Shown: positions 1 through 64,000 of the stretch, piece after piece
How positions within the stretch are numbered: position 1 is the stretch's first letter
Layout: each line of letters starts with the position of its first letter
Assembly: GCF_000429645.1 (NCBI RefSeq)
Contig: NZ_AUCG01000020.1
Span: 186,001 to 250,000 of the forward strand
DNA: 64,000 nt
Direction of reading: 5' to 3'
From: Niveispirillum irakense DSM 11586
GTDB taxonomy: Bacteria > Pseudomonadota > Alphaproteobacteria > Azospirillales > Azospirillaceae
Translations under genes and position numbers: made by a program
The notes under the pieces: generated by a model
Seen by the model: only the letters and a program-made list of their open reading frames with translations
Told to the model about the DNA's origin: nothing
Databases searched by the model: none

Positions 1-835
1 CAATCTTGATGGAGCGCAGGCTACCAGTCTTGACGATGCCATTGGCCATCAACAGTGCATCGATCACACTGGAGAAGCTTGTCAGGGTAAAGCGACCAGG
101 TTCCCGCACTTCGCCCGTTACCAGGACACCGATGCTGCGCACGGAGCCAACAGATACGAACAGTTCGGTCTGGGAAAAGGCAGCCTGTGCCTGGGCGGTC
201 AGATCCTCACGGAACTCGTCAAAACGGCGACCAGCGGCGGCAACGGGCGCTATGTTTGGCAGAACGATGCGGCCTTCACGGTCCACGCGGGCCTGGACCG
301 TATTGTTGACCTGGCCGCGCAAGGTAACCACCAGTTCGTCGCCGATGCCCAGCACATAATCGTCTGGCACCGCACCGGACAGCAAACCGCCTGTAGAGGG
401 GGCGGAATTCGCGCTGAAATCATAGCCGAACTGGCGCAATCCCTCCCTGCGCAGTCCTTCCTCAGGACGGTCCTTATATTGGCTTTCCTTTTCGCCAATG
501 CGGTTCCTGTACTGGATTTCCAGGGATGATGGCGTTTCGTTTTCGTTGCGATATCCTGCGGCTTCCATGCGGGAATCGAATTGGGTGCCTCTCGTCCTGG
601 TCTGTAAGTCCTGCCCCTGACCTTGACCCTGTTGACGAACCTGATCAAGTGTGGGTGACGAGGTGCCCCGCTGCCCATATTGCTGCTGAAGGTCGCGGAG
701 ATTGACGCTACCGGTGGGAAGCTCGATCATCTGAGCAGTAACGGGCATTGAGGCGGCACTGACAAGAAGGCCTGCACATGCTAGACCCAGTTGCAGACGC
801 CGCTTTGTTACGCCGGCCTTGTACTCACGACGCAT
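1..835 (-). CDS. Polysaccharide export outer-membrane protein (OPX/Wza-like), 5' part only
   Basis: Reading leftward, an open frame of about 278 codons runs off the left edge with no stop, so the C-terminus is missing. Residues 1-35 form a signal peptide (MRREYKAG, basic KRR, hydrophobic core, ending VTAQ). A Gln/Arg-rich linker follows. From about residue 155 there is a polysaccharide-export domain (DDYVLGIGDELVVTLRGQV), then the start of an SLBB-like segment (GVLVTGEVREPGRFTL). Family members form the outer-membrane channel for capsule or exopolysaccharide. I chose the ATG at 835 because GGAG lies 6 nt upstream; an in-frame ATG at 847 has no comparable site. It is divergent from the YjbF-type lipoprotein gene, and the two candidate longest reading frames overlap. 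Together they suggest that a polysaccharide locus continues to the left. No other assignment seems likely. Confidence 0.85.
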   Translation of the reverse strand, partial: MRREYKAGVTKRRLQLGLACAGLLVSAASMPVTAQMIELPTGSVNLRDLQQQYGQRGTSSPTLDQVRQQGQGQGQDLQTRTRGTQFDSRMEAAGYRNENETPSSLEIQYRNRIGEKESQYKDRPEEGLRREGLRQFGYDFSANSAPSTGGLLSGAVPDDYVLGIGDELVVTLRGQVNNTVQARVDREGRIVLPNIAPVAAAGRRFDEFREDLTAQAQAAFSQTELFVSVGSVRSIGVLVTGEVREPGRFTLTSFSSVIDALLMANGIVKTGSLRSIKI

Positions 836-881
836 CGAGTTCTCCATGAATCATCCCAACCTAATGCCCAGGCTGACAGCA

Positions 882-1547
882 ATGCCAATCAATCGGCGTC
901 GTTGCCTTGGCCTGCTTGCCGGCCTTATGCCAGCGACTGCTTTGCCCGGATGTGCCCTGGTTAACACTGAATCTCCTTATTGGGCAACAGTGGGTGCGAT
1001 AGGGGGCGTCACGCATAGTTCGCCGGTTTCCCGGGCACAAGCAGATGCACTTCCTTATGCGTCGATTCTAGCGTCGTTCGATGACAGCCCGATTGCCTTC
1101 ATGGTCCTGGGTGATATTTCACAGGCTGGTGTGGCTTATTATTACAGCCAGGGACGACAGGTGCTGGGTCTGCGGGGGCCCTTTGTTGTCCACACCGTCG
1201 GCGTGCCGGGGGATTTGTCACACACCTCGTGGGAGGGTGCAGAGCCGCCAGACTTGCGGCAACTGGTGGGTAAGGAATGGCAGCGGCGCATCGATATTCA
1301 GTCTGCCGCCCTCTATCAAATACCTGTGCGCGGCCGGTTTTTCGCAGATGGGCGTGAGACCATAACCATTCTGGAGCGCAGCTACGATCTGGAGGTCATC
1401 CGGGAGGAGGTGGAGATGAGGGGCGAAAAGCCCTACACCAACCGCTATTGGATCGACCCGGTCACGGGCTTCTGCTGGAAATCCCACCAGCATATCCATG
1501 GTCGGGCAGCAGGATTGAATATAGAAGTGACCAAACCGGCAGGGTGA
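882..1547 (+). CDS. YjbF/GfcB-type group 4 capsule/exopolysaccharide lipoprotein
   Basis: From the ATG at 882 the protein is 221 aa and begins with a textbook lipoprotein signal: MPINRRRC, a hydrophobic stretch, and the lipobox LPGC. The body carries features typical of the YjbF/GfcB family, such as SPYWATVGAIGG near the N-terminus and a C-terminal RYWIDPVTGFCWKSHQ segment with a conserved Trp-Lys. Family members sit in group 4 capsule and yjbEFGH exopolysaccharide operons beside an OPX channel, which is exactly the neighbour here (head to head, start at 835). In-frame ATGs at 846 and 864, and a longer frame from 819, would collide with the divergent gene's start, so I prefer 882 although no strong ribosome site is visible. 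The family call is from memory of motifs, fairly confident. Confidence 0.75.
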   Translation: MPINRRRCLGLLAGLMPATALPGCALVNTESPYWATVGAIGGVTHSSPVSRAQADALPYASILASFDDSPIAFMVLGDISQAGVAYYYSQGRQVLGLRGPFVVHTVGVPGDLSHTSWEGAEPPDLRQLVGKEWQRRIDIQSAALYQIPVRGRFFADGRETITILERSYDLEVIREEVEMRGEKPYTNRYWIDPVTGFCWKSHQHIHGRAAGLNIEVTKPAG

Positions 1548-1702
1548 GCGGACAGCGCCATTGCATCCGTTTACCCGAGTCACTTCGCTTCAAGGGGCTG
1601 ACACTTCGACAAAGGCTGGCTTCGTACGCAAACTTCCCCCTGCGCTGGCCCCTTGTGTTACCCTCACTCCCCAGATCACCCTTTCTGCCAGGACTTTGTT
1701 GA

Positions 1703-1894
1703 ATGACCAAAATCCTTGAAATCCTCAAGCCCTATGGCCGCCCGACTCCCCGTGAGGAGGCCGTGCTCGATGCGATCCTGGAACAGGTGGGGCGCTCTGT
1801 CCTGAGCCCTGAGGATGCTATCGATCAGATTATTGAAAAATTGAACTGGCCGCTGGAACGGGCGGCTGCCGAGGTTGATGGTTATCTGGAGTGA
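1703..1894 (+). CDS. Small hypothetical protein, 63 aa
   Basis: A 63-codon ORF beginning MTKILEILKPYGRPTP, acidic and probably all-helical, with no membrane segment and no recognised domain. An AGGA lies about 10 nt before the ATG. The reading frame is free of competing genes, and it is followed by a GGGCCC-GTC-GGGCCC hairpin at about 1896-1910 that may end the transcript. It lies between the YjbF-type lipoprotein gene and a response regulator, on the same strand as both. Function unknown. It could still be a chance ORF, but its composition looks like real protein. Confidence 0.5.
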   Translation: MTKILEILKPYGRPTPREEAVLDAILEQVGRSVLSPEDAIDQIIEKLNWPLERAAAEVDGYLE

Positions 1895-1962
1895 TGGGCC
1901 CGTCGGGCCCCCACTATTGGGCATGATATGGCAGCTTTTTTCTCTTACTCTCTCATGACGCC

Positions 1963-2358
1963 ATGACCGTACCTTCTCTTTCCCGCATCCTTTACGTGGA
2001 TGATGAGGAGATGCTTCGGATGGTTGCCAATCTGGCCTTGACCCGAATCGGCAAGTTCACCGTGAAGCTCTGTGACAATGGTGCGGCGGCGGTCGCGGCA
2101 GCCAAAGATTTTCGACCAGATTTAATCATGCTGGACGTGATGATGCCGGGAATGGATGGGCCGGCGACCCTGCGGGCGCTGCAGGCCGACCCTGAAACAT
2201 CTTCCATCCCCGTCATCTTCCTGACCGCGAAGGCGCAACCCCGTGATGTCGAGATTTTCCGCGCGCTTGGTGTTGTGGATGTGATCGCCAAACCCTTCGA
2301 GCCAAAGGGCTTGGCGCAATCGATAAACATGGTGTGGAGCCGCCTGCACGCCGATTGA
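1963..2358 (+). CDS. Single-domain response regulator (CheY-like receiver)
   Basis: A 131-aa protein made of one receiver domain only. The acidic pair is in YVDDEEM (residues about 11-15), the phospho-acceptor is Asp58 in LDVMMPGMDG, the conserved Thr is in FLTAKAQ, and the Lys is in AKPFEP. There is no output domain, so it probably acts by protein contact or as a phosphorelay intermediate. A second receiver gene follows 190 bp downstream, and a large hybrid kinase with its own Hpt domain lies at 3676-6609, so a local phosphorelay is plausible but not shown. Confidence 0.9.
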   Translation: MTVPSLSRILYVDDEEMLRMVANLALTRIGKFTVKLCDNGAAAVAAAKDFRPDLIMLDVMMPGMDGPATLRALQADPETSSIPVIFLTAKAQPRDVEIFRALGVVDVIAKPFEPKGLAQSINMVWSRLHAD

Positions 2359-2552
2359 CCCTGTTCGGTTGGGGCGGTTCCCCAGTGGCGGATATGCCTT
2401 CCGCCCGAGCCCTTCGGGATGGCGGTCGACCCGCCTGTACCGGAAGGCCAAGACCATTATCAGTCGCGACTTTGCCCGCCTTATACGCTTCAATCCCCAG
2501 CGAATTGCACGCCCCATACCGGGGTCGCTATGCACCAACCGGGGGAAGCGAC

Positions 2553-2987
2553 ATGAAAGTTCTGATCGTTGAAGACGAGCCCTTCATCGCTGCCAGCGTT
2601 GAGCAGGCCCTGAATGCCGCGGGCATCACCGCTTATTCGGCGGCGAACGCTGCTGAGGCGCTGAAGCTAACGGAAAACATGGTATTCGATCTGGCGCTGC
2701 TGGATGTTCGGCTCGGCTATGGTGAAAGCGGGCTGATGCTGGCGGAAATGCTGCTTGAAAATCATGCCATCCCCACCCTCTTGCTCACGGGGTTGGACGA
2801 GTTGCCCGAGCATGTCGGCTCTTTCGTTCTCGGTGTGCTGCATAAGCCCTTCACGGGCGATGATGTCGTCCTTGCGGTTCATGCTGTGCGGGCTGCCGTA
2901 CAGGGGCGCGCCGTGGCGGCCAAGCCGCGGAGCCTTACATTTTATGGTGGCCGGGTCCGGACCACGGAAACAGGCCTTGTGGCCTGA
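2553..2987 (+). CDS. Single-domain response regulator
   Basis: A 144-aa receiver protein: MKVLIVEDEPFI at the start (acidic pair), phospho-acceptor Asp51 in LLDVRLGYGESG, Thr in LLLTGLDE, and Lys in LHKPFTGDD. The frame stays open upstream to 2334, but the ATG at 2553 has a strong GGGGGAA site about 5 nt away and gives the canonical receiver N-terminus. The C-terminal 30 residues are a short basic tail without a DNA-binding domain. This is the type of stand-alone receiver often seen near hybrid kinases. A strong hairpin at 3022-3050 ends the gene. Confidence 0.9.
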   Translation: MKVLIVEDEPFIAASVEQALNAAGITAYSAANAAEALKLTENMVFDLALLDVRLGYGESGLMLAEMLLENHAIPTLLLTGLDELPEHVGSFVLGVLHKPFTGDDVVLAVHAVRAAVQGRAVAAKPRSLTFYGGRVRTTETGLVA

Positions 2988-3021
2988 CCTTCAACGGGCA
3001 CGCTCCATTCAATTCAGGCAA

Positions 3022-3050
3022 AAAGGCCGGGCTGTTATCGCCCGGCCTTT
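3022..3050. terminator. Bidirectional hairpin terminator between convergent genes
   Basis: AAAGGCCGGGC, a 7-nt loop, then GCCCGGCCTTT: a perfect 11-bp stem with A and T flanks on both sides. It sits between the receiver gene (+, ends 2987) and the Rrf2 gene (-, ends 3092). Confidence 0.8.
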
Positions 3051-3091
3051 GTAATTGAGAGGGGCACCACAGAAACGGCCAGCCCGCCTGG

Positions 3092-3544
3092 TTAAATAAC
3101 AAAGTCCAGCGGTTGTGACAGGGAGTTGCGCCGCCGCGATGCTTCCGCCAGCGTGCAACGGTCCAGGACCGTGGCCATGGCATCCCTCGCTTTCAGCATG
3201 GCCCACCGGATGACACATGTGGCGGCATCGTCACAATCCGCGCAGGGTTCGAACTTCAGGCGGCTGGCGCACCGGATCGGAGCCAATGTGCCATCAATGA
3301 CGCGGATGATGTCGCCCACGGATAAATGCTCTGGCGCGCGTGCCAGCCGATAGCCGCCATGGCGTCCCCGCTGGCTGACCAACAGCCCCGCTTTGCGCAG
3401 ATCAAGCAGGATCGCTTCCAGGAACTTGCCTGGAATATTCTCAGCCGTCGCGATTTCCGCGATCTGGATGGTGTTGTCGTCCCCGTAATGGTCGGCAAGA
3501 TGGATGCAGGCGCGAAGGGCGTATTTCGCCCGCTGGGTCAACAT
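3092..3544 (-). CDS. Rrf2-family transcriptional regulator
   Basis: From MLTQRAKYALRACIHLA, 150 aa. The N-terminal winged helix-turn-helix matches Rrf2 proteins (IAEIATAENIPGKFLEAIL, then LLVSQRGRHGGYRLAR). Four cysteines lie at residues 92, 101, 104 and 110, in the region where IscR and NsrR hold an iron-sulfur cluster, so redox, iron or NO sensing is plausible. The longer frame to 3622 adds a Pro/Gly-rich stretch not typical of the family, hence the start at 3544. It is convergent with the receiver gene and lies downstream of, and on the same strand as, the hybrid kinase. Its target is unknown; no nearby Fe-S biogenesis genes are visible. Confidence 0.88.
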   Translation of the reverse strand: MLTQRAKYALRACIHLADHYGDDNTIQIAEIATAENIPGKFLEAILLDLRKAGLLVSQRGRHGGYRLARAPEHLSVGDIIRVIDGTLAPIRCASRLKFEPCADCDDAATCVIRWAMLKARDAMATVLDRCTLAEASRRRNSLSQPLDFVI

Positions 3545-3675
3545 CGTGGGAGCACTTCCAAACGCACGGGGTGAAGGACCTGACTCTTTTTTGGCCCCTG
3601 AAGGTGGCAATATCAAGCCCATGCGGACAATGCCACATGGATTTTCATATGGCTGTGACCTTCGGGCCCGATGGA

Positions 3676-6609
3676 CTATGCCCGCGCTGCCAGGGCTGGC
3701 AGATAATCTGCCAGGGCTGCCAGCCCTCTGTCGGCCGCCCTGACAAGCTCATCAAGCCTCTGGGCGATCTCTGCGAGGGGGCGATTATCTTCACAGGCCT
3801 CCTCAAGGGCCTTCGCGGAGGCTGACATTTCCATCAGGCCGAAATTTCCGGCCAGGGAGATAATGGCGTGGGCGTTGGTGCCGATCTGATCCAGGCCCAT
3901 CTCTTCCTGCCGCAGGTGTGCAACACGCGATTTCAGCGTTTCGGAGACTTCGGCCAGCATGGCTTGAAGGGCATCGGCCCCCATCAGCTCTTCCAACTGT
4001 ACCAGCATATCCTCCAGCACCACGGGCGGTAGCGGGCTTTCCTGGTCTGTTTCGGTGGAGGGGGCTGGGGCGACGGTATTTTCCGTCTCCCCCGTTGCGC
4101 TGGCGCCCAATCGCTGTGACCAGCGTGCCAGCACGGCCACCAGATGGGCGGCTTCGATCGGCTTGGCGATATGATCATTCATGCCGGCCTGCCGGCAGCG
4201 CTCCACCTCTGCCGGCAGGGCATTGGCCGTCAGGGCGACGATGGGGATATGGCCGGCGGGTGGGGGCAGGGCCCGGATGCATCGCGTGGCCTCCAGCCCA
4301 TCCATGCCCGGCATCTGCACATCCATCAGGACGAGATCAAAATCGCCCGTCTGCACTGCCGCCACCGCGCCATCACCATCGCTTACCATCACGACCATGT
4401 GGCCGGCGCGTTCCAGGATCGCCCGGACCAGAAGCTGGTTAACGGGCAGGTCCTCGGCCACCAGGATGCGCAGTGACCGCCCCTGGGCAACCGCCTGATC
4501 GACGGCGGGCAGGGGGGGCTCCGGTGCGTGGGCGGGCGGTGCGGCGGGGCGCAGGGGGATTTCCACCCAGAACAGGCTTCCCCGCCCTGGTACACTATCG
4601 ACCCCGATCTCTCCCCCCATCAGGCCCAGCAATCGACGGCAGATGGCAAGACCCAAGCCGGTGCCGCCATAACGGCGGGCTGTAGAGGCATCGGCCTGAT
4701 GGAACGGCTCGAACAGGGTGCAAAGACGTTCAGGCACGACGCCGATACCAGAATCTTCTACGGCTATCCGCAGCAAGGCTGGGCCTTCCGCCGGCATCTT
4801 GATCCCGGCTGACAGGCGCACATGGCCCCGCTCGGTGAATTTCACGGCATTGTTCAGCAGGTTCAGCACGATCTGGCGCAGCCGCGTAGGATCAAGCATC
4901 AACCAGGGCGGCAGGTCGGGGGCGATATCCAGGCTCAGCGCCAGACGTTTCTCCGCCGCCATGGGGCGTACCAGATCGGCGCAGGTTTGCAGCAGCCCGA
5001 CAATGTCGGCGGGCAGTTCTTCCAGTTCCAGGCGACCGGCCTCAATCTTGGAAAAATCCAGCACGTCATTGATGACGGCCAGCAATGTGCGCCCTGCCTC
5101 TGCCTGCAGGCGGATATAGTGGCGGCGCTCTTGTTCGGGCAGGTCGGCGGTCAGGAGCAGATCTGCAAAGCCGATCACCGCGTTCAGCGGTGTGCGCAAT
5201 TCGTGGCTGACGGTGGCGAGGAAGTCGCTTTTGGCATGGGCGGCCTTTTCCGCCTCCATGCGCGCCTGACGCAGGGCTTCTTCCTGGATCGCCGCGTCTG
5301 TGACATCGCTGACAACCCCGAAAAGGGCGACCGGTTCGCCGGCCTCGGAAAATTCGACCATGCCGCGGGCGATGATGGTGCATCGCTTGCCATCCGGTCG
5401 CCGTACCCGCAGCGGCGCTTCGTAGGAGCCGCCATCGGCCATCGCGGCCCGCATCAGCATTGCCAGCTTGTCCTGGTCTTCCTTCTCATAGACCTTGGTG
5501 ACATTCTCATAGGTCGGGGTGAAGCTCTGCCTGTCGACGCCATGGATGCGATAGATTTCATCAGACCAGAAGACGGTCTGTTCTTTCAGGTTGATGCGCC
5601 AATGCCCGATGCGGGCGACCTGTTCGGCCAACCGCAAGCGCCGGTTCGCTTCCGCCAGATCGCGCGCCTGGGCCTTGCCGCGGCGCCCCTCTTGGCAGAG
5701 CAGGAAAAAGAAGACGCCGAAAATGAAGGAGCACAGCAGGCCCACACCGATGGTCCAGAAGGCCAGTTGCCGCCAGGGCATCAGGCTCTCTTTCTCGGAC
5801 CGGCAGACAAGCGCGATCAGGGGATAGTGATGGACGGTGCGATAGGCCGCGATCAGCCTGTTATGGGGGCCTTCCCGTTGCAGGGTGCCGTCTGGCTGCC
5901 GTCTGGCCTGCTCCATGGTTGGCAGGGCAAGCGTATCGACGCCGATCTGTCCCCGCTGCGAAGGCCCGGCCCGGGTGCGGACAATGCCGTCGGTGCCGAT
6001 GATGGCCAGGGCACCATCACGCCCGAGGTTGAGCTGGTGCCGGAAGGAAGAAACATAGAAGGGATCGACTGTGACCAGGGCTATCCCGCCGAACGTCACG
6101 TCGCCATTGGCACCGATGCGGTTGATGCGGATACTGACCGGCAGAATCCAGCGCCCATCCTCCCCCTCCCGGACAGGGGGCGCAATCAGGATATCGTGTA
6201 AATCACGCTCCACATGCCTGGCGACTTCCGGCTGTATCAGGAAGTGGCGCAGCGCCTGGGCGCCAATGATTCCTGGTCGGCTGGAGGCGACGGGCGTGCC
6301 GGCGTCATCGAACAAGGTGACTTCCAGAGCAAAGCCCGGTGGCAGGCTCTGCCGCGCCAGCAAGGACGTAAGGTCGGCCGGAACGCCTGTGCCTTCCGCG
6401 TCCGCCTTGACCGTTTGCAGAAGCTGCTCAACGGCGGAAAAAAGCCAGAAAGTCTGCTCCTCCAGGGTCAGGGAGAGATTGACCAGATCATGCTGGGCAA
6501 GGCGCAGGGTACGCTCGCGCTCCGACACGAGAAAGGCAGCAAGCCCCGCCCAGAGGATGGCGAGTGCCGCAACCAAGGCCACAAAGGGCCTTTCGTGAAA
6601 AAAGCGCAT
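3676..6609 (-). CDS. Hybrid sensor histidine kinase (sensor-PAS-HisKA-HATPase-REC-Hpt)
   Basis: A 977-aa membrane kinase. TM1 is at about residues 8-28. A large periplasmic sensor region follows (Cache-like by layout, not proven), with TM2 near 285-310. Next come a PAS domain (about 335-445, HWRINL...VFWSDEIYRIHG), HisKA with phospho-accepting His469 in TVSHELRTPL, and HATPase with NLLNNAVKFTE, DSGIGV and GGTGLGLAI. A receiver carries Asp763 in LMDVQMPGMDG, and a C-terminal Hpt domain has His914 in NAHAIISLAGNFG, which differs from the usual AHxLKGS. The frame extends to 6687, but GAGGG lies 6 nt before the ATG at 6609. The internal Hpt means it can pass phosphate onward, perhaps to the two stand-alone receivers just beyond. 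The ligand is unknown. Confidence 0.9.
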   Translation of the reverse strand: MRFFHERPFVALVAALAILWAGLAAFLVSERERTLRLAQHDLVNLSLTLEEQTFWLFSAVEQLLQTVKADAEGTGVPADLTSLLARQSLPPGFALEVTLFDDAGTPVASSRPGIIGAQALRHFLIQPEVARHVERDLHDILIAPPVREGEDGRWILPVSIRINRIGANGDVTFGGIALVTVDPFYVSSFRHQLNLGRDGALAIIGTDGIVRTRAGPSQRGQIGVDTLALPTMEQARRQPDGTLQREGPHNRLIAAYRTVHHYPLIALVCRSEKESLMPWRQLAFWTIGVGLLCSFIFGVFFFLLCQEGRRGKAQARDLAEANRRLRLAEQVARIGHWRINLKEQTVFWSDEIYRIHGVDRQSFTPTYENVTKVYEKEDQDKLAMLMRAAMADGGSYEAPLRVRRPDGKRCTIIARGMVEFSEAGEPVALFGVVSDVTDAAIQEEALRQARMEAEKAAHAKSDFLATVSHELRTPLNAVIGFADLLLTADLPEQERRHYIRLQAEAGRTLLAVINDVLDFSKIEAGRLELEELPADIVGLLQTCADLVRPMAAEKRLALSLDIAPDLPPWLMLDPTRLRQIVLNLLNNAVKFTERGHVRLSAGIKMPAEGPALLRIAVEDSGIGVVPERLCTLFEPFHQADASTARRYGGTGLGLAICRRLLGLMGGEIGVDSVPGRGSLFWVEIPLRPAAPPAHAPEPPLPAVDQAVAQGRSLRILVAEDLPVNQLLVRAILERAGHMVVMVSDGDGAVAAVQTGDFDLVLMDVQMPGMDGLEATRCIRALPPPAGHIPIVALTANALPAEVERCRQAGMNDHIAKPIEAAHLVAVLARWSQRLGASATGETENTVAPAPSTETDQESPLPPVVLEDMLVQLEELMGADALQAMLAEVSETLKSRVAHLRQEEMGLDQIGTNAHAIISLAGNFGLMEMSASAKALEEACEDNRPLAEIAQRLDELVRAADRGLAALADYLPALAARA

Positions 6610-6723
6610 CCACCACCCTCGAGAGGTCCATTTATGGACAGTCTCTACCAACCGCGATAAATAGCAATATCTCCCATTTGCTGCCAAATATTGAAAGGTC
6701 GCTTCTGGTTTCCCGCCCCTTTG

Positions 6724-7269
6724 TCACACCGGTTCGCCGGGATAGGTGATTTCCTCAACCACGATCTCGCGCCGCCCGGCCGGGGTGCGTATGGCGACAG
6801 TGTCGCCTATTTCCGCCTTCAGCAGTGCGCGTGCGATGGGAGAGACCCAGGATACTTTGCCCTGGTCCATATCCGCCTCGTCCACGCCGACGATGGTGAT
6901 GGTTTTTTCGCTGCCATCCTCTTGTGAATAGGTGACGGTCGCACCAAAAAAAACGCGGGACCGGTTGGTCTGGCGGGTAGGGTCGACGATTTCCGACCGT
7001 TCGATACGTTTACGCAAAAACCGCACCCGGCGGTCTATTTCGCGCAGGCGTTTTTTGCCATATAGGTAATCACCATTTTCCGACCGGTCGCCATTCCCGG
7101 CCGCCCATGAAACGATCTCAACAATACGGGGCCGCTCGACCCGCCAGAGCGCATCCAGCTCATCGGCCAGCGCCTTGTAGCCTTGTGGCGTGACATAATT
7201 CTTCGTGCCCGGCGCCAGTCCGGCGTCGCCTTCATCTTCATCATCTTCGTCAAATACTTGCTTTTCCAT
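6724..7269 (-). CDS. greB: Transcription elongation factor GreB
   Basis: A 181-aa protein. After a very acidic N-terminus (EDDEDEGDAG) comes the Gre coiled coil (YVTPQGYKALADELDALW). The tip motif GDRSENGDYLYGKKRLREID carries the Asp and Glu that bring Mg2+ into the RNA polymerase secondary channel for transcript cleavage. The C-terminal FKBP-like domain is complete (VFFGATVTYSQEDGSE, IGDTVAIRTPAGRREI). The YLYGKK spelling favours GreB over GreA. The start at 7269 has GAGGA about 6 nt upstream; the longer frame to 7338 is not family-like. Opposite-strand ORFs here are shadows. Confidence 0.93.
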   Translation of the reverse strand: MEKQVFDEDDEDEGDAGLAPGTKNYVTPQGYKALADELDALWRVERPRIVEIVSWAAGNGDRSENGDYLYGKKRLREIDRRVRFLRKRIERSEIVDPTRQTNRSRVFFGATVTYSQEDGSEKTITIVGVDEADMDQGKVSWVSPIARALLKAEIGDTVAIRTPAGRREIVVEEITYPGEPV

Positions 7270-7377
7270 CAATTCCTCGAAAAATATCCGGGCAGGCGCG
7301 CACTGTGGCGTCGCTTGCCTGTCCTGGCAAGGCGGCAAAAGGGGGCGTTCATTGATATCCCCTTGGCGGTCCCGGGG

Positions 7378-8274
7378 TCATCGGCCCTGCAACGGGGGCA
7401 CGTCCTTATCCTGTGCGCGCAGACCGGCGAAAAAGGCGCTTATCCGCTCCCTCCCGGTTGCCCGCATCCTTCCCTGCGCCAGCATGGCCAGGCTGCGGCC
7501 GATAAACAGGGCGCAACGGAAGGCGAAATAAGCAAAACCGGGAATGCCCCCCTGCGGATGTACAAGATATTGCCCCACCAGATAGCCTTGACCATAGGCA
7601 TATCGCGCCACTTTTTCAGACAGGTCCGGGCGCGGCAACCGCGCCACCGGGGCGGAGAGAAAAGGGATACGGCGCAGATGGTTGCGCGCCACAATCTGAT
7701 AAATCAGTCGGGAATCCTCCCCCGCCTGATGCCGGGAGGCGGTACCAGGGCCGATCGTCTCCAGAAAGCGCAAGGGGCCGAGCGCCTCTGCACGCATCAT
7801 GGATGACCACAGGAAACCGCGATAAATGAGGAAAGCTGCGCCGACGCTGCCGATCTCACAATGATCCGGGTCCGGCATATCGGTCCTGAAGGCCACCGGG
7901 GCGCTGACAAGCAGATCATGCTGAAGCTGCGTGACCGCCGCCGCCAGAAAGGCGGCCCCTGGCCGCACCGCGACATCCACGAACATCAGGGCATCGACCC
8001 TGCCGGCCAGATGATCAAGGGCCCGGTTCCGTGCCCGTGCCACGCCACGTCCCTCCAGATACAGGATTTCCACATCCGTCGTGACCGCCAGTTCCGGCAT
8101 CGGCATGCCGGGCGATGGTTGAAGCACCACAATAATATGCGGGACGATCATGGGGACGGCGGCGACGGCTGTACGCAACCGGTCCAGGCATGCCGCCAGT
8201 AATTGATGTTCCTCCGCCAGGGCCGGAATGATGAAGCCGACACGGACCGGCCGCGCCTGCACAGGGGGGCCCAT
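7378..8274 (-). CDS. Family 2-like glycosyltransferase
   Basis: From the ATG at 8274, 298 aa. The N-terminus VRVGFIIPALAEEHQLLAAC is the nucleotide-binding beta-alpha start of GT-A/GT2 enzymes. Further on are VARARNRALDHL and ALMFVDVAVRPG, where a metal-binding DxD would usually sit (here DV), and later a GEDSRLIYQI segment (ED motif). The C-terminal third (FAYFAFRCALFIGRSLAML) may contact the membrane. It is divergent from the methyltransferase gene and near ugd and the epimerase, which suggests surface-glycan synthesis. The missing clear second Asp in the metal site makes the exact sugar chemistry uncertain. GAGGG lies 8 nt before the start. Confidence 0.75.
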   Translation of the reverse strand: MGPPVQARPVRVGFIIPALAEEHQLLAACLDRLRTAVAAVPMIVPHIIVVLQPSPGMPMPELAVTTDVEILYLEGRGVARARNRALDHLAGRVDALMFVDVAVRPGAAFLAAAVTQLQHDLLVSAPVAFRTDMPDPDHCEIGSVGAAFLIYRGFLWSSMMRAEALGPLRFLETIGPGTASRHQAGEDSRLIYQIVARNHLRRIPFLSAPVARLPRPDLSEKVARYAYGQGYLVGQYLVHPQGGIPGFAYFAFRCALFIGRSLAMLAQGRMRATGRERISAFFAGLRAQDKDVPPLQGR

Positions 8275-8571
8275 TATGCCGCCCTCGCGTCGGATTGATG
8301 TGCCAGGGATGACATTGACATGGGATCGATAAAAGCCGGTCGCGGGTAAGTGGATGGAAAGCAAATGCCTTTGCATATTCCCATGCCGGGCACAACCGTG
8401 CTGCCGGATGAAAAGGGCAATGGCCATCCTTTATCCCGGCGATGGCGGACCCGTTTCCGCCATACCATGCGTTGCCACCGCTTGGGTGGAACGTGTATGA
8501 CCTTTGGTAGTGATGCCGTCGGGGTGCAAGGATTGGTGGCGGCCAGGGCAACTTCAAGGGAAGATTTTAAC

Positions 8572-10101
8572 GTGGCGACATCGTGGACCGGCGGCTATAT
8601 GGCCGAAATCAATTATACGTATGGTTTTTACCGGGAGTTGACGCCGGCCATGCTCCAGTTCGCCATGTTGGCGGCGGGCATGCGCGCGCCTTCCTTTGCG
8701 CAGCCCCGTACTTATTGCGAATTGGGGTGTGGCCAGGGGCTGACAGCCAATCTGCTGGCAGCCGCCAATCCGCATATCGACTTTCACGCCACCGATTTTA
8801 ATCCCGGCCAAATTGCTGGCGCACAGGATTTGGCCGCAGCGGCTGGCACACCCAATATCCGTTTTTATGAGGATAGTTTCGCGGAATTCGCCGCCCGTTC
8901 CGACCTTCCGGATTTCGATGCCATTTCGCTGCATGGTATCTACAGCTGGATCAGCACCGAAAACCGGCATGTCATTGTGGATTTCATCCGCAAGCGACTG
9001 AAGCCGGGCGGTGTGGTCTATATCTCCTACAATGCCTTGCCCGGCTGGTCGGCGGCGGCGCCGTTGCGCCGGTTGTTCGTCGATCATGCCGCCACCCATG
9101 GCGGCGCCGCTTTGAACCGGATCGAACAGGCGCTTACCTTCGCAGAAGGTCTCGACAAGATGGATGCGCGATATTTTCGCGCCAATCCCGGAATGTCGGA
9201 GCGTTTGGACAAGGTGAAAGGATTGCAGCGGGCCTATTTGCTTCATGAATACATGAACAAGGACTGGACCCCCTTCTATCATAGCGATGTTGCGGGTGAG
9301 TTGGCTGAGGCCAAGCTGGCCTTTGCCGCCAACGCCACAATCCTGGAGCAGATTGACGCCATCAACCTGACCGGCGACCAACAGCAGTTCCTGGCCGGGA
9401 TTCCCGATATCTCCTATCGGGAGACGCTGCGGGATTACATTATCAACCAGCAATTCCGCCGCGATATTTTCGCCAAAGGGGTCTTTCCGCTGCGACAGAC
9501 CGAGGTTCTGGGGGCGTGGGAAGAGTTCAGCTTCGTCCTGTCTGTCGATCTGACGGATGTGCCGCGGGCGGTGAAGGGCAATCTGGGCGAGGGTAACCTG
9601 CAGCCGGAAATATATGATCCGATCAAGGCCCGGCTGGCATCGGGGCCGGTCACCTGGACCGATCTTGTGCAGGCACCGGAGATTGCCGCACTCGGATTTC
9701 CCCGGATCATGCAGGCCATGGCCATCCTGATCGGCAGCAATGTAGTTCAGCCTTGCCTGCCGGGCGACATGGCGGCCCGCCGCTCCCAGACGGATGCCTT
9801 CAATCTGGCTGTGATGGAACGGGCGCGTCTTTCCAGCGATATCGTCTATCTGGCGTCGCCGGTGACTGGTGGGGGGATCCCCACGGATCATGTCACCCTG
9901 CTGTTCCTGCTGGCCCGGCGCAACAACGTGACCGATCTGCCGGCTTTCGTTTTCGATATTCTGGTCCGCAACAATCAGCGTCTGGTCCGTGAGGGCAAGA
10001 CCCTGCAGGCTGAGGCAGAGAATATGGAAGAATTGCAGAAGCGTTTGATCAGCTTCAAGAATATACAGGTTCCGATTTTCGAGAGGCTCGGCATTGTCTG
10101 A
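8572..10101 (+). CDS. SAM-dependent methyltransferase with C-terminal methyltransferase-regulatory domain
   Basis: About 509 aa from a GTG start. The N-terminal half is a class I methyltransferase: TYCELGCGQGLTANLLAA (SAM-binding glycine motif), FHATDFNPGQIAGA (acidic ribose binder), and LKPGGVVYISYNALPGW. The C-terminal half, including MERARLSSDIVYLASPVTGGG and a long helical end, fits the methyltransferase-regulatory domain of large bacterial MT proteins. AAGGGAAG precedes the GTG at 8572, and the family typically begins near the SWTGGY motif. In-frame ATGs at 8497 and 8350 are alternatives. It overlaps the following unknown gene by 8 bp, so the two are almost certainly cotranslated. The substrate is unknown; the glycosyltransferase next door suggests a glycan or glycoprotein. 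Confidence 0.85.
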   Translation: MATSWTGGYMAEINYTYGFYRELTPAMLQFAMLAAGMRAPSFAQPRTYCELGCGQGLTANLLAAANPHIDFHATDFNPGQIAGAQDLAAAAGTPNIRFYEDSFAEFAARSDLPDFDAISLHGIYSWISTENRHVIVDFIRKRLKPGGVVYISYNALPGWSAAAPLRRLFVDHAATHGGAALNRIEQALTFAEGLDKMDARYFRANPGMSERLDKVKGLQRAYLLHEYMNKDWTPFYHSDVAGELAEAKLAFAANATILEQIDAINLTGDQQQFLAGIPDISYRETLRDYIINQQFRRDIFAKGVFPLRQTEVLGAWEEFSFVLSVDLTDVPRAVKGNLGEGNLQPEIYDPIKARLASGPVTWTDLVQAPEIAALGFPRIMQAMAILIGSNVVQPCLPGDMAARRSQTDAFNLAVMERARLSSDIVYLASPVTGGGIPTDHVTLLFLLARRNNVTDLPAFVFDILVRNNQRLVREGKTLQAEAENMEELQKRLISFKNIQVPIFERLGIV

Positions 10102-10663
10102 GACGGATCCGACGGAAGGGCTGCCGCTGCCGGCAGCCCTGGCCGCACGCCACCTTGATCTGCGCTACGATCTTGAGGCCGACCGGCTGTTGCTGACAGC
10201 ACGGTCGGATGACGCGGCCATTGATTTTCATCTGACCCGACGCCTCACCCGGCACCTGCTCTCGGGCATCCTTGATCTGATGATGAAGACCAGCGATGTC
10301 GTATCCCGTTCCAGTGCCGATCACCGGACGGATGTGCTGCTGTTCGAGCATGCCTCCGCGCTGGAAGCGACATCGGGGCCGACCCAGACACCCCCCGCTA
10401 TCCTCTCCGCACGGGCGCAGGCTGCTTCTATGCCCGTGCTGGCAAGGCGTGTGGATGTGGACCTGAACAGTGAGGGCATGAAAATCTCGATCTGGGGTGA
10501 CACGCATGGGCAGGCCTGGATCCATCTGGCGCGCGAACAGGGCCACCAGTTGATCGAGATGCTGCTGATGAAGGCGCGCGAAGCGGAATGGGATTTGGCC
10601 GAACTGTCCTGGATGGACCGTCGCGGCCAGTATAGCCGCCCCCAGGGTACCCCCCTGGCCTGA
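10094..10663 (+). CDS. Hypothetical protein translationally coupled to the methyltransferase
   Basis: A 189-aa protein starting at TTG 10094 (MSETDPTEGLPL), 8 bp inside the methyltransferase stop, with AGAGG just upstream. It is soluble and acidic, with no signal peptide and no cysteine-rich or DNA-binding motif. Two regions look folded: residues about 20-60 (LDLRYDLEADRLLLTARSDD then FHLTRRLTRHLLSGILDLMM), and about 110-175 (VDVDLNSEGMKISIWGDTHG then HLAREQGHQLIEMLLMKARE). The two halves share a strand-rich stretch followed by an amphipathic helix, which could reflect an internal duplication. I do not recognise the family. The coupling suggests a partner or substrate adaptor for the methyltransferase. 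Confidence 0.75.
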   Translation: MSETDPTEGLPLPAALAARHLDLRYDLEADRLLLTARSDDAAIDFHLTRRLTRHLLSGILDLMMKTSDVVSRSSADHRTDVLLFEHASALEATSGPTQTPPAILSARAQAASMPVLARRVDVDLNSEGMKISIWGDTHGQAWIHLAREQGHQLIEMLLMKAREAEWDLAELSWMDRRGQYSRPQGTPLA

Positions 10664-10745
10664 CCCTTCCGGTCTTTGCGCTGGGGGTACGCGGGGGGGG
10701 CAGTGAAGGCGGATAGGGTTACGCCAATCCCCCTATTCCCTTATC

Positions 10746-10905
10746 ATACCAATCTCCCGTGATCGTGACCGCTCACAGGAGATTTCGTGCTCCCTCACTC
10801 GCCGGGCGGGCGCATCCGCGCCCTTGGCTGACGCCGCACGAGCGGCGGGTCGGCGGTCGCCGACCTCCAATCCGCCTAAAGGTCAACCTTTAGGCGGATT
10901 GGTAT
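10746..10905. repeat. Structured intergenic element bounded by 9-bp inverted repeats
   Basis: This lies in the 384-bp gap between the unknown gene and ugd. ATACCAATC (10746-10754) is the reverse complement of GATTGGTAT (10897-10905). Inside are three perfect hairpins: GCCGC-ACGA-GCGGC (10833-10846), GGTCGGCG-GT-CGCCGACC (10848-10865), and CCAATCCGCCTAAAGGT-CA-ACCTTTAGGCGGATTGG (10867-10902, 17-bp stem). No reading frame or transposase is present. The layout resembles a dispersed palindromic or MITE-like repeat, or a strong terminator complex. No second copy was noticed in this window. Confidence 0.6.
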
Positions 10906-11047
10906 CATTGCACAAAAAAGACTGACCCTTCCGGGGATTGGGTGCAGGCGGCTGCCTGTGCTATTGCTGGCGCCGGAATGGGCATGGCGTCTTTTCCCCC
11001 CTATCTGGTCCCCTGTCTGGACCCTGTGCAATAAGGGAGCGCACACG

Positions 11048-12370
11048 ATGCGGCTGGCGATGATCGGGACCGGTTATGTCGGTCTGGTGTCGGGGGCCTG
11101 TTTCTCGGAATTTGGTGTCCAGGTCTGCTGTGTGGATAAGGACGCCGGCAAGATCGAGCGGCTGAAACAGGGGCAAATTCCGATCTACGAGCCGGGCCTG
11201 GAAGCGCTGGTCGCCCGTAACGTGGCTGCCGGCCGCCTTTCCTTCAGCACCGATATGGCCGAGGCGGTTGCCGGGGCGGATGCGGTTTTCATCGCCGTGG
11301 GCACACCGTCCCGCCGGGGGGATGGTCACGCCGATCTCTCCTACGTCTATGCGGCAGCGGCAGAAGTGGCGCGCTATCTGCAAGGCTATACCGTCATCGT
11401 CACCAAATCGACCGTGCCCGTCGGCACCGGCCGGGAGGTGGAAGCCATCATCCGGCGGGAACGACCGGATGCTGATTTCGACGTGGCATCCAACCCGGAA
11501 TTCCTGCGTGAAGGATCGGCCATTGGCGATTTCATGCGCCCTGACCGGGTGGTGATCGGGACGGAGGCAGAACGGGCGCAAGCGGTGATGCGGCAGCTTT
11601 ACCGCCCGCTTTACCTGATCGAAACGCCGATGGTCATGACAGGGCTGGAGACGGCGGAACTGATCAAATACGCGGCCAATGCCTTCCTGGCGGTCAAGAT
11701 CACCTTCATCAACGAGATGGCGGATCTTTGCGAGAAGGTGGGCGCCAATGTGCAGGATGTGGCGCTGGGCATGGGGCTGGATGGCCGCATTGGCCGCAAG
11801 TTCCTGCATGCCGGTCCCGGCTATGGCGGTTCCTGCTTCCCCAAGGATACGCTGGCCTTGGCCAAGACAGCCCAGGATTTTCACAGCCCCGTCCGCATTG
11901 TGGAGACGGTGGTGGATATCAATGCCCGGCGCAAGAAGGCCATGGCGGATCGGATCATCCAGGCCTGTGGCGGTACGGTGGCGGGCAAGGATGTCGCCAT
12001 CCTCGGCGTTTCCTTCAAACCCAATACCGATGATATGCGCGATGCCCCGGCGCTCGACATCATTCCGGCGTTGCAGGCGGCAGGGGCAAAGGTCCGCGCT
12101 TATGATCCCGTAGCCATGGAAGAAGCGGCGAGGCTTCTACCGGATGTTATCTGGTGCAAGGATGCCTATGCGGCACTGGAACAGGCCGATGGGGTTGCCA
12201 TTCTGACAGAGTGGAATGAGTTCCGCGCCCTGGACCTGGCACGGGTGAAGGGTGCCCTGCGCCAGCCGGTGATGGTCGATCTGCGCAATATTTATAAACC
12301 GGCAGAGATGGAGGAGGCGGGGTTCGCCTACAGCTCCATCGGTCGCAATCAAAAGACCGGCCCGTCCTGA
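11048..12370 (+). CDS. ugd: UDP-glucose 6-dehydrogenase
   Basis: A 440-aa enzyme that oxidises UDP-glucose to UDP-glucuronate with two NAD+. The N-terminal Rossmann motif is MIGTGYVGLVSG. Substrate and catalytic features include VGTPSRRGDGHADLSYV, ITKSTVPVGTG-type VTKSTVPVGTG, NPEFLREGSAIGDFM, the Lys of LIKYAANAFLAVKI, and the catalytic Cys263 in GYGGSCFPKD. The C-terminal UDP-binding domain has SFKPNTDDMRDAPA. AAGGGAG lies about 9 nt before the ATG at 11048; the frame upstream to 10958 is only read-through. With the next gene it forms a UDP-galacturonate supply route for surface polysaccharide. Length is normal for the family. Confidence 0.96.
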   Translation: MRLAMIGTGYVGLVSGACFSEFGVQVCCVDKDAGKIERLKQGQIPIYEPGLEALVARNVAAGRLSFSTDMAEAVAGADAVFIAVGTPSRRGDGHADLSYVYAAAAEVARYLQGYTVIVTKSTVPVGTGREVEAIIRRERPDADFDVASNPEFLREGSAIGDFMRPDRVVIGTEAERAQAVMRQLYRPLYLIETPMVMTGLETAELIKYAANAFLAVKITFINEMADLCEKVGANVQDVALGMGLDGRIGRKFLHAGPGYGGSCFPKDTLALAKTAQDFHSPVRIVETVVDINARRKKAMADRIIQACGGTVAGKDVAILGVSFKPNTDDMRDAPALDIIPALQAAGAKVRAYDPVAMEEAARLLPDVIWCKDAYAALEQADGVAILTEWNEFRALDLARVKGALRQPVMVDLRNIYKPAEMEEAGFAYSSIGRNQKTGPS

Positions 12371-12440
12371 CAGGCCGGGCGTGGTCCCTGGCTCACGGCT
12401 TTTCCGTCGGGGGCCGCCAGTACGGTTGTCGGGGTGAACC

Positions 12441-13433
12441 ATGACCATTCTTGTGACGGGTGTCGCCGGCTTTATCGGCATGCATGTCGCCCAGGCTTTG
12501 CTTGCCAGGGGTGAAAGCGTCATCGGTGTCGATGAATTCAATGATTATTATGATGTGGGGTTGAAGCAGGCGCGGGTGGACAGGCTTACCCCCCATCCGG
12601 GTTTCTCGCTGCACCGCCTGGACATTGCCGACCGGGAAGGGATGGAGAGTTTATTCTCCCGCCATCCCGGTATTGAGGGCATCATCCATCTCGCCGCCCA
12701 GGCCGGTGTGCGTTATTCGCTGGAAAATCCCTATGCCTATGTCCGCTCCAACCTGATGGGGCAGGTGGTGATGCTGGAAGGCGCGCGCCGGCTGACGCGG
12801 CTGCGCCATTTCGTCTATGCCAGTTCCTCCTCCGTTTATGGTGCCAACGACAAGCAGCCTTTTTCAGTGGAAGATCCGGTTGAACGGCCGGTATCGCTTT
12901 ATGCTGCGACCAAACGGGCGGATGAATTGATGACCCGCACCTATAGCCATCTCTATGGCATGGCCGCGACGGGGTTGCGCTTTTTTACTGTTTACGGCCC
13001 GTGGGGGCGGCCGGATATGGCGCCCTTCCTTTTCGCCTCGGCGATTGCCCAGGGGCGGCCGATCCGCGTCTTCAATCACGGCGATATGTGGCGTGATTTC
13101 ACCTATATCGACGATATTGTATCCGGGGTGCTGGCGGCGCTGGATCGGCCTGCCACGCCCGACCCGGTAGCTGGCGGCGATACGGCCCCGCACCGGATTT
13201 ATAACCTGGGCAATAACCGGCCGGAGAGGCTGCTGGATTTCATCGCGGCGCTGGAAGATGCCCTGGGGCGGAAAGCGGAGCGGATTCTGGAGCCGATGCA
13301 GCCGGGCGATGTGCCGGCGACCTACGCGGATGTCGCGGCCAGCATGCGCGACCTGGGCTACCAGCCCACCGTGACGATGCAGGACGGGGTGGCGCGGTTC
13401 ATCGCCTGGTATCGCGCCTATTACGGCGTGTAA
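12441..13433 (+). CDS. UDP-glucuronate 4-epimerase (extended SDR)
   Basis: A 330-aa extended short-chain dehydrogenase. The NAD+ motif is ILVTGVAGFIGMHVA, followed by GVDEFNDYYDVGLKQAR, which is characteristic of GAE/LpsL/CapI-type UDP-glucuronate epimerases. Catalytic residues are the Ser run in YASSSSVYG and Tyr-xxx-Lys in SLYAATKRADE. The FFTVYGPWGRPDMA segment is also typical. It converts UDP-glucuronate to UDP-galacturonate, directly using the product of the Ugd enzyme encoded 70 bp upstream on the same strand, so the pair is probably one operon. A hairpin at 13441-13466 follows. The alternative UDP-glucose 4-epimerase is less likely because of the DYYD and GPWGRPDMA motifs. Confidence 0.92.
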   Translation: MTILVTGVAGFIGMHVAQALLARGESVIGVDEFNDYYDVGLKQARVDRLTPHPGFSLHRLDIADREGMESLFSRHPGIEGIIHLAAQAGVRYSLENPYAYVRSNLMGQVVMLEGARRLTRLRHFVYASSSSVYGANDKQPFSVEDPVERPVSLYAATKRADELMTRTYSHLYGMAATGLRFFTVYGPWGRPDMAPFLFASAIAQGRPIRVFNHGDMWRDFTYIDDIVSGVLAALDRPATPDPVAGGDTAPHRIYNLGNNRPERLLDFIAALEDALGRKAERILEPMQPGDVPATYADVAASMRDLGYQPTVTMQDGVARFIAWYRAYYGV

Positions 13434-13440
13434 AATAAAA

Positions 13441-13466
13441 AAGGCCACCTGTCAGGCGGTGGCCTT
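13441..13466. terminator. Hairpin terminator between epimerase and bfr
   Basis: AAGGCCACC, 8-nt loop, GGTGGCCTT. On the minus strand it is followed by a TTTTTATTTT run, so it best serves bfr; on the plus strand it follows the epimerase stop directly but has no U-run. Confidence 0.7.
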
Positions 13467-13573
13467 CAGCGCTGCGCGAACCACGGCGGGTGGCGAATTG
13501 CCGGTCCCGCCATGGTTCTGCCGCGGGGGTCTGCTGGCCCCCCGCCTGATTTTCGGGGAGGGCCGGAACGGGA

Positions 13574-14050
13574 TCAGTCTTCCGATCCCATCTGTTCTTG
13601 CAGGTAATTCTGGATGCCGACCTTGTCGATCAGGCCGAGCTGGGTTTCCAGCCAGTCGATATGCTCCTCCGTATCCTCCAGGATGCGGCGGAAAATCTCC
13701 TTGGACTGATAATCCCGGACCGACTCGCAATATTGCATGGCGTCGATCAGTTCCGTGCGGTTACGGGTTTCGACCGCCAGATCACCCTTGAAGCATTCCG
13801 GCACGTCTTCGCCGATCAGCAGCTTGTGCAGATCTTGCAGATTGGGCAGCCCATCCAGGAACAGCACCCGTTCGATCAGCAGATCGGCATGCTTCATTTC
13901 GCCGATCGATTCCTCGTACACCTTCTTGGCCAGACGCAGGAATCCCCAGTTCTTCAGCATGCGTGCATGCAGGAAATACTGGTTGATGGCCGTCAGCTCG
14001 TTCGCGAGGATGGTGTTGAGGTGACGGATGACGATGGGATCGCCTTTCAT
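13574..14050 (-). CDS. bfr: Bacterioferritin
   Basis: 158 aa, the normal length, and residue numbering matches E. coli Bfr exactly. Di-iron ferroxidase ligands are visible as Glu18 ([10 protein letters not shown]), Glu51 and His54 (IGEMKHAD), and in the second half Glu94 plus the EDTEEHIDW segment (Glu127, His130). Met52 is the haem ligand position. It forms a 24-subunit cage that oxidises and stores iron in the cytosol. AAGG sits 7 nt before the ATG. The upstream region holds a Fur-like box (14156-14174) and a separate dyad (14190-14218), shared with the divergent MaoC gene. No bacterioferritin-associated ferredoxin gene is adjacent. Confidence 0.96.
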
Positions 14051-14155
14051 GGCATACCTTCACGTGATAGGGGTGCTGTTCTCTCCAAACAGTAATACAG
14101 CCTCAATGTTCCTTTGTCTGCTGATAACGTCTTTCATCTTTCATTTTGTTATATT

Positions 14156-14174
14156 GATAACGACTGTCATTATT
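14156..14174. promoter_or_regulatory. Fur-like box upstream of bfr
   Basis: GATAACGACTGTCATTATT matches 14 of 19 positions of the classical Fur consensus GATAATGATAATCATTATC (counted by hand). It is about 105 bp upstream of the bfr start, in a locally AT-rich stretch where the promoter is expected. Confidence 0.5.
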
Positions 14175-14189
14175 TCTCTTATTCTCACG

Positions 14190-14218
14190 ATGAAAGTGAG
14201 AAGGGCTCTCGTTTTCAT
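14190..14218. promoter_or_regulatory. Dyad-symmetric candidate operator
   Basis: ATGAAAGTGAGA, 5-nt centre AGGGC, TCTCGTTTTCAT: half-sites agree at 10 of 12 positions. It sits between bfr and the divergent MaoC gene, 63 bp before the latter. The binding factor is unknown. Confidence 0.45.
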
Positions 14219-14280
14219 GTTGTCGCTCGTTTCGTCGCCCAGCTATCATCTCGTCAAACAGCAGGGGAGGGCGAGGGCCC

Positions 14281-14748
14281 ATGGCGAAGCCGGTCTATTT
14301 TGAAGATTTTACCCCCGGTATGGCGCTGACTTTCGGTGACAGGCTGGTCACGGCGGAAGAAATCGTGACCTTTGCGCGGGAATATGACCCGCAGCCGTTT
14401 CATCTGGATGAGGAGGCTGGACGGGCCACCCATTTTGGCGGCTTGGTGGCCAGTGGCTGGCAGACCGCCGGTTTCATGATGCGGATGCTGGTGGACAATA
14501 TGTTGTCGCCAGAGGGCTCGCTCGGCTCCCCCGGTCTGGACGAGTTGCGCTGGCTGCGTCCGGTACGGCCCGGTGACCGGCTGAGTGTGCGGGTGGAGGT
14601 GCTGGAGACCCGCCTTTCGCGCTCCCGGCCCGGCATGGGGACGGTGCGTCAACGAAGCGAGGTGCTGAATCAGCATGGCGAGGTCGTGATGTCCACCATA
14701 TCGGTGGGCATGTTCCGCACCCGGTCGGCGGGCGCCGCTACAAGCTAA
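14281..14748 (+). CDS. MaoC-family (R)-hydratase/dehydratase-like protein
   Basis: A 155-aa single hot-dog domain. The hydratase-2 motif appears as FAREYDPQPFHLDEEAG (catalytic Asp and His), followed by FGGLVASGWQTAGFMMRMLVD and the LRWLRPVRPGDRLSVRVEV strand pair. Family members hydrate enoyl-CoA or related thioesters in the cytosol. A strong GGGGAGG lies upstream of the ATG at 14281. It stands alone, divergent from bfr, with no fatty-acid genes beside it, so the substrate cannot be inferred. Confidence 0.9.
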   Translation: MAKPVYFEDFTPGMALTFGDRLVTAEEIVTFAREYDPQPFHLDEEAGRATHFGGLVASGWQTAGFMMRMLVDNMLSPEGSLGSPGLDELRWLRPVRPGDRLSVRVEVLETRLSRSRPGMGTVRQRSEVLNQHGEVVMSTISVGMFRTRSAGAATS

Positions 14749-14871
14749 AGCTGTTCAGTGTTGGGGCTGATGTGACGGATCGTTGCTGCAAAAGCCCGTG
14801 ATCAATGTCTATCATAGGGCATCCGTCCGGTGGGAAACGGACGGTTGCAACCAACCGGGGCCTTTAACAGC

Positions 14872-15081
14872 ATGTCACGAGACTTTTTCGATCTCTCTCC
14901 GGGTGAATGGGTGGAAGAGCTGCAGCCGCCCCGTCGACGCATGCAGATTCTGGCCATTCACACCCGCCCGGGAGCCAAAGCGGCCAATGTCGAGATGGCG
15001 ATTGCCGGTAACAATGTGGACCGGATCAGCCTCTCGATCTTCGCTTTGTCTGACACTGCCAGGTTCCGTCGCCTCCGGTGA
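14872..15081 (+). CDS. Small conserved-looking protein, paralogue of the gene at 16030-16263
   Basis: A 69-aa protein (MSRDFFDLSPGEWVEEL...). It aligns with the 77-aa product of 16030-16263: both have PG[E/D]W[V/L]EEL, then PRRR, an alternating hydrophobic strand with His, V-E, D-R-[I/L]-S-L, and A-R-F-R-R near the C-terminus. The match needs only a one-residue gap. Two such copies either side of dedA argue that the ORF is real. Predicted soluble, basic, mixed alpha/beta; no known domain. The ribosome site is weak (GGGG about 11 nt away). Its stop codon lies inside a terminator hairpin. Confidence 0.7.
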   Translation: MSRDFFDLSPGEWVEELQPPRRRMQILAIHTRPGAKAANVEMAIAGNNVDRISLSIFALSDTARFRRLR

Positions 15082-15089
15082 GGCGACGG
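15066..15089 (+). terminator. Hairpin overlapping the stop codon of the small gene
   Basis: CCGTCGCCTC-CGGT-GAGGCGACGG: a perfect 10-bp stem with a 4-nt loop followed by TTACTT. The UGA stop (15079-15081) lies within it, so the last codons (Arg-Leu-Arg) are part of the stem. Confidence 0.6.
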
Positions 15090-15101
15090 TTACTTCCGCC
15101 A

Positions 15102-15716
15102 TCAGGTAGGCTGGCTGGGGCCTTTGATGGCGCGACGGCCTAGCCGCCACAGATACACGCCCACCACGATTACAACGACGATTTTAGAGAGCGGGTCTAC
15201 ATACTGCTCTACCAGTTCATACTGGCTTTCCAGCAGATAGCCGGCACCTGCCAGCACCGTGGTCCAAACCAGCGACCCGACTGTGGTCAGCACCAGGAAC
15301 AGCGGCAGGCTCATCCGGGCCAGACCCGCAGGGACTGAAATCAGGGTGCGGATCGCCGGGATGAGACGGCCGAACAGGACCGCCTTGCGACCATGGCGCT
15401 CAAACCAGGAGAATGCCTGTTCCACATCGGGCGGGTCCATCGTCATGATGAAGCCGAAGCGGCGTGACAGTTCGATCAGCCGGTCGTGCCCGACAGCGCG
15501 ACCCAGCGCGTACCAGGGCAGGGCGCCCAGGACAGAGCCGGCGGTTCCGAACAGAACCACCAGGATGGGGTCCATCTTGCCCTGTGCGGCCAGGAACCCG
15601 CCCAGCGGCATTATCGCCTCTGAAGGGATTGGGGGGAAAAGGTTTTCCAGGAACATCAGGGCCAGCAGCCCCCAATATCCCATCTGCTCCACAAGGCCCA
15701 GCGCCCATTCAAACAT
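15102..15716 (-). CDS. DedA-family membrane protein
   Basis: A 204-aa integral membrane protein with the DedA/VTT signature: FLENLFPPIPSEAIMPLGGF at residues about 22-41 (re-entrant loop with the conserved Glu and Pro residues), then GALPWYALGRAVG and FGRLIPAIRTLISVPAG (conserved Arg pair). DedA proteins are linked to lipid-carrier (undecaprenyl phosphate) or phospholipid scramblase function and cation/pH tolerance. It is convergent with one small paralogous gene (ends 15081) and divergent from the other (16030-16263), across a 313-bp gap. Length is as expected. Confidence 0.92.
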   Translation of the reverse strand: MFEWALGLVEQMGYWGLLALMFLENLFPPIPSEAIMPLGGFLAAQGKMDPILVVLFGTAGSVLGALPWYALGRAVGHDRLIELSRRFGFIMTMDPPDVEQAFSWFERHGRKAVLFGRLIPAIRTLISVPAGLARMSLPLFLVLTTVGSLVWTTVLAGAGYLLESQYELVEQYVDPLSKIVVVIVVGVYLWRLGRRAIKGPSQPT

Positions 15717-16029
15717 CGATTTTCCTGTCTTTATTTCTCGGCGCCGATCGCCGCTGCCACTCTCCGTTTAACGCATAGCTCATTTCCGAGGCTATCGGGA
15801 ACAACGCCTTCGCGCCGATAGCAGGCCCCTGAACAGATCATGGAATGATATTGTGCTACCTCTGATGGCCTATTCCTTATGGTGAAATTTAGGATATCAT
15901 GGTGTCGAGTATATCCGTGTATACCGGACCCTCCTGATCATGGGGCGATGGGCAGGGCGGCGGCAGATGCCTTTGGGGTTGGATCTGCCGGCCAGGGGCA
16001 GGTTGGATAAGGGATTGCAGGAGATGTCG
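15717..16029. other. 313-bp intergenic region between dedA and the second small paralogue
   Basis: No gene of its own was seen. It contains GCTATCGG (15791-15798) and its reverse complement CCGATAGC (15815-15822) 16 nt apart, and an AT-richer stretch around 15880-15925 where promoters for either flanking gene could lie. An ideal AGGAG (16019-16023) at the right end serves the gene at 16030. Confidence 0.5.
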
Positions 16030-16263
16030 ATGGTATTGTCCAGGCGCGCGATGGAGCCTCCCAAACCGGGTGATTGGCTGGAAGAGCTTAAACTCCCCCG
16101 GCGCCGGCTGCTTGTGCATGCGGTGCATCAGCATGCGGCCCGCCCCGTTCATGTGGAATTTCTGGTGGAAGGGCGATCCAGCGATCGCTTGTCGCTCGCT
16201 TTGGAAGTGGTCCTGGATGGTGCCCGTTTCCGCCGCATGGGCGCCACTCAGGACGCGGCCTGA
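16030..16263 (+). CDS. Small conserved-looking protein, paralogue of the gene at 14872-15081
   Basis: A 77-aa protein beginning MVLSRRAMEPP. AGGAG with a 6-nt spacer points to the ATG at 16030; an ATG at 16024 lies right against the AGGAG, and the open frame extends to 15940. It shares the PGDWLEEL-xx-PRRR block, the V-E pair, DRLSL and ARFRR with the 69-aa protein upstream of dedA, and differs mostly in the middle (HAVHQHAARP) and by a short C-terminal tail. Soluble, no known domain. A rho-independent terminator follows at 16298-16330. Function unknown. Confidence 0.75.
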   Translation: MVLSRRAMEPPKPGDWLEELKLPRRRLLVHAVHQHAARPVHVEFLVEGRSSDRLSLALEVVLDGARFRRMGATQDAA

Positions 16264-16297
16264 TCTGCCCGTCCGGCAAGCGTGCGAAGTCTTGAAA

Positions 16298-16330
16298 GTC
16301 GCGCCGACCTGATCGTCGGCGCGGCTTTTT
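16298..16330 (+). terminator. Rho-independent terminator
   Basis: GTCGCGCCGAC, 6-nt loop, GTCGGCGCGGC (one G-U pair), then TTTTT. It ends the small gene at 16030-16263. Confidence 0.8.
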
Positions 16331-16385
16331 CGATTCGGGGCTTACTTTATCGGCTATACGTCACATTCATGCGTATGGGCCACGA

Positions 16386-16922
16386 TCATGCCTGCGTCTG
16401 AAACCAGCGTGCGGCCACCTGGGCGGCGCCTGTGAAGCTGGCGGATACAGGGCCGGTGGCCGGATCGACCAGCATCAGGTTCACCGGCAGGCCAAATTCC
16501 TCCACCTCCATCTGATCGGCATCCCGCCAGACCCGGCCATCATGGGCCAGATATTGCCGGGCCTGCGTGCGCTGGAGCAGCGGGCGGATATCGCCGGACC
16601 AGGGGAAGACGGGTTTGCCCAAGGCCGCTGCGAACCCCATCTCATAGGCTGTGCCATCATCGACTGAAGGCCCCCGGAAGGGCATGCAGTTGGCGATGAC
16701 GCCATCGGCCCCCCGGATCAGATCCAGATTGGCCTGCCGGATGCGGGCGGCAAACGCCGTCCCGCTTTCCCCTGCATTCGGTGTCAGGGCGTTGTCGGTG
16801 GGGAACACCCCTTCCAACCCCATCTCCTCGCAGATGGCCTTCATGGCGGCGGCTGCCGCCATCGGGTCCGGCAGGAAGACATCCGGGCCTGCCAGATAGA
16901 GCCGGGGCCGACGGCTGCTCAC
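16386..16922 (-). CDS. Nucleoside 2-deoxyribosyltransferase
   Basis: A 178-aa cytosolic enzyme that moves 2-deoxyribose between nucleobases. N-terminal LYLAGPDVFLPDP is the substrate loop. RQANLDLIRGADGVIANCMPF followed by GPSVDDGTAYEMGFAAALGKPV is the family signature, with the Glu of YEMG at the nucleophile position. The start ATG overlaps the stop of the upstream cpdB gene by 4 bp (ATGA), so the two are translationally coupled. Together they suggest salvage: periplasmic breakdown of nucleotides, then base exchange inside the cell. Confidence 0.92.
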   Translation of the reverse strand: MSSRRPRLYLAGPDVFLPDPMAAAAAMKAICEEMGLEGVFPTDNALTPNAGESGTAFAARIRQANLDLIRGADGVIANCMPFRGPSVDDGTAYEMGFAAALGKPVFPWSGDIRPLLQRTQARQYLAHDGRVWRDADQMEVEEFGLPVNLMLVDPATGPVSASFTGAAQVAARWFQTQA

Positions 16923-18910
16923 TTGGCGCCCCCTTTGCCGGACATGTCGAATTTGAACAGGGCAAAGCCATTCTCGCCCGGGCCCTGATAGGTCAGCTTC
17001 GGCTGCTCGGCCAGGAGTTGCTGGGCGATGGGGGAGGTGTCGTAAAGGATCGTGGCCTTATCCCCCAGGGGGGCGAAGGTGAAGCTGTTATCGGTCGTCG
17101 GCTCAATCACGCCCTTGGCGCGGATATAAGCCACGACCGCTTCCTGCACCGTATCCGGCGACTGGTAGATCACCGTGCTGCCATCCAGATGCGGGAAACT
17201 GCCGCCGCCATTGGCGCGATAATTATTGGTGACGACGATGAAGGCCTGGTCATCGGCCACCGGCTTGCCTTGGAACAGAACCTGCTTGATGCGGTGGGCA
17301 TCGGGATTGATCAGGCTGCCGTCGCGGTCGAACCGTTCCGGCTGGGTCAGGTCGATGACATAATTGATGCCATCAATGATATCGAACGCATAGCTGGGCA
17401 CGGACCGGTTGACCAGCATCTGGGGTTCGGTCCGGTTCGGGTCGATCACGGCCAGGGCCCGCGACGACATTTCCAGCCAGTCCCGCACCTGGGCACCGGT
17501 CAGTTTCACGGCCACAAGCTGGTTGGGATAGACATAGAGGTCGGCGACATTGCGGATGGCGATTTCCCCCTCCGGCATGTCGGTGTAGAAGCCCACGCCC
17601 GGCCGCCCGCCCGACTTGAAGGGCGCGGTGGCCGACAGGATCGGCAGGCCGGCATGCTCGGTTCCCGCCAAGGCGCGGGTGATATAATCGCGCTGTGCCT
17701 CAGCCACCAGTTCCATGCCGGGGCTGTCGCCAAGGAAGGCGAAATAGGAATGGATGCGCCCCGTGGTGCGGCCCACCGGGCGGCGGACATAGCGCAGCGT
17801 GCCTTCATGCGCCGGGGCCAGAAGGGCGGCCAGTTCCGCATCTGCCGGGGTAGAGACGGTCTTGCCATCCTTGCGGGCCTGGATCGGCCGGGCTTCGCCG
17901 CGCCCTTCCACCACTTTCCATTGGCTGCCCTGTTTTTCCAGCTTCAGGGAGATCACGCCCAGGTGGCTGCCATAGCTGCCGGCCATGACCAGGGGTTTGC
18001 CATTCACCGTACCCTGCTTCAGATCGGCGCCGGGCAGGCCGTCATAATCCTTGGAGGGGAAGACGCGGTGGCTGTGACCGGTGATCACCGCATCCACACC
18101 GGTAATCTCTGTCAGATAGTTGGAAGCATTCTCCTCCCCCCCCTGGCGGGGTTGGAAGTTCATGCCGGCATGGGACAGGACGATGATGATGTCAGCGCCC
18201 TGCTTCTTCATCTCCGGCACATAGACATTGGCCATATCGATGATGTCGCGCGTGGTGACGCGACCATCCAGCTTGTCCTTGTCCCAGATCATGATCTGGG
18301 GCGTCAGCAGGCCCAGCAGGCCGACCTTGACCTTCTGCTTCTTGCCGTCGCTATCCACCAGTTCCCGATCCTGGATGACATAGGGGCTGTAAAGCGGCTT
18401 GTCATTGTCCGGGTTGTCGTCGCCATCGACCTTGAAGACGTTGCCGGCCAGGATGGGGAATTTCGCCCCGGCTTCAACGCTGCCCAGTGTGTCCAGGCCG
18501 AAATTGAATTCGTGGTTGCCCAGCACGGCCGCGTCATAGCCCAGCAGGTTGAGGGCGGCCATGGCGGGATGGGGCCTGTCCTTGTCGATGCCGCGTTCGC
18601 GCACCACCCAGTCGCCCATGGGTGTGCCCTGGATCAGATCGCCATTATCGACCAGCAGCGTATTGGGATTGGCGGCACGGGCGGCCCGGATCAGCGGCGC
18701 CACCCGGACCAGCCCCACAGCCTCGTCCTGCCGGTCAGCATAATAATCATAATCCTTCAGGTACATGTGCAGGTCGGTCGTGGCCAGTACCTGCAAGTCC
18801 ACCTTCTGGGCCATCGCGGGCACCGCCGCCGACAGCATCACTGCCCCCGCCGCAAAGGCGGCCATCCCGAACGCACGAATCAAGGAAAGCTCCATCCGAA
18901 CAAAGTTCAT
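16919..18910 (-). CDS. cpdB: Periplasmic 2',3'-cyclic-nucleotide 2'-phosphodiesterase/3'-nucleotidase
   Basis: 663 aa, typical length. A signal peptide (SLIRAFGMAAFAAGAVMLSAAVPAMAQ) sends it to the periplasm. The calcineurin-like metallophosphoesterase domain has TTDLHMYL, DNGDLIQGTP, GNHEFNFGLDTL, VLSHAGMN and GHSHRVFP, all metal-ligand blocks. The C-terminal 5'-nucleotidase domain includes the FKSGGRPGVGFYT and ITVTNNYRANGGGSFP-like (FIVVTNNYRANGG) segments. It hydrolyses 2',3'-cyclic nucleotides and 3'-nucleotides to nucleosides and phosphate. The start could also be the Met six codons in. It is first in an operon with the deoxyribosyltransferase; no Pho box was recognised in the 250-bp upstream gap. 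Confidence 0.94.
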   Translation of the reverse strand: MNFVRMELSLIRAFGMAAFAAGAVMLSAAVPAMAQKVDLQVLATTDLHMYLKDYDYYADRQDEAVGLVRVAPLIRAARAANPNTLLVDNGDLIQGTPMGDWVVRERGIDKDRPHPAMAALNLLGYDAAVLGNHEFNFGLDTLGSVEAGAKFPILAGNVFKVDGDDNPDNDKPLYSPYVIQDRELVDSDGKKQKVKVGLLGLLTPQIMIWDKDKLDGRVTTRDIIDMANVYVPEMKKQGADIIIVLSHAGMNFQPRQGGEENASNYLTEITGVDAVITGHSHRVFPSKDYDGLPGADLKQGTVNGKPLVMAGSYGSHLGVISLKLEKQGSQWKVVEGRGEARPIQARKDGKTVSTPADAELAALLAPAHEGTLRYVRRPVGRTTGRIHSYFAFLGDSPGMELVAEAQRDYITRALAGTEHAGLPILSATAPFKSGGRPGVGFYTDMPEGEIAIRNVADLYVYPNQLVAVKLTGAQVRDWLEMSSRALAVIDPNRTEPQMLVNRSVPSYAFDIIDGINYVIDLTQPERFDRDGSLINPDAHRIKQVLFQGKPVADDQAFIVVTNNYRANGGGSFPHLDGSTVIYQSPDTVQEAVVAYIRAKGVIEPTTDNSFTFAPLGDKATILYDTSPIAQQLLAEQPKLTYQGPGENGFALFKFDMSGKGGAK

Positions 18911-19163
18911 CCAAAAGGGTGCGCCGCAGCAATAAACTTACCCGGCCCGTCGTCGCGGCAAGTGCGGTAGGGTCGTTCTGCAACCTGTTGCACCGCAAAA
19001 CTGTGGCGCCAATGCTACGCTGACGCAGATATAGCCGCCCCGACCACCGAAGGCATAGCCCAAGGGCAGCATGTCATGGAACTGTAATATATACGTCACC
19101 TGACCGTCATGGGCATCTGGTCTTGTCCGCGCCATTCGGTCCGGCTATTGGGGGCTTTTTAAC

Positions 19164-22100
19164 ATGAGCATCGAGAATAAGAAGGCGGCTGCCGCTCTGC
19201 GCCGTCACCTGGGTTCGTTGAGGATTGGCGCCGGTGCGGTTGCCATGGCAGTGGCCTGTTCCTGGGTTGTGCCTGCCGTTGCGCAGCAGACCACCTCGTC
19301 CATGACGGGTGTGGTGCTGAACAGCGCCGGTGCTGCTGCTGCGGGCGCCCGCGTCGAGATCGTGCATGCCCCGTCGGGTACCCGTTCCGTCACGACGGTG
19401 AACAGCGAAGGCCGCTATCAGGCGTCCGGTCTGCGCGTCGGCGGCCCCTACACCGTCACCATCACCGCTGCCGGCGAAGCGCCGCAGGTGAATGAAGGCA
19501 TCTATGTCGCGCTGGGTGAGCCCTATGCGCTGGACGTGATGCTGGGCCAGACCACGATGGGTGAGATCGTGGTGACCGGTGAGCGCGCTGCCCAGACCAC
19601 TGTCGGCATCGGCACCAATTTCGGCCAGGAGCAGATCAACAACGCCCCGTCGATCAGCCGCGATCTGAAGGATATTATCCGCAACGATCCGAAGGTCTTC
19701 ATCGACGTCACCAATTCCAGCGCCATCCAGATCGCCGGTGCCAATAACCGCTTCAACAGCCTGACTGTTGACGGTGTGAAGCAGAATGACGATTTCGGCC
19801 TGAACAATGGCGGTTACCCGACCCAGCGCTCGCCGCTGTCGGTTGACGCGATTGAAGGCTTGTCGGTTCTGACCGCCCCGTATGACGTGGAATATTCCGG
19901 CTTCCAGGGCGGCACGATCAATATCGTGACCAAGTCCGGTGAGAACACGCCGCACGGCTCGTTCTATTATTATTATGGCGATGAGAGCCTGTCGGGTGAC
20001 CGCAGCGGTTCCCGCCGCAACCTGATCAGCCCCTACAAGGAAAAGACCTGGGGCGGCTCGCTGGGCGGTGCCCTGGTTCAGGACAAGCTGTTCTTCTACG
20101 TCAATTACGAGAAGTACAAGAACCAGTCCCCGGTGGTGTTCGGCACCGAGGATAGTGGCTTCGGCAATCCGGTGACGGGCATCACCACCGCCCAGGTGGA
20201 GCAGATTCGCCAGATCGCCCAGAGCGTCTATGGCTATGACACGCTGGGCCTGCCCTCCGGCTCGCTGCCGGAAGAGGATGAGAAGATCCTCGCCAAGGTT
20301 GACTGGAACATCAATGATGATCATCGCGCTTCGTTCGCTTATCAGCGCAACGAAGGCAACAACATCATCGGTGCCTCCAACAGCACCAGCGCGACGCCGC
20401 GGACCCTGTCGCTGGAATCCAACTTCTATGATCGCACCCAGATCATGGACAGCTATTCGTTCCAGCTCTTCTCTGATTGGACGTCTGACTTCTCCACCGA
20501 AGTCAAGCTGGCGCACAAGAAGGTAGACAGCCTGCGCCTGCCGCTGAACGGTCTGGGCTTTGGTGAAATGCGCATCAGCACCAACCCCACCGGCTTGACC
20601 GTCAACAATAATGGTTTTGGTCAGGTCGTGATCGGGCCCGATCTTTCTTCGCACAGCAACCAGCTGAACACGAAGAATGACAGTGCCAAGATCAAGGGTA
20701 CGTATCTGCTGGGTGATCACAAGATCATCGGTGGTTACGAATATGACAAGACCGACTACTACAACCTCTTCCTGCAGCGCAGCCTGGGCTACTGGGAATT
20801 TGCCAGCATCGAAGCGTTCCAAAACCGCCAGGCCCAGCGTTTCCGCTATGCCAATGCGCCGACGGGCAACCCGGATGATGTAGCGGCGATCTGGGATTAT
20901 ACCGTTCACTCAATGTATCTGCAGGATACCTGGAGCGTCACGCCCGAGTTTGAAATCCAGGGCGGTCTGCGTTACGAACTGTACAAGACCAACGACAAGC
21001 CGCTGACCAACAACAATTTCATCTCCCGTTACGGCTTCTCCAACGCTGAAACGATCGACGGTGAAGATCTGTGGCTGCCGCGTCTGGGCTTCACTTATGA
21101 AGCCGCTGAGGCGACGACCTTCCGCGGTGGCGCGGGCCTCTTCTCCGGTGTCGGCCCGGCTGTGTGGCTGTCCAACAGCTACAGCAATGATGGTGTGACC
21201 CAGCGGTCGCTGGATGTCAGCCGCTCCGGCACGCTGTCCGCGGCCAATGCCTTGTTGCTGAATAATGTCACCGGTCAGGTGCCGCAGGCGGCGACTGACC
21301 GTCTGGGTGCGGTCGGCGAAGGTTTCGTCAACGCGCTGGACCCGAACTACGAGCTGCCGTCCTCCTGGAAGTTCAGCTTGGCCGTCGACCAGACCCTGGA
21401 CATCCCCTATCTGGGTGATGACTGGTTCTTCACGGCTGAAGCAATCTATACCCGGACGAAGAACGCCAACTTCTACCGCGATCTGCGTCTGGTCCAGACC
21501 GGTACTTCTCTGGATGGTCGCCCGATCTATACCCAGAACATCCAGGCCGGCGATACCCGCGGCAATGGTTCGGACATTGTTCTGGGCAACACCGACAAGG
21601 GCAAGAGCCTGATCCTGTCGCTGTCGGCTTTCAAGAACTGGGAAACGGATTACGGCGATATCGATCTGAGCGCCGGTTACGCCTATCAGGATGTTGAGGA
21701 TGCCAGCCAGGGCACCAGCTCTGTCGCCAGTTCCAACTATGAGCAGTTCGTGACCACGGACCCGAATTCGGATCTGCTGGGCACGTCCGCTTACGAGGTG
21801 AAGCATCGCCTGACGATGAACACCAGCTACAGCATCGAATATTTCGATGGTTTCAAAACCTCGCTGTCGCTGTTCGGCCAGGCCTATTCCGGCAAGCCTT
21901 ATACGTTCAGCTTCACCTGCTCCAGCAGTGCCAACCCGTTCGGCGACCCGGCCTGCCGCAGCAGCCGTTCGCGTCAGGCCATGTATGTCCCGACCGGTGC
22001 GAACGATCCGCTGGTCAACTGGACGGCCAGCGCGGTCAAGGCCGATCAGATGGACGCCTATATCTCGCGTAACGGGCTGGACAAGTATCGTGGCGGTATC

Positions 22101-22412
22101 GTGCCGCGCGGTGCCCTGCAAAGCTCCTGGACCTATTCGCTGGATGCCAAGCTGGCCCAGGAAATCCCGGCGCCGATCGAAGGCCACAAGGCCCAGTTCA
22201 CGCTGGATATCGTCAACCTGACCAACCTGCTCAACAAGAGCTGGGGCCGTCAGCAGCAGATCCCGTTCTTCCAGTCGGTTGCCGGTCCGACGGCGACGCT
22301 CGATGCCAATGGTCGTTATGTCTTCACGGCGGCCGGTCGCGACGCTGTGGAAGAGATCAACAACCGCGCTTCGGTGTGGAAGATCCAGGTCGGTGTGCGT
22401 TACGAATTCTGA
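19164..22412 (+). CDS. Oar-type TonB-dependent receptor with N-terminal carboxypeptidase-regulatory-like domain
   Basis: A 1082-aa outer-membrane protein. The signal peptide ends near AVAQQT. Residues about 45-130 are a carboxypeptidase-regulatory-like beta sandwich (MTGVVLNSAGAAAAGARVEI, ATTNSEGRYQ-type). The plug follows (GEIVVTGERAA, then DPKVFIDVTNSSAIQIAG, FNSLTVDGVKQNDDFGLN), then a large barrel ending in VGVRYEF with terminal Phe. Oar-like receptors import large or peptide/carbohydrate substrates using TonB energy; the ligand here is unknown. AT-rich codons are few and the gene is strongly codon-biased toward C/G endings (for instance CTG, ACC), hinting at high expression. It is alone in its transcript, ended by the hairpin at 22439-22465. 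Confidence 0.92.
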   Translation: MSIENKKAAAALRRHLGSLRIGAGAVAMAVACSWVVPAVAQQTTSSMTGVVLNSAGAAAAGARVEIVHAPSGTRSVTTVNSEGRYQASGLRVGGPYTVTITAAGEAPQVNEGIYVALGEPYALDVMLGQTTMGEIVVTGERAAQTTVGIGTNFGQEQINNAPSISRDLKDIIRNDPKVFIDVTNSSAIQIAGANNRFNSLTVDGVKQNDDFGLNNGGYPTQRSPLSVDAIEGLSVLTAPYDVEYSGFQGGTINIVTKSGENTPHGSFYYYYGDESLSGDRSGSRRNLISPYKEKTWGGSLGGALVQDKLFFYVNYEKYKNQSPVVFGTEDSGFGNPVTGITTAQVEQIRQIAQSVYGYDTLGLPSGSLPEEDEKILAKVDWNINDDHRASFAYQRNEGNNIIGASNSTSATPRTLSLESNFYDRTQIMDSYSFQLFSDWTSDFSTEVKLAHKKVDSLRLPLNGLGFGEMRISTNPTGLTVNNNGFGQVVIGPDLSSHSNQLNTKNDSAKIKGTYLLGDHKIIGGYEYDKTDYYNLFLQRSLGYWEFASIEAFQNRQAQRFRYANAPTGNPDDVAAIWDYTVHSMYLQDTWSVTPEFEIQGGLRYELYKTNDKPLTNNNFISRYGFSNAETIDGEDLWLPRLGFTYEAAEATTFRGGAGLFSGVGPAVWLSNSYSNDGVTQRSLDVSRSGTLSAANALLLNNVTGQVPQAATDRLGAVGEGFVNALDPNYELPSSWKFSLAVDQTLDIPYLGDDWFFTAEAIYTRTKNANFYRDLRLVQTGTSLDGRPIYTQNIQAGDTRGNGSDIVLGNTDKGKSLILSLSAFKNWETDYGDIDLSAGYAYQDVEDASQGTSSVASSNYEQFVTTDPNSDLLGTSAYEVKHRLTMNTSYSIEYFDGFKTSLSLFGQAYSGKPYTFSFTCSSSANPFGDPACRSSRSRQAMYVPTGANDPLVNWTASAVKADQMDAYISRNGLDKYRGGIVPRGALQSSWTYSLDAKLAQEIPAPIEGHKAQFTLDIVNLTNLLNKSWGRQQQIPFFQSVAGPTATLDANGRYVFTAAGRDAVEEINNRASVWKIQVGVRYEF

Positions 22413-22438
22413 TCCGGTTTACCGGTCGGAAGCAGGAG

Positions 22439-22465
22439 GGGCGGCTCGCAAGGGCCGCCCTTTTT
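22439..22465 (+). terminator. Rho-independent terminator after the Oar-type receptor
   Basis: GGGCGGC, 8-nt loop, GCCGCCC, then TTTTTG. It lies between the receptor and the convergent kinase gene. Confidence 0.8.
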
Positions 22466-22490
22466 GTTTGCCTGAGTATTGGCCTTGGTA

Positions 22491-25400
22491 TTATGCCGCA
22501 CGTCCGCGGCGTTTCTCTGCCGTCATCTGCGTCAGCAGCGCGCGCAGGGCGCCAGGGCGCAGGGGTTTGTAGACCAGCTTGGCACCAGCCTCCTGCACGG
22601 CGTTGCGCACAGCATCCGTCCGGTCGGCGGTGATGACGGCGCAGGGGATTGTCTCGCCCAGCGCGGCCCGGATGATGGTCAGGGCTTCCAGGCCGCTGGC
22701 CCCATGGTCCAGGTGATAATCCGTCAGCACCGCATCGGGCTGACGATCCGCCAGCAGGGCAAGCGCGGCATCGGCGGTCTTGCCCCACACGATAGTGCAC
22801 CCCCAGCCAGCCAGCAGGGCGCGGGTCGCATCGGCAATCGCCGGCTCATTTTCCACCAGCAGCACCAGGGTGCTGTCCAGTCCAGTTACCTGCACGGCGC
22901 TGGCCGTGGGGCGGGGGGCTGCGGCGGCTTGTGCCAGGGGAACCTCCACCGCAAAGCAGCTTCCCCTGCCCACGGTGGAGCGGACGCTGACACGGTGCCC
23001 CAGGATGGCGGCGAACCGCTCCACAATCGACAGGCCCAGCCCCAGCCCCTTGTCCCGATCCCCTGGACCGCCGCCCAACTGCCGGAATTCCTGGAAAATC
23101 TCCCGCTGGCGATCCTCCGGGATGCCGGGTCCTGTATCCCACACTTCTATCCGCAGATGGGTGCCGACCCGGCGGCACCCGACCAGCACCCGACCGTGGG
23201 GTGTGTAGCGCAGGGCGTTGGCCAGGAAATTCTGCAGGATACGGCGCAGCAGCACGGCATCCGTATCGACATAGGCGCGGCTGGGCACCCAGCGCAGCGC
23301 CAGCCCATGCCGTTCCGCCAATGCGCGCAGTTCCCCCGTCAGGGGGCGCAGAATATCGTCGATGGCGACGATGGTGCGGTTGGGCTTGATGATGCCGCTA
23401 TCCAGCTTGGTCACATCCAGCAGGTCGCCCAGCAATTGTTCCACCGACCGAAGCGCTGCATCGGCCTGCCGGACCAGCGGGTCATGCCCGCGCTCCAATG
23501 CGGCGGAAATGAAAAGCCGGGCGGCGTGCAGCGGTTGCAGCAGGTCGTGGCTGACGGCAGCCAGCAGGCGGGTCTTGGCCAGATTGGCGCGGTCGGCCTC
23601 CTGCTTGGCGGCGGCAAGGTCGATGGTGCGTTCCGCAATGCCGCGCTCCAGCCCTTCATTCGCCGCGCGCAACGCCTCGGCGGCACGATGGCGTTCGGTC
23701 ACATCGGTATAGACGGCAACGAACCCGCCATCAGGCATGGGGTTGGAGGCGATTTCCAGCACCGTGCCATCGGGGCGGGTGCGGTGGAAACTGTCGGGCT
23801 GGTCACGCCGCTTGGGGTCCAGGCGGCGCATGAACAGGCTTTCCACCTCGCCTTCACGGCCAAATTCCCCCCGGCTTTGCAGATAGGCCACCAACTGGCC
23901 CAATGGCGTGCCGACCGTGATCAGCCCTTCCGGCACATCCAGCAGTTCCAGGAACCGCCGGTTCCACAGCAGCAGGCGGAAATCCTTGTCCACCGCGCAG
24001 ATGCCCTTGCCGACATTCTCCAGCGTGGAGCGCATCAGCATATGCTGGTCCAGGATGGCGCGCGACGCCTCGTCGATGATCGACCGCGCATCCGACCGGG
24101 ACAGGCGCCGGTCGGACAGCAGGCTGGCAACGACAACGCGGGCCGAGGCGCTGCCGATCGCGCCGGCCAGCAGCCATTCCGTGGCCTGGATCGCCTCCTC
24201 GTCGATACGCGCCTGCAGCGCGGTGCGGAAGGCCTGGCTGGTTGCCCCGGTCAGGCCGGTCAGGTCCAGGAAGACGGCATCAGCCCGCGTGTTGCCGACA
24301 TAGCGGGCGGCCAGATCATGCAGGTCGGCCAGGGTGGCGCCCCGCGCCGGTTCCCGTTCGTCCCGCATGTCGTGTCGCATGGAGACGAAGCGGCGGGCCT
24401 GCTGCTTCTCCAGGTCCGACTGGCGGGTGACGGCGGAGACCAGAACCATCATGACCAGATTGATGCCCAGGCTTGTCAAGGCGCCCTTGGACAGCGTGTC
24501 CAGATCATGGATGCCGCCCAGCCCGGTGGGCACCAGCCAGCCGAGGCCGAACAGTCCTTCATCCATCACCCACATCGGGATCAGCCCGGCCACCGCGAAG
24601 GAGGGTGTCAAGACGCTGTAGAGCCAGAAGCCGAACCCGGACAGAAGGCCGGTGATGGCGCCGGCCTTCGTCACCCGGCGGGAGAACAGGCCCAGCAGCA
24701 AAGCGGGGGCAAACTGCGCCACCCCGGCGAAGGAGACGGAACCGATGGTCGCCAGCGGAAAGGTACTGCCGATCAGCAGATAATAGAGATAGGCCATGCC
24801 CAGCAGCGCGACGACGGTCAGCCGCCGCACGGTCAGCAGCATGGGCTTGGGGTCATCCTGCCAGCGCCGCATGGCGGGGCGGAAGGCCATCAGGGCCGGC
24901 ACGATCAGGTCGTTGCAGACCATGGTGGACAGGGCGACGGCGCCGACAATGATCATGCTGGTGGCGGCTGACAGCCCACCGATGAAGGCCAGCAGCGCCA
25001 TCCAGGGATGGCCCAGGGCCAGGGGCAACGTGACCAGGAACGTATCGGCATTGACGCTGCCATTGGGGAACAGCAGCAGACCTGCCAGGGCGACCGGCAT
25101 CACAAACAGGTTGATGGCGATCAGATAGGCCGGGAACAGCCAGGATGCGGTGCGGATATCCCCGACATGGGTATTCTCCACCACCGCGACATGGAACTGG
25201 CGTGGCAGGCAGAGGACGGCCAGCGCGGCCAGCAGCGACAGGGACCACCAGCCGAAATCCATGTGCGGGATCAGCAGTTCCCGCATTTCCGGCCGCTGTG
25301 CCGCCTGCTCCATGATGCCGGACAAGCCGCCGCTGATGGTGAAGACGATGCCGGCCCCCACCAGCAGGGCTGCCAGCAGCTTCACCAGGCTTTCCGCGGC

Positions 25401-26006
25401 GATTGCCAGCATCAGGCCGCGATGATGCTCATTGGCGTGGATGTTGCGCACGCCAAACAGGATGGCGAACAACGCCATGGTGAAGGTGATGATGAAGGTG
25501 GTCTGGCCCGGTGATTCCCGCGCCTCCATCCCGAACAGACTGCCGGAGATCGCTTCCAGGCTGATGGTGATGGCTTTGAGCTGCAGGGCGAAATAGGGCA
25601 GGACCACGATGACGGCGATCAGCGTCACCAGCGCCGCCAGCACCCGGCTTTTACCATAGCGGGCGGAGATGAAGTCGGAGATGGAGACGACATTTTCCGC
25701 CTTCGCCACCCGTACCATCTTGGCCAGCACGGGCCAGCCCAGCCCGATCATCAGGATGGGGCCGACATAGATCGGCAGAAAATCGAACCCGCCATTGGCC
25801 GCCCGCCCGACGGCACCATAAAAGGTCCAGGAGGTGCAATAGACCGCCAGGGACAGGGCATAAAGCAGGGGCGCGCGTCGCTCCTTCACTTCTGCGCCGG
25901 TCTTTCCCTTTTTATCCCGATCCCCATGCCAGGCAATGGCGAACAGAACCGCCAGATAGATCAGCGACAGGGTGAGAACCAGCCAACTCTGCATCGCGCC
26001 CCGCAT
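22491..26006 (-). CDS. Sodium/solute symporter-histidine kinase-receiver fusion (CbrA/SSF hybrid kinase)
   Basis: 1171 aa. Residues about 1-500 hold a dozen membrane helices of the SSF symporter fold (AVYCTSWTFYGAVGRAA, SISDFISARYGKSR, LPRQFHVAVVEN, GGLSAATSMIIVGAVALSTMV). A PAS domain (about 660-760: AVDKDFRLLLWNRRFLELL) and a coiled coil come next. HisKA has His820 in AVSHDLLQPLHAARLF, an HPK7-like spelling, followed by HATPase (NFLANALRYTPHGRV, DTGPGIP, GLGLGLSIV). A C-terminal receiver carries Asp1096 in LTDYHLDHG. Relatives such as CbrA couple nutrient transport or sensing to carbon/nitrogen control. No partner regulator is adjacent, so it is an orphan here. A start four codons in is possible. 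Confidence 0.92.
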   Translation of the reverse strand: MRGAMQSWLVLTLSLIYLAVLFAIAWHGDRDKKGKTGAEVKERRAPLLYALSLAVYCTSWTFYGAVGRAANGGFDFLPIYVGPILMIGLGWPVLAKMVRVAKAENVVSISDFISARYGKSRVLAALVTLIAVIVVLPYFALQLKAITISLEAISGSLFGMEARESPGQTTFIITFTMALFAILFGVRNIHANEHHRGLMLAIAAESLVKLLAALLVGAGIVFTISGGLSGIMEQAAQRPEMRELLIPHMDFGWWSLSLLAALAVLCLPRQFHVAVVENTHVGDIRTASWLFPAYLIAINLFVMPVALAGLLLFPNGSVNADTFLVTLPLALGHPWMALLAFIGGLSAATSMIIVGAVALSTMVCNDLIVPALMAFRPAMRRWQDDPKPMLLTVRRLTVVALLGMAYLYYLLIGSTFPLATIGSVSFAGVAQFAPALLLGLFSRRVTKAGAITGLLSGFGFWLYSVLTPSFAVAGLIPMWVMDEGLFGLGWLVPTGLGGIHDLDTLSKGALTSLGINLVMMVLVSAVTRQSDLEKQQARRFVSMRHDMRDEREPARGATLADLHDLAARYVGNTRADAVFLDLTGLTGATSQAFRTALQARIDEEAIQATEWLLAGAIGSASARVVVASLLSDRRLSRSDARSIIDEASRAILDQHMLMRSTLENVGKGICAVDKDFRLLLWNRRFLELLDVPEGLITVGTPLGQLVAYLQSRGEFGREGEVESLFMRRLDPKRRDQPDSFHRTRPDGTVLEIASNPMPDGGFVAVYTDVTERHRAAEALRAANEGLERGIAERTIDLAAAKQEADRANLAKTRLLAAVSHDLLQPLHAARLFISAALERGHDPLVRQADAALRSVEQLLGDLLDVTKLDSGIIKPNRTIVAIDDILRPLTGELRALAERHGLALRWVPSRAYVDTDAVLLRRILQNFLANALRYTPHGRVLVGCRRVGTHLRIEVWDTGPGIPEDRQREIFQEFRQLGGGPGDRDKGLGLGLSIVERFAAILGHRVSVRSTVGRGSCFAVEVPLAQAAAAPRPTASAVQVTGLDSTLVLLVENEPAIADATRALLAGWGCTIVWGKTADAALALLADRQPDAVLTDYHLDHGASGLEALTIIRAALGETIPCAVITADRTDAVRNAVQEAGAKLVYKPLRPGALRALLTQMTAEKRRGRAA

Positions 26007-26087
26007 CGGGTTGGGGAAAGGCGACGGGGAGTTTACACGCCGCCGCGCCGGGGGCGTAGCGTCAACTGGTCGGGGGCGCCGGCGGTA

Positions 26088-26582
26088 TCAGTCCGCGACT
26101 GCCATCGTATAGCTGCGCCCGGCCCGCTTGGCCCCGGTCCGGACCACGACCAGCCGTGCCTTGGGGGCCGGGGCGCAGGTCACGGCCTGCAGATAGTCTG
26201 GCAGGCCGGGAACAGCCCCCGTCGCGTCAGGCGCAACGAAAAACCAGTCCCCGTTGCCCCTGATCTCTACGATATGGTCATTTCCCGGCGCGGTCCCGTC
26301 CAGGACCAGCAGCCAGGCATGATCCTCTTTCGGTCGCTTCTGCCGCGCCAGAAGGGCTGCCGCGCTCTGGCCGGCTTCCCCATTGGCCGCAACTGACAGG
26401 TCCTCCGGTTTGGTGGCACTGCCGGCAATGCAGATATCACCCTTCATCGCCCCCAATGCGGGGCCCAGCAGCATGCCCGTTCCCGCACTCAAGCCTGGCC
26501 CGACCTCTAGCGCTGAGCCGCCATCGCACGCCGCCAGCGGCAGAAGGGCGAGCAGCGGCAGGGTCAGTCTGGTCATGCGCAT
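26088..26582 (-). CDS. Hypothetical lipoprotein
   Basis: About 164 aa from MRMTRLTLPLLALLPLAAC: a clear lipoprotein signal with lipobox LAAC. The mature part begins DGGSALEVGPGLSAGTG, then contains DICIAGSATKPEDLSVAANG and a segment QKRPKEDHAWLLVLDG, with alternating strands and two further cysteines (one in VTCAPAPK). No known domain. It lies between the symporter-kinase and the siderophore-interacting gene on the same strand, with 75 bp separating it from the latter's stop, so it may or may not be cotranscribed. The start is uncertain; the frame is open to 26633, and the Met at 26576 is an alternative. Confidence 0.65.
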   Translation of the reverse strand: MRMTRLTLPLLALLPLAACDGGSALEVGPGLSAGTGMLLGPALGAMKGDICIAGSATKPEDLSVAANGEAGQSAAALLARQKRPKEDHAWLLVLDGTAPGNDHIVEIRGNGDWFFVAPDATGAVPGLPDYLQAVTCAPAPKARLVVVRTGAKRAGRSYTMAVAD

Positions 26583-26657
26583 GGATGGGGGCTTCCGATA
26601 GGGCGGGGGGCGCATAGTAGAAAGGGCCGGCAAGCCTTGTCCATATATAGGGGCGGA

Positions 26658-27458
26658 TCACTCCACCTTGCCATGGGCGCCGGCCTCCCCCTTCTGCCAA
26701 TAGCCCGATGCTTTCAGCCATTGCGGTTCGAACCCCAGGACCGAGACCAGATGGTCACGGATCTGCCGCACGGCGCCAATCTCTCCGGCGATCCAGGCCA
26801 GGGGCTGTGTCACCGGCTGGGGCAAGGCCTTCACAGCATCCACAAGGGTGCCGTCACTGGCTTCCCGAACGACCCAGACGATATCGGCATCGGCCCGCGT
26901 TTCCAGGTTCAGCCGGTCGGCTGCCGTTTGCACTTCCACCAGCACAGTCGCCTGGGTCCCGGCAGGCAACCCTTCCAGCCGCCGGGCGATGGCGGGCAGG
27001 GCAGTTTCATCCCCGATCAGCAGGTAGCTGGTGAAACCGGTGGCCGGGATCATGGAACCGCGCGGCCCGCCCAGATGCAGGATGTCGCCCGGCTTGGCGG
27101 TTGCGGCCCAACGTGTGGCCGGCCCGGCATTGCCGTCCAGCCCGTGCAGGGCGAAATCCAGCGTGAGGGTGCCGGCGGCCACATTGAACCGCCGGGGGGT
27201 ATAATCCCGCGCGATGGGCCGAGCCTCTCCGTTCTCCCCACCGGGCAGGACCAGTTCACCGGTCACCGGGTCGGGCAGGAACAGCTTGATGTGATCATCA
27301 AAGCCGGGGGACTGGAACCCCTCCATATCCCCTGCCAGCTCGATCCGCAGCATGTTGGGGGACAGTTTGTAGATATGGTTGACGCGCAAACAGCGCAGGC
27401 GGGTGTCAAGCCGCACGCGCTGGGCGGGCTGGCGGTTCAGGGCGGTATCGGGTGCCAT
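26658..27458 (-). CDS. Siderophore-interacting protein (SIP/ViuB/YqjH-type ferric-siderophore reductase)
   Basis: A 266-aa flavoprotein of the ferredoxin-reductase-like SIP family. FAD is held by RDYTPRRF (residues about 83-90) after a Greek-key barrel start (HIYKLSPNMLRIELAG). The NADPH domain has HLGGPRGSMI and LLIGDETALPAIARRLEGL, and the family C-terminus KASGYWQKGEAGAHGK is intact. It reduces ferric siderophores in the cytosol to release Fe2+. The start ATG lies 3 bp after the stop of the PadR gene, so both belong to one operon whose promoter carries a perfect palindrome. The pairing mirrors E. coli YqjI-YqjH. Confidence 0.92.
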   Translation of the reverse strand: MAPDTALNRQPAQRVRLDTRLRCLRVNHIYKLSPNMLRIELAGDMEGFQSPGFDDHIKLFLPDPVTGELVLPGGENGEARPIARDYTPRRFNVAAGTLTLDFALHGLDGNAGPATRWAATAKPGDILHLGGPRGSMIPATGFTSYLLIGDETALPAIARRLEGLPAGTQATVLVEVQTAADRLNLETRADADIVWVVREASDGTLVDAVKALPQPVTQPLAWIAGEIGAVRQIRDHLVSVLGFEPQWLKASGYWQKGEAGAHGKVE

Positions 27459-27461
27459 TGC

Positions 27462-28007
27462 TCACGACCTTTCGATCTTGCGGGCCAACTCATCGATCCA
27501 GTCGACGATGCCCTCGATATCTTGCTTTTCCAGCGGGCGCAGGCTGCGGGTGCGCAGGGCCCCTTTCAGATTGTCCATGGCGCGGAAGATGGGCGCGAAT
27601 TCCACGCCATCCCCGCCACTGCCTGGCCCGCCTTCCAGCATGGCCATCAGCCGTTCCACCTCCTCGCCCTGTTCGGCCAGGAAGGCGCGGCCGGCATCAG
27701 TGATGGTGGCCTGTTTGCGGTTATCTTCAGCCGTGCTGATGGTGATGAAACCGCCATCCTCCAGCCAGCTCAAGGCCGGGTAAACCACACCGGGGGAGGG
27801 GACGCGGCGGCCCTGGCTGCGCTCCTCAATCTCTTTCAGAAGCTCATAGCCATGGCTTGGCCGATCGGCGATCAGCCGCAGCAGCACAAGGCGCAGGCCG
27901 CCATGGCCGAAGCCCCGGCGTCCCCCGCCGCCGCGCCCCATGCCGCGCCCGTCGCCCCAATCACCCCGGTCTGGCGGCCCATGGGGGCCACGGAAGAATT
28001 CTCTCAT
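27462..28007 (-). CDS. PadR-family repressor (YqjI-like)
   Basis: A 181-aa regulator. The first 38 residues are Gly/Arg/His-rich (FFRGPHGPPDRGDWGDGRGM), as in YqjI, which uses such an arm for nickel. The winged helix follows (LRLVLLRLIADRPSHGYELLKEIEE, VPSPGVVYPALSWLEDGG, ITDAGRAFL), then a helical dimer domain with a C-terminal LEKQDIEGIVDWIDEL. It is first in the operon with the siderophore-interacting gene, and a perfect palindrome sits 26 bp before its start, so autorepression is the simple reading. A metal-responsive role is inferred from the E. coli pair, not shown. Confidence 0.88.
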   Translation of the reverse strand: MREFFRGPHGPPDRGDWGDGRGMGRGGGGRRGFGHGGLRLVLLRLIADRPSHGYELLKEIEERSQGRRVPSPGVVYPALSWLEDGGFITISTAEDNRKQATITDAGRAFLAEQGEEVERLMAMLEGGPGSGGDGVEFAPIFRAMDNLKGALRTRSLRPLEKQDIEGIVDWIDELARKIERS

Positions 28008-28032
28008 GATTCCGTCTGCTCAATTGTGTTTC

Positions 28033-28051
28033 AGTTATATCGGATATAACT
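28033..28051. promoter_or_regulatory. Perfect palindrome, probable PadR operator
   Basis: AGTTATATC-G-GATATAACT, 9-bp half-sites around one base, 26 bp upstream of the padR start. AT-rich inverted repeats of this kind (TATATC cores) are typical PadR targets. Confidence 0.7.
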
Positions 28052-28089
28052 CCGATGAGAACGGATTGCAACATAAAACAGATGTAACT

Positions 28090-28099
28090 CGATATATCG
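28090..28099. promoter_or_regulatory. Second TATATCG palindrome, possible auxiliary operator
   Basis: CGATATATCG, self-complementary, sharing ATATCGGA with the site at 28033-28051 and lying about 53 bp further upstream of padR. Confidence 0.4.
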
Positions 28100-28146
28100 G
28101 AAAACTCACTTCGATAGCCGTCTGGCTGTCGCGCCGCTCAGTGGGG

Positions 28147-28163
28147 TGTCCGGGAAACCGCAT
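28147..28163. promoter_or_regulatory. Possible DctD binding site 1
   Basis: TGTCCGGGAAACCGCAT is an imperfect dyad resembling the rhizobial DctD site (TGTGCGG-AAA-CCGCACA style). It is about 130 bp upstream of the sigma-54 promoter of dctA. Confidence 0.45.
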
Positions 28164-28179
28164 GGGTCGGGTCGCGCCG

Positions 28180-28195
28180 TTCCGGATTTCCGGAA
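28180..28195. promoter_or_regulatory. Possible DctD binding site 2
   Basis: TTCCGGA-TT-TCCGGAA: perfect 7-bp inverted repeat, centred about 32 bp (three helical turns) from site 1 and roughly 100 bp upstream of the -24 element. Confidence 0.5.
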
Positions 28196-28283
28196 TATCC
28201 CGCAACACGCGCCCAAAATGCTGCACCTGCGAAGTCGTTTTGTTTCCAACGATTACCGCAACATCATCCCAGTTTCCGGCACT

Positions 28284-28299
28284 TGGCACGGGATGTGCC
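28284..28299 (+). promoter_or_regulatory. Sigma-54 (-24/-12) promoter of dctA
   Basis: TGGCACGGGATGTGCC fits the TGGCACG-N4-TTGCA consensus with GG and GC at correct spacing (GG 28285-28286, GC 28297-28298). The dctA start is 90 bp downstream, and the linked dctD gene encodes the matching activator type. Confidence 0.8.
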
Positions 28300-28388
28300 T
28301 TAAGCGAGCCCGTATGGCGAAGAAGCGGAGGGGGCCCCTGGGCCGTAGCTCCGCCTTGGCATGATGTTCACCCTACGGGAGGATCGAG

Positions 28389-29735
28389 ATGTCCCAGGTA
28401 GCTACAGCCGGCGCAGCCCCCGCGCCGAAGCCCAAGAAATTTTACCAGAGCCTGTATGTGCAGGTGCTGGTGGCCATCGCCGTCGGCATCGCCCTGGGGC
28501 ATTTCTATCCCGAGCTTGGCGCCTCAATGAAGCCGCTGGGCGATGCCTTCATCAAGCTGATCAAGATGCTGATCGCCCCGATCATCTTCTTCACCGTCGT
28601 GCACGGCATTGCCGGCATGGAGGATATGAAGAAAGTGGGTCGCGTCGGGCTTAAGGCGCTGATCTATTTCGAGGTGCTGACCACGGCAGCGCTGATCATC
28701 GGCATGGTGGTCGTCAATGTCTGGAAGCCCGGCGCCGGCATGAATGTCGATATCGCCACGCTGGACACCAAGGCCATCGCCACCTACGCCGCCAAGGCGC
28801 AGGAGCAGGGCACCGTGGAATTCCTGATGCATGTCATCCCGAATACCGTGGTCGGCGCCTTCGCCGAGGGTGAAATCCTGCAGGTGCTGTTCATCGCCAT
28901 CCTGTTTGCCTTTGGCCTGCATTCGATGGGTGATCGCGGCCGTCCGCTGCTGCACCTGATCGACAATGCCGCCGGCGTGTTCTTCAAGATCGTCGGCATG
29001 GTGATGAAAGTGGCTCCCATCGGTGCTTTCGGCGCCATGGCCTTCACCATCGGCAAATACGGCGTCGGCACGCTGGTGTCGCTGGGCGAGCTGATGGCCG
29101 CCTTCTACCTGACCTGCCTGCTGTTCATCTTTGGCGTTCTCGGCACGGTGGCCCGCCTGACCGGCTTCTCCGTCTGGCGCTTCATCAAGTACATCAAGGA
29201 AGAACTGCTGATCGTGCTGGGCACGTCTTCTTCCGAAAGCGCGCTGCCGCGCATGATGGCGAAGATGCAGAAGCTGGGCGTGGAAAAGTCTGTCGTCGGC
29301 CTGGTCGTGCCCACCGGTTATTCCTTCAACCTGGATGGCACCTGCATCTATCTGACGATGGCCGCCATCTTCCTGGCCCAGGCGACCAATACCGACCTGA
29401 CCATCTGGCAGGAATTGTCCATCCTGGCCGTGCTGCTGCTGACCTCCAAGGGCGCTGCCGGCGTCACCGGTTCCGGCTTCATCGTGCTGGCGGCCACGCT
29501 GGCCACGGTTGGCCATATCCCGGTTGCCTCCATCGCCCTGATCCTGGGTGTGGACCGTTTCATGTCCGAAGCCCGCGCCCTGACCAACCTGATCGGCAAT
29601 GGCATCGCCACCATCGTGGTTGCCAAGTGGGAAGGGGCCCTGGACAAGGACCAGCTTGATCGCGAACTGGCCAATCCCACCCCGGAACTGGAAGGGGCGC
29701 CCGTGGCGGCCCCCCGTCTGGCCCCGGCGGAGTGA
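28389..29735 (+). CDS. dctA: C4-dicarboxylate:cation symporter DctA
   Basis: A 448-aa inner-membrane carrier of the dicarboxylate/amino acid:cation symporter family. Conserved blocks: [27 protein letters not shown], the serine-rich re-entrant loop [14 protein letters not shown], the TM7 motif [18 protein letters not shown], and the substrate-site stretch [26 protein letters not shown]. It brings in succinate, fumarate and malate. GGAGG is near the ATG. Sigma-54 promoter and two dyads upstream, plus dctB and dctD immediately downstream on the same strand, give the classical dct arrangement, though all three genes here face the same way rather than dctA being divergent as in rhizobia. Confidence 0.95.
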
Positions 29736-29748
29736 GTGGCCGATGCTG

Positions 29749-29773
29749 CCCGCCGGTGACTTTCACCGGCGGG
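29749..29773 (+). terminator. Hairpin between dctA and dctB
   Basis: CCCGCCGGTGA-CTT-TCACCGGCGGG, perfect 11-bp stem without a U-run. It could end or attenuate dctA transcripts before dctB. Confidence 0.55.
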
Positions 29774-29819
29774 TACCGCTACACTCCCCGTCCTGCATGT
29801 GCGACAGGTGCCTGACGGA

Positions 29820-31586
29820 ATGAGGCGGCGGTTTTTCCTTTGGTTGATGACGGCCCTGCTGGCGGTGATTGCCGCCTGCGGGGCCGGCTTTTTTGCCGAA
29901 CGCATCGCGATTGACCGGCTGCTGGAACAGGCGGGCCCGCGTCGCGATATCTATATCGAGGGTTTGCGCAGCGAACTGGGCCGGTATGAGACGCTGCCCT
30001 CGATCATGACCTATTCCACCACCCTGCGCCTGATGCTGTCAGCACCGGACAATGCGTCCTTGCAGGACCGGGCCAACCGCTATCTGGAACAGGTGGCCAG
30101 CGCGTCCGGCGCCGCCGCCATCTATGCCATTGATCCCGATGGTACGACGCGGGCCGCCAGCAACTGGCAGGGGCCAGCCAGTTTCGTAGGATTGAACTTC
30201 TCCTTCCGGCCCTATTTCCGTGAGGCGGTCAGCAAAGGCTATGGCCGTTTTTATGGTATCGGCACCACCAGCAAGGAACCGGGATATTATTTCGCCCGCG
30301 CGATCAAGGACGGGGATCGGCTGCTGGGTGTGGTGGTGGTGAAAGTCTCCCTGGCGGAGATCGAACATACCTGGGCCGGCGCCAGCGACCATATCCTGGT
30401 GATGGATGGCAATGGCGTCACCATCCTGTCCTCCGTCCCGGATTGGACGTTCCGCACCCTGGAACCTTTGTCGGAAGAACTGGCCCGGCGGCTGGCGGCG
30501 ACACGGCAATATGACCGGGTGCAGGTGCGGGCGCTGGATGTGCGCACGCTGCGCGACCTGGGCGGGGACAGTCATATTCTGGCCATCGGTCCGGGCACTG
30601 TACCGCCCTTGCTGGAAACCGGGCGGGAGGTGCCGGGCACCGGCTGGCGGCTGATGCTGCTCTCCGACATGTCCGGCGTGGTGATGGTCAAGCGCATCGG
30701 CTGGGCGGCGGGGGCCGGTATGGTGCTGCTGCTGGTGCTGGCCCTGCTGCTGGCCCGCCAGCGTCGCCGTACCCGCCGGCTGGAGCGGGAGAAGCGGCAG
30801 GACCTGCTGCGCGCGGCGGAGGCGTTGGAACGGCAGGTCGCCGAACGCACGGCAGCCCTGGTCACCGCCAATGATGATCTGCGCCGCACGCAGGAGGAAC
30901 TGGTCCAGGCCGCCAAGCTGGCTGCCATCGGCCAGCTTGCCACCGGCGTCGCGCATGAGTTGAACCAGCCGCTGGCGGCCCTGCGCACCCTGTCTGACAA
31001 TGCCGCCGCCTTCCTGGCGCGCGGCAAGCCGGAGCGCGTGACGGAGAACCTGACCATGATCGCTGGGCTGACGGAGCGGATGGCCAGCATCACCAGCCAG
31101 TTGCGCGGTTTCGCCCGCCGGTCGGACAACCGGCCCCAGCCGGTCAACGTGGCGGCGGCGACCGGCAATGCGCTGAGCCTGCTGGCGGAAAAGGCGCGCC
31201 GCACCGATGCCGCCATCACCGTAGATATTGCCGATGATATCAATGTGTTGTGCGACCCGATCCGGCTGGAGCAGGTGCTGGTCAACCTGATCGGCAATGC
31301 GCTGGACGCGGTGGCGGACCGGGGGACGCGCACGGTGAAGGTGGATGCGGCCCGTTTTGGTGACCGTGTCCGCATCCGGGTTGCCGATAGCGGCACCGGC
31401 ATTGCGGATGATCATATGCCGCATCTGTTTGAGCCCTTTTTCACCACCAAGGCGCCCGGCCTGGGGTTGGGACTGGGGCTGGTCATTTCCGCCGGCATCA
31501 TCCAGGATCATGGCGGCAGCCTCAGCGCCGCCAACGGTCCCCTGGGTGGGGCTGTTTTCACCATTGAACTGGCAGCCCATGACTGA
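29820..31586 (+). CDS. dctB: C4-dicarboxylate sensor histidine kinase DctB
   Basis: About 588 aa. TM1 is at about residues 6-26. A periplasmic tandem-PAS (Cache) sensor follows, with the DctB-like FSFRPYFREAVSKGYGRFYGIGTTSKEPGYYFAR region (residues roughly 120-160), which binds C4-dicarboxylates. TM2 is near 290-312, then a coiled coil (LERQVAERTAALVTAN), HisKA with His379 in GVAHELNQPLAALR, and HATPase (NLIGNALDAV, DSGTGI, GLGLGLGLVIS). In-frame GTGs at 29799 and 29808 are alternative starts. Its stop overlaps the dctD start by 8 bp (ATGACTGA), so kinase and regulator are coupled. Confidence 0.93.
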   Translation: MRRRFFLWLMTALLAVIAACGAGFFAERIAIDRLLEQAGPRRDIYIEGLRSELGRYETLPSIMTYSTTLRLMLSAPDNASLQDRANRYLEQVASASGAAAIYAIDPDGTTRAASNWQGPASFVGLNFSFRPYFREAVSKGYGRFYGIGTTSKEPGYYFARAIKDGDRLLGVVVVKVSLAEIEHTWAGASDHILVMDGNGVTILSSVPDWTFRTLEPLSEELARRLAATRQYDRVQVRALDVRTLRDLGGDSHILAIGPGTVPPLLETGREVPGTGWRLMLLSDMSGVVMVKRIGWAAGAGMVLLLVLALLLARQRRRTRRLEREKRQDLLRAAEALERQVAERTAALVTANDDLRRTQEELVQAAKLAAIGQLATGVAHELNQPLAALRTLSDNAAAFLARGKPERVTENLTMIAGLTERMASITSQLRGFARRSDNRPQPVNVAAATGNALSLLAEKARRTDAAITVDIADDINVLCDPIRLEQVLVNLIGNALDAVADRGTRTVKVDAARFGDRVRIRVADSGTGIADDHMPHLFEPFFTTKAPGLGLGLGLVISAGIIQDHGGSLSAANGPLGGAVFTIELAAHD

Positions 31587-32919
31587 CACACCGCGTATCC
31601 TGCTGGTGGAGGACGAGGCGGCGGTCCGGCTCGGCATTGAGCAGGCGCTGGAACTGGCCGATCTTCCCGTCACCAGCTTTTCCGCCGCCGAAGCCGCCCT
31701 GGCTGCCCTGCGCGCCGGCCCCGCCGATCTGCTGATCACCGATGTGCGCCTGCCCGGCATGGGGGGTATGGATCTGCTGCGTGCCGCCCTGGGCCTGGAC
31801 CCGGATTTGCCTGTGGTGCTGATGACCGGCCATGGCGACATCGCCATGGCGGTGGGCGCCATGCGGGATGGCGCCTATGATTTCATCGAAAAGCCCTTTG
31901 CCTCGGAACGGCTGGTCGCCACCGTCAACCGCGCGCTGGAACGCCGCCGCCTGTCGGCGGAGGTGCGGCGGCTGCGCCAGGCTTTGGCCAGCGGGAACCA
32001 TGATATTGACAGCCTGATCCTGGGCCGGTCGCCTGCCATGCAGGCACTGAAACAGACCATTTTGCAGGTGGCCGATACCGGGGCTGATGTGCTGGTGCTG
32101 GGGGAGACGGGCAGCGGTAAGGAAATGGTCGCCCGCGCGCTGCATCAATTCTCCAGCCGCGCGGACAAGCCTTTCGTGGCGCTGAATTGCGGCGCCATTC
32201 CTGAAACGATGTTTGAAAGCGAGCTGTTCGGCCATGAGGCGGGCGCCTTTACCGGCGCCACCAAGCCCCGCATCGGCAAGCTGGAATTTGCCGATGGCGG
32301 CACGGTCTTTCTGGACGAGATCGAAAGCATGCCACTGGCGTTGCAGGTGAAGCTGCTGCGCGTGCTGCAGGACCGCCGGGTGGAACGGCTGGGCGCCAAC
32401 CGCGCCATCCCGCTGGATTTACGCTTCGTCGCGGCCACCAAGGCCGATCTGGGGGAACTGTCCCGCGCCGGCAAGTTCCGCGAGGATCTCTATTACCGGC
32501 TGAATGTCGTGCCGCTGACCATCCCGCCCTTGCGCGACCGGCGGGAGGATGTGGGCCTGCTGCTGGATAATTTCATGATGCAGGCGGCCGGTCGCATGGG
32601 CCGCGTACCGCCCTTCATCTCCACGGCCGAACGGCAGGCCCTGTCCGCGCATGAATGGCCGGGCAATGTGCGCGAACTGGGCAATCTGGCGGAACGGGCC
32701 GTGCTGGGCCTGCCGCTGCTGCCGGGCGCACGGGCGCAGGTGCCCGCATCGGCCAGTCTGGCTGATCTGGTGGATGGGTTTGAACGCCGGCTGATCGCCG
32801 ACGCCATGCGCCGCCACAAGGGGGATGTGGCGGCGGTCAGCACGGAACTGTCGGTTCCGCGCAAGACGCTCTATGACAAGCTGAAACGCTTCGGGCTGGA
32901 GATCGAGACCTTCCGGTGA
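31579..32919 (+). CDS. dctD: Sigma-54-dependent response regulator DctD
   Basis: 446 aa. Receiver with MTDTPRILLVEDEAA and Asp55 in LITDVRLPGMGG. AAA+ domain with Walker A GETGSGKEMVA, the sigma-54 contact loop GAFTGA, Walker B GGTVFLDEIES, and the arginine-finger region YYRLNVVPL...LRDRREDV. The C-terminal Fis-type helix-turn-helix is HKGDVAAVSTELSVPRKTLYDKLKRFGL. It activates dctA from upstream sites when phosphorylated by DctB. The start ATG lies inside the dctB stop; the frame upstream to 31345 is read-through inside dctB. Confidence 0.95.
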   Translation: MTDTPRILLVEDEAAVRLGIEQALELADLPVTSFSAAEAALAALRAGPADLLITDVRLPGMGGMDLLRAALGLDPDLPVVLMTGHGDIAMAVGAMRDGAYDFIEKPFASERLVATVNRALERRRLSAEVRRLRQALASGNHDIDSLILGRSPAMQALKQTILQVADTGADVLVLGETGSGKEMVARALHQFSSRADKPFVALNCGAIPETMFESELFGHEAGAFTGATKPRIGKLEFADGGTVFLDEIESMPLALQVKLLRVLQDRRVERLGANRAIPLDLRFVAATKADLGELSRAGKFREDLYYRLNVVPLTIPPLRDRREDVGLLLDNFMMQAAGRMGRVPPFISTAERQALSAHEWPGNVRELGNLAERAVLGLPLLPGARAQVPASASLADLVDGFERRLIADAMRRHKGDVAAVSTELSVPRKTLYDKLKRFGLEIETFR

Positions 32920-32936
32920 AGCGCCCCCCTGTCCGG

Positions 32937-33272
32937 TCACTTCCGCTTTGGCAGCAGCCAGACCGTATCGTCGCTGATATCCAGCTTGTAGGTCCGCAGT
33001 GCCTGCTTGCAGGGCAGGCTGCGGGCCTTGCCGGTGCAGATATCGAAGCTGCCGCCATGCAGCGGGCAGAAGAGGGTCGTTCCCTCCAGGCGACCTTCTG
33101 AAAGCGAGGCGATGGCGTGGGTGCATTCATCATCCACGGCATGGAAGCTGCCTTCATGATTGCAGACAACCAGTGGGTCCATGCCCGCCGGTTCCAGGCG
33201 CAGCATGCCGCCCGTCGGCACATCCGATACGGCGCAAAGACGAATACGACCATCAATTTCAACAGGGTGCAT
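32937..33272 (-). CDS. Rieske [2Fe-2S] ferredoxin
   Basis: A 111-aa single Rieske domain. Cluster ligands: Cys-Thr-His in DDECTHAIASLSEG and Cys-Pro-Leu-His in FCPLHGGSFDICTGKA. The latter is the pattern of dioxygenase-type soluble Rieske ferredoxins rather than the bc1 subunit (no membrane anchor). The start at 33272 has GGAG 8 nt upstream; the frame continues to 33341 with unlikely sequence. It transfers electrons to an oxygenase or reductase, yet no oxygenase lies nearby. It is convergent with dctD and downstream of, on the same strand as, the copper operon, 127 bp from copB. Confidence 0.9.
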   Translation of the reverse strand: MHPVEIDGRIRLCAVSDVPTGGMLRLEPAGMDPLVVCNHEGSFHAVDDECTHAIASLSEGRLEGTTLFCPLHGGSFDICTGKARSLPCKQALRTYKLDISDDTVWLLPKRK

Positions 33273-33398
33273 GACAATTTCTCCGCAATCTTTGTCATAC
33301 AATCGTACAAAATAGATCCGTTCGTCAATCGCTTCGTTCACTCACCTTATGATGAGGCTATCTGCTGGAACGGGGTGGCTGGCGCCACCCCGTACTGA

Positions 33399-34106
33399 TC
33401 ACAGCCAGAGGCGGATGCCGGCAAGGAAGGACACCCGGTCGGGGTCTTCCCCCGCGGCACGGCTGAGACGGGCGCTTTCGCCCAGTCGCTTCTCCCATGA
33501 CAGGCCGATATAGGGGGCCACTTCCTGCACGATCTCGTACCGCAGGCGCAGGCCCAGCCCCAGGCTGCTGACCCCGGCACCGATGGTCTGTGATGGCACG
33601 TCCTGGGCCGACAGGTCGATCTCGGCATGGGGTTGCAGGATCAACTGCCGGGTCAAAGGCAGGTCGATCTCCGTTTCCAGCCGGGCGGTCAGGTCGCCCT
33701 CGTCGGACAGGAAAGCCTGGGCATCCACTTCCAGGAATTGCGGTGCCAGCCCCTGGAAGCCGATGGTGGCGTAGCTGGTTTGCGGCTGGGGCCGGAAATC
33801 ATGACGGATACCGGCCTGGAAATCCCAGAAATCATCCACCATCACGGAATAAAGGGCCTGGATTTCCAGTTCCTCCACCCCATGCCCATCGGTGGCTTCC
33901 CCTTCCGATTTGATCCGCAGCTTCTCGTAATCGCCGCCGATAAAGCCATCCAGCTTCCAGGATGTGGCGTCCTGGCCGTCCTGCCAGTGCCGTTCCAACT
34001 GGTCCAGCGTCAGGCGCCAGAATAGCGGTTCCACATGCCCTTCCATCGCTTGGGCCGGCAGCGGTGCCAGCAGCAGGGCGGCGGCGATGAGTGTTTTGAT
34101 ACGCAT
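33399..34106 (-). CDS. copB: Copper resistance outer-membrane protein CopB
   Basis: 235 aa with a signal peptide (MRIKTLIAAALLLAPLPAQA). The mature protein matches PcoB/CopB C-terminal barrels: FWRLTLDQLERHWQDGQDATSWKLDGFIGGDYEKL, then YSVMVDDFWDFQAGIRHDFRPQPQ, and the C-terminus VAPYIGLSWEKRLGESARLSR. The Met-rich N-terminal part found in many CopB proteins is absent, so this is a short version. A strong AAGGAGGGAGG site precedes the start, 15 bp downstream of the copA stop. It is thought to export or exclude copper at the outer membrane, working with periplasmic CopA. Confidence 0.92.
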   Translation of the reverse strand: MRIKTLIAAALLLAPLPAQAMEGHVEPLFWRLTLDQLERHWQDGQDATSWKLDGFIGGDYEKLRIKSEGEATDGHGVEELEIQALYSVMVDDFWDFQAGIRHDFRPQPQTSYATIGFQGLAPQFLEVDAQAFLSDEGDLTARLETEIDLPLTRQLILQPHAEIDLSAQDVPSQTIGAGVSSLGLGLRLRYEIVQEVAPYIGLSWEKRLGESARLSRAAGEDPDRVSFLAGIRLWL

Positions 34107-34120
34107 TCCGTCCTCCCTCC

Positions 34121-35854
34121 TTACAGCGTCGCTGTGGCCGATGACGGGGTGACAATGAAGCGCGTCATCATCCCGGCATTCATATGGAACAGCATGTGGC
34201 AATGCAGCGGCCAGTCGCCCGGCTCATCCGCCGTCAGCACGACGGAAACGGTTTTGCCCGGTGGCACGATGACGACATGCTTGCGTGGCTTGCGGTCGGT
34301 CTGGCCGTTTTCCAGCTCAAAGAACATGCCATGCAGGTGCATGGGATGCGCCATCATGGTGGTGTTGACGAAGGTCAGGCGTACCCGGTCGCCCTGGTTC
34401 ACCCGGATCGGGCCGCCATGGTCGAACTTGTGGCCGTTGAGCGTCCAGATATAGCGCTCCATGATGCCGGTCAGGCGCAGACTGATCTCATGCGCCGGTT
34501 CCCGCGTGTCCGCATTCCTGGTCAGCGATTTCAGATCGGCATAGGTCAGCGCCCGCTTGCCCGGCGGCGTGCCGGCTTGATCCCAGCCTTGGGGCGGGCC
34601 ATCGCGGGTGGGGGGGGCCGGAACGGGAGCGTCATGGCCCATGGCGGCATGATCCATGGACCCGTGATCCATCGCACCATGGTCCATAGCGCCGTGATCC
34701 ATGCTGCTGTGATCCATCGACCCATGATCCATCGACCCATGGTCCATGCCGTGATGGGGCCCCATATCGGCCATGGTCAGGATGGCGCGGGGGCGCAAGG
34801 GCGGGATTTCCCCTGCCATGCCCGGTCGCGGCGCCAGGGTGGCGCGGGCATAGCCGCTGCGGTCGATGGGTTCCGCCATCAGCGTATAGGCGCGGTCTTC
34901 CGTCGGCATGACGATCACGTCATAGGTCTCCCCGACGCCGAAGCGGAACTCATCAACCTTGACCGGCAGCACATTCTGCCCGTCGGCGGACACGATGGTC
35001 ATGGGCAGGCCGGGGATGGCGACATCAAAAATGCTCATCGCCGAGGCGTTGATCAGCCGCAGCCGCACCCGCTCCCCTGGCTTGAACAGGCCGGTCCAGT
35101 GATCCTGAATGCCCTTGCCATTGGCCAGGAAGCGGTAGCCGGTGACATCGGCCAGATCGGTCGGGTCCATGCGCATGTCGCCCCAGTCGCGCCGGTCGGC
35201 CCAGGTTTTGGCCAGACCGTCGCGCCTGATATCGCCGATCAGGTCGCCCAGGGTGCGCTTGCCCTTGTTGTAATAGCCCTCGCTGACCTTCAGCTTGCGC
35301 ATGATATGGTCGGGATGGTCGGCGGTATGGTCGGACAGCACGATCACATGCTCCCGGTCGGCGCGCACCGGTTCGCGCTCTGCCGGGTCGATGATAATGG
35401 CGCCATACATGCCGCGCTGTTCCTGCCCGCCGGAATGGCTGTGATACCAATAGGTGCCGGACTGGCGCAGGCGGATGCGGTAGGTGAAACTCTCCCCCGG
35501 TGCGATGGCGCTATAGGCGTTGAAGCCGGGCGCGCCATCCATCATCCCTTCCAGCAGCAGCCCGTGCCAGTGGATGGAAGTCGGCTCCCGCAGCCGGTTC
35601 GTCACCTGCACCACCACTTCCTGACCTTCGCGCCAGCGCAGGGTGGGGGCGGGGACGGAGCCGCCCATGGCGATGGCACCAAAACGGTCGCCATCAATGG
35701 TGATGGATGTTTCCTCCACCAGCAGGCTGGTTTCATGATCGGCCGACGCGAAGGAGCGGCGACCGGGATAAAGGCTGACCACGCCCGCCATGCCGGCGGC
35801 AGCGGCCAGCCGCAGGGCGTCGCGGCGCGACAGCCCTTCGGTTCCCATTGTCAT
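34121..35854 (-). CDS. copA: Copper resistance multicopper oxidase CopA
   Basis: 577 aa. Tat signal with SRRDALRLAAAAGMAGVV. The four multicopper oxidase sites are present: HWHGLLLEG, YWYHSHSGGQEQRG, HPMHLHGMFFEL and HCHMLFHMNAGMM (type 1, 2 and 3 copper ligands). A Met-His repeat domain (MDHGS-type, eight units) lies in the middle. It oxidises Cu(I) in the periplasm and binds copper. It is in an operon with a cupredoxin upstream and copB downstream. A domain III FxxxNGxxFD-type copper anchor is visible as WTLNGHKFDHGGPI. No cop-specific regulator gene is adjacent. Confidence 0.95.
   Translation of the reverse strand: MTMGTEGLSRRDALRLAAAAGMAGVVSLYPGRRSFASADHETSLLVEETSITIDGDRFGAIAMGGSVPAPTLRWREGQEVVVQVTNRLREPTSIHWHGLLLEGMMDGAPGFNAYSAIAPGESFTYRIRLRQSGTYWYHSHSGGQEQRGMYGAIIIDPAEREPVRADREHVIVLSDHTADHPDHIMRKLKVSEGYYNKGKRTLGDLIGDIRRDGLAKTWADRRDWGDMRMDPTDLADVTGYRFLANGKGIQDHWTGLFKPGERVRLRLINASAMSIFDVAIPGLPMTIVSADGQNVLPVKVDEFRFGVGETYDVIVMPTEDRAYTLMAEPIDRSGYARATLAPRPGMAGEIPPLRPRAILTMADMGPHHGMDHGSMDHGSMDHSSMDHGAMDHGAMDHGSMDHAAMGHDAPVPAPPTRDGPPQGWDQAGTPPGKRALTYADLKSLTRNADTREPAHEISLRLTGIMERYIWTLNGHKFDHGGPIRVNQGDRVRLTFVNTTMMAHPMHLHGMFFELENGQTDRKPRKHVVIVPPGKTVSVVLTADEPGDWPLHCHMLFHMNAGMMTRFIVTPSSATATL
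34628..34747 (-). repeat. 15-bp tandem repeats coding for Met-Asp-His-rich copper-binding region
   Basis: Eight five-residue units (MDHGS, MDHGS, MDHSS, MDHGA, MDHGA, MDHGS, MDHAA, MGHDA) inside copA. Such repeats bind copper, and being DNA repeats they can change in number by slippage. Confidence 0.85.
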
Positions 35855-35866
35855 AATGGCTTCCCG

Positions 35867-36415
35867 TCAGCGCGTGATGGTCAGGCTGGCAGCCATTCCG
35901 GCTTCGTAATGGCCCGGCATGTCGCAGGCAATCACGATGTCCCCACCCTGGGGGAAGGTCCAGACCAGTTCCGCGCTCTTACCCGGCGCCACCAGCAGCA
36001 GGTCATGATGGTCATGGTTCATGCCATGGCCATCGCCATGGTCCATTTTCATCTGGTCTGGATTGACCGCCGTCTCGGTGATCATGCCATGGTCCAGCAT
36101 CATGCCCATCATCGCCTGCCGGTCCCCATGGGTCTTGGTATCGGCAATGACGAAGCTGTGCAGGAACTCGCCCTTATTGGTGACGCGGAAACGCACGGTT
36201 TCCCCCGGTGCCACCCGGATGGTGCCAGGATCAATGAAATGCTCGCCCAGGGTCACATCAAGGGTGCGGGTGGCCGTATCGGCTTTTCCAGGCTGGCCAG
36301 CAGCGGTGGCGTCTGCCGGGCTGTGATGGTTGGCATGGTCGTGGTGCTGTGCCTGCGCGGTGGGGGCAAAGGCAAGCAGCATCGCCGCCGTCAGGCCACG
36401 GGTGAAGAGGGACAT
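35867..36415 (-). CDS. Periplasmic cupredoxin-domain copper protein
   Basis: 182 aa. Signal peptide MSLFTRGLTAAMLLAFAPTAQAQ, then a His-rich stretch (HHDHANHHSP). The cupredoxin fold has a type 1 copper set: His in GEFLHSFVIA, then Cys, His and Met in IACDMPGHYEAGM. An insert rich in His and Met (MMGMMLDHGM, MKMDHGDGHGMNHDHH) lies between, as in CopI/PcoE-like carriers. The start at 36415 has GGAG about 9 nt upstream. It is 12 bp from copA, so cotranscribed; it probably passes copper to CopA or buffers it. Confidence 0.9.
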   Translation of the reverse strand: MSLFTRGLTAAMLLAFAPTAQAQHHDHANHHSPADATAAGQPGKADTATRTLDVTLGEHFIDPGTIRVAPGETVRFRVTNKGEFLHSFVIADTKTHGDRQAMMGMMLDHGMITETAVNPDQMKMDHGDGHGMNHDHHDLLLVAPGKSAELVWTFPQGGDIVIACDMPGHYEAGMAASLTITR

Positions 36416-36498
36416 GGGAATAACTCCGTCGGTCGCTTTATCAGGGGGGCGGGTGACAGGCTGCCGGTGCGGGTGGGCACAGGGGGCAGCGATACACC

Positions 36499-36942
36499 TC
36501 ACGCCCGCGGCGGACGGAGAGGGGGGCTATCCTGGCGCCCATCTGGACCGGGCAGGCCAGCGGGCAGCAGGAAACCGGATGGGGGCGGGAAGCGGAGGGG
36601 GGCCAAACTCACAGGCAAGGCCGGGCTGACGCACCAAGCCACACAGCAGGCGCCGGCGCCTTTGGCCATGGGGGTAGCGCCACGATTGTCATGATCGTGG
36701 TCGCCCCCCTTTTGATCGGATGGCGCATCATGCAGGGCGGCATGCAGCGGGCATTCCCCTGCTGCGGTCTGCGCCGTAAATGCCATATCGGGGTCCATGA
36801 CAGCGACCCGCACAGGCTGTTGATGCAGCCAGGTGATGGAAGCCGCGCGCACCGGCATGACCGCCAGCGCCAGAAGCGACAGGACCAACAGGATCATCCG
36901 CACCGGCATGGCGGCGCGGGCATGGCGGGATCGACGAACCAT
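36499..36942 (-). CDS. Hypothetical protein at the head of the copper operon
   Basis: About 147 aa from MVRRSRHARAAMPVRMILL. It has one N-terminal hydrophobic segment (signal or anchor, ILLVLSLLALAVMPVRAAS), a middle with GECPLHAALHDAPSDQKGGDHDHD (Cys, His and acidic residues that could hold metal), then ACCVAWCVSPALP and a Pro-rich tail. No named family recognised. It lies 83 bp upstream of the cupredoxin gene on the same strand, which supports a metal-related periplasmic role. The start is uncertain; the frame is open to 37110, and Mets at 36909 and 36897 are alternatives. Confidence 0.65.
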   Translation of the reverse strand: MVRRSRHARAAMPVRMILLVLSLLALAVMPVRAASITWLHQQPVRVAVMDPDMAFTAQTAAGECPLHAALHDAPSDQKGGDHDHDNRGATPMAKGAGACCVAWCVSPALPVSLAPLRFPPPSGFLLPAGLPGPDGRQDSPPLRPPRA

Positions 36943-37022
36943 GCCCAACCATATGCCGGTCAGGCCGGGGGAACAAGTCCCCCACCGGTCACGTATCGTC
37001 GCAACCGGCAGGGGATTTATCG

Positions 37023-37223
37023 TCACTCGGCGTCGGGGTCCGATGGGGCAGGCGCTTTCCGGCGGACCCCGTCGGCCGCCAGGGCGCGACGGGTGGCGCC
37101 GTCTGCACAATCGAACCAGGCCAGCCGCGCCAGCCTTTGTGAGATTTCCAGTTGGCGTTGCCGTTCTGGCGAAATTTTTTTACGTTCCGCCAGACGGCTA
37201 TCCTTCCTGTCGCTCTCTTCCAT
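37023..37223 (-). CDS. Small hypothetical protein, 66 aa
   Basis: A 66-codon ORF (MEESDRKDSRLAERKKISPERQRQLEIS...) starting 7 bp after the chemoreceptor stop, on the same strand, so possibly cotranscribed. It is highly charged and helical, with one Cys (WFDCADG), no signal and no known domain. GCGGGAT just before the ATG is a weak ribosome site. Plausible but not certain as a gene. Confidence 0.5.
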   Translation of the reverse strand: MEESDRKDSRLAERKKISPERQRQLEISQRLARLAWFDCADGATRRALAADGVRRKAPAPSDPDAE

Positions 37224-37229
37224 ATCCCG

Positions 37230-38921
37230 CTAGGCTGCCTTGACGCCGGTGATGAAGGTTTCGACCGACTGGCGCAGCAGGCTGGCCCGTCGTGCCAGTT
37301 CGCGGGAGGAACTCAGCACCTGCACCGATCCGGCGGCGGAGCTTTCGGCTGCGCCCTGGACGCCGGTGATGGTACGCGACACTTCCTGCGTGCCGGTTGC
37401 GGCTTCTGCCGCGTTGCGGCTGATTTCCGACGTGGCGGCGGTCTGTTCCTCCACCGTGCTGGCGACCGAAGCGGAAACTTCGTTCAACTGGTAGATCACC
37501 TTGGAGATGCGGCCGATAACCGCCACCGTATCCTCGATGCTGTCACGCATCAGGCCGATCTGGCTGCGGATATCGTCTGTGGCGCGGGCGGTCTGGTTGG
37601 CCAGGGCCTTCACTTCCGATGCCACGACCGCGAAGCCCTTGCCGGCCTCTCCGGCGCGGGCCGCCTCAATCGTGGCGTTGAGCGCCAGCAGGTTGGTCTG
37701 ACCGGCGATGCTTTCGATCAGGGCGATCACATCATTGATGCGCTGCCCCGCCTCGTTCAGCCCATGGATGCGCTGCTGCGCCTGTTCAGCCTCATCAGAG
37801 GCGACGCGCGCGACATTGCGGGCCTCCGTCATCTGCCGGGCGACTTCCTGGATGGAGCTTGTCATCTCCTCCGTTGCAGCGGCGACCGTCTGCACATTGG
37901 CGGCTGCCTGCCCCGTAGCACTGGCGACGACACCGGATTGCTGGGAGACCTGCTCGGACGAAGCGGACAGGCTCTGGGCTGTGGCTTCCAGTTCCGTGGC
38001 GGAGCTGGTCAGCACCTGCAATGTCTCCGCCATATCGGCATCGAAACGATGGACCATGCCCTCCATCCGGGTGGCGCGCTCTTCCTTGGCGATCTGCTCC
38101 TGGCGCTGTTGGGCTTCCAGCCGCTCACGCTCCAGGGCATTTTCCTTGAAGACCAGCATGGTGGCGGCGATGGACCCGATCTCGTCCTTGCGATGGGTGC
38201 CGAAGACCTCCACCTTGTTGTCGCCTTCCGCCAGACGGCGCAGGCAGGCGACGATGGCGTCCAGCGGCTTGGTGATGCCCAGGCGGGCGACCAGCATGCC
38301 AATAGCGATGCCCACCGCAACGCCGATGATCGCAACCAGCAGCATCGTCAGCTTGGCGCTGGCCGAGGTATCTTCCGCATAACGGGAAAGCTGGTCGCCC
38401 TTGCGGTCGGTATATTCAAGATATTGCTGCACATCGTCAGTCAGCGGCTTCAGAACCTTCTCGCTCTGCTGCACGGCAGAGTAGATGTCCCGTTGAGCCT
38501 GGGCGACCACGACAGTGCCGGCTTTGCCGGCCGTTGCCACAGTCTCGTCCACTTCCTGCTGATAATTGGCGATGCGGCCCAAGATACGGTCCAGCATGGC
38601 GCGCTGCTGTTCGTCGGCGGTCTGGCGGATGGCTGCCAGATCCTTTTGCAGGGCGGCCTGGATCAGCGGGATTTGCTGTTGGGCCCCTGCTAGGTTGGCC
38701 GGATCGGCAGCGAGTTTCAGTTCTTGTACGTTCAGGTCAACGATCTGCCGGCGAATTCGGGCGGCGATGCGAATTTCCGTTGCTGTTGTATTGATGGTAT
38801 TGGCCGCGTGTGTGATCTCGTTGAAACCGCTGATCGCGGTCACCGTTATGATCCCGGAGACGATGGCGAGGAACAGCATGACAGCCGTTACCTTCGTACC
38901 GATTCGGATATTATCGAGCAT
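37230..38921 (-). CDS. Methyl-accepting chemotaxis protein
   Basis: 563 aa. TM1 about 10-32, a periplasmic helical-bundle sensor (residues about 33-185, [20 protein letters not shown]), and TM2 about 190-212. HAMP follows ([27 protein letters not shown]), then a long cytoplasmic coiled coil whose hairpin tip [29 protein letters not shown]-type block is intact (split here as [15 protein letters not shown] and [16 protein letters not shown]). No C-terminal CheR-binding pentapeptide is seen. It signals to CheA/CheW, not encoded here. GGGGGA precedes the ATG at 38921; the frame to 38987 is not family-like. The ligand is unknown. Confidence 0.94.
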
Positions 38922-39517
38922 TGGTCGTGGTCCCCCATTCCAGAGCGATGCGATCGACCCCGGCCTCCCCAGACCAGAACCGACCAAGGATTGCGCTGGC
39001 GGATGGAACCCGCCAGCCCCGCTGGCATAGGCCGCACCTGCGCATCCTTCTGGATGTTGGTGTTGTTACGACCTTCCCCGGCTGACGCACACTGCCGTTT
39101 GCGTTGCTTTCCAGGGGGGCACAGTTAGAGTCGGACAGGTGCCGGCAAATCAGGGATAATCAGACCAGTGCTATTCTTGTTTCGCTACGTGATAGGGCAG
39201 CATTGATGAAACGCACGCCATAATATGTCGCCACAGCGCCACTCAAGCGCTGCGCCGACAGAGCCGATCCGTAATGAAGACAATAGCGGCTTCTGCCCAA
39301 TAAGCAGCGCCCCTGAAAATCGCCGTGTCTTTGTATCACCCTGCCATCCGGCAGAAATCGTCTCATTCCCTGTGTTGAAGATCCATGCCATGGCACTCAT
39401 CCTACAAAACGAAAACTCGACTCTCAACGAAAAACGAGATGGAAAAATCACTTATCGCGATTTTTCGGCTTTGCTCACGGAGATTTGCCACGAAAAGCCG
39501 TCCAACGGGGCCTTTCA
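38922..39517. other. 596-bp intergenic region with operator-like repeats at its right end
   Basis: No convincing gene. Short overlapping ORFs at 39160-39451 (-) and 39225-39521 (+) have no recognisable content. The right 140 bp is AT-richer than the surroundings and holds AACGAAAA direct repeats (about 39406 and 39427) and the inverted repeat at 39442-39466, likely control sites of the XRE gene. Confidence 0.5.
39442..39466. promoter_or_regulatory. Inverted-repeat operator of the XRE regulator
   Basis: GAAAAATC-ACTTATCGC-GATTTTTC: perfect 8-bp half-sites with a 9-nt spacer, about 50 bp before the XRE gene start. Autoregulation is the simplest reading. Confidence 0.6.
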
Positions 39518-39952
39518 ATGAGACCTGTCGCGCAACGCTTGCAGGAAATCAGGCGCCGACTGGGATTTGCCAGGCGGTCGCAAATGGCGGAAAAGCTGGG
39601 AGTTCCTGCATCGACATATAACGCTTACGAATCAGAGGGTGGTCCACCGAAGATCGAGTGGCTTGTTGCACTGGCCAAGCTGGGGGTAAATACCAACTGG
39701 CTGTTGCTGGGGGAGGGAGAGCCGCTGTTGGAACAGACGACCGAGAGGGCGCCTGGCAACCAAATGGTGGAAATCGACCCGCTTTTGCTTGCGGCAATGA
39801 TTAATACGGTAGAACGGGAGCAGCGGATTGGTCAGGCGGATCCCCTGACCAGGGCACGTCTGATTGCCCAGTTATATGCCAACATCCTGCGCCAGACGCG
39901 CATGGACCTGATCGCTCTGGAAAGCGCGTCCGCCGATCCGGCGGCAGAATAG
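39518..39952 (+). CDS. XRE-family transcriptional regulator (CI-like)
   Basis: 144 aa. N-terminal helix-turn-helix: RLQEIRRRLGFARRSQMAEKLGVPASTYNAYESEGGPPKIEWLVALAKLGVNTNWLLLGEG spans roughly residues 7-66; the NTNWLLLGEG ending is shared with phage-type repressors. The rest is a short helical tail without a peptidase domain. An inverted repeat sits about 50 bp upstream. No phage genes are near, so it is probably a domesticated or stand-alone regulator. A TTG start 33 bp upstream (39485) is an alternative. Confidence 0.85.
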   Translation: MRPVAQRLQEIRRRLGFARRSQMAEKLGVPASTYNAYESEGGPPKIEWLVALAKLGVNTNWLLLGEGEPLLEQTTERAPGNQMVEIDPLLLAAMINTVEREQRIGQADPLTRARLIAQLYANILRQTRMDLIALESASADPAAE

Positions 39953-39955
39953 AAA

Positions 39956-39982
39956 AAGGCCGGTCACATTCGTGCCGGCCTT
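39956..39982. terminator. Hairpin terminator between convergent genes
   Basis: AAGGCCGG, 11-nt loop, CCGGCCTT, preceded by a run of A, giving U-rich ends on the minus strand. It lies between the XRE gene and the CoA-transferase gene. Confidence 0.7.
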
Positions 39983-40007
39983 GGTCGTCAGCGAAAAATC
40001 GTTTTGA

Positions 40008-41210
40008 TCAGCCGATAATTGCTTTTTCTCTTAACGCGGTAAGAGCATCGGGACAAAGCCCGAGCAGGTCGCCCAGCAAAGCCGCTGTCTGTTCGCCCAA
40101 TGCCGGCGGTGCCGTGCTATCGACCACGGGCGATTGAGAAAATTTAATTGGGCTGGCGACACCCGGTACGGTGCCCTGCACGGGGTGTGGCATGGAGAGT
40201 GCCATGCCGCGATGGCGGACCTGTGGATCATCGAAGGTCTGGCCCAGGCTGTTGATCGGGCCGGCGGGCACATCGGCCGCCTCCAACCTGTCCAGCCAGT
40301 GCGTGGTGGGGGCTAATTGCAGGCAGGCGGTCAGCCGCGCTGTCAGTTCCACCCGGTTGGCAACACGCGCCCTGTTCGTGGCGAACCGGTCGTCACCGGC
40401 CAGGTCCGGCACATCCAGCACGACGCACAGCCTCTCAAACTGCCGGTCATTGCCTACCGCCAGATTGATATAGCCATCCGCTGTGGGGAAGGTGTCATAG
40501 GGCACGATGGAGGGGTGGGCATTGCCCAGCCGGCCAGGGTCACGGCCCGAGACGAGACGGTTCAAGGACTGGTTGGCCATGGCGGCCACCATGCAGTCCA
40601 GCAAGGCGACGTCGATTTGCTGCCCCTCGCCGGTCTGGTCGCGGTGATGCAATGCGGCCAGGATGGCGTTACCGGCGTAAAGCCCCGTGATGATGTCAGC
40701 CAGCGCCACACCGGCCTTATGCGGTCCACCATCGGGGGGACCGGTCACGCTCATCAGCCCGCTCATCCCCTGGATCAGGAAATCATAGCCCAGGCGCTGG
40801 GCATAAGGCCCATCCTGGCCAAAGCCGGTGATGGAGCAATAGATCAGGCGGGGGTTGATGGCTTTCAGGCTGTCATAATCCAGCCCGTATTTTTTCAGGC
40901 CGCCAACCTTGTAATTTTCCACCAGCACATCTGATTTGGCGGCCAGATCGCGGATCAGTTGCTGGCCTTCGGCCGTGGTGAAGTCGATGCAGACGGATTT
41001 CTTATTGCGGTTCGCGGTCAGGAAATAGGCGGATGGGCTGTCCGGTCCATCCACGAAGGGCGGCCCCCAGCGGCGGGTATCATCGCCCTCGCCCGGCCTT
41101 TCGATCTTGATGATCTCCGCCCCGAAATCGCCCAGCATCTGGGTCGCCCAGGGGCCGGCCAGGATGCGGGACAGGTCCAGGACGCGGATACCGTTCAATG
41201 CAGCGGTCAT
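40008..41210 (-). CDS. Family III (CaiB/BaiF) CoA-transferase, probable succinyl-CoA:glutarate CoA-transferase
   Basis: 400 aa. N-terminal GIRVLDLSRILAGPWATQMLGDFGAEIIKIE and GDDTRRWGPPF are the family opening; RNKKSVCIDFTTAEG and VLVENYKVGGLKKYGLDY follow. Asp143 of LGYDFLIQGMSGLMSVTG is at the conserved aspartate position. The GEGQQIDVALLD and IVPYDTFPTADGYINLAVGNDRQFERLC blocks are typical. It lies 15 bp downstream of glutaryl-CoA dehydrogenase in the same operon, so activation of glutarate to glutaryl-CoA (as in human SUGCT) is the likely role. Other dicarboxylate substrates are possible. Confidence 0.9.
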   Translation of the reverse strand: MTAALNGIRVLDLSRILAGPWATQMLGDFGAEIIKIERPGEGDDTRRWGPPFVDGPDSPSAYFLTANRNKKSVCIDFTTAEGQQLIRDLAAKSDVLVENYKVGGLKKYGLDYDSLKAINPRLIYCSITGFGQDGPYAQRLGYDFLIQGMSGLMSVTGPPDGGPHKAGVALADIITGLYAGNAILAALHHRDQTGEGQQIDVALLDCMVAAMANQSLNRLVSGRDPGRLGNAHPSIVPYDTFPTADGYINLAVGNDRQFERLCVVLDVPDLAGDDRFATNRARVANRVELTARLTACLQLAPTTHWLDRLEAADVPAGPINSLGQTFDDPQVRHRGMALSMPHPVQGTVPGVASPIKFSQSPVVDSTAPPALGEQTAALLGDLLGLCPDALTALREKAIIG

Positions 41211-41224
41211 GGTTGGGGGCCGCC

Positions 41225-42415
41225 TCAGAAAAACGCCTGCAGGCCGGTGATGGCCCGGCCCAGGATCAGGGCATGGACATCATGGGTGCCTTCATAAGTG
41301 TTCACCGTTTCCAGGTTCATCATGTGGCGCATCACCACATATTCATCGGAGATACCGTTGCCGCCATGCATGTCGCGGGCAGCGCGGGCAATATCCAGCG
41401 CCTTGCCGCAATTGTTGCGCTTGACGATGGAGATCATCTCCGGCGCCAGCTTGCCCGCCTCGAACAGGCGGCCGACCCGCAGGCTGGCCTGCAGGCCGAG
41501 GCTGATCTCGGTCATCATGTCGGCCAGCTTCTTCTGTACCAACTGGGTCTGGGCCAGCGGGCGGTTGAACTGTTTGCGGTCCAGCGTATAGGCGCGGGCG
41601 GCGTGGAAGCAGGCTTCTGCCGCCCCCATGGCCCCCCAGGAAATGCCGTAACGCGCCCGGTTCAGGCAGCCGAACGGCCCTTTCAAGCCGGACACGTTGG
41701 GCAGCAGCGCATCGTCCGGCACCTCCACCCCGTCCATGACGATTTCACCCGTCACGGAGGCGCGCAGGGACAGTTTGCCCTCGATCTTCGGCGCTGACAG
41801 GCCCTTCATCCCCTTTTCCAGCACAAAGCCGCGGATGGCGCCCCCATGGGCATCGGACTTGGCCCAGACGACGAACACGTCCGCGATGGGGGAATTGGTG
41901 ATCCACATCTTGGCGCCGGTCAGCCGGTAGCCGCCGTCGATCTTCTCCGCGCGGGTGCGCATGCCGGCGGGGTCGGAGCCGGCATCCGGCTCGGTCAGGC
42001 CGAAACAGCCGATCCAGTCGCCCGATGCCAGCTTGGGCAGGTACTTGCGGCGCTGCTCCTCGCTGCCATAGGCATGGATCGGATGCATGACCAGCGAGGA
42101 TTGCACGCTCATCATCGAGCGATAGCCGCTATCCACACGCTCCACCTCGCGCGCTACCAGCCCATAGGCGACGTAGCCGACACCGGCCCCGCCATATTCC
42201 TCCGGGATGGTGATGCCCAGCAGGCCCAGGTCACCCATCTCCTTGAAAATGGCGGGATCGGTATGTTCCTTGGCGAAGGCTTCGCGCACGCGCGGGGCGA
42301 GATTTTCCTGGGCATAGGCATGGGCACTGTCGCGGATCATCCGCTCCTCTTCGCTCAACTGATCATCAAGCAGGAAAGCGTCGTCCCAGTGGAAGGTGCC
42401 CAGATCGCCGGCCAT
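41225..42415 (-). CDS. gcdH: Glutaryl-CoA dehydrogenase
   Basis: A 396-aa acyl-CoA dehydrogenase. [29 protein letters not shown]-like opening (residues about 8-36) is the GcdH N-terminus. FAD and substrate blocks: [67 protein letters not shown], and the GcdH-like [18 protein letters not shown]. The catalytic base is Glu375 in [20 protein letters not shown]. It converts glutaryl-CoA to crotonyl-CoA plus CO2 in lysine, tryptophan and glutarate breakdown, passing electrons to ETF. It is divergent from a LysR gene across a dyad operator, and upstream of the CoA-transferase. Confidence 0.95.
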
Positions 42416-42495
42416 AGTTTCCTCGATATTTGGAATTTAATACTGCCTATCGGTACGCCGGAACAGCGCCGGGGGCAAACCAGGATTGGTCACCA

Positions 42496-42520
42496 AGTTG
42501 ATGATTAAAATTCATCAACT
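42496..42520. promoter_or_regulatory. LysR-type operator between gcdH and its regulator
   Basis: AGTTGATGA-TTAAAAT-TCATCAACT: perfect 9-bp half-sites with a 7-nt AT spacer, containing a T-N11-A LysR box. It is 81 bp from the gcdH start and 66 bp from the LysR start. Confidence 0.75.
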
Positions 42521-42585
42521 ATGGGCGGTGATCCATGAATCTCATGGTAATGTCCTTCCGATTTTGCATCAAAGGATCGTTCCTG

Positions 42586-43491
42586 ATGTTTGCCCGCCGC
42601 CTTATCCCAAGCACGTCCGCCCTGGTGGCTTTCGAGGCGGCGGCCCGGCTGGGCAGTTTCACGGCGGCGGCGCATGAATTATCGCTGACGCAAGGGGCGG
42701 TCAGCCGGCAGGTGGCGCAGCTTGAGGGCCAGTTGGGCGTGATCCTGTTCGAACGGGTGCGCCAGCGGGTGTCGCTGACGCCAGCCGGGCGGTTCCTGGC
42801 GGAGCAGGCGCGCGACACCCTGGCCCGGCTGGCTCAAGCCACGGCGCAGACCATCGCGTTTGGCACCGGTGGCGGCACGCTGGATCTGGCGATCCTGCCC
42901 ACCTTCGGCGCGCGCTGGCTGATCCCGCGCATGGGCGGGTTCTTCGCCCGCCACCGGGATATCAGCGTCAACTTCTCCACCCGTGTGCGGCCGTTCGATC
43001 TGCGGGCGGAAGGGATTGATGCCGCCATCATGACGGCACCACCGGCCGATGCCGGCCTGGTCAGCCATCGCTTCATGGGGGAGGAATTGCTGCCCGTGGC
43101 GGCCCCCGCTTTGGTGCGTGATATCGGGTTGGCCGCCCCGGTCGATCTGCGGCGAACCACCCTGCTGCAACAGGAGACGCGGGCGGCAAGCTGGGACCAT
43201 TGGTTCGCCGTTCAAGGGTTGATGCGGGGCAATGACCAGCCGGTTCTGGTGTTCGAGCAATTCCTGCTGGTGATCCGGGCGGCGGTGGCGGGGCTTGGTT
43301 GTGCCCTGGTTCCCGGCATCCTGATACGGGATGAAATCGCATCAGGGGAACTGGTGCTGCTGCCCGGCGGCGGGATGCAGGGCCAGGGCGGCTATCATCT
43401 GGTCTATCCCCGTGATCGGGACCATTACGGCCCCCTGGTTGCCTTCCGCGACTGGCTGTTTGCGGAGGCTGCCCTACCGGCAGGAAATTGA
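42586..43491 (+). CDS. LysR-family regulator of the glutaryl-CoA operon (GcdR-like)
   Basis: 301 aa. N-terminal helix-turn-helix with PSTSALVAFEAAARLGSFTAAAHELSLTQGAVSRQVAQLE (residues about 8-47); the rest is a GcvA-like substrate-binding domain (LDLAILPTFGARWLIPRM, INFSTRVRPFDL-type, AVAGLGCALVPGILIRDEI). It is divergent from gcdH with a perfect dyad between, the normal arrangement for a LysR activator of its neighbour. The ATG at 42586 is chosen by homology of the start; the frame opens at 42535. The inducer is probably glutarate or glutaryl-CoA, inferred from context. Confidence 0.9.
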   Translation: MFARRLIPSTSALVAFEAAARLGSFTAAAHELSLTQGAVSRQVAQLEGQLGVILFERVRQRVSLTPAGRFLAEQARDTLARLAQATAQTIAFGTGGGTLDLAILPTFGARWLIPRMGGFFARHRDISVNFSTRVRPFDLRAEGIDAAIMTAPPADAGLVSHRFMGEELLPVAAPALVRDIGLAAPVDLRRTTLLQQETRAASWDHWFAVQGLMRGNDQPVLVFEQFLLVIRAAVAGLGCALVPGILIRDEIASGELVLLPGGGMQGQGGYHLVYPRDRDHYGPLVAFRDWLFAEAALPAGN

Positions 43492-43647
43492 TTTCTTCCC
43501 TCTCTCTGGAACGGTGGCCCTGCGGGTCTGTTGCAATTGAACCTTCCGGAGATCATCGTCTTATTGATTTGTCGCAATGCGTCATGAGGCCGGTTTCCTT
43601 AAATCAGGAAACTGTTTTCGCCTGTTGCTGTCACCTGGAGTAACGGC

Positions 43648-44649
43648 ATGCGCGCCGCACCTGTTCTTGTCGTCATCGCCCTGGCCGCCTTAGGTGGTGC
43701 CGGATTCCTTTATTGGCAGAACAGCCGCGCCGGACAATTGCCGGCCGGGCTGGCCACCGCCAATGGAAGGATGGAGGTTGAACGGTTCGACATTGCCACC
43801 AAGCTTCCCGGCAGGCTGGCGGAGGTGAAGGTCCGGGAAGGCGATGCTGTGGCGGCCGGTGCCATCATTGCCACCATGGATGAGACGGAATTGCGGGCCC
43901 AGCTTGCCGCGGCCAAGGCCTCTGTCCGCCGTGCCGAACAGGGGGTGGCCCAGACCCAGGCCGAGGTTGCCGTCCGTCAGGCGGAATATCGCCTGTCAGG
44001 GATCGAACTGCGCCGGGTGCAGGAACTGGCCCGCACCTCTGCCGCCCCGGCCATGGAGGTGGATCGGCGCAAGGCACAGAATGATGTGAACCGCGCGACG
44101 ATGGATGCGGCGCAGGCTGCCGTCGGTGATGCCGAGGCGGCTGTGGAGGCCGCCCAGGCCCAGGTGGCGCAGATTGAGGCCAACCTGAAGGAAATGGTGC
44201 TCTATTCCCCGGTCGCCGGTCGGATCGAATATAAGCTGGCCCATTCCGGGGAAGTGCTGGGCGCAGGTGGTCGCGTCGTGACCCTGCTGGACCTCAGCGA
44301 TGTCTATATGACCATCTTCCTGCCGACATCCCAGGCCGGCCGTGTGGCCCATGGGTCGGAAGCGCGGATCGTGCTGGATGCCGCCCCCACCTATGTCATC
44401 CCGGCCCGCGTCAGCTTCGTGGCGGCGGAGGCCCAGTTCACGCCCAAGACGGTGGAAACATCGGATGAGCGGGAAAAGCTGATGTACCGGGTCAAGCTGT
44501 CGGTTGATCCGCAATTGCTGGAAACCTATCGCGAGTATGTCCGCGCTGGACTGACCGGCCAGGGCTATGTGCTGACGGGGGAGGGGGCTTCATGGCCGGA
44601 GCGGCTGGCCGTGCGGCTGCCGCCCAAGCCGGGCGAGGCGACGAAATAA
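43648..44649 (+). CDS. HlyD-family periplasmic adaptor of ABC exporter
   Basis: A 333-aa membrane-fusion protein. One N-terminal anchor (APVLVVIALAALGGAGFLYW), a biotinyl-lipoyl half (IATKLPGRLAEVKVREGDAVAAGAIIATMDETELRAQL), a long Ala/Gln-rich coiled coil (residues about 85-190), the second lipoyl half (YSPVAGRIEYKLAHSGEVLGAGGRVVTLLDL), then a beta-barrel. TGGAG precedes the ATG. It is first in a three-gene operon with a double-NBD ABC protein and a permease, matching the E. coli YhiI-RbbA-YhhJ set. It bridges the inner-membrane pump toward an outer-membrane channel. Confidence 0.92.
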   Translation: MRAAPVLVVIALAALGGAGFLYWQNSRAGQLPAGLATANGRMEVERFDIATKLPGRLAEVKVREGDAVAAGAIIATMDETELRAQLAAAKASVRRAEQGVAQTQAEVAVRQAEYRLSGIELRRVQELARTSAAPAMEVDRRKAQNDVNRATMDAAQAAVGDAEAAVEAAQAQVAQIEANLKEMVLYSPVAGRIEYKLAHSGEVLGAGGRVVTLLDLSDVYMTIFLPTSQAGRVAHGSEARIVLDAAPTYVIPARVSFVAAEAQFTPKTVETSDEREKLMYRVKLSVDPQLLETYREYVRAGLTGQGYVLTGEGASWPERLAVRLPPKPGEATK

Positions 44650-44661
44650 GGCGGCCGGATC

Positions 44662-47373
44662 ATGGCTGAACCCGCCGTCACCCTGGCAGGATTGTCCCAT
44701 CGCTATGGCGACAAGCTGGCGCTGACTGATGTCGACCTGACCATTCCCGCCGGGGCAACGGTGGCGGTGATCGGCCCGGACGGGGTGGGCAAATCCACCC
44801 TGCTGGGGCTGATTGCCGGGGTGCGGCAGGTGCAGCAGGGGCAGGTCGGTGTGTTGGGCGGTGATATGCGCGACGCCGCCCATCGCGACCGCGCTTCCCA
44901 CCGCATCGCCTATATGCCCCAGGGGCTGGGCCGCAACCTCTACCCCACCTTGTCGGTGGCGGAGAATATCGACTTTTTCGGTCGGCTGTTCGGCCAGTCG
45001 GCGGCGGAACGCCGGGCCCGGATCGACCGGTTGTTGCATGCCACGGGCCTGCACCCGTTCCCCGACCGGCCCGCCGGCAAATTGTCGGGCGGCATGAAGC
45101 AGAAATTATCGCTCTGCTGTTCGCTGATCCATGATCCTGACCTGCTGATCCTGGACGAGCCGACAACGGGCGTGGACCCCCTGTCGCGCCGGCAATTCTG
45201 GGGTTTGATCGACACGATCCAGGCTGAGCGGCCGGGCATGAGTGTCATCGTTGCCACCGCCTATATGGAAGAAGCCGCCCGCTTCCAGTATCTGGTGCTG
45301 GTGGATGGCGGGCGGGTGCTGGCGGCGGGCCCGATCCGCGACGTGCTGGAGAAGGCCGGGGCCGCCACGCCGGAGGAGGCCTTCGCCAAACTGGCCGCCG
45401 GTGGCGAGGTGGAAACGCTGGTCATGCCGCCGCGCGTGGACCATGCGGGGCCGGATGCCATCGTTGCCGAAGGGCTGACCCGTCGTTTCGGCGCCTTCAC
45501 CGCCGTGGATAATGTCAGCTTCCGCATTGGGCGGGGGGAGATTTTCGGCTTCCTCGGGTCCAATGGCTGCGGCAAGACGACGACGATGAAGATGTTGACC
45601 GGGCTGCTGCCGGCCAGCGAGGGCACGGCCAGCCTGCTGGGCCGCCCCATCGGCAAGGCCGATATGGAGACAAAGCTGCGCGTCGGCTACATGTCGCAGG
45701 GCTTCTCGCTGTATGAGGAACTGAGCGTCCGGGCCAACCTGATGCTGCATGCAAGGCTCTACCGGGTGCCGCGCGGGGAGCGTAATGCCCGTGTCGATCA
45801 GGCGCTGGACCAGTTCGGTCTGGCGGATGTGCCGGAAGCCCTGCCCGCCGATCTGCCGCTGGGTATCCGCCAGCGCCTGCAACTGGCGGCCGCCTGCCTG
45901 CATAAGCCGGATGTGCTGATCCTGGACGAGCCGACATCCGGCGTCGATCCGGTGGCGCGGGACCTGTTCTGGCACCATCTGGCCGACCTGTCGCGACGCG
46001 ATGGCGTGACGATCTTTGTTTCCACCCATTTCATGAACGAGGCGGAGCGCTGCGACCGTATCTCCCTGATGCATGCGGGCCGCGTCCTGGCCGTTGGGAC
46101 CCCGGCTGAACTGCGCGCGGCAAAAGGGGAAGGCACGCTGGAAGATGCCTTCATCGCCTATCTGGAAGAGGCATCGCCCAGCGAGGCCAGCACTGCCCCC
46201 CCGCCGCTGGAAGTCGATGGAGGGCAGGAGGAGCGCCAGGGGCTGGCGCAGAGCTTCGGTCGCATCTGGGCCTTCGCCCGGCGGGAATTGATGGAGGTGC
46301 TGCGCGACCGGGTGCGGCTGGCCTTTGCCCTGTTGGGCCCGCTGATCCTGCTGCTGACCTTCGGTTTCGGCATCACCTTTGATGTTGAGAACCTGCCCTA
46401 TGCCGTCTATGACCGCGACCAGAGCCTGGAAAGCCGGCAATTGGTGGAGAACCTGTCCGGCTCCCGCTATTTCCAGGAAAAGGCGCCGATTTTCAGCGAT
46501 GCCGATATTGAACGCCGGCTGCGCAACGGTGAGCTGCGCCTTGTCGTTGCTATCCCGCCTTCCTTCGGACGCGACCTTTTGCGGGGATACCAGCCGGAAC
46601 TGGCCGTCTATCTGGATGGAGCCATGCCCTTCCGGGCGGAAACGGCGCGCGGATATGTCCAGGGCATCGCCCAGCGCTATGTCCAGGATCTGGCCCGCCG
46701 CTCCACCCGGCCGGAGAGCGTATCCGCCTTGCCGCTGATTGAGCCGCGCTTCCGCTATAACCAGTCGTTTGAGAGTACCCACGCCATCCTGCCCGGTGTC
46801 ATCATGGTGGTGATGATGCTGATCCCGGCCATGCTGACGGCCATCGGCGTGGTGCGGGAGCGGGAGATCGGCTCCATCAGCAATCTCTACGCCTCTCCCG
46901 GATCGGTGTCGGAATTTCTGTTGGGCAAGCAGATGCCCTATGTGCTGGTCGGCTTTACCAGTTTCCTGTCACTGATCACGGTCGCCGCCTTCCTGTTCGG
47001 GGTGACGGTGAACGGGTCGCTGGCGGCCCTGCTTCTGGGTGCCCTGCTTTATGTGATGGCGGCAACAGGGTTGGGGCTGCTGGTATCCACCTTCGTACGC
47101 ACACAGGTGGCTGCGATCATTGTCACCGCCATTGTCTGCACCGTGCCGGCGGTGAATTTTTCAGGGTTTCTCTATCCGGCGGCGGCGCTGGAAGGGGGCG
47201 CGGCGATCCTGGGTCATGGGTTCCCCTCGCTCTGGTTCCAGAGCATCAGCCTGGGCACCTTCGCCAAGGCGCGGGATTTCGGCGCCTTCCACCTTCAGTT
47301 CATTCTGCTGGGTCTGTTCGCTCTGGTCTTCATGATTGCGGCCTCGCTGCTGCTCCGCAAGCAGGAGAAGTGA
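44662..47373 (+). CDS. RbbA/YhiH-type ABC transporter, two ATPase domains fused to a permease
   Basis: 903 aa. The first ATPase has Walker A GPDGVGKSTLLG, signature LSGGMKQKLSL and Walker B LLILDEPTTGVDP. The second has GSNGCGKTTTMKM, a degenerate signature LPLGIRQRLQLAA, and VLILDEPTSGVDP. The C-terminal ABC-2 permease (from about residue 540) has a TM near 550-570, a large extracytoplasmic loop, and five more helices ending LLLRKQEK. GPDGVGKS in the first site is typical of RbbA proteins. It exports an unknown substrate together with the adjacent adaptor and permease. Twelve bp after the adaptor stop. Confidence 0.92.
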   Translation: MAEPAVTLAGLSHRYGDKLALTDVDLTIPAGATVAVIGPDGVGKSTLLGLIAGVRQVQQGQVGVLGGDMRDAAHRDRASHRIAYMPQGLGRNLYPTLSVAENIDFFGRLFGQSAAERRARIDRLLHATGLHPFPDRPAGKLSGGMKQKLSLCCSLIHDPDLLILDEPTTGVDPLSRRQFWGLIDTIQAERPGMSVIVATAYMEEAARFQYLVLVDGGRVLAAGPIRDVLEKAGAATPEEAFAKLAAGGEVETLVMPPRVDHAGPDAIVAEGLTRRFGAFTAVDNVSFRIGRGEIFGFLGSNGCGKTTTMKMLTGLLPASEGTASLLGRPIGKADMETKLRVGYMSQGFSLYEELSVRANLMLHARLYRVPRGERNARVDQALDQFGLADVPEALPADLPLGIRQRLQLAAACLHKPDVLILDEPTSGVDPVARDLFWHHLADLSRRDGVTIFVSTHFMNEAERCDRISLMHAGRVLAVGTPAELRAAKGEGTLEDAFIAYLEEASPSEASTAPPPLEVDGGQEERQGLAQSFGRIWAFARRELMEVLRDRVRLAFALLGPLILLLTFGFGITFDVENLPYAVYDRDQSLESRQLVENLSGSRYFQEKAPIFSDADIERRLRNGELRLVVAIPPSFGRDLLRGYQPELAVYLDGAMPFRAETARGYVQGIAQRYVQDLARRSTRPESVSALPLIEPRFRYNQSFESTHAILPGVIMVVMMLIPAMLTAIGVVREREIGSISNLYASPGSVSEFLLGKQMPYVLVGFTSFLSLITVAAFLFGVTVNGSLAALLLGALLYVMAATGLGLLVSTFVRTQVAAIIVTAIVCTVPAVNFSGFLYPAAALEGGAAILGHGFPSLWFQSISLGTFAKARDFGAFHLQFILLGLFALVFMIAASLLLRKQEK

Positions 47374-47374
47374 G

Positions 47375-48499
47375 ATGCGTCGCTGGCTTGCCGCCGTCTT
47401 TCATCTGGGGATCAAGGAACTGGCATCCGTCCTGGCGGATAAGGTGCTGATGGTCTTCATCGTCTATTGCTTCACCGTGTCCGTCTATACGGTAGCGACG
47501 GGGGTGAAGACCGATGTGTCCTATGCCCGTGTTGCCATTGTCGATGCTGACAGGTCCGCCCTGTCCCATCGCATCCGGGATGCGCTGCTGCCGCCCTATT
47601 TCGCCCGCCCGGACCTGATCGATCGGGCACAGGTTGATCCCGCCATGGATGAGGGCACATATGCCTTCGTGCTGGACCTGCCGCCCGATCTGGAGGCCGA
47701 CCTGCGCCGGGGCCACCAGCCGACCATCCAGTTGAATATTGATGCCACGGCCATGACCATGGCCGGGCTCGGCTCTGCCTATATCCAGGCCATCATCAAC
47801 CAGGAGGTGGTGGCGGCGCTGAACCCCCAGGCCGTGGACGCGACACCGGTGAAACTGGTGACCCGGACCTATTTCAACCCCAACCTTGAAGGCATGTGGT
47901 TCCAGTCGGTGATGGCGGTGATCCAGTACATCACCATCCTGGCCCTGCTGCTGGTGGGCGCGGCGGTGATCCGGGAGCGCGAACATGGCACGATTGAGCA
48001 TCTGCTGGTGATGCCGGTAGGCGCGTCGGAGATTGCGGCGGCGAAAATCTGGGCCAATGGCCTGGTGATCCTGGTGGCGACGGGCCTGTCGCTTCTGTTC
48101 GTCGTCCAGCTCTGGCTGGGGGTGCCGATTGAGGGGTCGATCCTGCTGTTCCTGGCCGGGGTGGCGCTTTACCTGTTCGCCGTCACCTCCATGGCCATCC
48201 TGCTGGCTACGGTGACGCGCTCCATGGCGCAGTTTTCCCTGGTGGCCATCCCCGTTTTCCTGGTGTTGAACATGCTGTCGGGCGCGACATCGCCGCTGGA
48301 AAGCATGCCGCAGGTGCTGCGATGGCTGATCCAGGTCTCCCCCACCATGCACTTTGTCCAACTGGCCCAGGCCATCCTTTATCGGGGTGCCGGCCTGTCG
48401 GCCGTCTGGCCGCAGATGCTGATCCTGTCAGGCCTGGGTGCGGCCTTCCTGGCCGTGGCATTGCCGCAATTCCGCGCCATGCTGGCCCGCAGCCAGTAG
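47375..48499 (+). CDS. ABC-2 type permease (YhhJ-like)
   Basis: A 374-aa membrane protein starting MRRWLAAVFHLGIKELASVLADKVLM. TM1 near 25-45, a periplasmic domain (VAIVDADRSALSHRIRDALLPPYF, FVLDLPPDLEADL), then five or six helices with the ABC-2 motif VIREREHGTIEHLLVMPV, and SPTMHFVQLAQAILYRGAGL near the end. The ATG at 47375 follows the ABC protein stop (47373) by one base. It is the half-transporter partner of the RbbA-type protein. Confidence 0.92.
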   Translation: MRRWLAAVFHLGIKELASVLADKVLMVFIVYCFTVSVYTVATGVKTDVSYARVAIVDADRSALSHRIRDALLPPYFARPDLIDRAQVDPAMDEGTYAFVLDLPPDLEADLRRGHQPTIQLNIDATAMTMAGLGSAYIQAIINQEVVAALNPQAVDATPVKLVTRTYFNPNLEGMWFQSVMAVIQYITILALLLVGAAVIREREHGTIEHLLVMPVGASEIAAAKIWANGLVILVATGLSLLFVVQLWLGVPIEGSILLFLAGVALYLFAVTSMAILLATVTRSMAQFSLVAIPVFLVLNMLSGATSPLESMPQVLRWLIQVSPTMHFVQLAQAILYRGAGLSAVWPQMLILSGLGAAFLAVALPQFRAMLARSQ

Positions 48500-48512
48500 G
48501 GTGATAGTCGGG

Positions 48513-48866
48513 TCAGCAGGCCCGTTCCACCAGTTCAACCCTGTGCCCTTCCGGGTCCAGTAATACGGCGCGTTTACCCCACCGTGTCACCCGCGGCGGT
48601 GTCAGTATGGCGGTGGTCTCCACCTGCCGGACGACATCCTCGACATGGTCGACGGTAAAGCCGATCCGGGTGCCTGTGGTGGTGTCTGCGTCCTCTTCCA
48701 GCGGATAAATCTCCAGCACGGCACCGCCCAGGTCGCAGGCATGATGGCGGGGGCCGGCGCCATGTTGTTCTTCTTCAAACCGCAGTCCCAGACCGGCATA
48801 GAAATGGGCCAGCCGTTCCGGCTCCCGCGCCCGCAGGACGACAAGGTTCAGGGCGATCATGCTCAT
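48513..48866 (-). CDS. VOC-family (glyoxalase-like) protein
   Basis: A 117-aa vicinal-oxygen-chelate fold: MIALNLVVLRAREPERLAHFYAGLGL opening, acidic metal-ligand Glu in LEIYPLE, GFTVDHVEDVVRQV, and RVTRWGKRAVLLDPEGHRVELVE as the terminal beta-alpha-beta unit with ligand Glu. The function may be lyase, dioxygenase or fosfomycin/bleomycin-type binding; sequence alone does not decide. It overlaps the upstream HTH gene by 4 bp (ATGA), so both are in one transcript. It is convergent with the ABC operon. Confidence 0.85.
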   Translation of the reverse strand: MSMIALNLVVLRAREPERLAHFYAGLGLRFEEEQHGAGPRHHACDLGGAVLEIYPLEEDADTTTGTRIGFTVDHVEDVVRQVETTAILTPPRVTRWGKRAVLLDPEGHRVELVERAC

Positions 48867-49399
48867 GCAGCACCCTTTTCCCGGACCGGAACGATAGTGG
48901 CCTCGAAATCATCGAACCGGACTTTCACCTCCAACTGGCCGCCCATGGCGCTGACATAATCCGCCAGGGTGCTGAGTTTCACGTCGCTACGCTGTTCGGT
49001 CCTCGACACAGCGCTTTGCTGCACGCTCAGGCTGGATGCCAGGGCAACCTGTGAAATACCAACCAGATTGCGCAATTCATCAAGATACATCGGGCGCAGC
49101 GCTGCATCCCCGGCAGGCACGATTGTCAGAAGTTGTCCGATGCGGGCAATGGCGCGGTCGGCGCTGCGATAGAGTTCATTGGGCTGGTCGCCATAGCCAT
49201 CGCCCTGGGTGAAAAGGCCAAATCCCCGATCCGGTCGCCAGACCAGTGTGATCAGCCGTTCCGGTTCATGGCTGGCATCGCGGATATCGACCCACCATTC
49301 CCCGTCGGGGTTCAGCGGTGCGTCCAGGCTGATCATCGCATCCGGGCACGCATGCAGAACCCCGTCCCGGAGACGGGCCACCTGTTCAGGAACCTTCAT
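48863..49399 (-). CDS. Regulator with C-terminal XRE helix-turn-helix
   Basis: 178 aa from MKVPEQVARL. The N-terminal 100 residues are an unusual domain (PLNPDGEWWVDIRD, LITLVWRPDRGFGLFTQGDGYGDQPNELYRSADRAIARI). The C-terminal 65 residues are XRE-like: DELRNLVGISQVALASSLSVQQSAVSRTEQRSDVKLSTLADYVSAMGG, followed by LEVKVRFDDFEATI. This 'domain first, HTH last' layout occurs in antitoxin-like regulators. It is preceded 13 bp upstream by an unknown 113-aa gene and followed by the VOC gene with overlap. GAGGAG lies 8 nt before the start. Confidence 0.82.
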   Translation of the reverse strand: MKVPEQVARLRDGVLHACPDAMISLDAPLNPDGEWWVDIRDASHEPERLITLVWRPDRGFGLFTQGDGYGDQPNELYRSADRAIARIGQLLTIVPAGDAALRPMYLDELRNLVGISQVALASSLSVQQSAVSRTEQRSDVKLSTLADYVSAMGGQLEVKVRFDDFEATIVPVREKGAA

Positions 49400-49412
49400 T
49401 GCCACTCTCTCC

Positions 49413-49754
49413 TCAGGCGCCTGACCCGCCGCGCTTATAAAAGACGCAGCGTCGGCTCAGGTCCTGTATCTCAATCGACCCATCAAGGCCGACATAGGTG
49501 TAATGTCCACGGTTCCGGAAAAGGCGATAGCCTTCCCGGTTACTCTTCCGCTCACTGTCGGGTTGCGGTGGATACATTCTGCCGTCAGCGGGCCACATAT
49601 CCGGATGATAAGGCAGCCCTGAATGCACATCCTCCACCGCGTTCAATGTCTCTGCGATCAGTGTAAGCGCCGCATGATCGGTGCTTACGGCTGGCGCTTC
49701 GTCCAATCGCTGCAAAAACGCCCTCAGGCGGAATTCCTTCGATTGGACCGACAT
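49413..49754 (-). CDS. Hypothetical protein, first gene of the HTH/VOC operon
   Basis: 113 aa from MSVQSKEFRLRAFLQRLDEAP. Soluble, no known domain. The N-terminal half is helical (LTLIAETLNAVEDVHSG); the C-terminal half is aromatic and basic (REGYRLFRNRGHYTYVGLDGSIEIQ, then RCVFYKRGG). A GGAGGG site supports the ATG at 49754. The order (small unknown protein then HTH protein, 13 bp apart) resembles reverse-order toxin-antitoxin modules, but no toxin family motif is visible. Two TGAATATT direct repeats lie just upstream. Confidence 0.7.
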   Translation of the reverse strand: MSVQSKEFRLRAFLQRLDEAPAVSTDHAALTLIAETLNAVEDVHSGLPYHPDMWPADGRMYPPQPDSERKSNREGYRLFRNRGHYTYVGLDGSIEIQDLSRRCVFYKRGGSGA

Positions 49755-49765
49755 ATTCCCTCCAT

Positions 49766-49789
49766 TGAATATTCTCTGCAATGAATATT
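49766..49789. promoter_or_regulatory. Direct repeats upstream of the HTH operon
   Basis: TGAATATT occurs at 49766-49773 and 49782-49789, 16 bp apart, about 12-35 bp before the first gene. This is a likely site for the operon's own HTH protein or part of its promoter. Confidence 0.4.
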
Positions 49790-49922
49790 TTTCAAGGGTT
49801 CCGGCGCTGCCGCCTTCCTATGGGGCATACCTGCTGCTTGCATTTATCAAAATAATTAACCAAAAAGGATATTTCGACAACAAAACTGCTTTTATTGAGT
49901 GATCTATATTTGTTGATAACAA

Positions 49923-49956
49923 AAAAGGCGGATAGCGCTGACGCTGTCCGCCTTTT
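49923..49956 (-). terminator. Terminator of the alcohol dehydrogenase gene
   Basis: AAAAGGCGGATAGCG, loop CTGA, CGCTGTCCGCCTTTT: 15-bp stem with one wobble. Read leftward it ends in a run of six U, 25 bp after the adh stop. Confidence 0.85.
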
Positions 49957-49980
49957 CTAAGAGTTAATTAAAAGCAGGTG

Positions 49981-51006
49981 TCAGGGCGTTACCACCACGC
50001 GCCCGTCGATCTGTCCCTCGCGCAGGCGGTTCAGCACGCCGTTGATATCGTCCAGACCTTCAACGGCGACCGTGGCCTTAACCTTGCCTTCGCCGGCAAA
50101 CATCAGGGCTTCCGCCAGATCGGCGCGGGTGCCGACGATGGAGCCGCGGATGGTGATACGGTTCAGCACCACGTCGAAGATCGGCACCGGGAAATTGCCC
50201 GGCGGCAGGCCAACCAGCGACACCGTGCCATGGCGCCGCGCCATGCCGATGGCTTGACCGAAAGCGGATTGGCTGACGGCCGTGACCAGCACGCCATGGG
50301 CGCCGCCGATGGTGCGGCGGATTTCTTCCACCGGGTTCACCTGGGTGGCATTGATGGTCAGGTCGGCCCCCAGGCTGCGGGCGAGATCCAGCTTGCTGTC
50401 GGCAACATCAATGGCGGCGACATGCAGCCCCATGGCCTTGGCATATTGCACGGCCACATGGCCCAACCCGCCAATACCGCTGATGGCCACCCACTGGCCG
50501 GGCCGGGCTTCTGTTTCCTTCAACCCCTTATAGACCGTGACGCCGGCGCACAGGATCGGCGCGATGTCGGTGAAGGAAACATCCTTGGGCAGATGGCCGA
50601 CAAAGTTCGGATCGGCCAGCACATATTCTGCATAACCACCATTGACCGAGTAACCGGTATTCTGCTGGGATTCGCACAGCGTTTCCCAGCCCGTCATGCA
50701 ATGTTCGCAGTGACCGCAGGCGGTATAGAGCCAGGGCACGCCCACCCGGTCGCCTTCGCGCACCTGGGTCACACCTTCGCCGACCGCTGCGACGGTACCC
50801 ACCCCTTCATGGCCGGGAATGAAAGGCAGCGGCGGCTTCACCGGCCAGTCACCATCGGCCGCGTGCAGATCGGTATGGCAGACGCCGGACGCGGCAATCT
50901 TCACCAGGATCTGGCCACGACCAGGACGGGGCAGCGTTACCTCTTCCAGCGACAGCGGCTTGCCATAGGCATGGACGACAGCGGCCTTCATCTTCTGCGG
51001 CAGCAT
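49981..51006 (-). CDS. adhP: Zinc-dependent alcohol dehydrogenase (AdhP-type)
   Basis: 341 aa. Catalytic zinc: Cys in [15 protein letters not shown] and His-Glu in PGHEGVG. Structural zinc lobe: [16 protein letters not shown] (four Cys). NAD site: [19 protein letters not shown] with an acidic AIDVADSK after it, favouring NAD+. The [27 protein letters not shown] segment is typical of AdhP ethanol dehydrogenases. The start at 51006 has GAGGAG nearby; the Met at 50991 is an alternative and the frame opens at 51051. An aldehyde dehydrogenase gene 3 kb away could take the product. Confidence 0.93.
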
Positions 51007-51108
51007 GGCTGGCACTCCTCTCCATTGGGAAACGTGCCGGGAATGAACCATGCCTTGGGGACTGGGGCCTTGATCCAGCGCAATTAGGCCAGATTGATCT
51101 TGTTAAGA

Positions 51109-51213
51109 TCACAGGCCAGGGGAGGAAAGAAAGGCAACCAGCGCCAGCCCCAGCAACGAGCCCATGGCGGTGAGCATGAAGGGCAGGGTGGCCGGATCTG
51201 GGTGTGTGGTCAT
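51109..51213 (-). CDS. Candidate 34-aa single-span membrane peptide
   Basis: MTTHPDPATLPFMLTA followed by MGSLLGLALVAFLSSPGL: one hydrophobic helix (residues about 11-31) with a short polar N-terminus. It fills the otherwise geneless 430-bp stretch between adhP and the antiporter gene. A Fur-like box lies about 30 bp upstream of the start. The ribosome site is weak (GGAT), so this is tentative; it was found by reading the strand directly. Confidence 0.35.
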   Translation of the reverse strand: MTTHPDPATLPFMLTAMGSLLGLALVAFLSSPGL

Positions 51214-51242
51214 CGCGATATCCAGGGCTTAATGGAGGGATT

Positions 51243-51261
51243 AGTATTAATAATCATTCTC
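51243..51261. promoter_or_regulatory. Fur-like box
   Basis: The stretch TATTAATAATCATTCTC (51245-51261) matches 14 of 17 aligned positions of the Fur consensus by hand count. It is the most AT-rich part of the gap between adhP and the antiporter gene. Confidence 0.4.
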
Positions 51262-51440
51262 ATTTCCGCAAGCCAAAACCCGCCTGACCGATGGTGCCAC
51301 CACCTTTATGTCACCTTTCGCGCCTGCTTTGCCTTAAATGCACCTGGATGCAACCTGATATCTTTATCATGAACAGCGCGACGAAAAGCGGATGCCAAGC
51401 GTTAAGGAAAGCAGCCGCATAAAAGGGGATAGGAACTTCG

Positions 51441-54056
51441 ATGTCGGATTTACCGTCCATTCTGGTGATTTTGGCCTTTTTGCTGGCCGTCATCAGTCTG
51501 GTACAGCCGGTTGCGCGGTGGCTGCGCCTTTCACAGACGGTGATCCTGGCCCTGGTTGGCATTCTGATCGGTGGCGTTTCGTCCTTCCTGCTGAATACCA
51601 ACATCACGGACCTGTTCAATTATCCGGCTGAGCTTATTCTCGATTTCCCCATCACGTCGCAGCTTTTCATCTTCGGTTTCCTGCCCATCCTGTTGTTTCA
51701 GGCATCCATGACGCTGGATGTGCGCCGATTGCGCGATGATGCCGCGCCGATCCTGGTGATGGCCGTGGTGGCGGTTGTGGTCACAACGGCTGTGGTCGGG
51801 CTGGCGCTGGAGCCTTTTGTCAGCGTGCCGCTGGCAGCCTGCCTGATGCTGGGGGCAATTGTCGCCACCACGGACCCGGCAGCCGTGGTCGCTATCTTCC
51901 GTGACCTGGGGGCCCCGCCCCGATTGTCCCGGCTGGTGGAAGGCGAAAGCCTGCTGAATGACGCGACCGCCATCGCCATGTTTGCGGCCCTGATGGCGTT
52001 CGTCACGTCGGAACGCGACCCTGCTCTGGGCTCCACCCTTCTGGGATTCGTGCGCAGTTTTGGCGGCGGCATCCTGGCCGGCGCCGTCATTGCCCGCCTG
52101 TTTGTCAGCCTTCTGCCGCTGGTGCGTGATCTGCGCGCGGCGGAGGTGACGCTGACCCTGGCCTTGCCCTACATCACTTTCGTCCTCTGCGAACGTTATC
52201 TTGCCGTATCGGGGGTGGTGGCTGTGGTGGCGGGCGGTCTGGTCATGGGCTCGCTGGCCCGGTCCCGTGTTTCGCCGGAAAACTGGCGCTTCCTGGAAGA
52301 GGTATGGGAGCAGCTTGGCTTCTGGGCCAGTTCGCTGATCTTCATCCTGGCGGCCATGCTGGTGCCCAAGCTGGTGACCGGGATCAATCTGTCCGATATC
52401 GGTCTGGTGCTGGTCGTTGTGGTGGCCTGTCTGGTCGCGCGCGCGGCCGTTCTGTTCGGCCTGCTGCCCTTCCTGTCCCTGCTGCGGATCGGCCAGCGCA
52501 TCTCCACACCTTATAAGATGGTGATCCTCTGGGGGGGCTTGCGTGGTGCGGTCACCCTGGCGCTGGCCTTGTCCATTACGGAAAACCGCGCGGTGGCGCC
52601 GGAAATCCAGCGTTTCATCGCCATCCTGGCTACCGGTTATGTGCTGTTCACGCTATTGGTGAATGGCACGACGCTGCGTCCCGTCATGCGGCTTTTGAAG
52701 CTGGACCAGCTCAGCCCGGTGGATATTGCGCTGCGCAACCGGGTGCTGGCCATCTCCCTTGTTTCCGTCCGGGACGAGGTGGTGAGCCGCGCCCAGGATT
52801 ACCACCTGTCGGACGAGACGCTGGCCGCCACGATGCGCCCCTATGAGGATCGTATCGCCCTGGTCGCATCCGCCCAGACCGCCGATGAAGGGATTGCCGA
52901 GCGCGACCGGCTGAATATCGGTCTGGTAGCGCTGGCCGGCCGGGAGCGGGATGTGCTGCTGGAACATTTCCGCCGCAAGACCGCCTCGCCCCAGGTGCTG
53001 GAATCCATGCTCCAGCAGGCTGACCAGATCGTTGAAGCCGCACGCCAGGGCCGCAGCGAATATAATAAGGCGGCCCGTACCTGGCTGGAATTTGACAAAT
53101 CGCTGCGATTGTCGGTGACGTTGCACCGGCGCTTCCGACTGGAATCCATGCTGGCGCAAAAGCTGGCCGACCGGTTTGAGACGCTGCTGGTCAGCCGGAT
53201 TGTGCTGGAGGATTTGCGCCGCTTCGCCACCGCAAAGCTGTTGCCCGTGCTGGGGCCCCGCATGACCGCCATCTTGCGGGAGATGCTGGATAACCGGATC
53301 GAGGCGACCAGCAGGGCACTGGATGCCCAGCATCTGCAATATCCCGACTATGCCGCAGCTTTGGAGCGGCGCTTCCTGCGCCAATATGCGTTGCGGCTGG
53401 AGGAGATGGAATATCGCACCCTGCTGGATGACGGGCTGATCGGGTCGGAACTGTTCCATAATCTGCGCCAGGGCTTGCAGGAGGAACAGGAAGGGGCCAT
53501 GCGCCGGCCCAAGCTGGATCTGCGCCTGGACCGCCGCACCCTGCTGCAGCAATTCCCCATGTTCTCCACCCTGTCGGAGGCGGAACTGGACAAGATGGCC
53601 AAGCTGCTGCGGCCCCGCTTTGCCCCGCCGGGCGAGAAGCTGATCATCAAGGGCGCCCGGGCCGACAGCATGTTCTTCATTGCGTCGGGGGCCGTGGAAA
53701 TCCTGCTGGATAAGCGGCGCATCCGCCTGGGTCGTGGCGACTTCTTCGGGGAAATGGGGCTGTTGACCCGGCAGCGGCGTAACGCGGACGTTGTGGCCCT
53801 GACCCATTGCCATCTGCTGGAACTGGGAGCCACGGCCTTCCATGCCACGCTGGATGCCAATGTGGAGATGAAGGCTAAGATCAGCGCCATCGCCGAAGCG
53901 CGGGAGAAGATGAACGCGGCCCCAGCCGCCGACCCGGTATCGCCGCCAGTTGCCGATATTCCGGCGCTTGCGGATGAGACGGAACCGGTCCCCCCGGTGC
54001 TGGAAGCGCCGGATAATGTGATCCTGTTGCCCCCGCCACGCCGGGCGGGGGAGTGA
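51441..54056 (+). CDS. CPA1-type Na+/H+ antiporter with C-terminal cyclic-nucleotide-binding domain (SOS1-like)
   Basis: 871 aa. About 12 helices in residues 1-415: FGFLPILLFQASMTLD, the ion-site pair in ATTDPAAVVAIFRDLGAP and EGESLLNDATAIAMF (Asp residues of NhaP/NHE type), and ILWGGLRGAVTLALALSI. A long cytoplasmic helical region follows (about 430-690). The C-terminal cNMP domain (about 700-820) has FSTLSEAELDKMAKLLRPRF and the phosphate-binding cassette GDFFGEMGLLTRQRRNADVV with Glu and Arg. This layout resembles plant SOS1, so sodium/proton exchange gated by a cyclic nucleotide is likely. The last 50 residues are Pro-rich. AGGAA precedes the ATG. Confidence 0.92.
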   Translation: MSDLPSILVILAFLLAVISLVQPVARWLRLSQTVILALVGILIGGVSSFLLNTNITDLFNYPAELILDFPITSQLFIFGFLPILLFQASMTLDVRRLRDDAAPILVMAVVAVVVTTAVVGLALEPFVSVPLAACLMLGAIVATTDPAAVVAIFRDLGAPPRLSRLVEGESLLNDATAIAMFAALMAFVTSERDPALGSTLLGFVRSFGGGILAGAVIARLFVSLLPLVRDLRAAEVTLTLALPYITFVLCERYLAVSGVVAVVAGGLVMGSLARSRVSPENWRFLEEVWEQLGFWASSLIFILAAMLVPKLVTGINLSDIGLVLVVVVACLVARAAVLFGLLPFLSLLRIGQRISTPYKMVILWGGLRGAVTLALALSITENRAVAPEIQRFIAILATGYVLFTLLVNGTTLRPVMRLLKLDQLSPVDIALRNRVLAISLVSVRDEVVSRAQDYHLSDETLAATMRPYEDRIALVASAQTADEGIAERDRLNIGLVALAGRERDVLLEHFRRKTASPQVLESMLQQADQIVEAARQGRSEYNKAARTWLEFDKSLRLSVTLHRRFRLESMLAQKLADRFETLLVSRIVLEDLRRFATAKLLPVLGPRMTAILREMLDNRIEATSRALDAQHLQYPDYAAALERRFLRQYALRLEEMEYRTLLDDGLIGSELFHNLRQGLQEEQEGAMRRPKLDLRLDRRTLLQQFPMFSTLSEAELDKMAKLLRPRFAPPGEKLIIKGARADSMFFIASGAVEILLDKRRIRLGRGDFFGEMGLLTRQRRNADVVALTHCHLLELGATAFHATLDANVEMKAKISAIAEAREKMNAAPAADPVSPPVADIPALADETEPVPPVLEAPDNVILLPPPRRAGE

Positions 54057-54219
54057 CCCTGTCTAGGGGGCGCCGCTCGTCCGGAAGGGTTACACCCACG
54101 ACCTAAGGCGTCCTTTACCTGTGCGCGAACAAGGGCCAAGCTATCCCCCACAAGACGGGTTGCTCTGGCGCCAGTCGTGCCAGAGGCATGACCCCATAAG
54201 ATCAATGGGAGGAATTGCC

Positions 54220-55740
54220 GTGCTGCATCAGGCATTGGATAAGCTGAAATCCAGCATCGCCATCCGCGCCACCTATGACAATTTCATTGGTGGTGAATGG
54301 GTCGGCCCGGTGAAGGGCCGCTATTTTGATAATATCTCCCCCGTCACCGGCGGGGTGGTGTGCAAGGTCGCCCGTTCCACCGCCGAGGATATCGAACTGG
54401 CGCTGGATGCTGCCCACAAGGCGCGGGAGAAATGGGGCCGCACCCCGGTGGCCGAGCGCGCCACGATCCTGAACCGTATTGCCGACCGGATGGAAGAGCG
54501 GCTGGATCTGCTGGCGATGGTGGAAACCATCGATAATGGCAAACCGATCCGGGAGACGACAGCGGCGGACATCCCGCTCGCCATCGACCATTTCCGCTAT
54601 TTCGCTGCCTGCGCGCGCGCGCAGGAAGGCAGCTTGGCGGAGATCGACCATGATACTGTCGCCTATCATTTCCATGAGCCGCTGGGCGTGGTCGGCCAGA
54701 TCATCCCCTGGAACTTCCCCATCCTGATGGCGGCCTGGAAGCTGGCGCCCGCCCTGGCAGCCGGCAATTGCGTGGTGCTGAAGCCGGCGGAACAGACGCC
54801 GATGGGCATCATGGTGCTGATGGACATTATCGGCGACCTGTTGCCGCCGGGCGTACTGAATGTCGTCAATGGCTTTGGCGTGGAAGCGGGCAAGCCGCTG
54901 GCCAGCAACAAGCGTATCGCCAAGATCGCCTTTACCGGGGAAACCACCACCGGCCGGCTGATCATGCAGTACGCGTCGGAAAACCTGATCCCGGTGACGC
55001 TGGAACTGGGCGGCAAATCCCCCAACATCTTCTTCGCTGATGTGATGGCGGAAGATGATGATTTCCTGGACAAGGCGCTGGAAGGTTTCGCCATGTTCGG
55101 GCTGAACCAGGGGGAGGTCTGCACCTGTCCCAGCCGCGCCCTGGTGGATGAGCGCATCTATGACCGTTTCATGGAAAAGGCCATCGCGCGGGTGAAAAAG
55201 ATCCAGCAGGGCAGCCCACTTGACCCGGCCACGATGATTGGTGCCCAGGCCAGCAATGACCAGTTGGAAAAAATCCTCTCCTATATCGATATCGGCAAGG
55301 GGGAGGGGGCCAAGGTGCTGACCGGCGGTGGCCGTGCCGATCTGGGGGGTGAGCTTTCCAGCGGCTTCTATGTCACCCCCACGATCCTGGAAGGCCATAA
55401 CAAGATGCGCGTCTTCCAGGAGGAGATTTTCGGCCCCGTCCTGGCGGTGACGAAATTCAGCGGCGAGGAGGAGGCGCTCTCCATCGCCAATGACACGCTC
55501 TACGGGCTGGGCGCGGGGGTCTGGACCCGGGACGGTGCCCGCGCCTACCGGTTCGGGCGTAATATCCAGGCCGGTCGGGTCTGGACCAACTGCTACCACC
55601 TCTACCCGGCCCATGCCGCCTTTGGCGGCTACAAGCAATCCGGCATCGGACGGGAGAACCACAAGATGATGCTGGACCATTACCAGCAGACCAAGAACCT
55701 GCTGGTCAGCTACAGCCCGAAGGCGCTGGGCTTTTTCTGA
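54220..55740 (+). CDS. NAD-dependent aldehyde dehydrogenase (acetaldehyde/ExaC-AcoD type)
   Basis: 506 aa from a GTG start with GGAGGAATTGCC just upstream; an ATG 15 bp earlier and a longer frame from 54121 are less likely. Core motifs: [48 protein letters not shown], general-base Glu in [13 protein letters not shown], and catalytic Cys301 in [13 protein letters not shown]. The double Cys (301, 303) and the [31 protein letters not shown] end are typical of acetaldehyde dehydrogenases of alcohol oxidation. A DUF779 gene follows, a common partner. With adhP it could take ethanol to acetate. Confidence 0.94.
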
Positions 55741-55826
55741 CGGCGGGGCTTGCCAGAGCTCAACGGAAGGTTAGCGCCGTCGTTCACGCAAAAGTCCGGA
55801 TTTTTCTCAAGCACCTACGCTGCTTC

Positions 55827-55905
55827 CCCCGCGCAAGCGGGGGTCCAGGGGCAAAGGGCCGCAGGTTCTGGTTCTTGCGGCCCCTGGACCCCCGCTTGCG
55901 CGGGG
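55827..55905. repeat. Long palindrome, dispersed-repeat type (CCCCGCGCAAGCGGGG core)
   Basis: A 26-bp perfect inverted repeat: left arm 55827-55852, right arm 55880-55905, with a 27-nt loop that itself pairs (GGGCCGCA with TGCGGCCC). The arm contains CCCCGCGCAAGCGGGG and GTCCAGGGGC, very like the CCCGC-GxAAGCGGGG-CCAG repeats scattered in many proteobacterial genomes. It lies in the 253-bp gap after the aldehyde dehydrogenase gene and may also terminate transcription. Confidence 0.75.
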
Positions 55906-55993
55906 AAGGCATTGTTGAGCGAACGGATCAATCAGCGCCTGTTGCCATAGCGTGAATACCGGAAATTGCGCCCCCATCCTCAAAGGTTCCTCC

Positions 55994-56380
55994 ATGGTCC
56001 CCCGCGTTCTTTCCACACCGGCAGCCGATGGTTTGATCGACCGGCTGATCGAAATGCATGGCGCGTTGATGTTCCACCAGTCCGGCGGTTGCTGCGACGG
56101 GTCGGCACCGATGTGCTATCCGGCGGGGGAATTCAAGGTGGGGGCGCAGGATGTGCTGCTGGGTCATATCAAAGGCTGCCCCGTCTATATCGGGGCGGCG
56201 CAGTTTGACTATTGGCAGCACACGCAACTGATCATCGATGCCGTGCCTGGTCGGGGGGCGGGCTTCTCCCTGGAAGCGCCCGAAGGGATGCGCTTCCTCA
56301 CCCGCTCCCGTGTCTTCAGCGATGAGGAGGCGGAGGCGCTGGCCGCCGCCGGACCTCCCCCGCGCGGCGACGCCGTCTGA
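55994..56380 (+). CDS. DUF779 family protein
   Basis: A 128-aa protein with the DUF779 signature: LIDRLIEMHGALMFHQSGGCCDGSAPMCYPAGEF-type block (residues about 12-45, including GGCCDGSAPMC), then GCPVYIGAAQFDYWQHTQLIIDAVPGRGAGFSLEAPEG. The cysteines and the His of FHQSGG suggest metal or thiol chemistry. The gene commonly sits beside acetaldehyde-type aldehyde dehydrogenases, as here (same strand, 253 bp). Function not established. AAAGG lies 8 nt before the ATG at 55994. Confidence 0.88.
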   Translation: MVPRVLSTPAADGLIDRLIEMHGALMFHQSGGCCDGSAPMCYPAGEFKVGAQDVLLGHIKGCPVYIGAAQFDYWQHTQLIIDAVPGRGAGFSLEAPEGMRFLTRSRVFSDEEAEALAAAGPPPRGDAV

Positions 56381-56490
56381 ACCTTCCCCGGGAGAAGGGA
56401 AGGGACAAGCGGCTACCTGGGCCTGGCGCTTTGCGGGGCTGCATGTCCCACAAAACGCCAGGCCCGCACTTCTTACATCTCGGGCGTCGA

Positions 56491-58650
56491 TCAGAAGTCG
56501 ATGGTGGTCGACAGTTTGAAGGTGCGCGGTGTGCCTTGCAGCAGCGTGGTGCTGAAAGCGTCGTAGGACGAGGCCCAGTAGCGCTTGTTGGCGACATTAT
56601 CGACATTGAAGCGCAGGGTCATCGCCCGCTCGTTCAACAGCGTGACATAGCGCACGCCCAGGTCGAAGCGGGTCCAGGCCGGGATTTCCAGCGTGTTGGT
56701 TGCGTTCACCTTCTGCTCGCCCGTGCGCACGACACGGCCGGTCAGGGTGACATCCGGCAGGAAGGGCAGGTCCCATTCGACATTGGCGTTGGCGGTATAA
56801 TCCGGCACGCCGATGGCGTCATTGCCTTCATTCACGCCGCTGGCCGTCTTGCGGAACTTCGCCTCGCTGATGGTGGCGCCACCGATCAGGCGCAGACCCT
56901 CCGTCACCTCGCCATCCAGGCTGAACTCGATGCCCCGGTTACGCTGTTCCCCGTCCAGGGCGAAGACCAGAGAGCCTGCCGGATTGGCAGCATCGACCGG
57001 GCGGGTGAAGGCGCTGGGCTGCTTGGTCTGGTACAGGGCCAGCGAGGCGGTCAGCGCACCGAAATCATATTTCGCGCCAATTTCATACTGGGTGGATTTG
57101 TACGGTGCGAACACTTCGCCGGAATTGACCAGACGGGAATCGACCGGCGCCGTCGGCCCCTGGGCCAGACCCTGGATGCGGTTGGCATAGAGGGACAGGC
57201 CCTCGACCGGCTTCACCACCACACCGAAGACGGGGCTGTTGGCGCTCTCATCATATTCGCCGGTGAAGCTGCCATCGGCGTAGGAATAGCTGCGCACCCT
57301 GATCACCTGATGGCGCACGCCAACGGTGAGCAGCACACGGTCATCAAAGGCGCCGATCGTGTCGGAGACATAGGCGCTGTAAAGGCGGGTGCGCGACAGG
57401 GCGAACGGATCGTCCAGATCGCCGCCGGCAAAGGCGGAACCGGGCTGCACCACCGCAGGCGTCGTGTAGAGATTGGTGTCGTAGCTGGTGAAGAAATCAT
57501 AGGCGTTGCGGTTGACCTGCCAGACGCCGGACACGCCACCATTGACCTCATGGCTCAAGGCACCCGTGGCCAGCTTCATCCGGACACCGGCCTGGGCTGC
57601 CTCGTTATTGTCGGTGCGCGGGATGTAGGAACCGCTGCCCCTGGCGGCACCCGTCACCACATCAAGCAGGGTGATGCTGTCATAGACACCCTTTTCCGAC
57701 CCGTCGCGGGCGCCGACCGCACCGAAGACGGTGATATTCTCGGTCAGGTCATACTCACCCCGGATCTTGCCGAACACGTCGCGCAGGGTGGTGTAATTCC
57801 AGGACTGGCCATAATTATGATCGGCCTTGGGGGCGCGGGGGATGCTGGTGGTGGCCAGCGTCACCTTGGGACGCAACTGGTCGACATGCATGCGCTGATA
57901 GGCGATATCGGCTGACAGGCGGGCGCGTTCGCCGGTCCAGTCCAGGCCCAGGCCCAGCACATAGGTGTTGCGATATTCATTGTCGATGGCGGCATCGCCC
58001 CGGCGGCCGGCGCCATTGATGCGCACGCCGAACTGGCCTTCATCACCAAAGCGGCGGGACACGTCGAAGCTGCCGCCGAAATGTTCCTTGCCGGTGAAAT
58101 TCAGTGTCGCCCGGGTCAGCGGCTGGTCGCCGGCGCGCTTGGGCATCAGGTTGACGCCACCGCCAATGCCGGACCCGCCGGGGGCGGCACCGTTCAGGAA
58201 AGCGCTGGCACCATTCAGCACCTGCACCTGATCATAAAGCTCCGGCGCCACCAACTGACGGGGGGTGAGGCCATACATGCCATCAATGGCGATATCGTCG
58301 CCAAACAGCGGGAAGCCGCGCACGATGAACAGTTCCGCCGCATTGCCATAGGCATAGCCGGTGCGGATCGAGGGATCATTCTCCAGCACCTGACCCAGCG
58401 TCTGCGGCTGCTGGTTCAAGATCAGGGCGGAGCCGTAGGACTTGATGGCGAAGGGCACGTCCGCCGCCAGCTTGTCGCCCAGCGCGCCGAGATTACCGCC
58501 GCGGATCACCTGGGTCTGGTTTGACCGCTTGGCAGTGACAATGATCTCGGAAATATCGCCGCTGCTGGATTGCGCCTGCACCGGCGCACCCGACAAAGCC
58601 AGCAGGGCTGCGGCGGAAACGCCGGCGGCAATCAAACGTGTGGACTTCAT
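56491..58650 (-). CDS. TonB-dependent siderophore receptor
   Basis: 719 aa. Signal peptide MKSTRLIAAGVSAAALLALSGAPVQAQ; TonB box-like DISEIIVTAKRS; plug with VPFAIKSYGSALILNQQPQTLGQVLENDPSIRTGYAYGN-type and ELFIVRGFPLFGDDIAIDGMYGL blocks; and barrel ending TFKLSTTIDF with terminal Phe. The plug spelling (DVPFAIKSY, VRGF, NGASAFLNGAAPGGSGIGGGVNLMPKRA) is that of ferric-siderophore receptors such as FhuA/FpvA relatives. GGAGGG precedes the start at 58650. It is the last gene of an operon with a small membrane protein and a PepSY protein headed by a Fur-like box. The ligand is unknown. Confidence 0.94.
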   Translation of the reverse strand: MKSTRLIAAGVSAAALLALSGAPVQAQSSSGDISEIIVTAKRSNQTQVIRGGNLGALGDKLAADVPFAIKSYGSALILNQQPQTLGQVLENDPSIRTGYAYGNAAELFIVRGFPLFGDDIAIDGMYGLTPRQLVAPELYDQVQVLNGASAFLNGAAPGGSGIGGGVNLMPKRAGDQPLTRATLNFTGKEHFGGSFDVSRRFGDEGQFGVRINGAGRRGDAAIDNEYRNTYVLGLGLDWTGERARLSADIAYQRMHVDQLRPKVTLATTSIPRAPKADHNYGQSWNYTTLRDVFGKIRGEYDLTENITVFGAVGARDGSEKGVYDSITLLDVVTGAARGSGSYIPRTDNNEAAQAGVRMKLATGALSHEVNGGVSGVWQVNRNAYDFFTSYDTNLYTTPAVVQPGSAFAGGDLDDPFALSRTRLYSAYVSDTIGAFDDRVLLTVGVRHQVIRVRSYSYADGSFTGEYDESANSPVFGVVVKPVEGLSLYANRIQGLAQGPTAPVDSRLVNSGEVFAPYKSTQYEIGAKYDFGALTASLALYQTKQPSAFTRPVDAANPAGSLVFALDGEQRNRGIEFSLDGEVTEGLRLIGGATISEAKFRKTASGVNEGNDAIGVPDYTANANVEWDLPFLPDVTLTGRVVRTGEQKVNATNTLEIPAWTRFDLGVRYVTLLNERAMTLRFNVDNVANKRYWASSYDAFSTTLLQGTPRTFKLSTTIDF

Positions 58651-58701
58651 GTTTCCCTCCGGCCGCAAGGCCGCTTCATCTCAAGTTTGGTTGAAAGCGC
58701 A

Positions 58702-58720
58702 ATCGCCTCTCATTGGCGAT
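58702..58720. promoter_or_regulatory. Inverted repeat upstream of the siderophore receptor
   Basis: ATCGCC-TCTCATT-GGCGAT, about 52 bp before the receptor start, inside the 89-bp gap after the small membrane gene. Possible operator or weak hairpin. Confidence 0.35.
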
Positions 58721-58739
58721 CATCGTTAGGACGAATTCT

Positions 58740-58934
58740 TCATGATCGGCGTGACCGCAGCGCCCAGCCCACCGCCAGCACGGGGATGGCCAGGGTGACC
58801 CAGGACACCAGATCATAGGCGCCATTGCCGACCAGGGCGGCGATCAGGCCGATGATGCTGACAGCTGCAATCAGGATGGGCGCGAGGAAGATGGCGCCGA
58901 GAGACTGGCCACCGCTTTTGACTTTCCGGCTCAT
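58740..58934 (-). CDS. Small two-helix membrane protein of the PepSY/receptor operon
   Basis: 64 aa from MSRKVKSGGQSLGAIF: two hydrophobic helices (about 13-33 and 38-57), a basic N-terminus, and a basic end ALRSRRS. Its ATG overlaps the PepSY gene stop by 4 bp (ATGA), showing translational coupling. Such small proteins are frequent beside PepSY reductase-like proteins in iron operons; function unknown. The longer frame to 59072 is a shadow of the PepSY gene. Confidence 0.8.
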   Translation of the reverse strand: MSRKVKSGGQSLGAIFLAPILIAAVSIIGLIAALVGNGAYDLVSWVTLAIPVLAVGWALRSRRS

Positions 58935-60082
58935 TCCGCTGCCCCCGCTGTCACGACGCCACCGGCCTCCACTTCCCGCACCCGCGCGTCCACGCTGGGG
59001 ACCCGCTTGCCGAGCCAGAGATAAAGGCCACTGCCCAGCACGATGATGGTGAACAGGGTCAGTGCCGCCCACAGGATCTTCAACGGCAGCCCGCCATAAT
59101 CGCCGAAATGCAGCGGGCGGGAGAGCATGAGCGCCTTCATGTACCAGGGCATGGGCCGCGCTGCCGTCAATTCACCCGTCCGCGCATCCACCAAAGCCGG
59201 GGTCAGAAGCTCCTTGGTCAGGGGCGTGGCCCCTTGCAGGAACACGCCGTAATGATGGCGCGTGGAATAGGGGGTGCCGGGAAAGGCGACGAATTGCGGT
59301 CGGCTGTCCGGCATCGCGGCCTTGGCGGCATCCACGGCACCTTGCAGGGAAGCAAGATTGCTGGTCACCGCTTCAGACTGGCTATCATAAGTGGTCGTCA
59401 GTTCGGCAAGCTGATCACGCTGCCACACGGCCAGGATCGGCGTGTCGAAGGCGTTCAACACCCCGGTCAGGCCAACCACGCTGGCCCATGCCAGCGTCAC
59501 GATGCCCAGAAGATTATGATAATCCAGCCATTTCAGGCGCTTGCTGCGGCTGGTGCGCACCGTGCCGAAGGGCAGCTTGCGCATGAAGGGGGCGTAAAGC
59601 ACGACGCCTGATACGATGGCGGCGAAGAACAGGATGCCCATCACGCCCAGGAACAGCATGCCCGGCAGGCCCAGGAACATGTCGGTGTGAAGCTGAAGCA
59701 GGAAATGCAGGAAGCCATCCTCCTCAATCACGCCCACCAGTTCCCCGGTGCGCTGATCGAAGGCACGCAGCGTCATGTCCTTGCCGGGTGCATCCGGGCG
59801 CGGGGCGGTGGTGACATTGACCACCGGCCGATCCTCATCCCAGCTCATGTAAAGCCCGACTTCACCCGGACGCGAGGCCAGCGCGATGGCCATGATCTCG
59901 TCCAGGGATTTCAGCGGGGCGTCTGTTTGCGCCAGAACCTGCTTTTCCTCGGTCAGTTCCTCAATCTCGTCATGGAAGATCAGCGGCAGACCCGTGATGC
60001 AGAGCATCAGCAGGAAGGCCGTGCAGATCAGGCTGGTCCATTTATGGACCAGGAACCAGACGCGGATGGTGTGCGAGGTCAT
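58931..60082 (-). CDS. PepSY-associated transmembrane protein (probable ferric-siderophore reductase type)
   Basis: 383 aa. TM1 at about 8-32 with His residues (VWFLVHKWTSLICTAFLLMLCITG), a PepSY-like periplasmic domain (RAFDQRTGELVGVIEEDGFLHFLLQLHTDMFLGLPG), three more helices (about 145-170, 190-215, 335-360), and conserved His in KWLDYHNLLGIVT. Relatives are membrane reductases or accessory proteins of TonB siderophore systems. It is first in the operon with a small membrane protein and the receptor. A perfect 18-bp Fur-like palindrome is just upstream of the start. A TTG one codon earlier is the only alternative start. Confidence 0.9.
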   Translation of the reverse strand: MTSHTIRVWFLVHKWTSLICTAFLLMLCITGLPLIFHDEIEELTEEKQVLAQTDAPLKSLDEIMAIALASRPGEVGLYMSWDEDRPVVNVTTAPRPDAPGKDMTLRAFDQRTGELVGVIEEDGFLHFLLQLHTDMFLGLPGMLFLGVMGILFFAAIVSGVVLYAPFMRKLPFGTVRTSRSKRLKWLDYHNLLGIVTLAWASVVGLTGVLNAFDTPILAVWQRDQLAELTTTYDSQSEAVTSNLASLQGAVDAAKAAMPDSRPQFVAFPGTPYSTRHHYGVFLQGATPLTKELLTPALVDARTGELTAARPMPWYMKALMLSRPLHFGDYGGLPLKILWAALTLFTIIVLGSGLYLWLGKRVPSVDARVREVEAGGVVTAGAAE

Positions 60083-60099
60083 CAACTGCCCAATGGTAT

Positions 60100-60117
60100 A
60101 ATGATTTGCAAATCATT
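60100..60117. promoter_or_regulatory. Fur box of the PepSY-receptor operon
   Basis: AATGATTTGCAAATCATT: perfect 18-bp palindrome with the AATGAT...ATCATT halves of Fur sites, extended by TATC to the right, 18 bp upstream of the PepSY gene start. Confidence 0.75.
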
Positions 60118-60202
60118 ATCAGAATTATGGGCAGCGCAATAAGGGGCGGCAAGGGATGGCCCATTATCGAAAATTTTTGACCCGAATGAAGGTCTGCCTG
60201 CG

Positions 60203-60793
60203 TTATGGCTGCTGCTGTTGCACGGTTGCCGGCCAGTCTTTTCGCGCCAGGGTAGGGCGGGTGCGCAGGCTGTTCGCGGGGATAAGGCTGGTCACCCCGT
60301 CCGCCGTGAATCGCAGTTCCGCAGGCTTTATGGCGTGGAGCCTTTCCCCCAGGCCACCGATGCCGCCTTCGCTGACCACCAGATAGGCAAGGCCAGAATC
60401 GGTGCAGCGCATCATGCCTTCCACAATGGTGCCCACGGTCTCCCCATTCGGATCGGTGATGGTGGCACCGGCGAGGGCCCCCATCGGATAGAGGGTGGGG
60501 ACCGGTTCGCGGGCGCTTTTGGTCTTGGCGGCGTGGCCGCCCTCCTCATACCGGGCCTGCCGGCCCAGCCAGCGCCAGATGCCGACCATGTTCACCAGGG
60601 TGAGGAAACCATTGGTCCAGAGCAGGTTGGACTGGTCAGTCGCCAGGGCGACGATTGTCCAGGCGACAGACCCGATGGAGAAGACGACAAAACCCCAGCC
60701 CGTGACGCGGGCCCCCAGATTGGCGGCTGTCATCATCGCGGCCAGCATGGTGGCAATCGGTGCGACCCACCCGGCTATCGACCCAATATCCAT
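60203..60793 (-). CDS. Membrane protein with C-terminal PRC-barrel domain
   Basis: 196 aa. Residues 1-85 hold three hydrophobic helices (IGSIAGWVAPIATMLAAMM, GWGFVVFSIGSVAWTIVAL, LLWTNGFLTLVNMVGIWRW), a small PnuC/SemiSWEET-like bundle by eye. After a charged linker comes a PRC-barrel-like domain (GALAGATITDPNGETVGTIVEGMM, AYLVVSEGGIGGLGERLHAIKPAELRF). PRC-barrels act as protein- or RNA-contact modules. The start at 60793 follows GGGGCGCG. It is upstream, on the same strand, of the Fur-controlled operon but separated by 120 bp. Role unknown. Confidence 0.75.
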   Translation of the reverse strand: MDIGSIAGWVAPIATMLAAMMTAANLGARVTGWGFVVFSIGSVAWTIVALATDQSNLLWTNGFLTLVNMVGIWRWLGRQARYEEGGHAAKTKSAREPVPTLYPMGALAGATITDPNGETVGTIVEGMMRCTDSGLAYLVVSEGGIGGLGERLHAIKPAELRFTADGVTSLIPANSLRTRPTLARKDWPATVQQQQP

Positions 60794-60885
60794 CTTCACG
60801 CGCCCCTGCTGTGATGGCAGGCGCATGAAACGATATCCGGCGCCGCCCCATGGGTAACGCCGGGACCGTCAGATGGTTCGCCCGC

Positions 60886-61428
60886 TCAGAAACCGCCACG
60901 CACGTCGAAGATGAAAGGCTGTCCGGGCTCAACGGCCAGATCGCGGCACCGCGCCACCAGACCGGTGCCGCCAAGCTGGGCCAGCCAGCTTGAATAGACC
61001 CCTTCCAGCACCAGCCCCAGCCAGCCCGGCGTTGTCGCCGGTGCGTCGGGCAGCATGGCGACCGGATAGGCGCCATGGGTGATGCGCAGGGCCTTGCCTT
61101 CATCGGCGAATTCCACCCAGCCCCAGTCCAGCCGCTCCCACATGGCGGCGACGGCCAGATGCAGGTCGGTCAGGCTGTTGCAGACCGGCAGCGGCATGGC
61201 CTCGGCCATCCGCGTGCCAATCTGGCGGTAGAAATTCTCCGCCGTGCGCTGGTCGACCCGTGCTTCCAGCTCCCCCGTCAGCAGGGCCAGGAAGGTGCGC
61301 CATTGCAGGGCGCAGGATTGGCGCTGTGCATAGTCGCGGTCCAGTGCATGGCTTCGCCCGTCGCCATGGCGCCCCTCTGCGCGCGATACCGGGGCATGCC
61401 GATCCGTCATGGTGAACATGGGGCTCAA
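60886..61428 (-). CDS. bcsD: Cellulose synthase subunit BcsD
   Basis: 180 aa. The BcsD domain is complete: ALQWRTFLALLTGELEARVDQRTAENFYRQIGTRMA, then LPVCNSLTDLHLAVAAMWERLDWGWVEF (residues roughly 40-110), and GWLGLVLEGVYSSWLAQLGG. About 25 extra N-terminal residues (His/Arg-rich) precede it. BcsD assembles in the periplasm as a ring that bundles glucan chains as they leave the synthase. Its ATG overlaps the bcsC stop by 4 bp, so the two are coupled. This implies a type I-like bcs operon whose bcsA/bcsB genes lie beyond the right edge. Confidence 0.88.
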   Translation of the reverse strand: MSPMFTMTDRHAPVSRAEGRHGDGRSHALDRDYAQRQSCALQWRTFLALLTGELEARVDQRTAENFYRQIGTRMAEAMPLPVCNSLTDLHLAVAAMWERLDWGWVEFADEGKALRITHGAYPVAMLPDAPATTPGWLGLVLEGVYSSWLAQLGGTGLVARCRDLAVEPGQPFIFDVRGGF

Positions 61429-64000
61429 TCTCCAAAGGTGGATTTCAGTCGGATCATGGCGCTGCCTTCCGTCCAGTCGGCTGCCCGGCGGACCTTTACC
61501 CCACCGCCCAGGGTGATGCCCGGCGACAATCGGTAATCAATGGACGCGTCCAGATTATACCCGATGCCGGTATCGGTCTGAGCATCGTAATAGGTACGGA
61601 AGCGCGGGTCGTTCCAGCGGTCCGGTATCAGCGCCTCCAGCGCCGCCTGTCCCTCCCGGGAGCCGGCAAAGACGGGGGAGGCATCCTCCTTGAAGTGACG
61701 CACACCCACCCCGGCACCCAGCTTATAGGAAAGGTCACCGTCCTGGCCGCGATATTCCACCGGTATGGTCAGAGAGTAGAATTGTTGCGGACTGAAATAG
61801 CCGCCATGACCGAAGGTGAAGTAGCGCAGGTTACGCTTGTAATCGAGCGTCGTGACATTGACGCCAACTGTCATTTCTGTTTCCGCCTTCTTGATCAGGC
61901 GCAGGAAGCCACCGAGGCTGGCCTCCTTCTTGTTATTGCCGGCGACATTGGTGCCGGACAGGTCAGCATAGCTGAAATCGGCATAAAGACCGATGGTGCC
62001 AGTATCGTAAACACCGCCGAAGCTGCCGCCGGTGCTGTCCACACCGCCCCATTTACGGCCCGTCACCGGGTCGATCGTGCCGGCATAGCTCAAGATACTG
62101 TCCGTCACCGGGCGTTGTTCAGCACTGACACGAAGCTGGAAGCTGTCCGTCAGTTGCGGTTCCCACTGGATACCGCCCTGGGGACGCGAGAGCAGGAAGC
62201 CGATCGGCGTGGAGCCGATATCGATGCTGAAATTGTTGCGGCTATAGGCCAGATTCAGGGCCACGCCATCATCCGTCTGCTTCGGCGGCCGAATGGCAGA
62301 GCCTTCCCCCTGGAACATGCTGCTGCCGAAGCGGCGATAGGCGTCGGCATCCTGGTCGAAAGACCCCGCTTCCACATGCACCAGGGTGCCGGTAGCGGTC
62401 AGCCGGTCATCGCCGAACAAAGGCAGGGAGAAACCACCCCGCATCGTCCCTTCGCTCAGGCGGCTCATGCCCCGCTCGCCGGAGCGGTAACGGGCATCCA
62501 CCTCGGCGACAAGCTGTGGCGCCAGCGCGGTGCGGATGCTCTGCTGTTCCTGCTCAATCGCCGCCAGCAATTTATCATCCGGCGCATCGGCGTCGCCCAC
62601 ATCGGTGCTGCGGTTGCGGAACGGGTTACCGGAAGCGCGCATGGCGCGGTCAGGCGCAGATGTGCCCAGTTCCGCCAGCCGTTGCTCCCGCGCCCGTTCC
62701 AGCGTGGTCAAGGCCGCGCGGGGTGATCCTTCCGCCCGTGTCAGACGGGCCTGTTGCAGGGTCAGGCGGGGATCGGCGGGGTTTTCCCGCCGCACGGCGC
62801 TCAACAACGTGTCGGCCCGGTTGGTTTTGCCGGCAGCAATGGCGGCGTCGATGGCGCCCCGGGCGGCGTCGATATTCTCCGGATCGCGGCGCAGTGCCCC
62901 TTCAAACAGGCTCAAAGCCTCGCCCGGACGGCCCGCGCTCATGTAAATGCGGGCCAGGGCCTGGGAGACGTTGGCGTCGTCGGGCTTCTCACGGAACAAC
63001 GGCGCGATGGCGTCATAGGCATCGGCATAGTTTTCCTGCTCCCGCGCGGTATCGGCATCATAGACGGCCAGGGCTGTCCGCAGTCCGTTCAGCGCCTGCC
63101 GTTCGGCTGGCGTCAGGTCACTGCGCGTGTCCAACTGGCGCATGATGCCGATGGCTTCGGTCCGGCGTTCGGCCCGCAGCAGCAGCAGTGCATATTGCAT
63201 CTGGGTGCCGGGACGGGTTTGCGCGCGCTGTAACTCTGGGCGCAGCAGGGCCAGCGCTTCCGGCAGCGCGCCGGTATCGGCCACGGCGGATGCCAGGGTG
63301 GCGCGTGTTTCCGGCGTGGTGGCGTGGCCGCGCAGCGCCAGCATCTTCTCCCGCTGCTCTGCCAGTGTCAGGCCCATCTGTCTGATGGCGTCAATCTGAT
63401 CCCGCAGCCGGGCCTTCTGCAACAATTCCCGCTGTTCTGCCGTCTGCTCGGCGGTGGGGATGCGCTCCAGCAGGTCTGCTGTTTCCTGCCACCGGTCCCG
63501 CTCGGAATTGAACAGGGCGGCGGCGTGCAACCCTTCCGGCGTGCCGGATTGAAGGGTGGGGGCCATGATATCGGCGGCCATCCCATCTTCCTGATGCTGC
63601 AACAGCAGACGGGCATAATCCAGGCGCAGCCATGGATCATCCGGTGTCAGGGCCAGCGCTTCGGCAAAGCGGCTGCGCGCGCCCATGGCGTCGCCGCTTT
63701 TCATCAATCCGGCGGCCTGGGCGCGCAGCATGGACGCCTTCATGCGCGGATACTCCGACACGCGACCGCGCAAGGCCGGGTCCAGCCCGGCGATCATCTG
63801 TTCGGCATCATATTCCCGGCCCTGCTGGATGAGGGCGCTGGTCAGGCCGGTCAGCGCATCGCCATTGCGGGGGTCAGAGGCCAGAACCAGACGGTAACTG
63901 GCCTCCGCACCGGCAAAATCATTGCTGCGATTCTGGATATCGGCCAGCAGCAGGCGCGCGGCATTGGCTTCGGCCCCCGGCATGGATGCAGCCTTGCGGG
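61425..64000 (-). CDS. bcsC: Cellulose synthase outer-membrane subunit BcsC, C-terminal part
   Basis: At least 858 codons; the frame is open past the right edge, so the N-terminus and signal peptide are missing. The visible first ~500 residues are TPR helices (ADIQNRSNDFAGAEASYRLVL, RSRFAEALALTPDDPWLRLDYARLLL, AIYMSAGRPGEALSLFEGAL-type ARIYMSAGRPGEALS). From about residue 510 comes the BCSC C-terminal barrel: RYRSGERGMSRLSEGTMRGG, PIGFLLSRPQGGIQWEPQL, YFTFGHGGYFSPQQFYSLTI, ending MIRLKSTFGD. It forms the outer-membrane exit for cellulose. It is in the same operon as bcsD. Confidence 0.95.
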   Translation of the reverse strand, partial: RKAASMPGAEANAARLLLADIQNRSNDFAGAEASYRLVLASDPRNGDALTGLTSALIQQGREYDAEQMIAGLDPALRGRVSEYPRMKASMLRAQAAGLMKSGDAMGARSRFAEALALTPDDPWLRLDYARLLLQHQEDGMAADIMAPTLQSGTPEGLHAAALFNSERDRWQETADLLERIPTAEQTAEQRELLQKARLRDQIDAIRQMGLTLAEQREKMLALRGHATTPETRATLASAVADTGALPEALALLRPELQRAQTRPGTQMQYALLLLRAERRTEAIGIMRQLDTRSDLTPAERQALNGLRTALAVYDADTAREQENYADAYDAIAPLFREKPDDANVSQALARIYMSAGRPGEALSLFEGALRRDPENIDAARGAIDAAIAAGKTNRADTLLSAVRRENPADPRLTLQQARLTRAEGSPRAALTTLERAREQRLAELGTSAPDRAMRASGNPFRNRSTDVGDADAPDDKLLAAIEQEQQSIRTALAPQLVAEVDARYRSGERGMSRLSEGTMRGGFSLPLFGDDRLTATGTLVHVEAGSFDQDADAYRRFGSSMFQGEGSAIRPPKQTDDGVALNLAYSRNNFSIDIGSTPIGFLLSRPQGGIQWEPQLTDSFQLRVSAEQRPVTDSILSYAGTIDPVTGRKWGGVDSTGGSFGGVYDTGTIGLYADFSYADLSGTNVAGNNKKEASLGGFLRLIKKAETEMTVGVNVTTLDYKRNLRYFTFGHGGYFSPQQFYSLTIPVEYRGQDGDLSYKLGAGVGVRHFKEDASPVFAGSREGQAALEALIPDRWNDPRFRTYYDAQTDTGIGYNLDASIDYRLSPGITLGGGVKVRRAADWTEGSAMIRLKSTFGD

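Follow-up and report, generated by a model that had tools for sequence, protein, structure and literature searches.

Two small paralogous genes flanking dedA in Niveispirillum irakense: members of an unnamed alphaproteobacterial family with a predicted SH3/Tudor-like barrel

The window, the whole stretch of 64,000 nucleotides analysed here, belongs to the 5.45-Mb genome of Niveispirillum irakense DSM 11586 and contains two very short genes, termed A and B, on either side of a dedA-type gene. Translation confirmed both open reading frames, with products of 69 aa (A) and 77 aa (B). The features of the locus are as follows.

13574-14050, minus strand: ferritin-like gene, upstream of A
14281-14748, plus strand: MaoC-like gene, upstream of A
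14872-15081, plus strand: gene A, 69 aa; a diverged copy with asparagine in place of the family histidine and a one-residue insertion before that position
15066-15089, plus strand: hairpin at the last codons and stop of A, without a T run; not conserved
15102-15716, minus strand: dedA-type gene with a VTT domain, between A and B; a neighbour outside the A/B unit
15870-15903, plus strand: conserved block upstream of B, from an alignment of 7 loci of Niveispirillum relatives; also upstream of the divergent dedA
16019-16023, plus strand: ribosome site AGGAG of B
16030-16263, plus strand: gene B, 77 aa; strongly conserved and nearer the family pattern than A
16294-16330, plus strand: intrinsic-terminator-like hairpin after B, a 15-bp stem running into a T run
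16386-16922, minus strand: nucleoside 2-deoxyribosyltransferase-like gene, downstream of B
16919-18910, minus strand: metallophosphoesterase / 5'-nucleotidase-like gene, downstream of B

The last two genes (16386-18910, minus strand) overlap by 4 nt. An earlier note on this DNA had credited one of the two small genes with an ideal ribosome site; this gene is B, whose AGGAG ends 6 nt 5' of the ATG, and AGGAG or GGGAG precedes B in the relatives whose sequences were compared. The ribosome site of A is weak in the window, and a GGAG- or GGGG-type sequence occupies this place in most relatives. The same note described hairpins after both genes. This is true of the window, where the stretches 3' of both genes fold well (z of -3.3 for A and -4.6 for B), but conservation is confined to B: 14 of 20 loci have a terminator-like hairpin after B (2% in mononucleotide shuffles), and just 2 of 12 have one after A (0.8%). 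The A gene of the window is not one of these two: its own hairpin reaches into the final codons and lacks a T run. A promoter and terminator scan reported no element at all, including the hairpin after B that is clear by folding, and an Rfam search gave no match at E≤1. By its sequence, B is a single gene, served by a ribosome site and a terminator-like hairpin of its own. The conserved block at 15870-15903 lies 125-160 nt upstream of B and is possibly a promoter with a leader of more than 100 nt. In Nitrospirillum, a different conserved block is found at a similar distance upstream of B.

Local alignment of A with B gave a score of 136 over 59 columns with one gap, whereas 5000 shuffles of B gave a mean of 23.6 (sd 4.5) and a maximum of 50. 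The near end-to-end similarity with a one-residue gap that had been described earlier is therefore borne out. All 21 B sequences and all 12 A sequences preserve the reading frame and the ATG, and between genera the protein similarity ends at the ATG. The dN/dS check proposed in the earlier note gave low pN/pS inside each copy: mean pN and pS were 0.131 and 0.565 within B (18 sequences) and 0.207 and 0.609 within A (10 sequences), with 0.410 and 0.626 between the two copies within a genome (9 pairs). Because synonymous sites are near saturation, these values give no exact rate, but they do show purifying selection within each copy.

GC-rich DNA is rich in chance open reading frames, 46 of which, at 40 aa or longer, overlap 5.5 kb here, and A and B could in principle be spurious frames that resemble one another by chance. 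This reading has a negligible probability and was rejected, given an alignment score far beyond all shuffles, the conserved frame, start and ribosome site, and the purifying selection indicated for each copy; in addition, Azospirillum plasmids carry members of the wider family under the annotation hypothetical protein. The earlier note had staked the reality of the genes on homologues with a conserved frame and on a score beyond that of shuffled sequences, and both were found. Judged from sequence comparison, A and B are real, protein-coding paralogues, as that note had supposed.

A search of 59 genomes, that of the window included, with B identified a B-like protein at E≤3.6e-32 in 18, and 12 of these 18 also encode a second, A-like copy at E≤3e-9. 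At E≤0.1 the number of matching genomes rises to 25, those beyond the 18 being weak. Among named records, 17 loci with B belong to genera that include Niveispirillum, Nitrospirillum, Oleisolibacter and Aerophototrophica, and B is present in Indioceanicola too; the plasmid records of Niveispirillum cyanobacteriorum and Indioceanicola carry no gene annotation on the stretch concerned. In the genome of the window, B as query found no third copy at E≤10, and the widest family profile described below (A4) found just A and B at E≤0.001.

Gene order was compared across 24 loci, 22 with B and 12 with A. The dedA gene lies between A and B in all 11 loci that hold both on one stretch, and two further loci have B and dedA, with A not nearby. 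By contrast, A and dedA are both absent from the 11.7-19 kb stretches that carry B in all seven Nitrospirillum-type loci. It follows that dedA is a neighbour by descent, part of an inherited gene order, and a dedA-linked unit was rejected. A adjoins maoC in 11 of 12 loci, and B adjoins the deoxyribosyltransferase gene in 16 of 22, which makes the latter, not dedA, the commonest neighbour of B. Two loci carry about 2.8 kb of extra DNA between A and dedA.

A tree built from 79 rows and 74 columns groups A and B together in one clade (support 100/99) and B in one clade (99/100), while A is a single clade in only 27% of bootstrap trees; the tool warned that the columns are too few and that long branches meet where the A/B clade begins. 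The simplest reading is that a single duplication preceded the split of the genera and that A was later lost.

The earlier note had considered the two proteins perhaps lineage-specific, and this reading is not supported. A profile of 22 A/B sequences (A1) picked up short proteins elsewhere in Azospirillaceae, in 30 of 82 genomes at E≤0.01, and was iterated to profiles A2, A3 and A4, the last with 50 members. A4 excludes one sequence truncated at its start and another with a partial match. At E≤0.001, class genomes were matched in 26 of 289 cases by A2, a count that includes one long protein, transferase-like by sequence and probably a chance match; in 66 of 385 by A3; and in 71 of 372 by A4, 33 of these 71 having themselves supplied rows to A4. 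Fewer than one chance match is expected per search, if the E-values hold, and the counts are possibly too low, as only part of the first-look candidates was scored in most genomes. Across the phylum, A3 matched 6 of 398 genomes: that of the window, four more from the class and a single one from outside it (E 4.3e-4). Within Azospirillaceae, A4 found at least one member in 82 of 82 genomes, of which 14 had supplied rows to it, and in 13 of 13 genera.

Both A and B match A4 over the whole domain, and both are themselves rows of it. A profile comparison of 30 members from outside Azospirillaceae, aligned alone (A7), with A1 gave E 3.2e-11 over 69 columns; the A7 members had originally been found through profiles containing A and B. 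A reversed profile produced no match at E≤1 among 4960 local open reading frames. These sequence comparisons place A and B in one large alphaproteobacterial family of proteins of about 70 residues.

Several subgroups of the family occur within Azospirillaceae, and one genome gave nine family matches where two or three are usual. The wide family also includes two proteins annotated as hypothetical, WP_014249984.1 (Azospirillum lipoferum 4B) and WP_012978408.1 (Azospirillum sp. B510). They were found with an Azospirillaceae family member as query, and their subgroup, placed by close relatives, stands apart from A and B in the tree. In two Azospirillum plasmid records, a member is flanked by a branched-chain amino acid transporter cluster on one side and an MBL-fold hydrolase gene on the other; a plasmid search with two other members gave no matches.

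Neither protein carries a recognised domain, in agreement with the earlier note. Among the 22 A/B proteins and the 50 members, no convincing match was obtained from Pfam (best E 0.0049, one member, below the cut-off) or NCBIfam (best E 0.016, one member). PHROG gave none at E≤0.01, one of the 22 A/B proteins reaching an entry at E 0.084. The best Pfam match, DUF1381 (E 0.0049), involved one distant member and was discarded. B matches Pfam Dioxygenase_C (E 0.025) over 31 of its residues, at 14.5 bits where the cut-off is 27.3, and this was taken as chance; 6 of the 22 A/B proteins reach this entry at E≤1, the best at 0.019. Sequence searches of the PDB gave best E-values of 1.5 with A1 and 0.28 with A4, the latter to a designed SH3 protein. 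Two wider-family members found nothing in phage records and A1 confirmed nothing in viral contigs, so that with PHROG also giving no support, a phage origin was rejected as far as searched. Matches in a viral structure library were mostly uncharacterised proteins (best E 3.1e-3). A search of openly licensed papers for small proteins of Niveispirillum and Azospirillum, and for small SH3-like or Tudor-like proteins of Alphaproteobacteria, found nothing on the family.

AlphaFold models were obtained for A (50 rows; mean pLDDT 87.6, pTM 0.74) and B (22 rows; mean pLDDT 82.9, pTM 0.69). Both consist of five antiparallel strands in the same order, with a short helical turn before the last. The predicted fold class is clear, an SH3/Tudor-like barrel with no clear nearest relative, and family membership and this fold, taken jointly, are held with high confidence. 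This is a new, unnamed family of known fold type.

Conservation across the 50 aligned members is strongest at columns of G (48), H (43), D (41), V (43), W (32) and a closing aromatic F/Y/W (50). The near-invariant histidine column holds H in 43 rows, N in 5 and Y in 2, the N rows being the five A copies included. Across the wider collection of A and B sequences, this position is histidine in 21 of 21 B copies and asparagine in 12 of 12 A copies, and A has a one-residue insertion directly before it. The exchange of histidine for asparagine is the difference that most clearly separates the copies.

Foldseek matches of both models to solved structures were weak, the best at E 0.026 for A and, for B, E 0.05 to an Spt4:Spt5 entry. 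They included CAP-Gly, R67 dihydrofolate reductase, chromo, Tudor and ribosomal chains, and SH3 and KOW domains also appeared in the Foldseek and VIA-align comparisons. The Spt4:Spt5 match, the frequency of ribosomal chains and a net charge between +1 and +4 in each of the 22 A/B proteins counted would suit a KOW-like protein, associated with nucleic acid or the ribosome, whose basic barrel binds rRNA, mRNA or DNA directly. Such a role appears unlikely: the matches are weak, ribosomal barrels are numerous in the PDB, and the conserved columns are G, H, D and aromatics and not a shared basic patch.

With VIA-align, the A model gave Z-scores of 7.7 to TraI, 7.0 to CarD, 6.8 to VapX, 6.6 to R67, 6.4 each to DUF1653, Spt5 and UvrD, and 6.3 to PcrA; all are below 8, a range in which the tool warns that a common arrangement alone may be shown. 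The closeness of R67 and VapX to the A model raises the idea of a small-molecule binding protein or enzyme with an R67-type barrel, or of an antitoxin-like partner with a VapX-type barrel. Their scores lie in the same range as those of many unrelated barrels, the neighbour survey described below revealed no constant partner gene, and either role is very improbable.

HspQ (5ycq), a small SH3-like factor for Lon, was also among the Foldseek matches of the B model, at rank 30 (E 0.48). Small stand-alone genes would fit a stress adaptor, and HspQ/YccV-like proteins (PF08755) are likewise small, single-domain and SH3-like. An HspQ-like protease adaptor or activator is nevertheless improbable. PF08755 membership was rejected, with no YccV match in the 50 members and an hhalign probability of 0.3% for the profile, and an HspQ/YccV-like protein was not detected in the genome of the window, where A and B occur. 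LarA, a Lon activator of Alphaproteobacteria, belongs to DUF1150, and its C-terminal region is helical (PMC10665427). No DUF1150 match was found in the 50 members, and LarA membership was rejected; LarA ends in a helix and short tail, whereas the A model ends in a strand.

Two further families of small proteins, DUF1653 (PF07866) and DUF2158 (PF09926), are comparable to A and B in length. The DUF1653 structure has a fold similar to the A model, and DUF2158 is presumed to resemble the A/B family. Membership in either was rejected: neither matched any of the 50 members, and hhalign with one sequence of DUF1653 and one partial sequence of DUF2158 gave nothing. Each of these families occurs in just 1 of 40 relatives.

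The RNA polymerase interaction domain (RID) of CarD/Mfd (PF02559) and the C-terminal Tudor domain of PcrA/UvrD share with A and B a five-strand barrel, predicted in the latter, and a similar size; the A/B family differs in being a stand-alone protein of about 70 aa with its own conserved columns, and PF02559 had no match at E≤0.1 in the 50 members. Profile similarity to the Mfd-type RID is weak (hhalign probability 12%, E 0.0025) and still exceeds that to HspQ, DUF2158 and DUF1653, the last two compared as single sequences. Tudor-like domains of Mfd, CarD, RapA and PcrA/UvrD bind RNA polymerase, the CarD/Mfd RID at its beta subunit, and CarD, Spt5, UvrD and PcrA act on it.

A survey of 47 loci with a simple ORF picker revealed no constant neighbour cluster; the two widest, present in 13 and 9 loci at varying places, received no identity from a family search. 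Together with the terminator-like hairpin after B, this argues for a stand-alone gene, and a stand-alone gene may act in trans by docking. It is proposed that one duplication produced the pair; B stayed near the family pattern, and A lost the near-invariant histidine. In the mechanism favoured here, the barrel would be a small trans-acting module that docks on a piece of the housekeeping machinery through its edge and the conserved H, D and aromatic positions, and A would be a variant with altered binding. A rough probability of 0.45 is assigned to this mechanism as a whole, and docking on some protein partner is itself put at a little under even odds. RNA polymerase is the first choice of partner, because it is the target of several bacterial barrels of this shape whose partners are known. 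This choice is doubtful: every Z-score lies below 8, TraI, VapX, R67 dihydrofolate reductase and eukaryotic readers score no worse than CarD, similarity to the Mfd-type RID is weak, and none of the 50 members matched the Pfam RID.

The family is widespread, with members throughout the Azospirillaceae sampled and in 71 of 372 class genomes, and yet it has no convincing sequence match in Pfam, NCBIfam, PHROG or the PDB. In a bolder version of the docking proposal, which is speculative and improbable, the family would serve the transcription machinery of Alphaproteobacteria as a Tudor-like, single-gene cofactor specific to this class and universal in Azospirillaceae, and A, its key histidine exchanged for asparagine, would be a built-in modulator or antagonist of B. 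With one short gene per locus, a predicted fold, few conserved residues and, in A, a natural variant altered at the most conserved polar position, the family is a compact test case.
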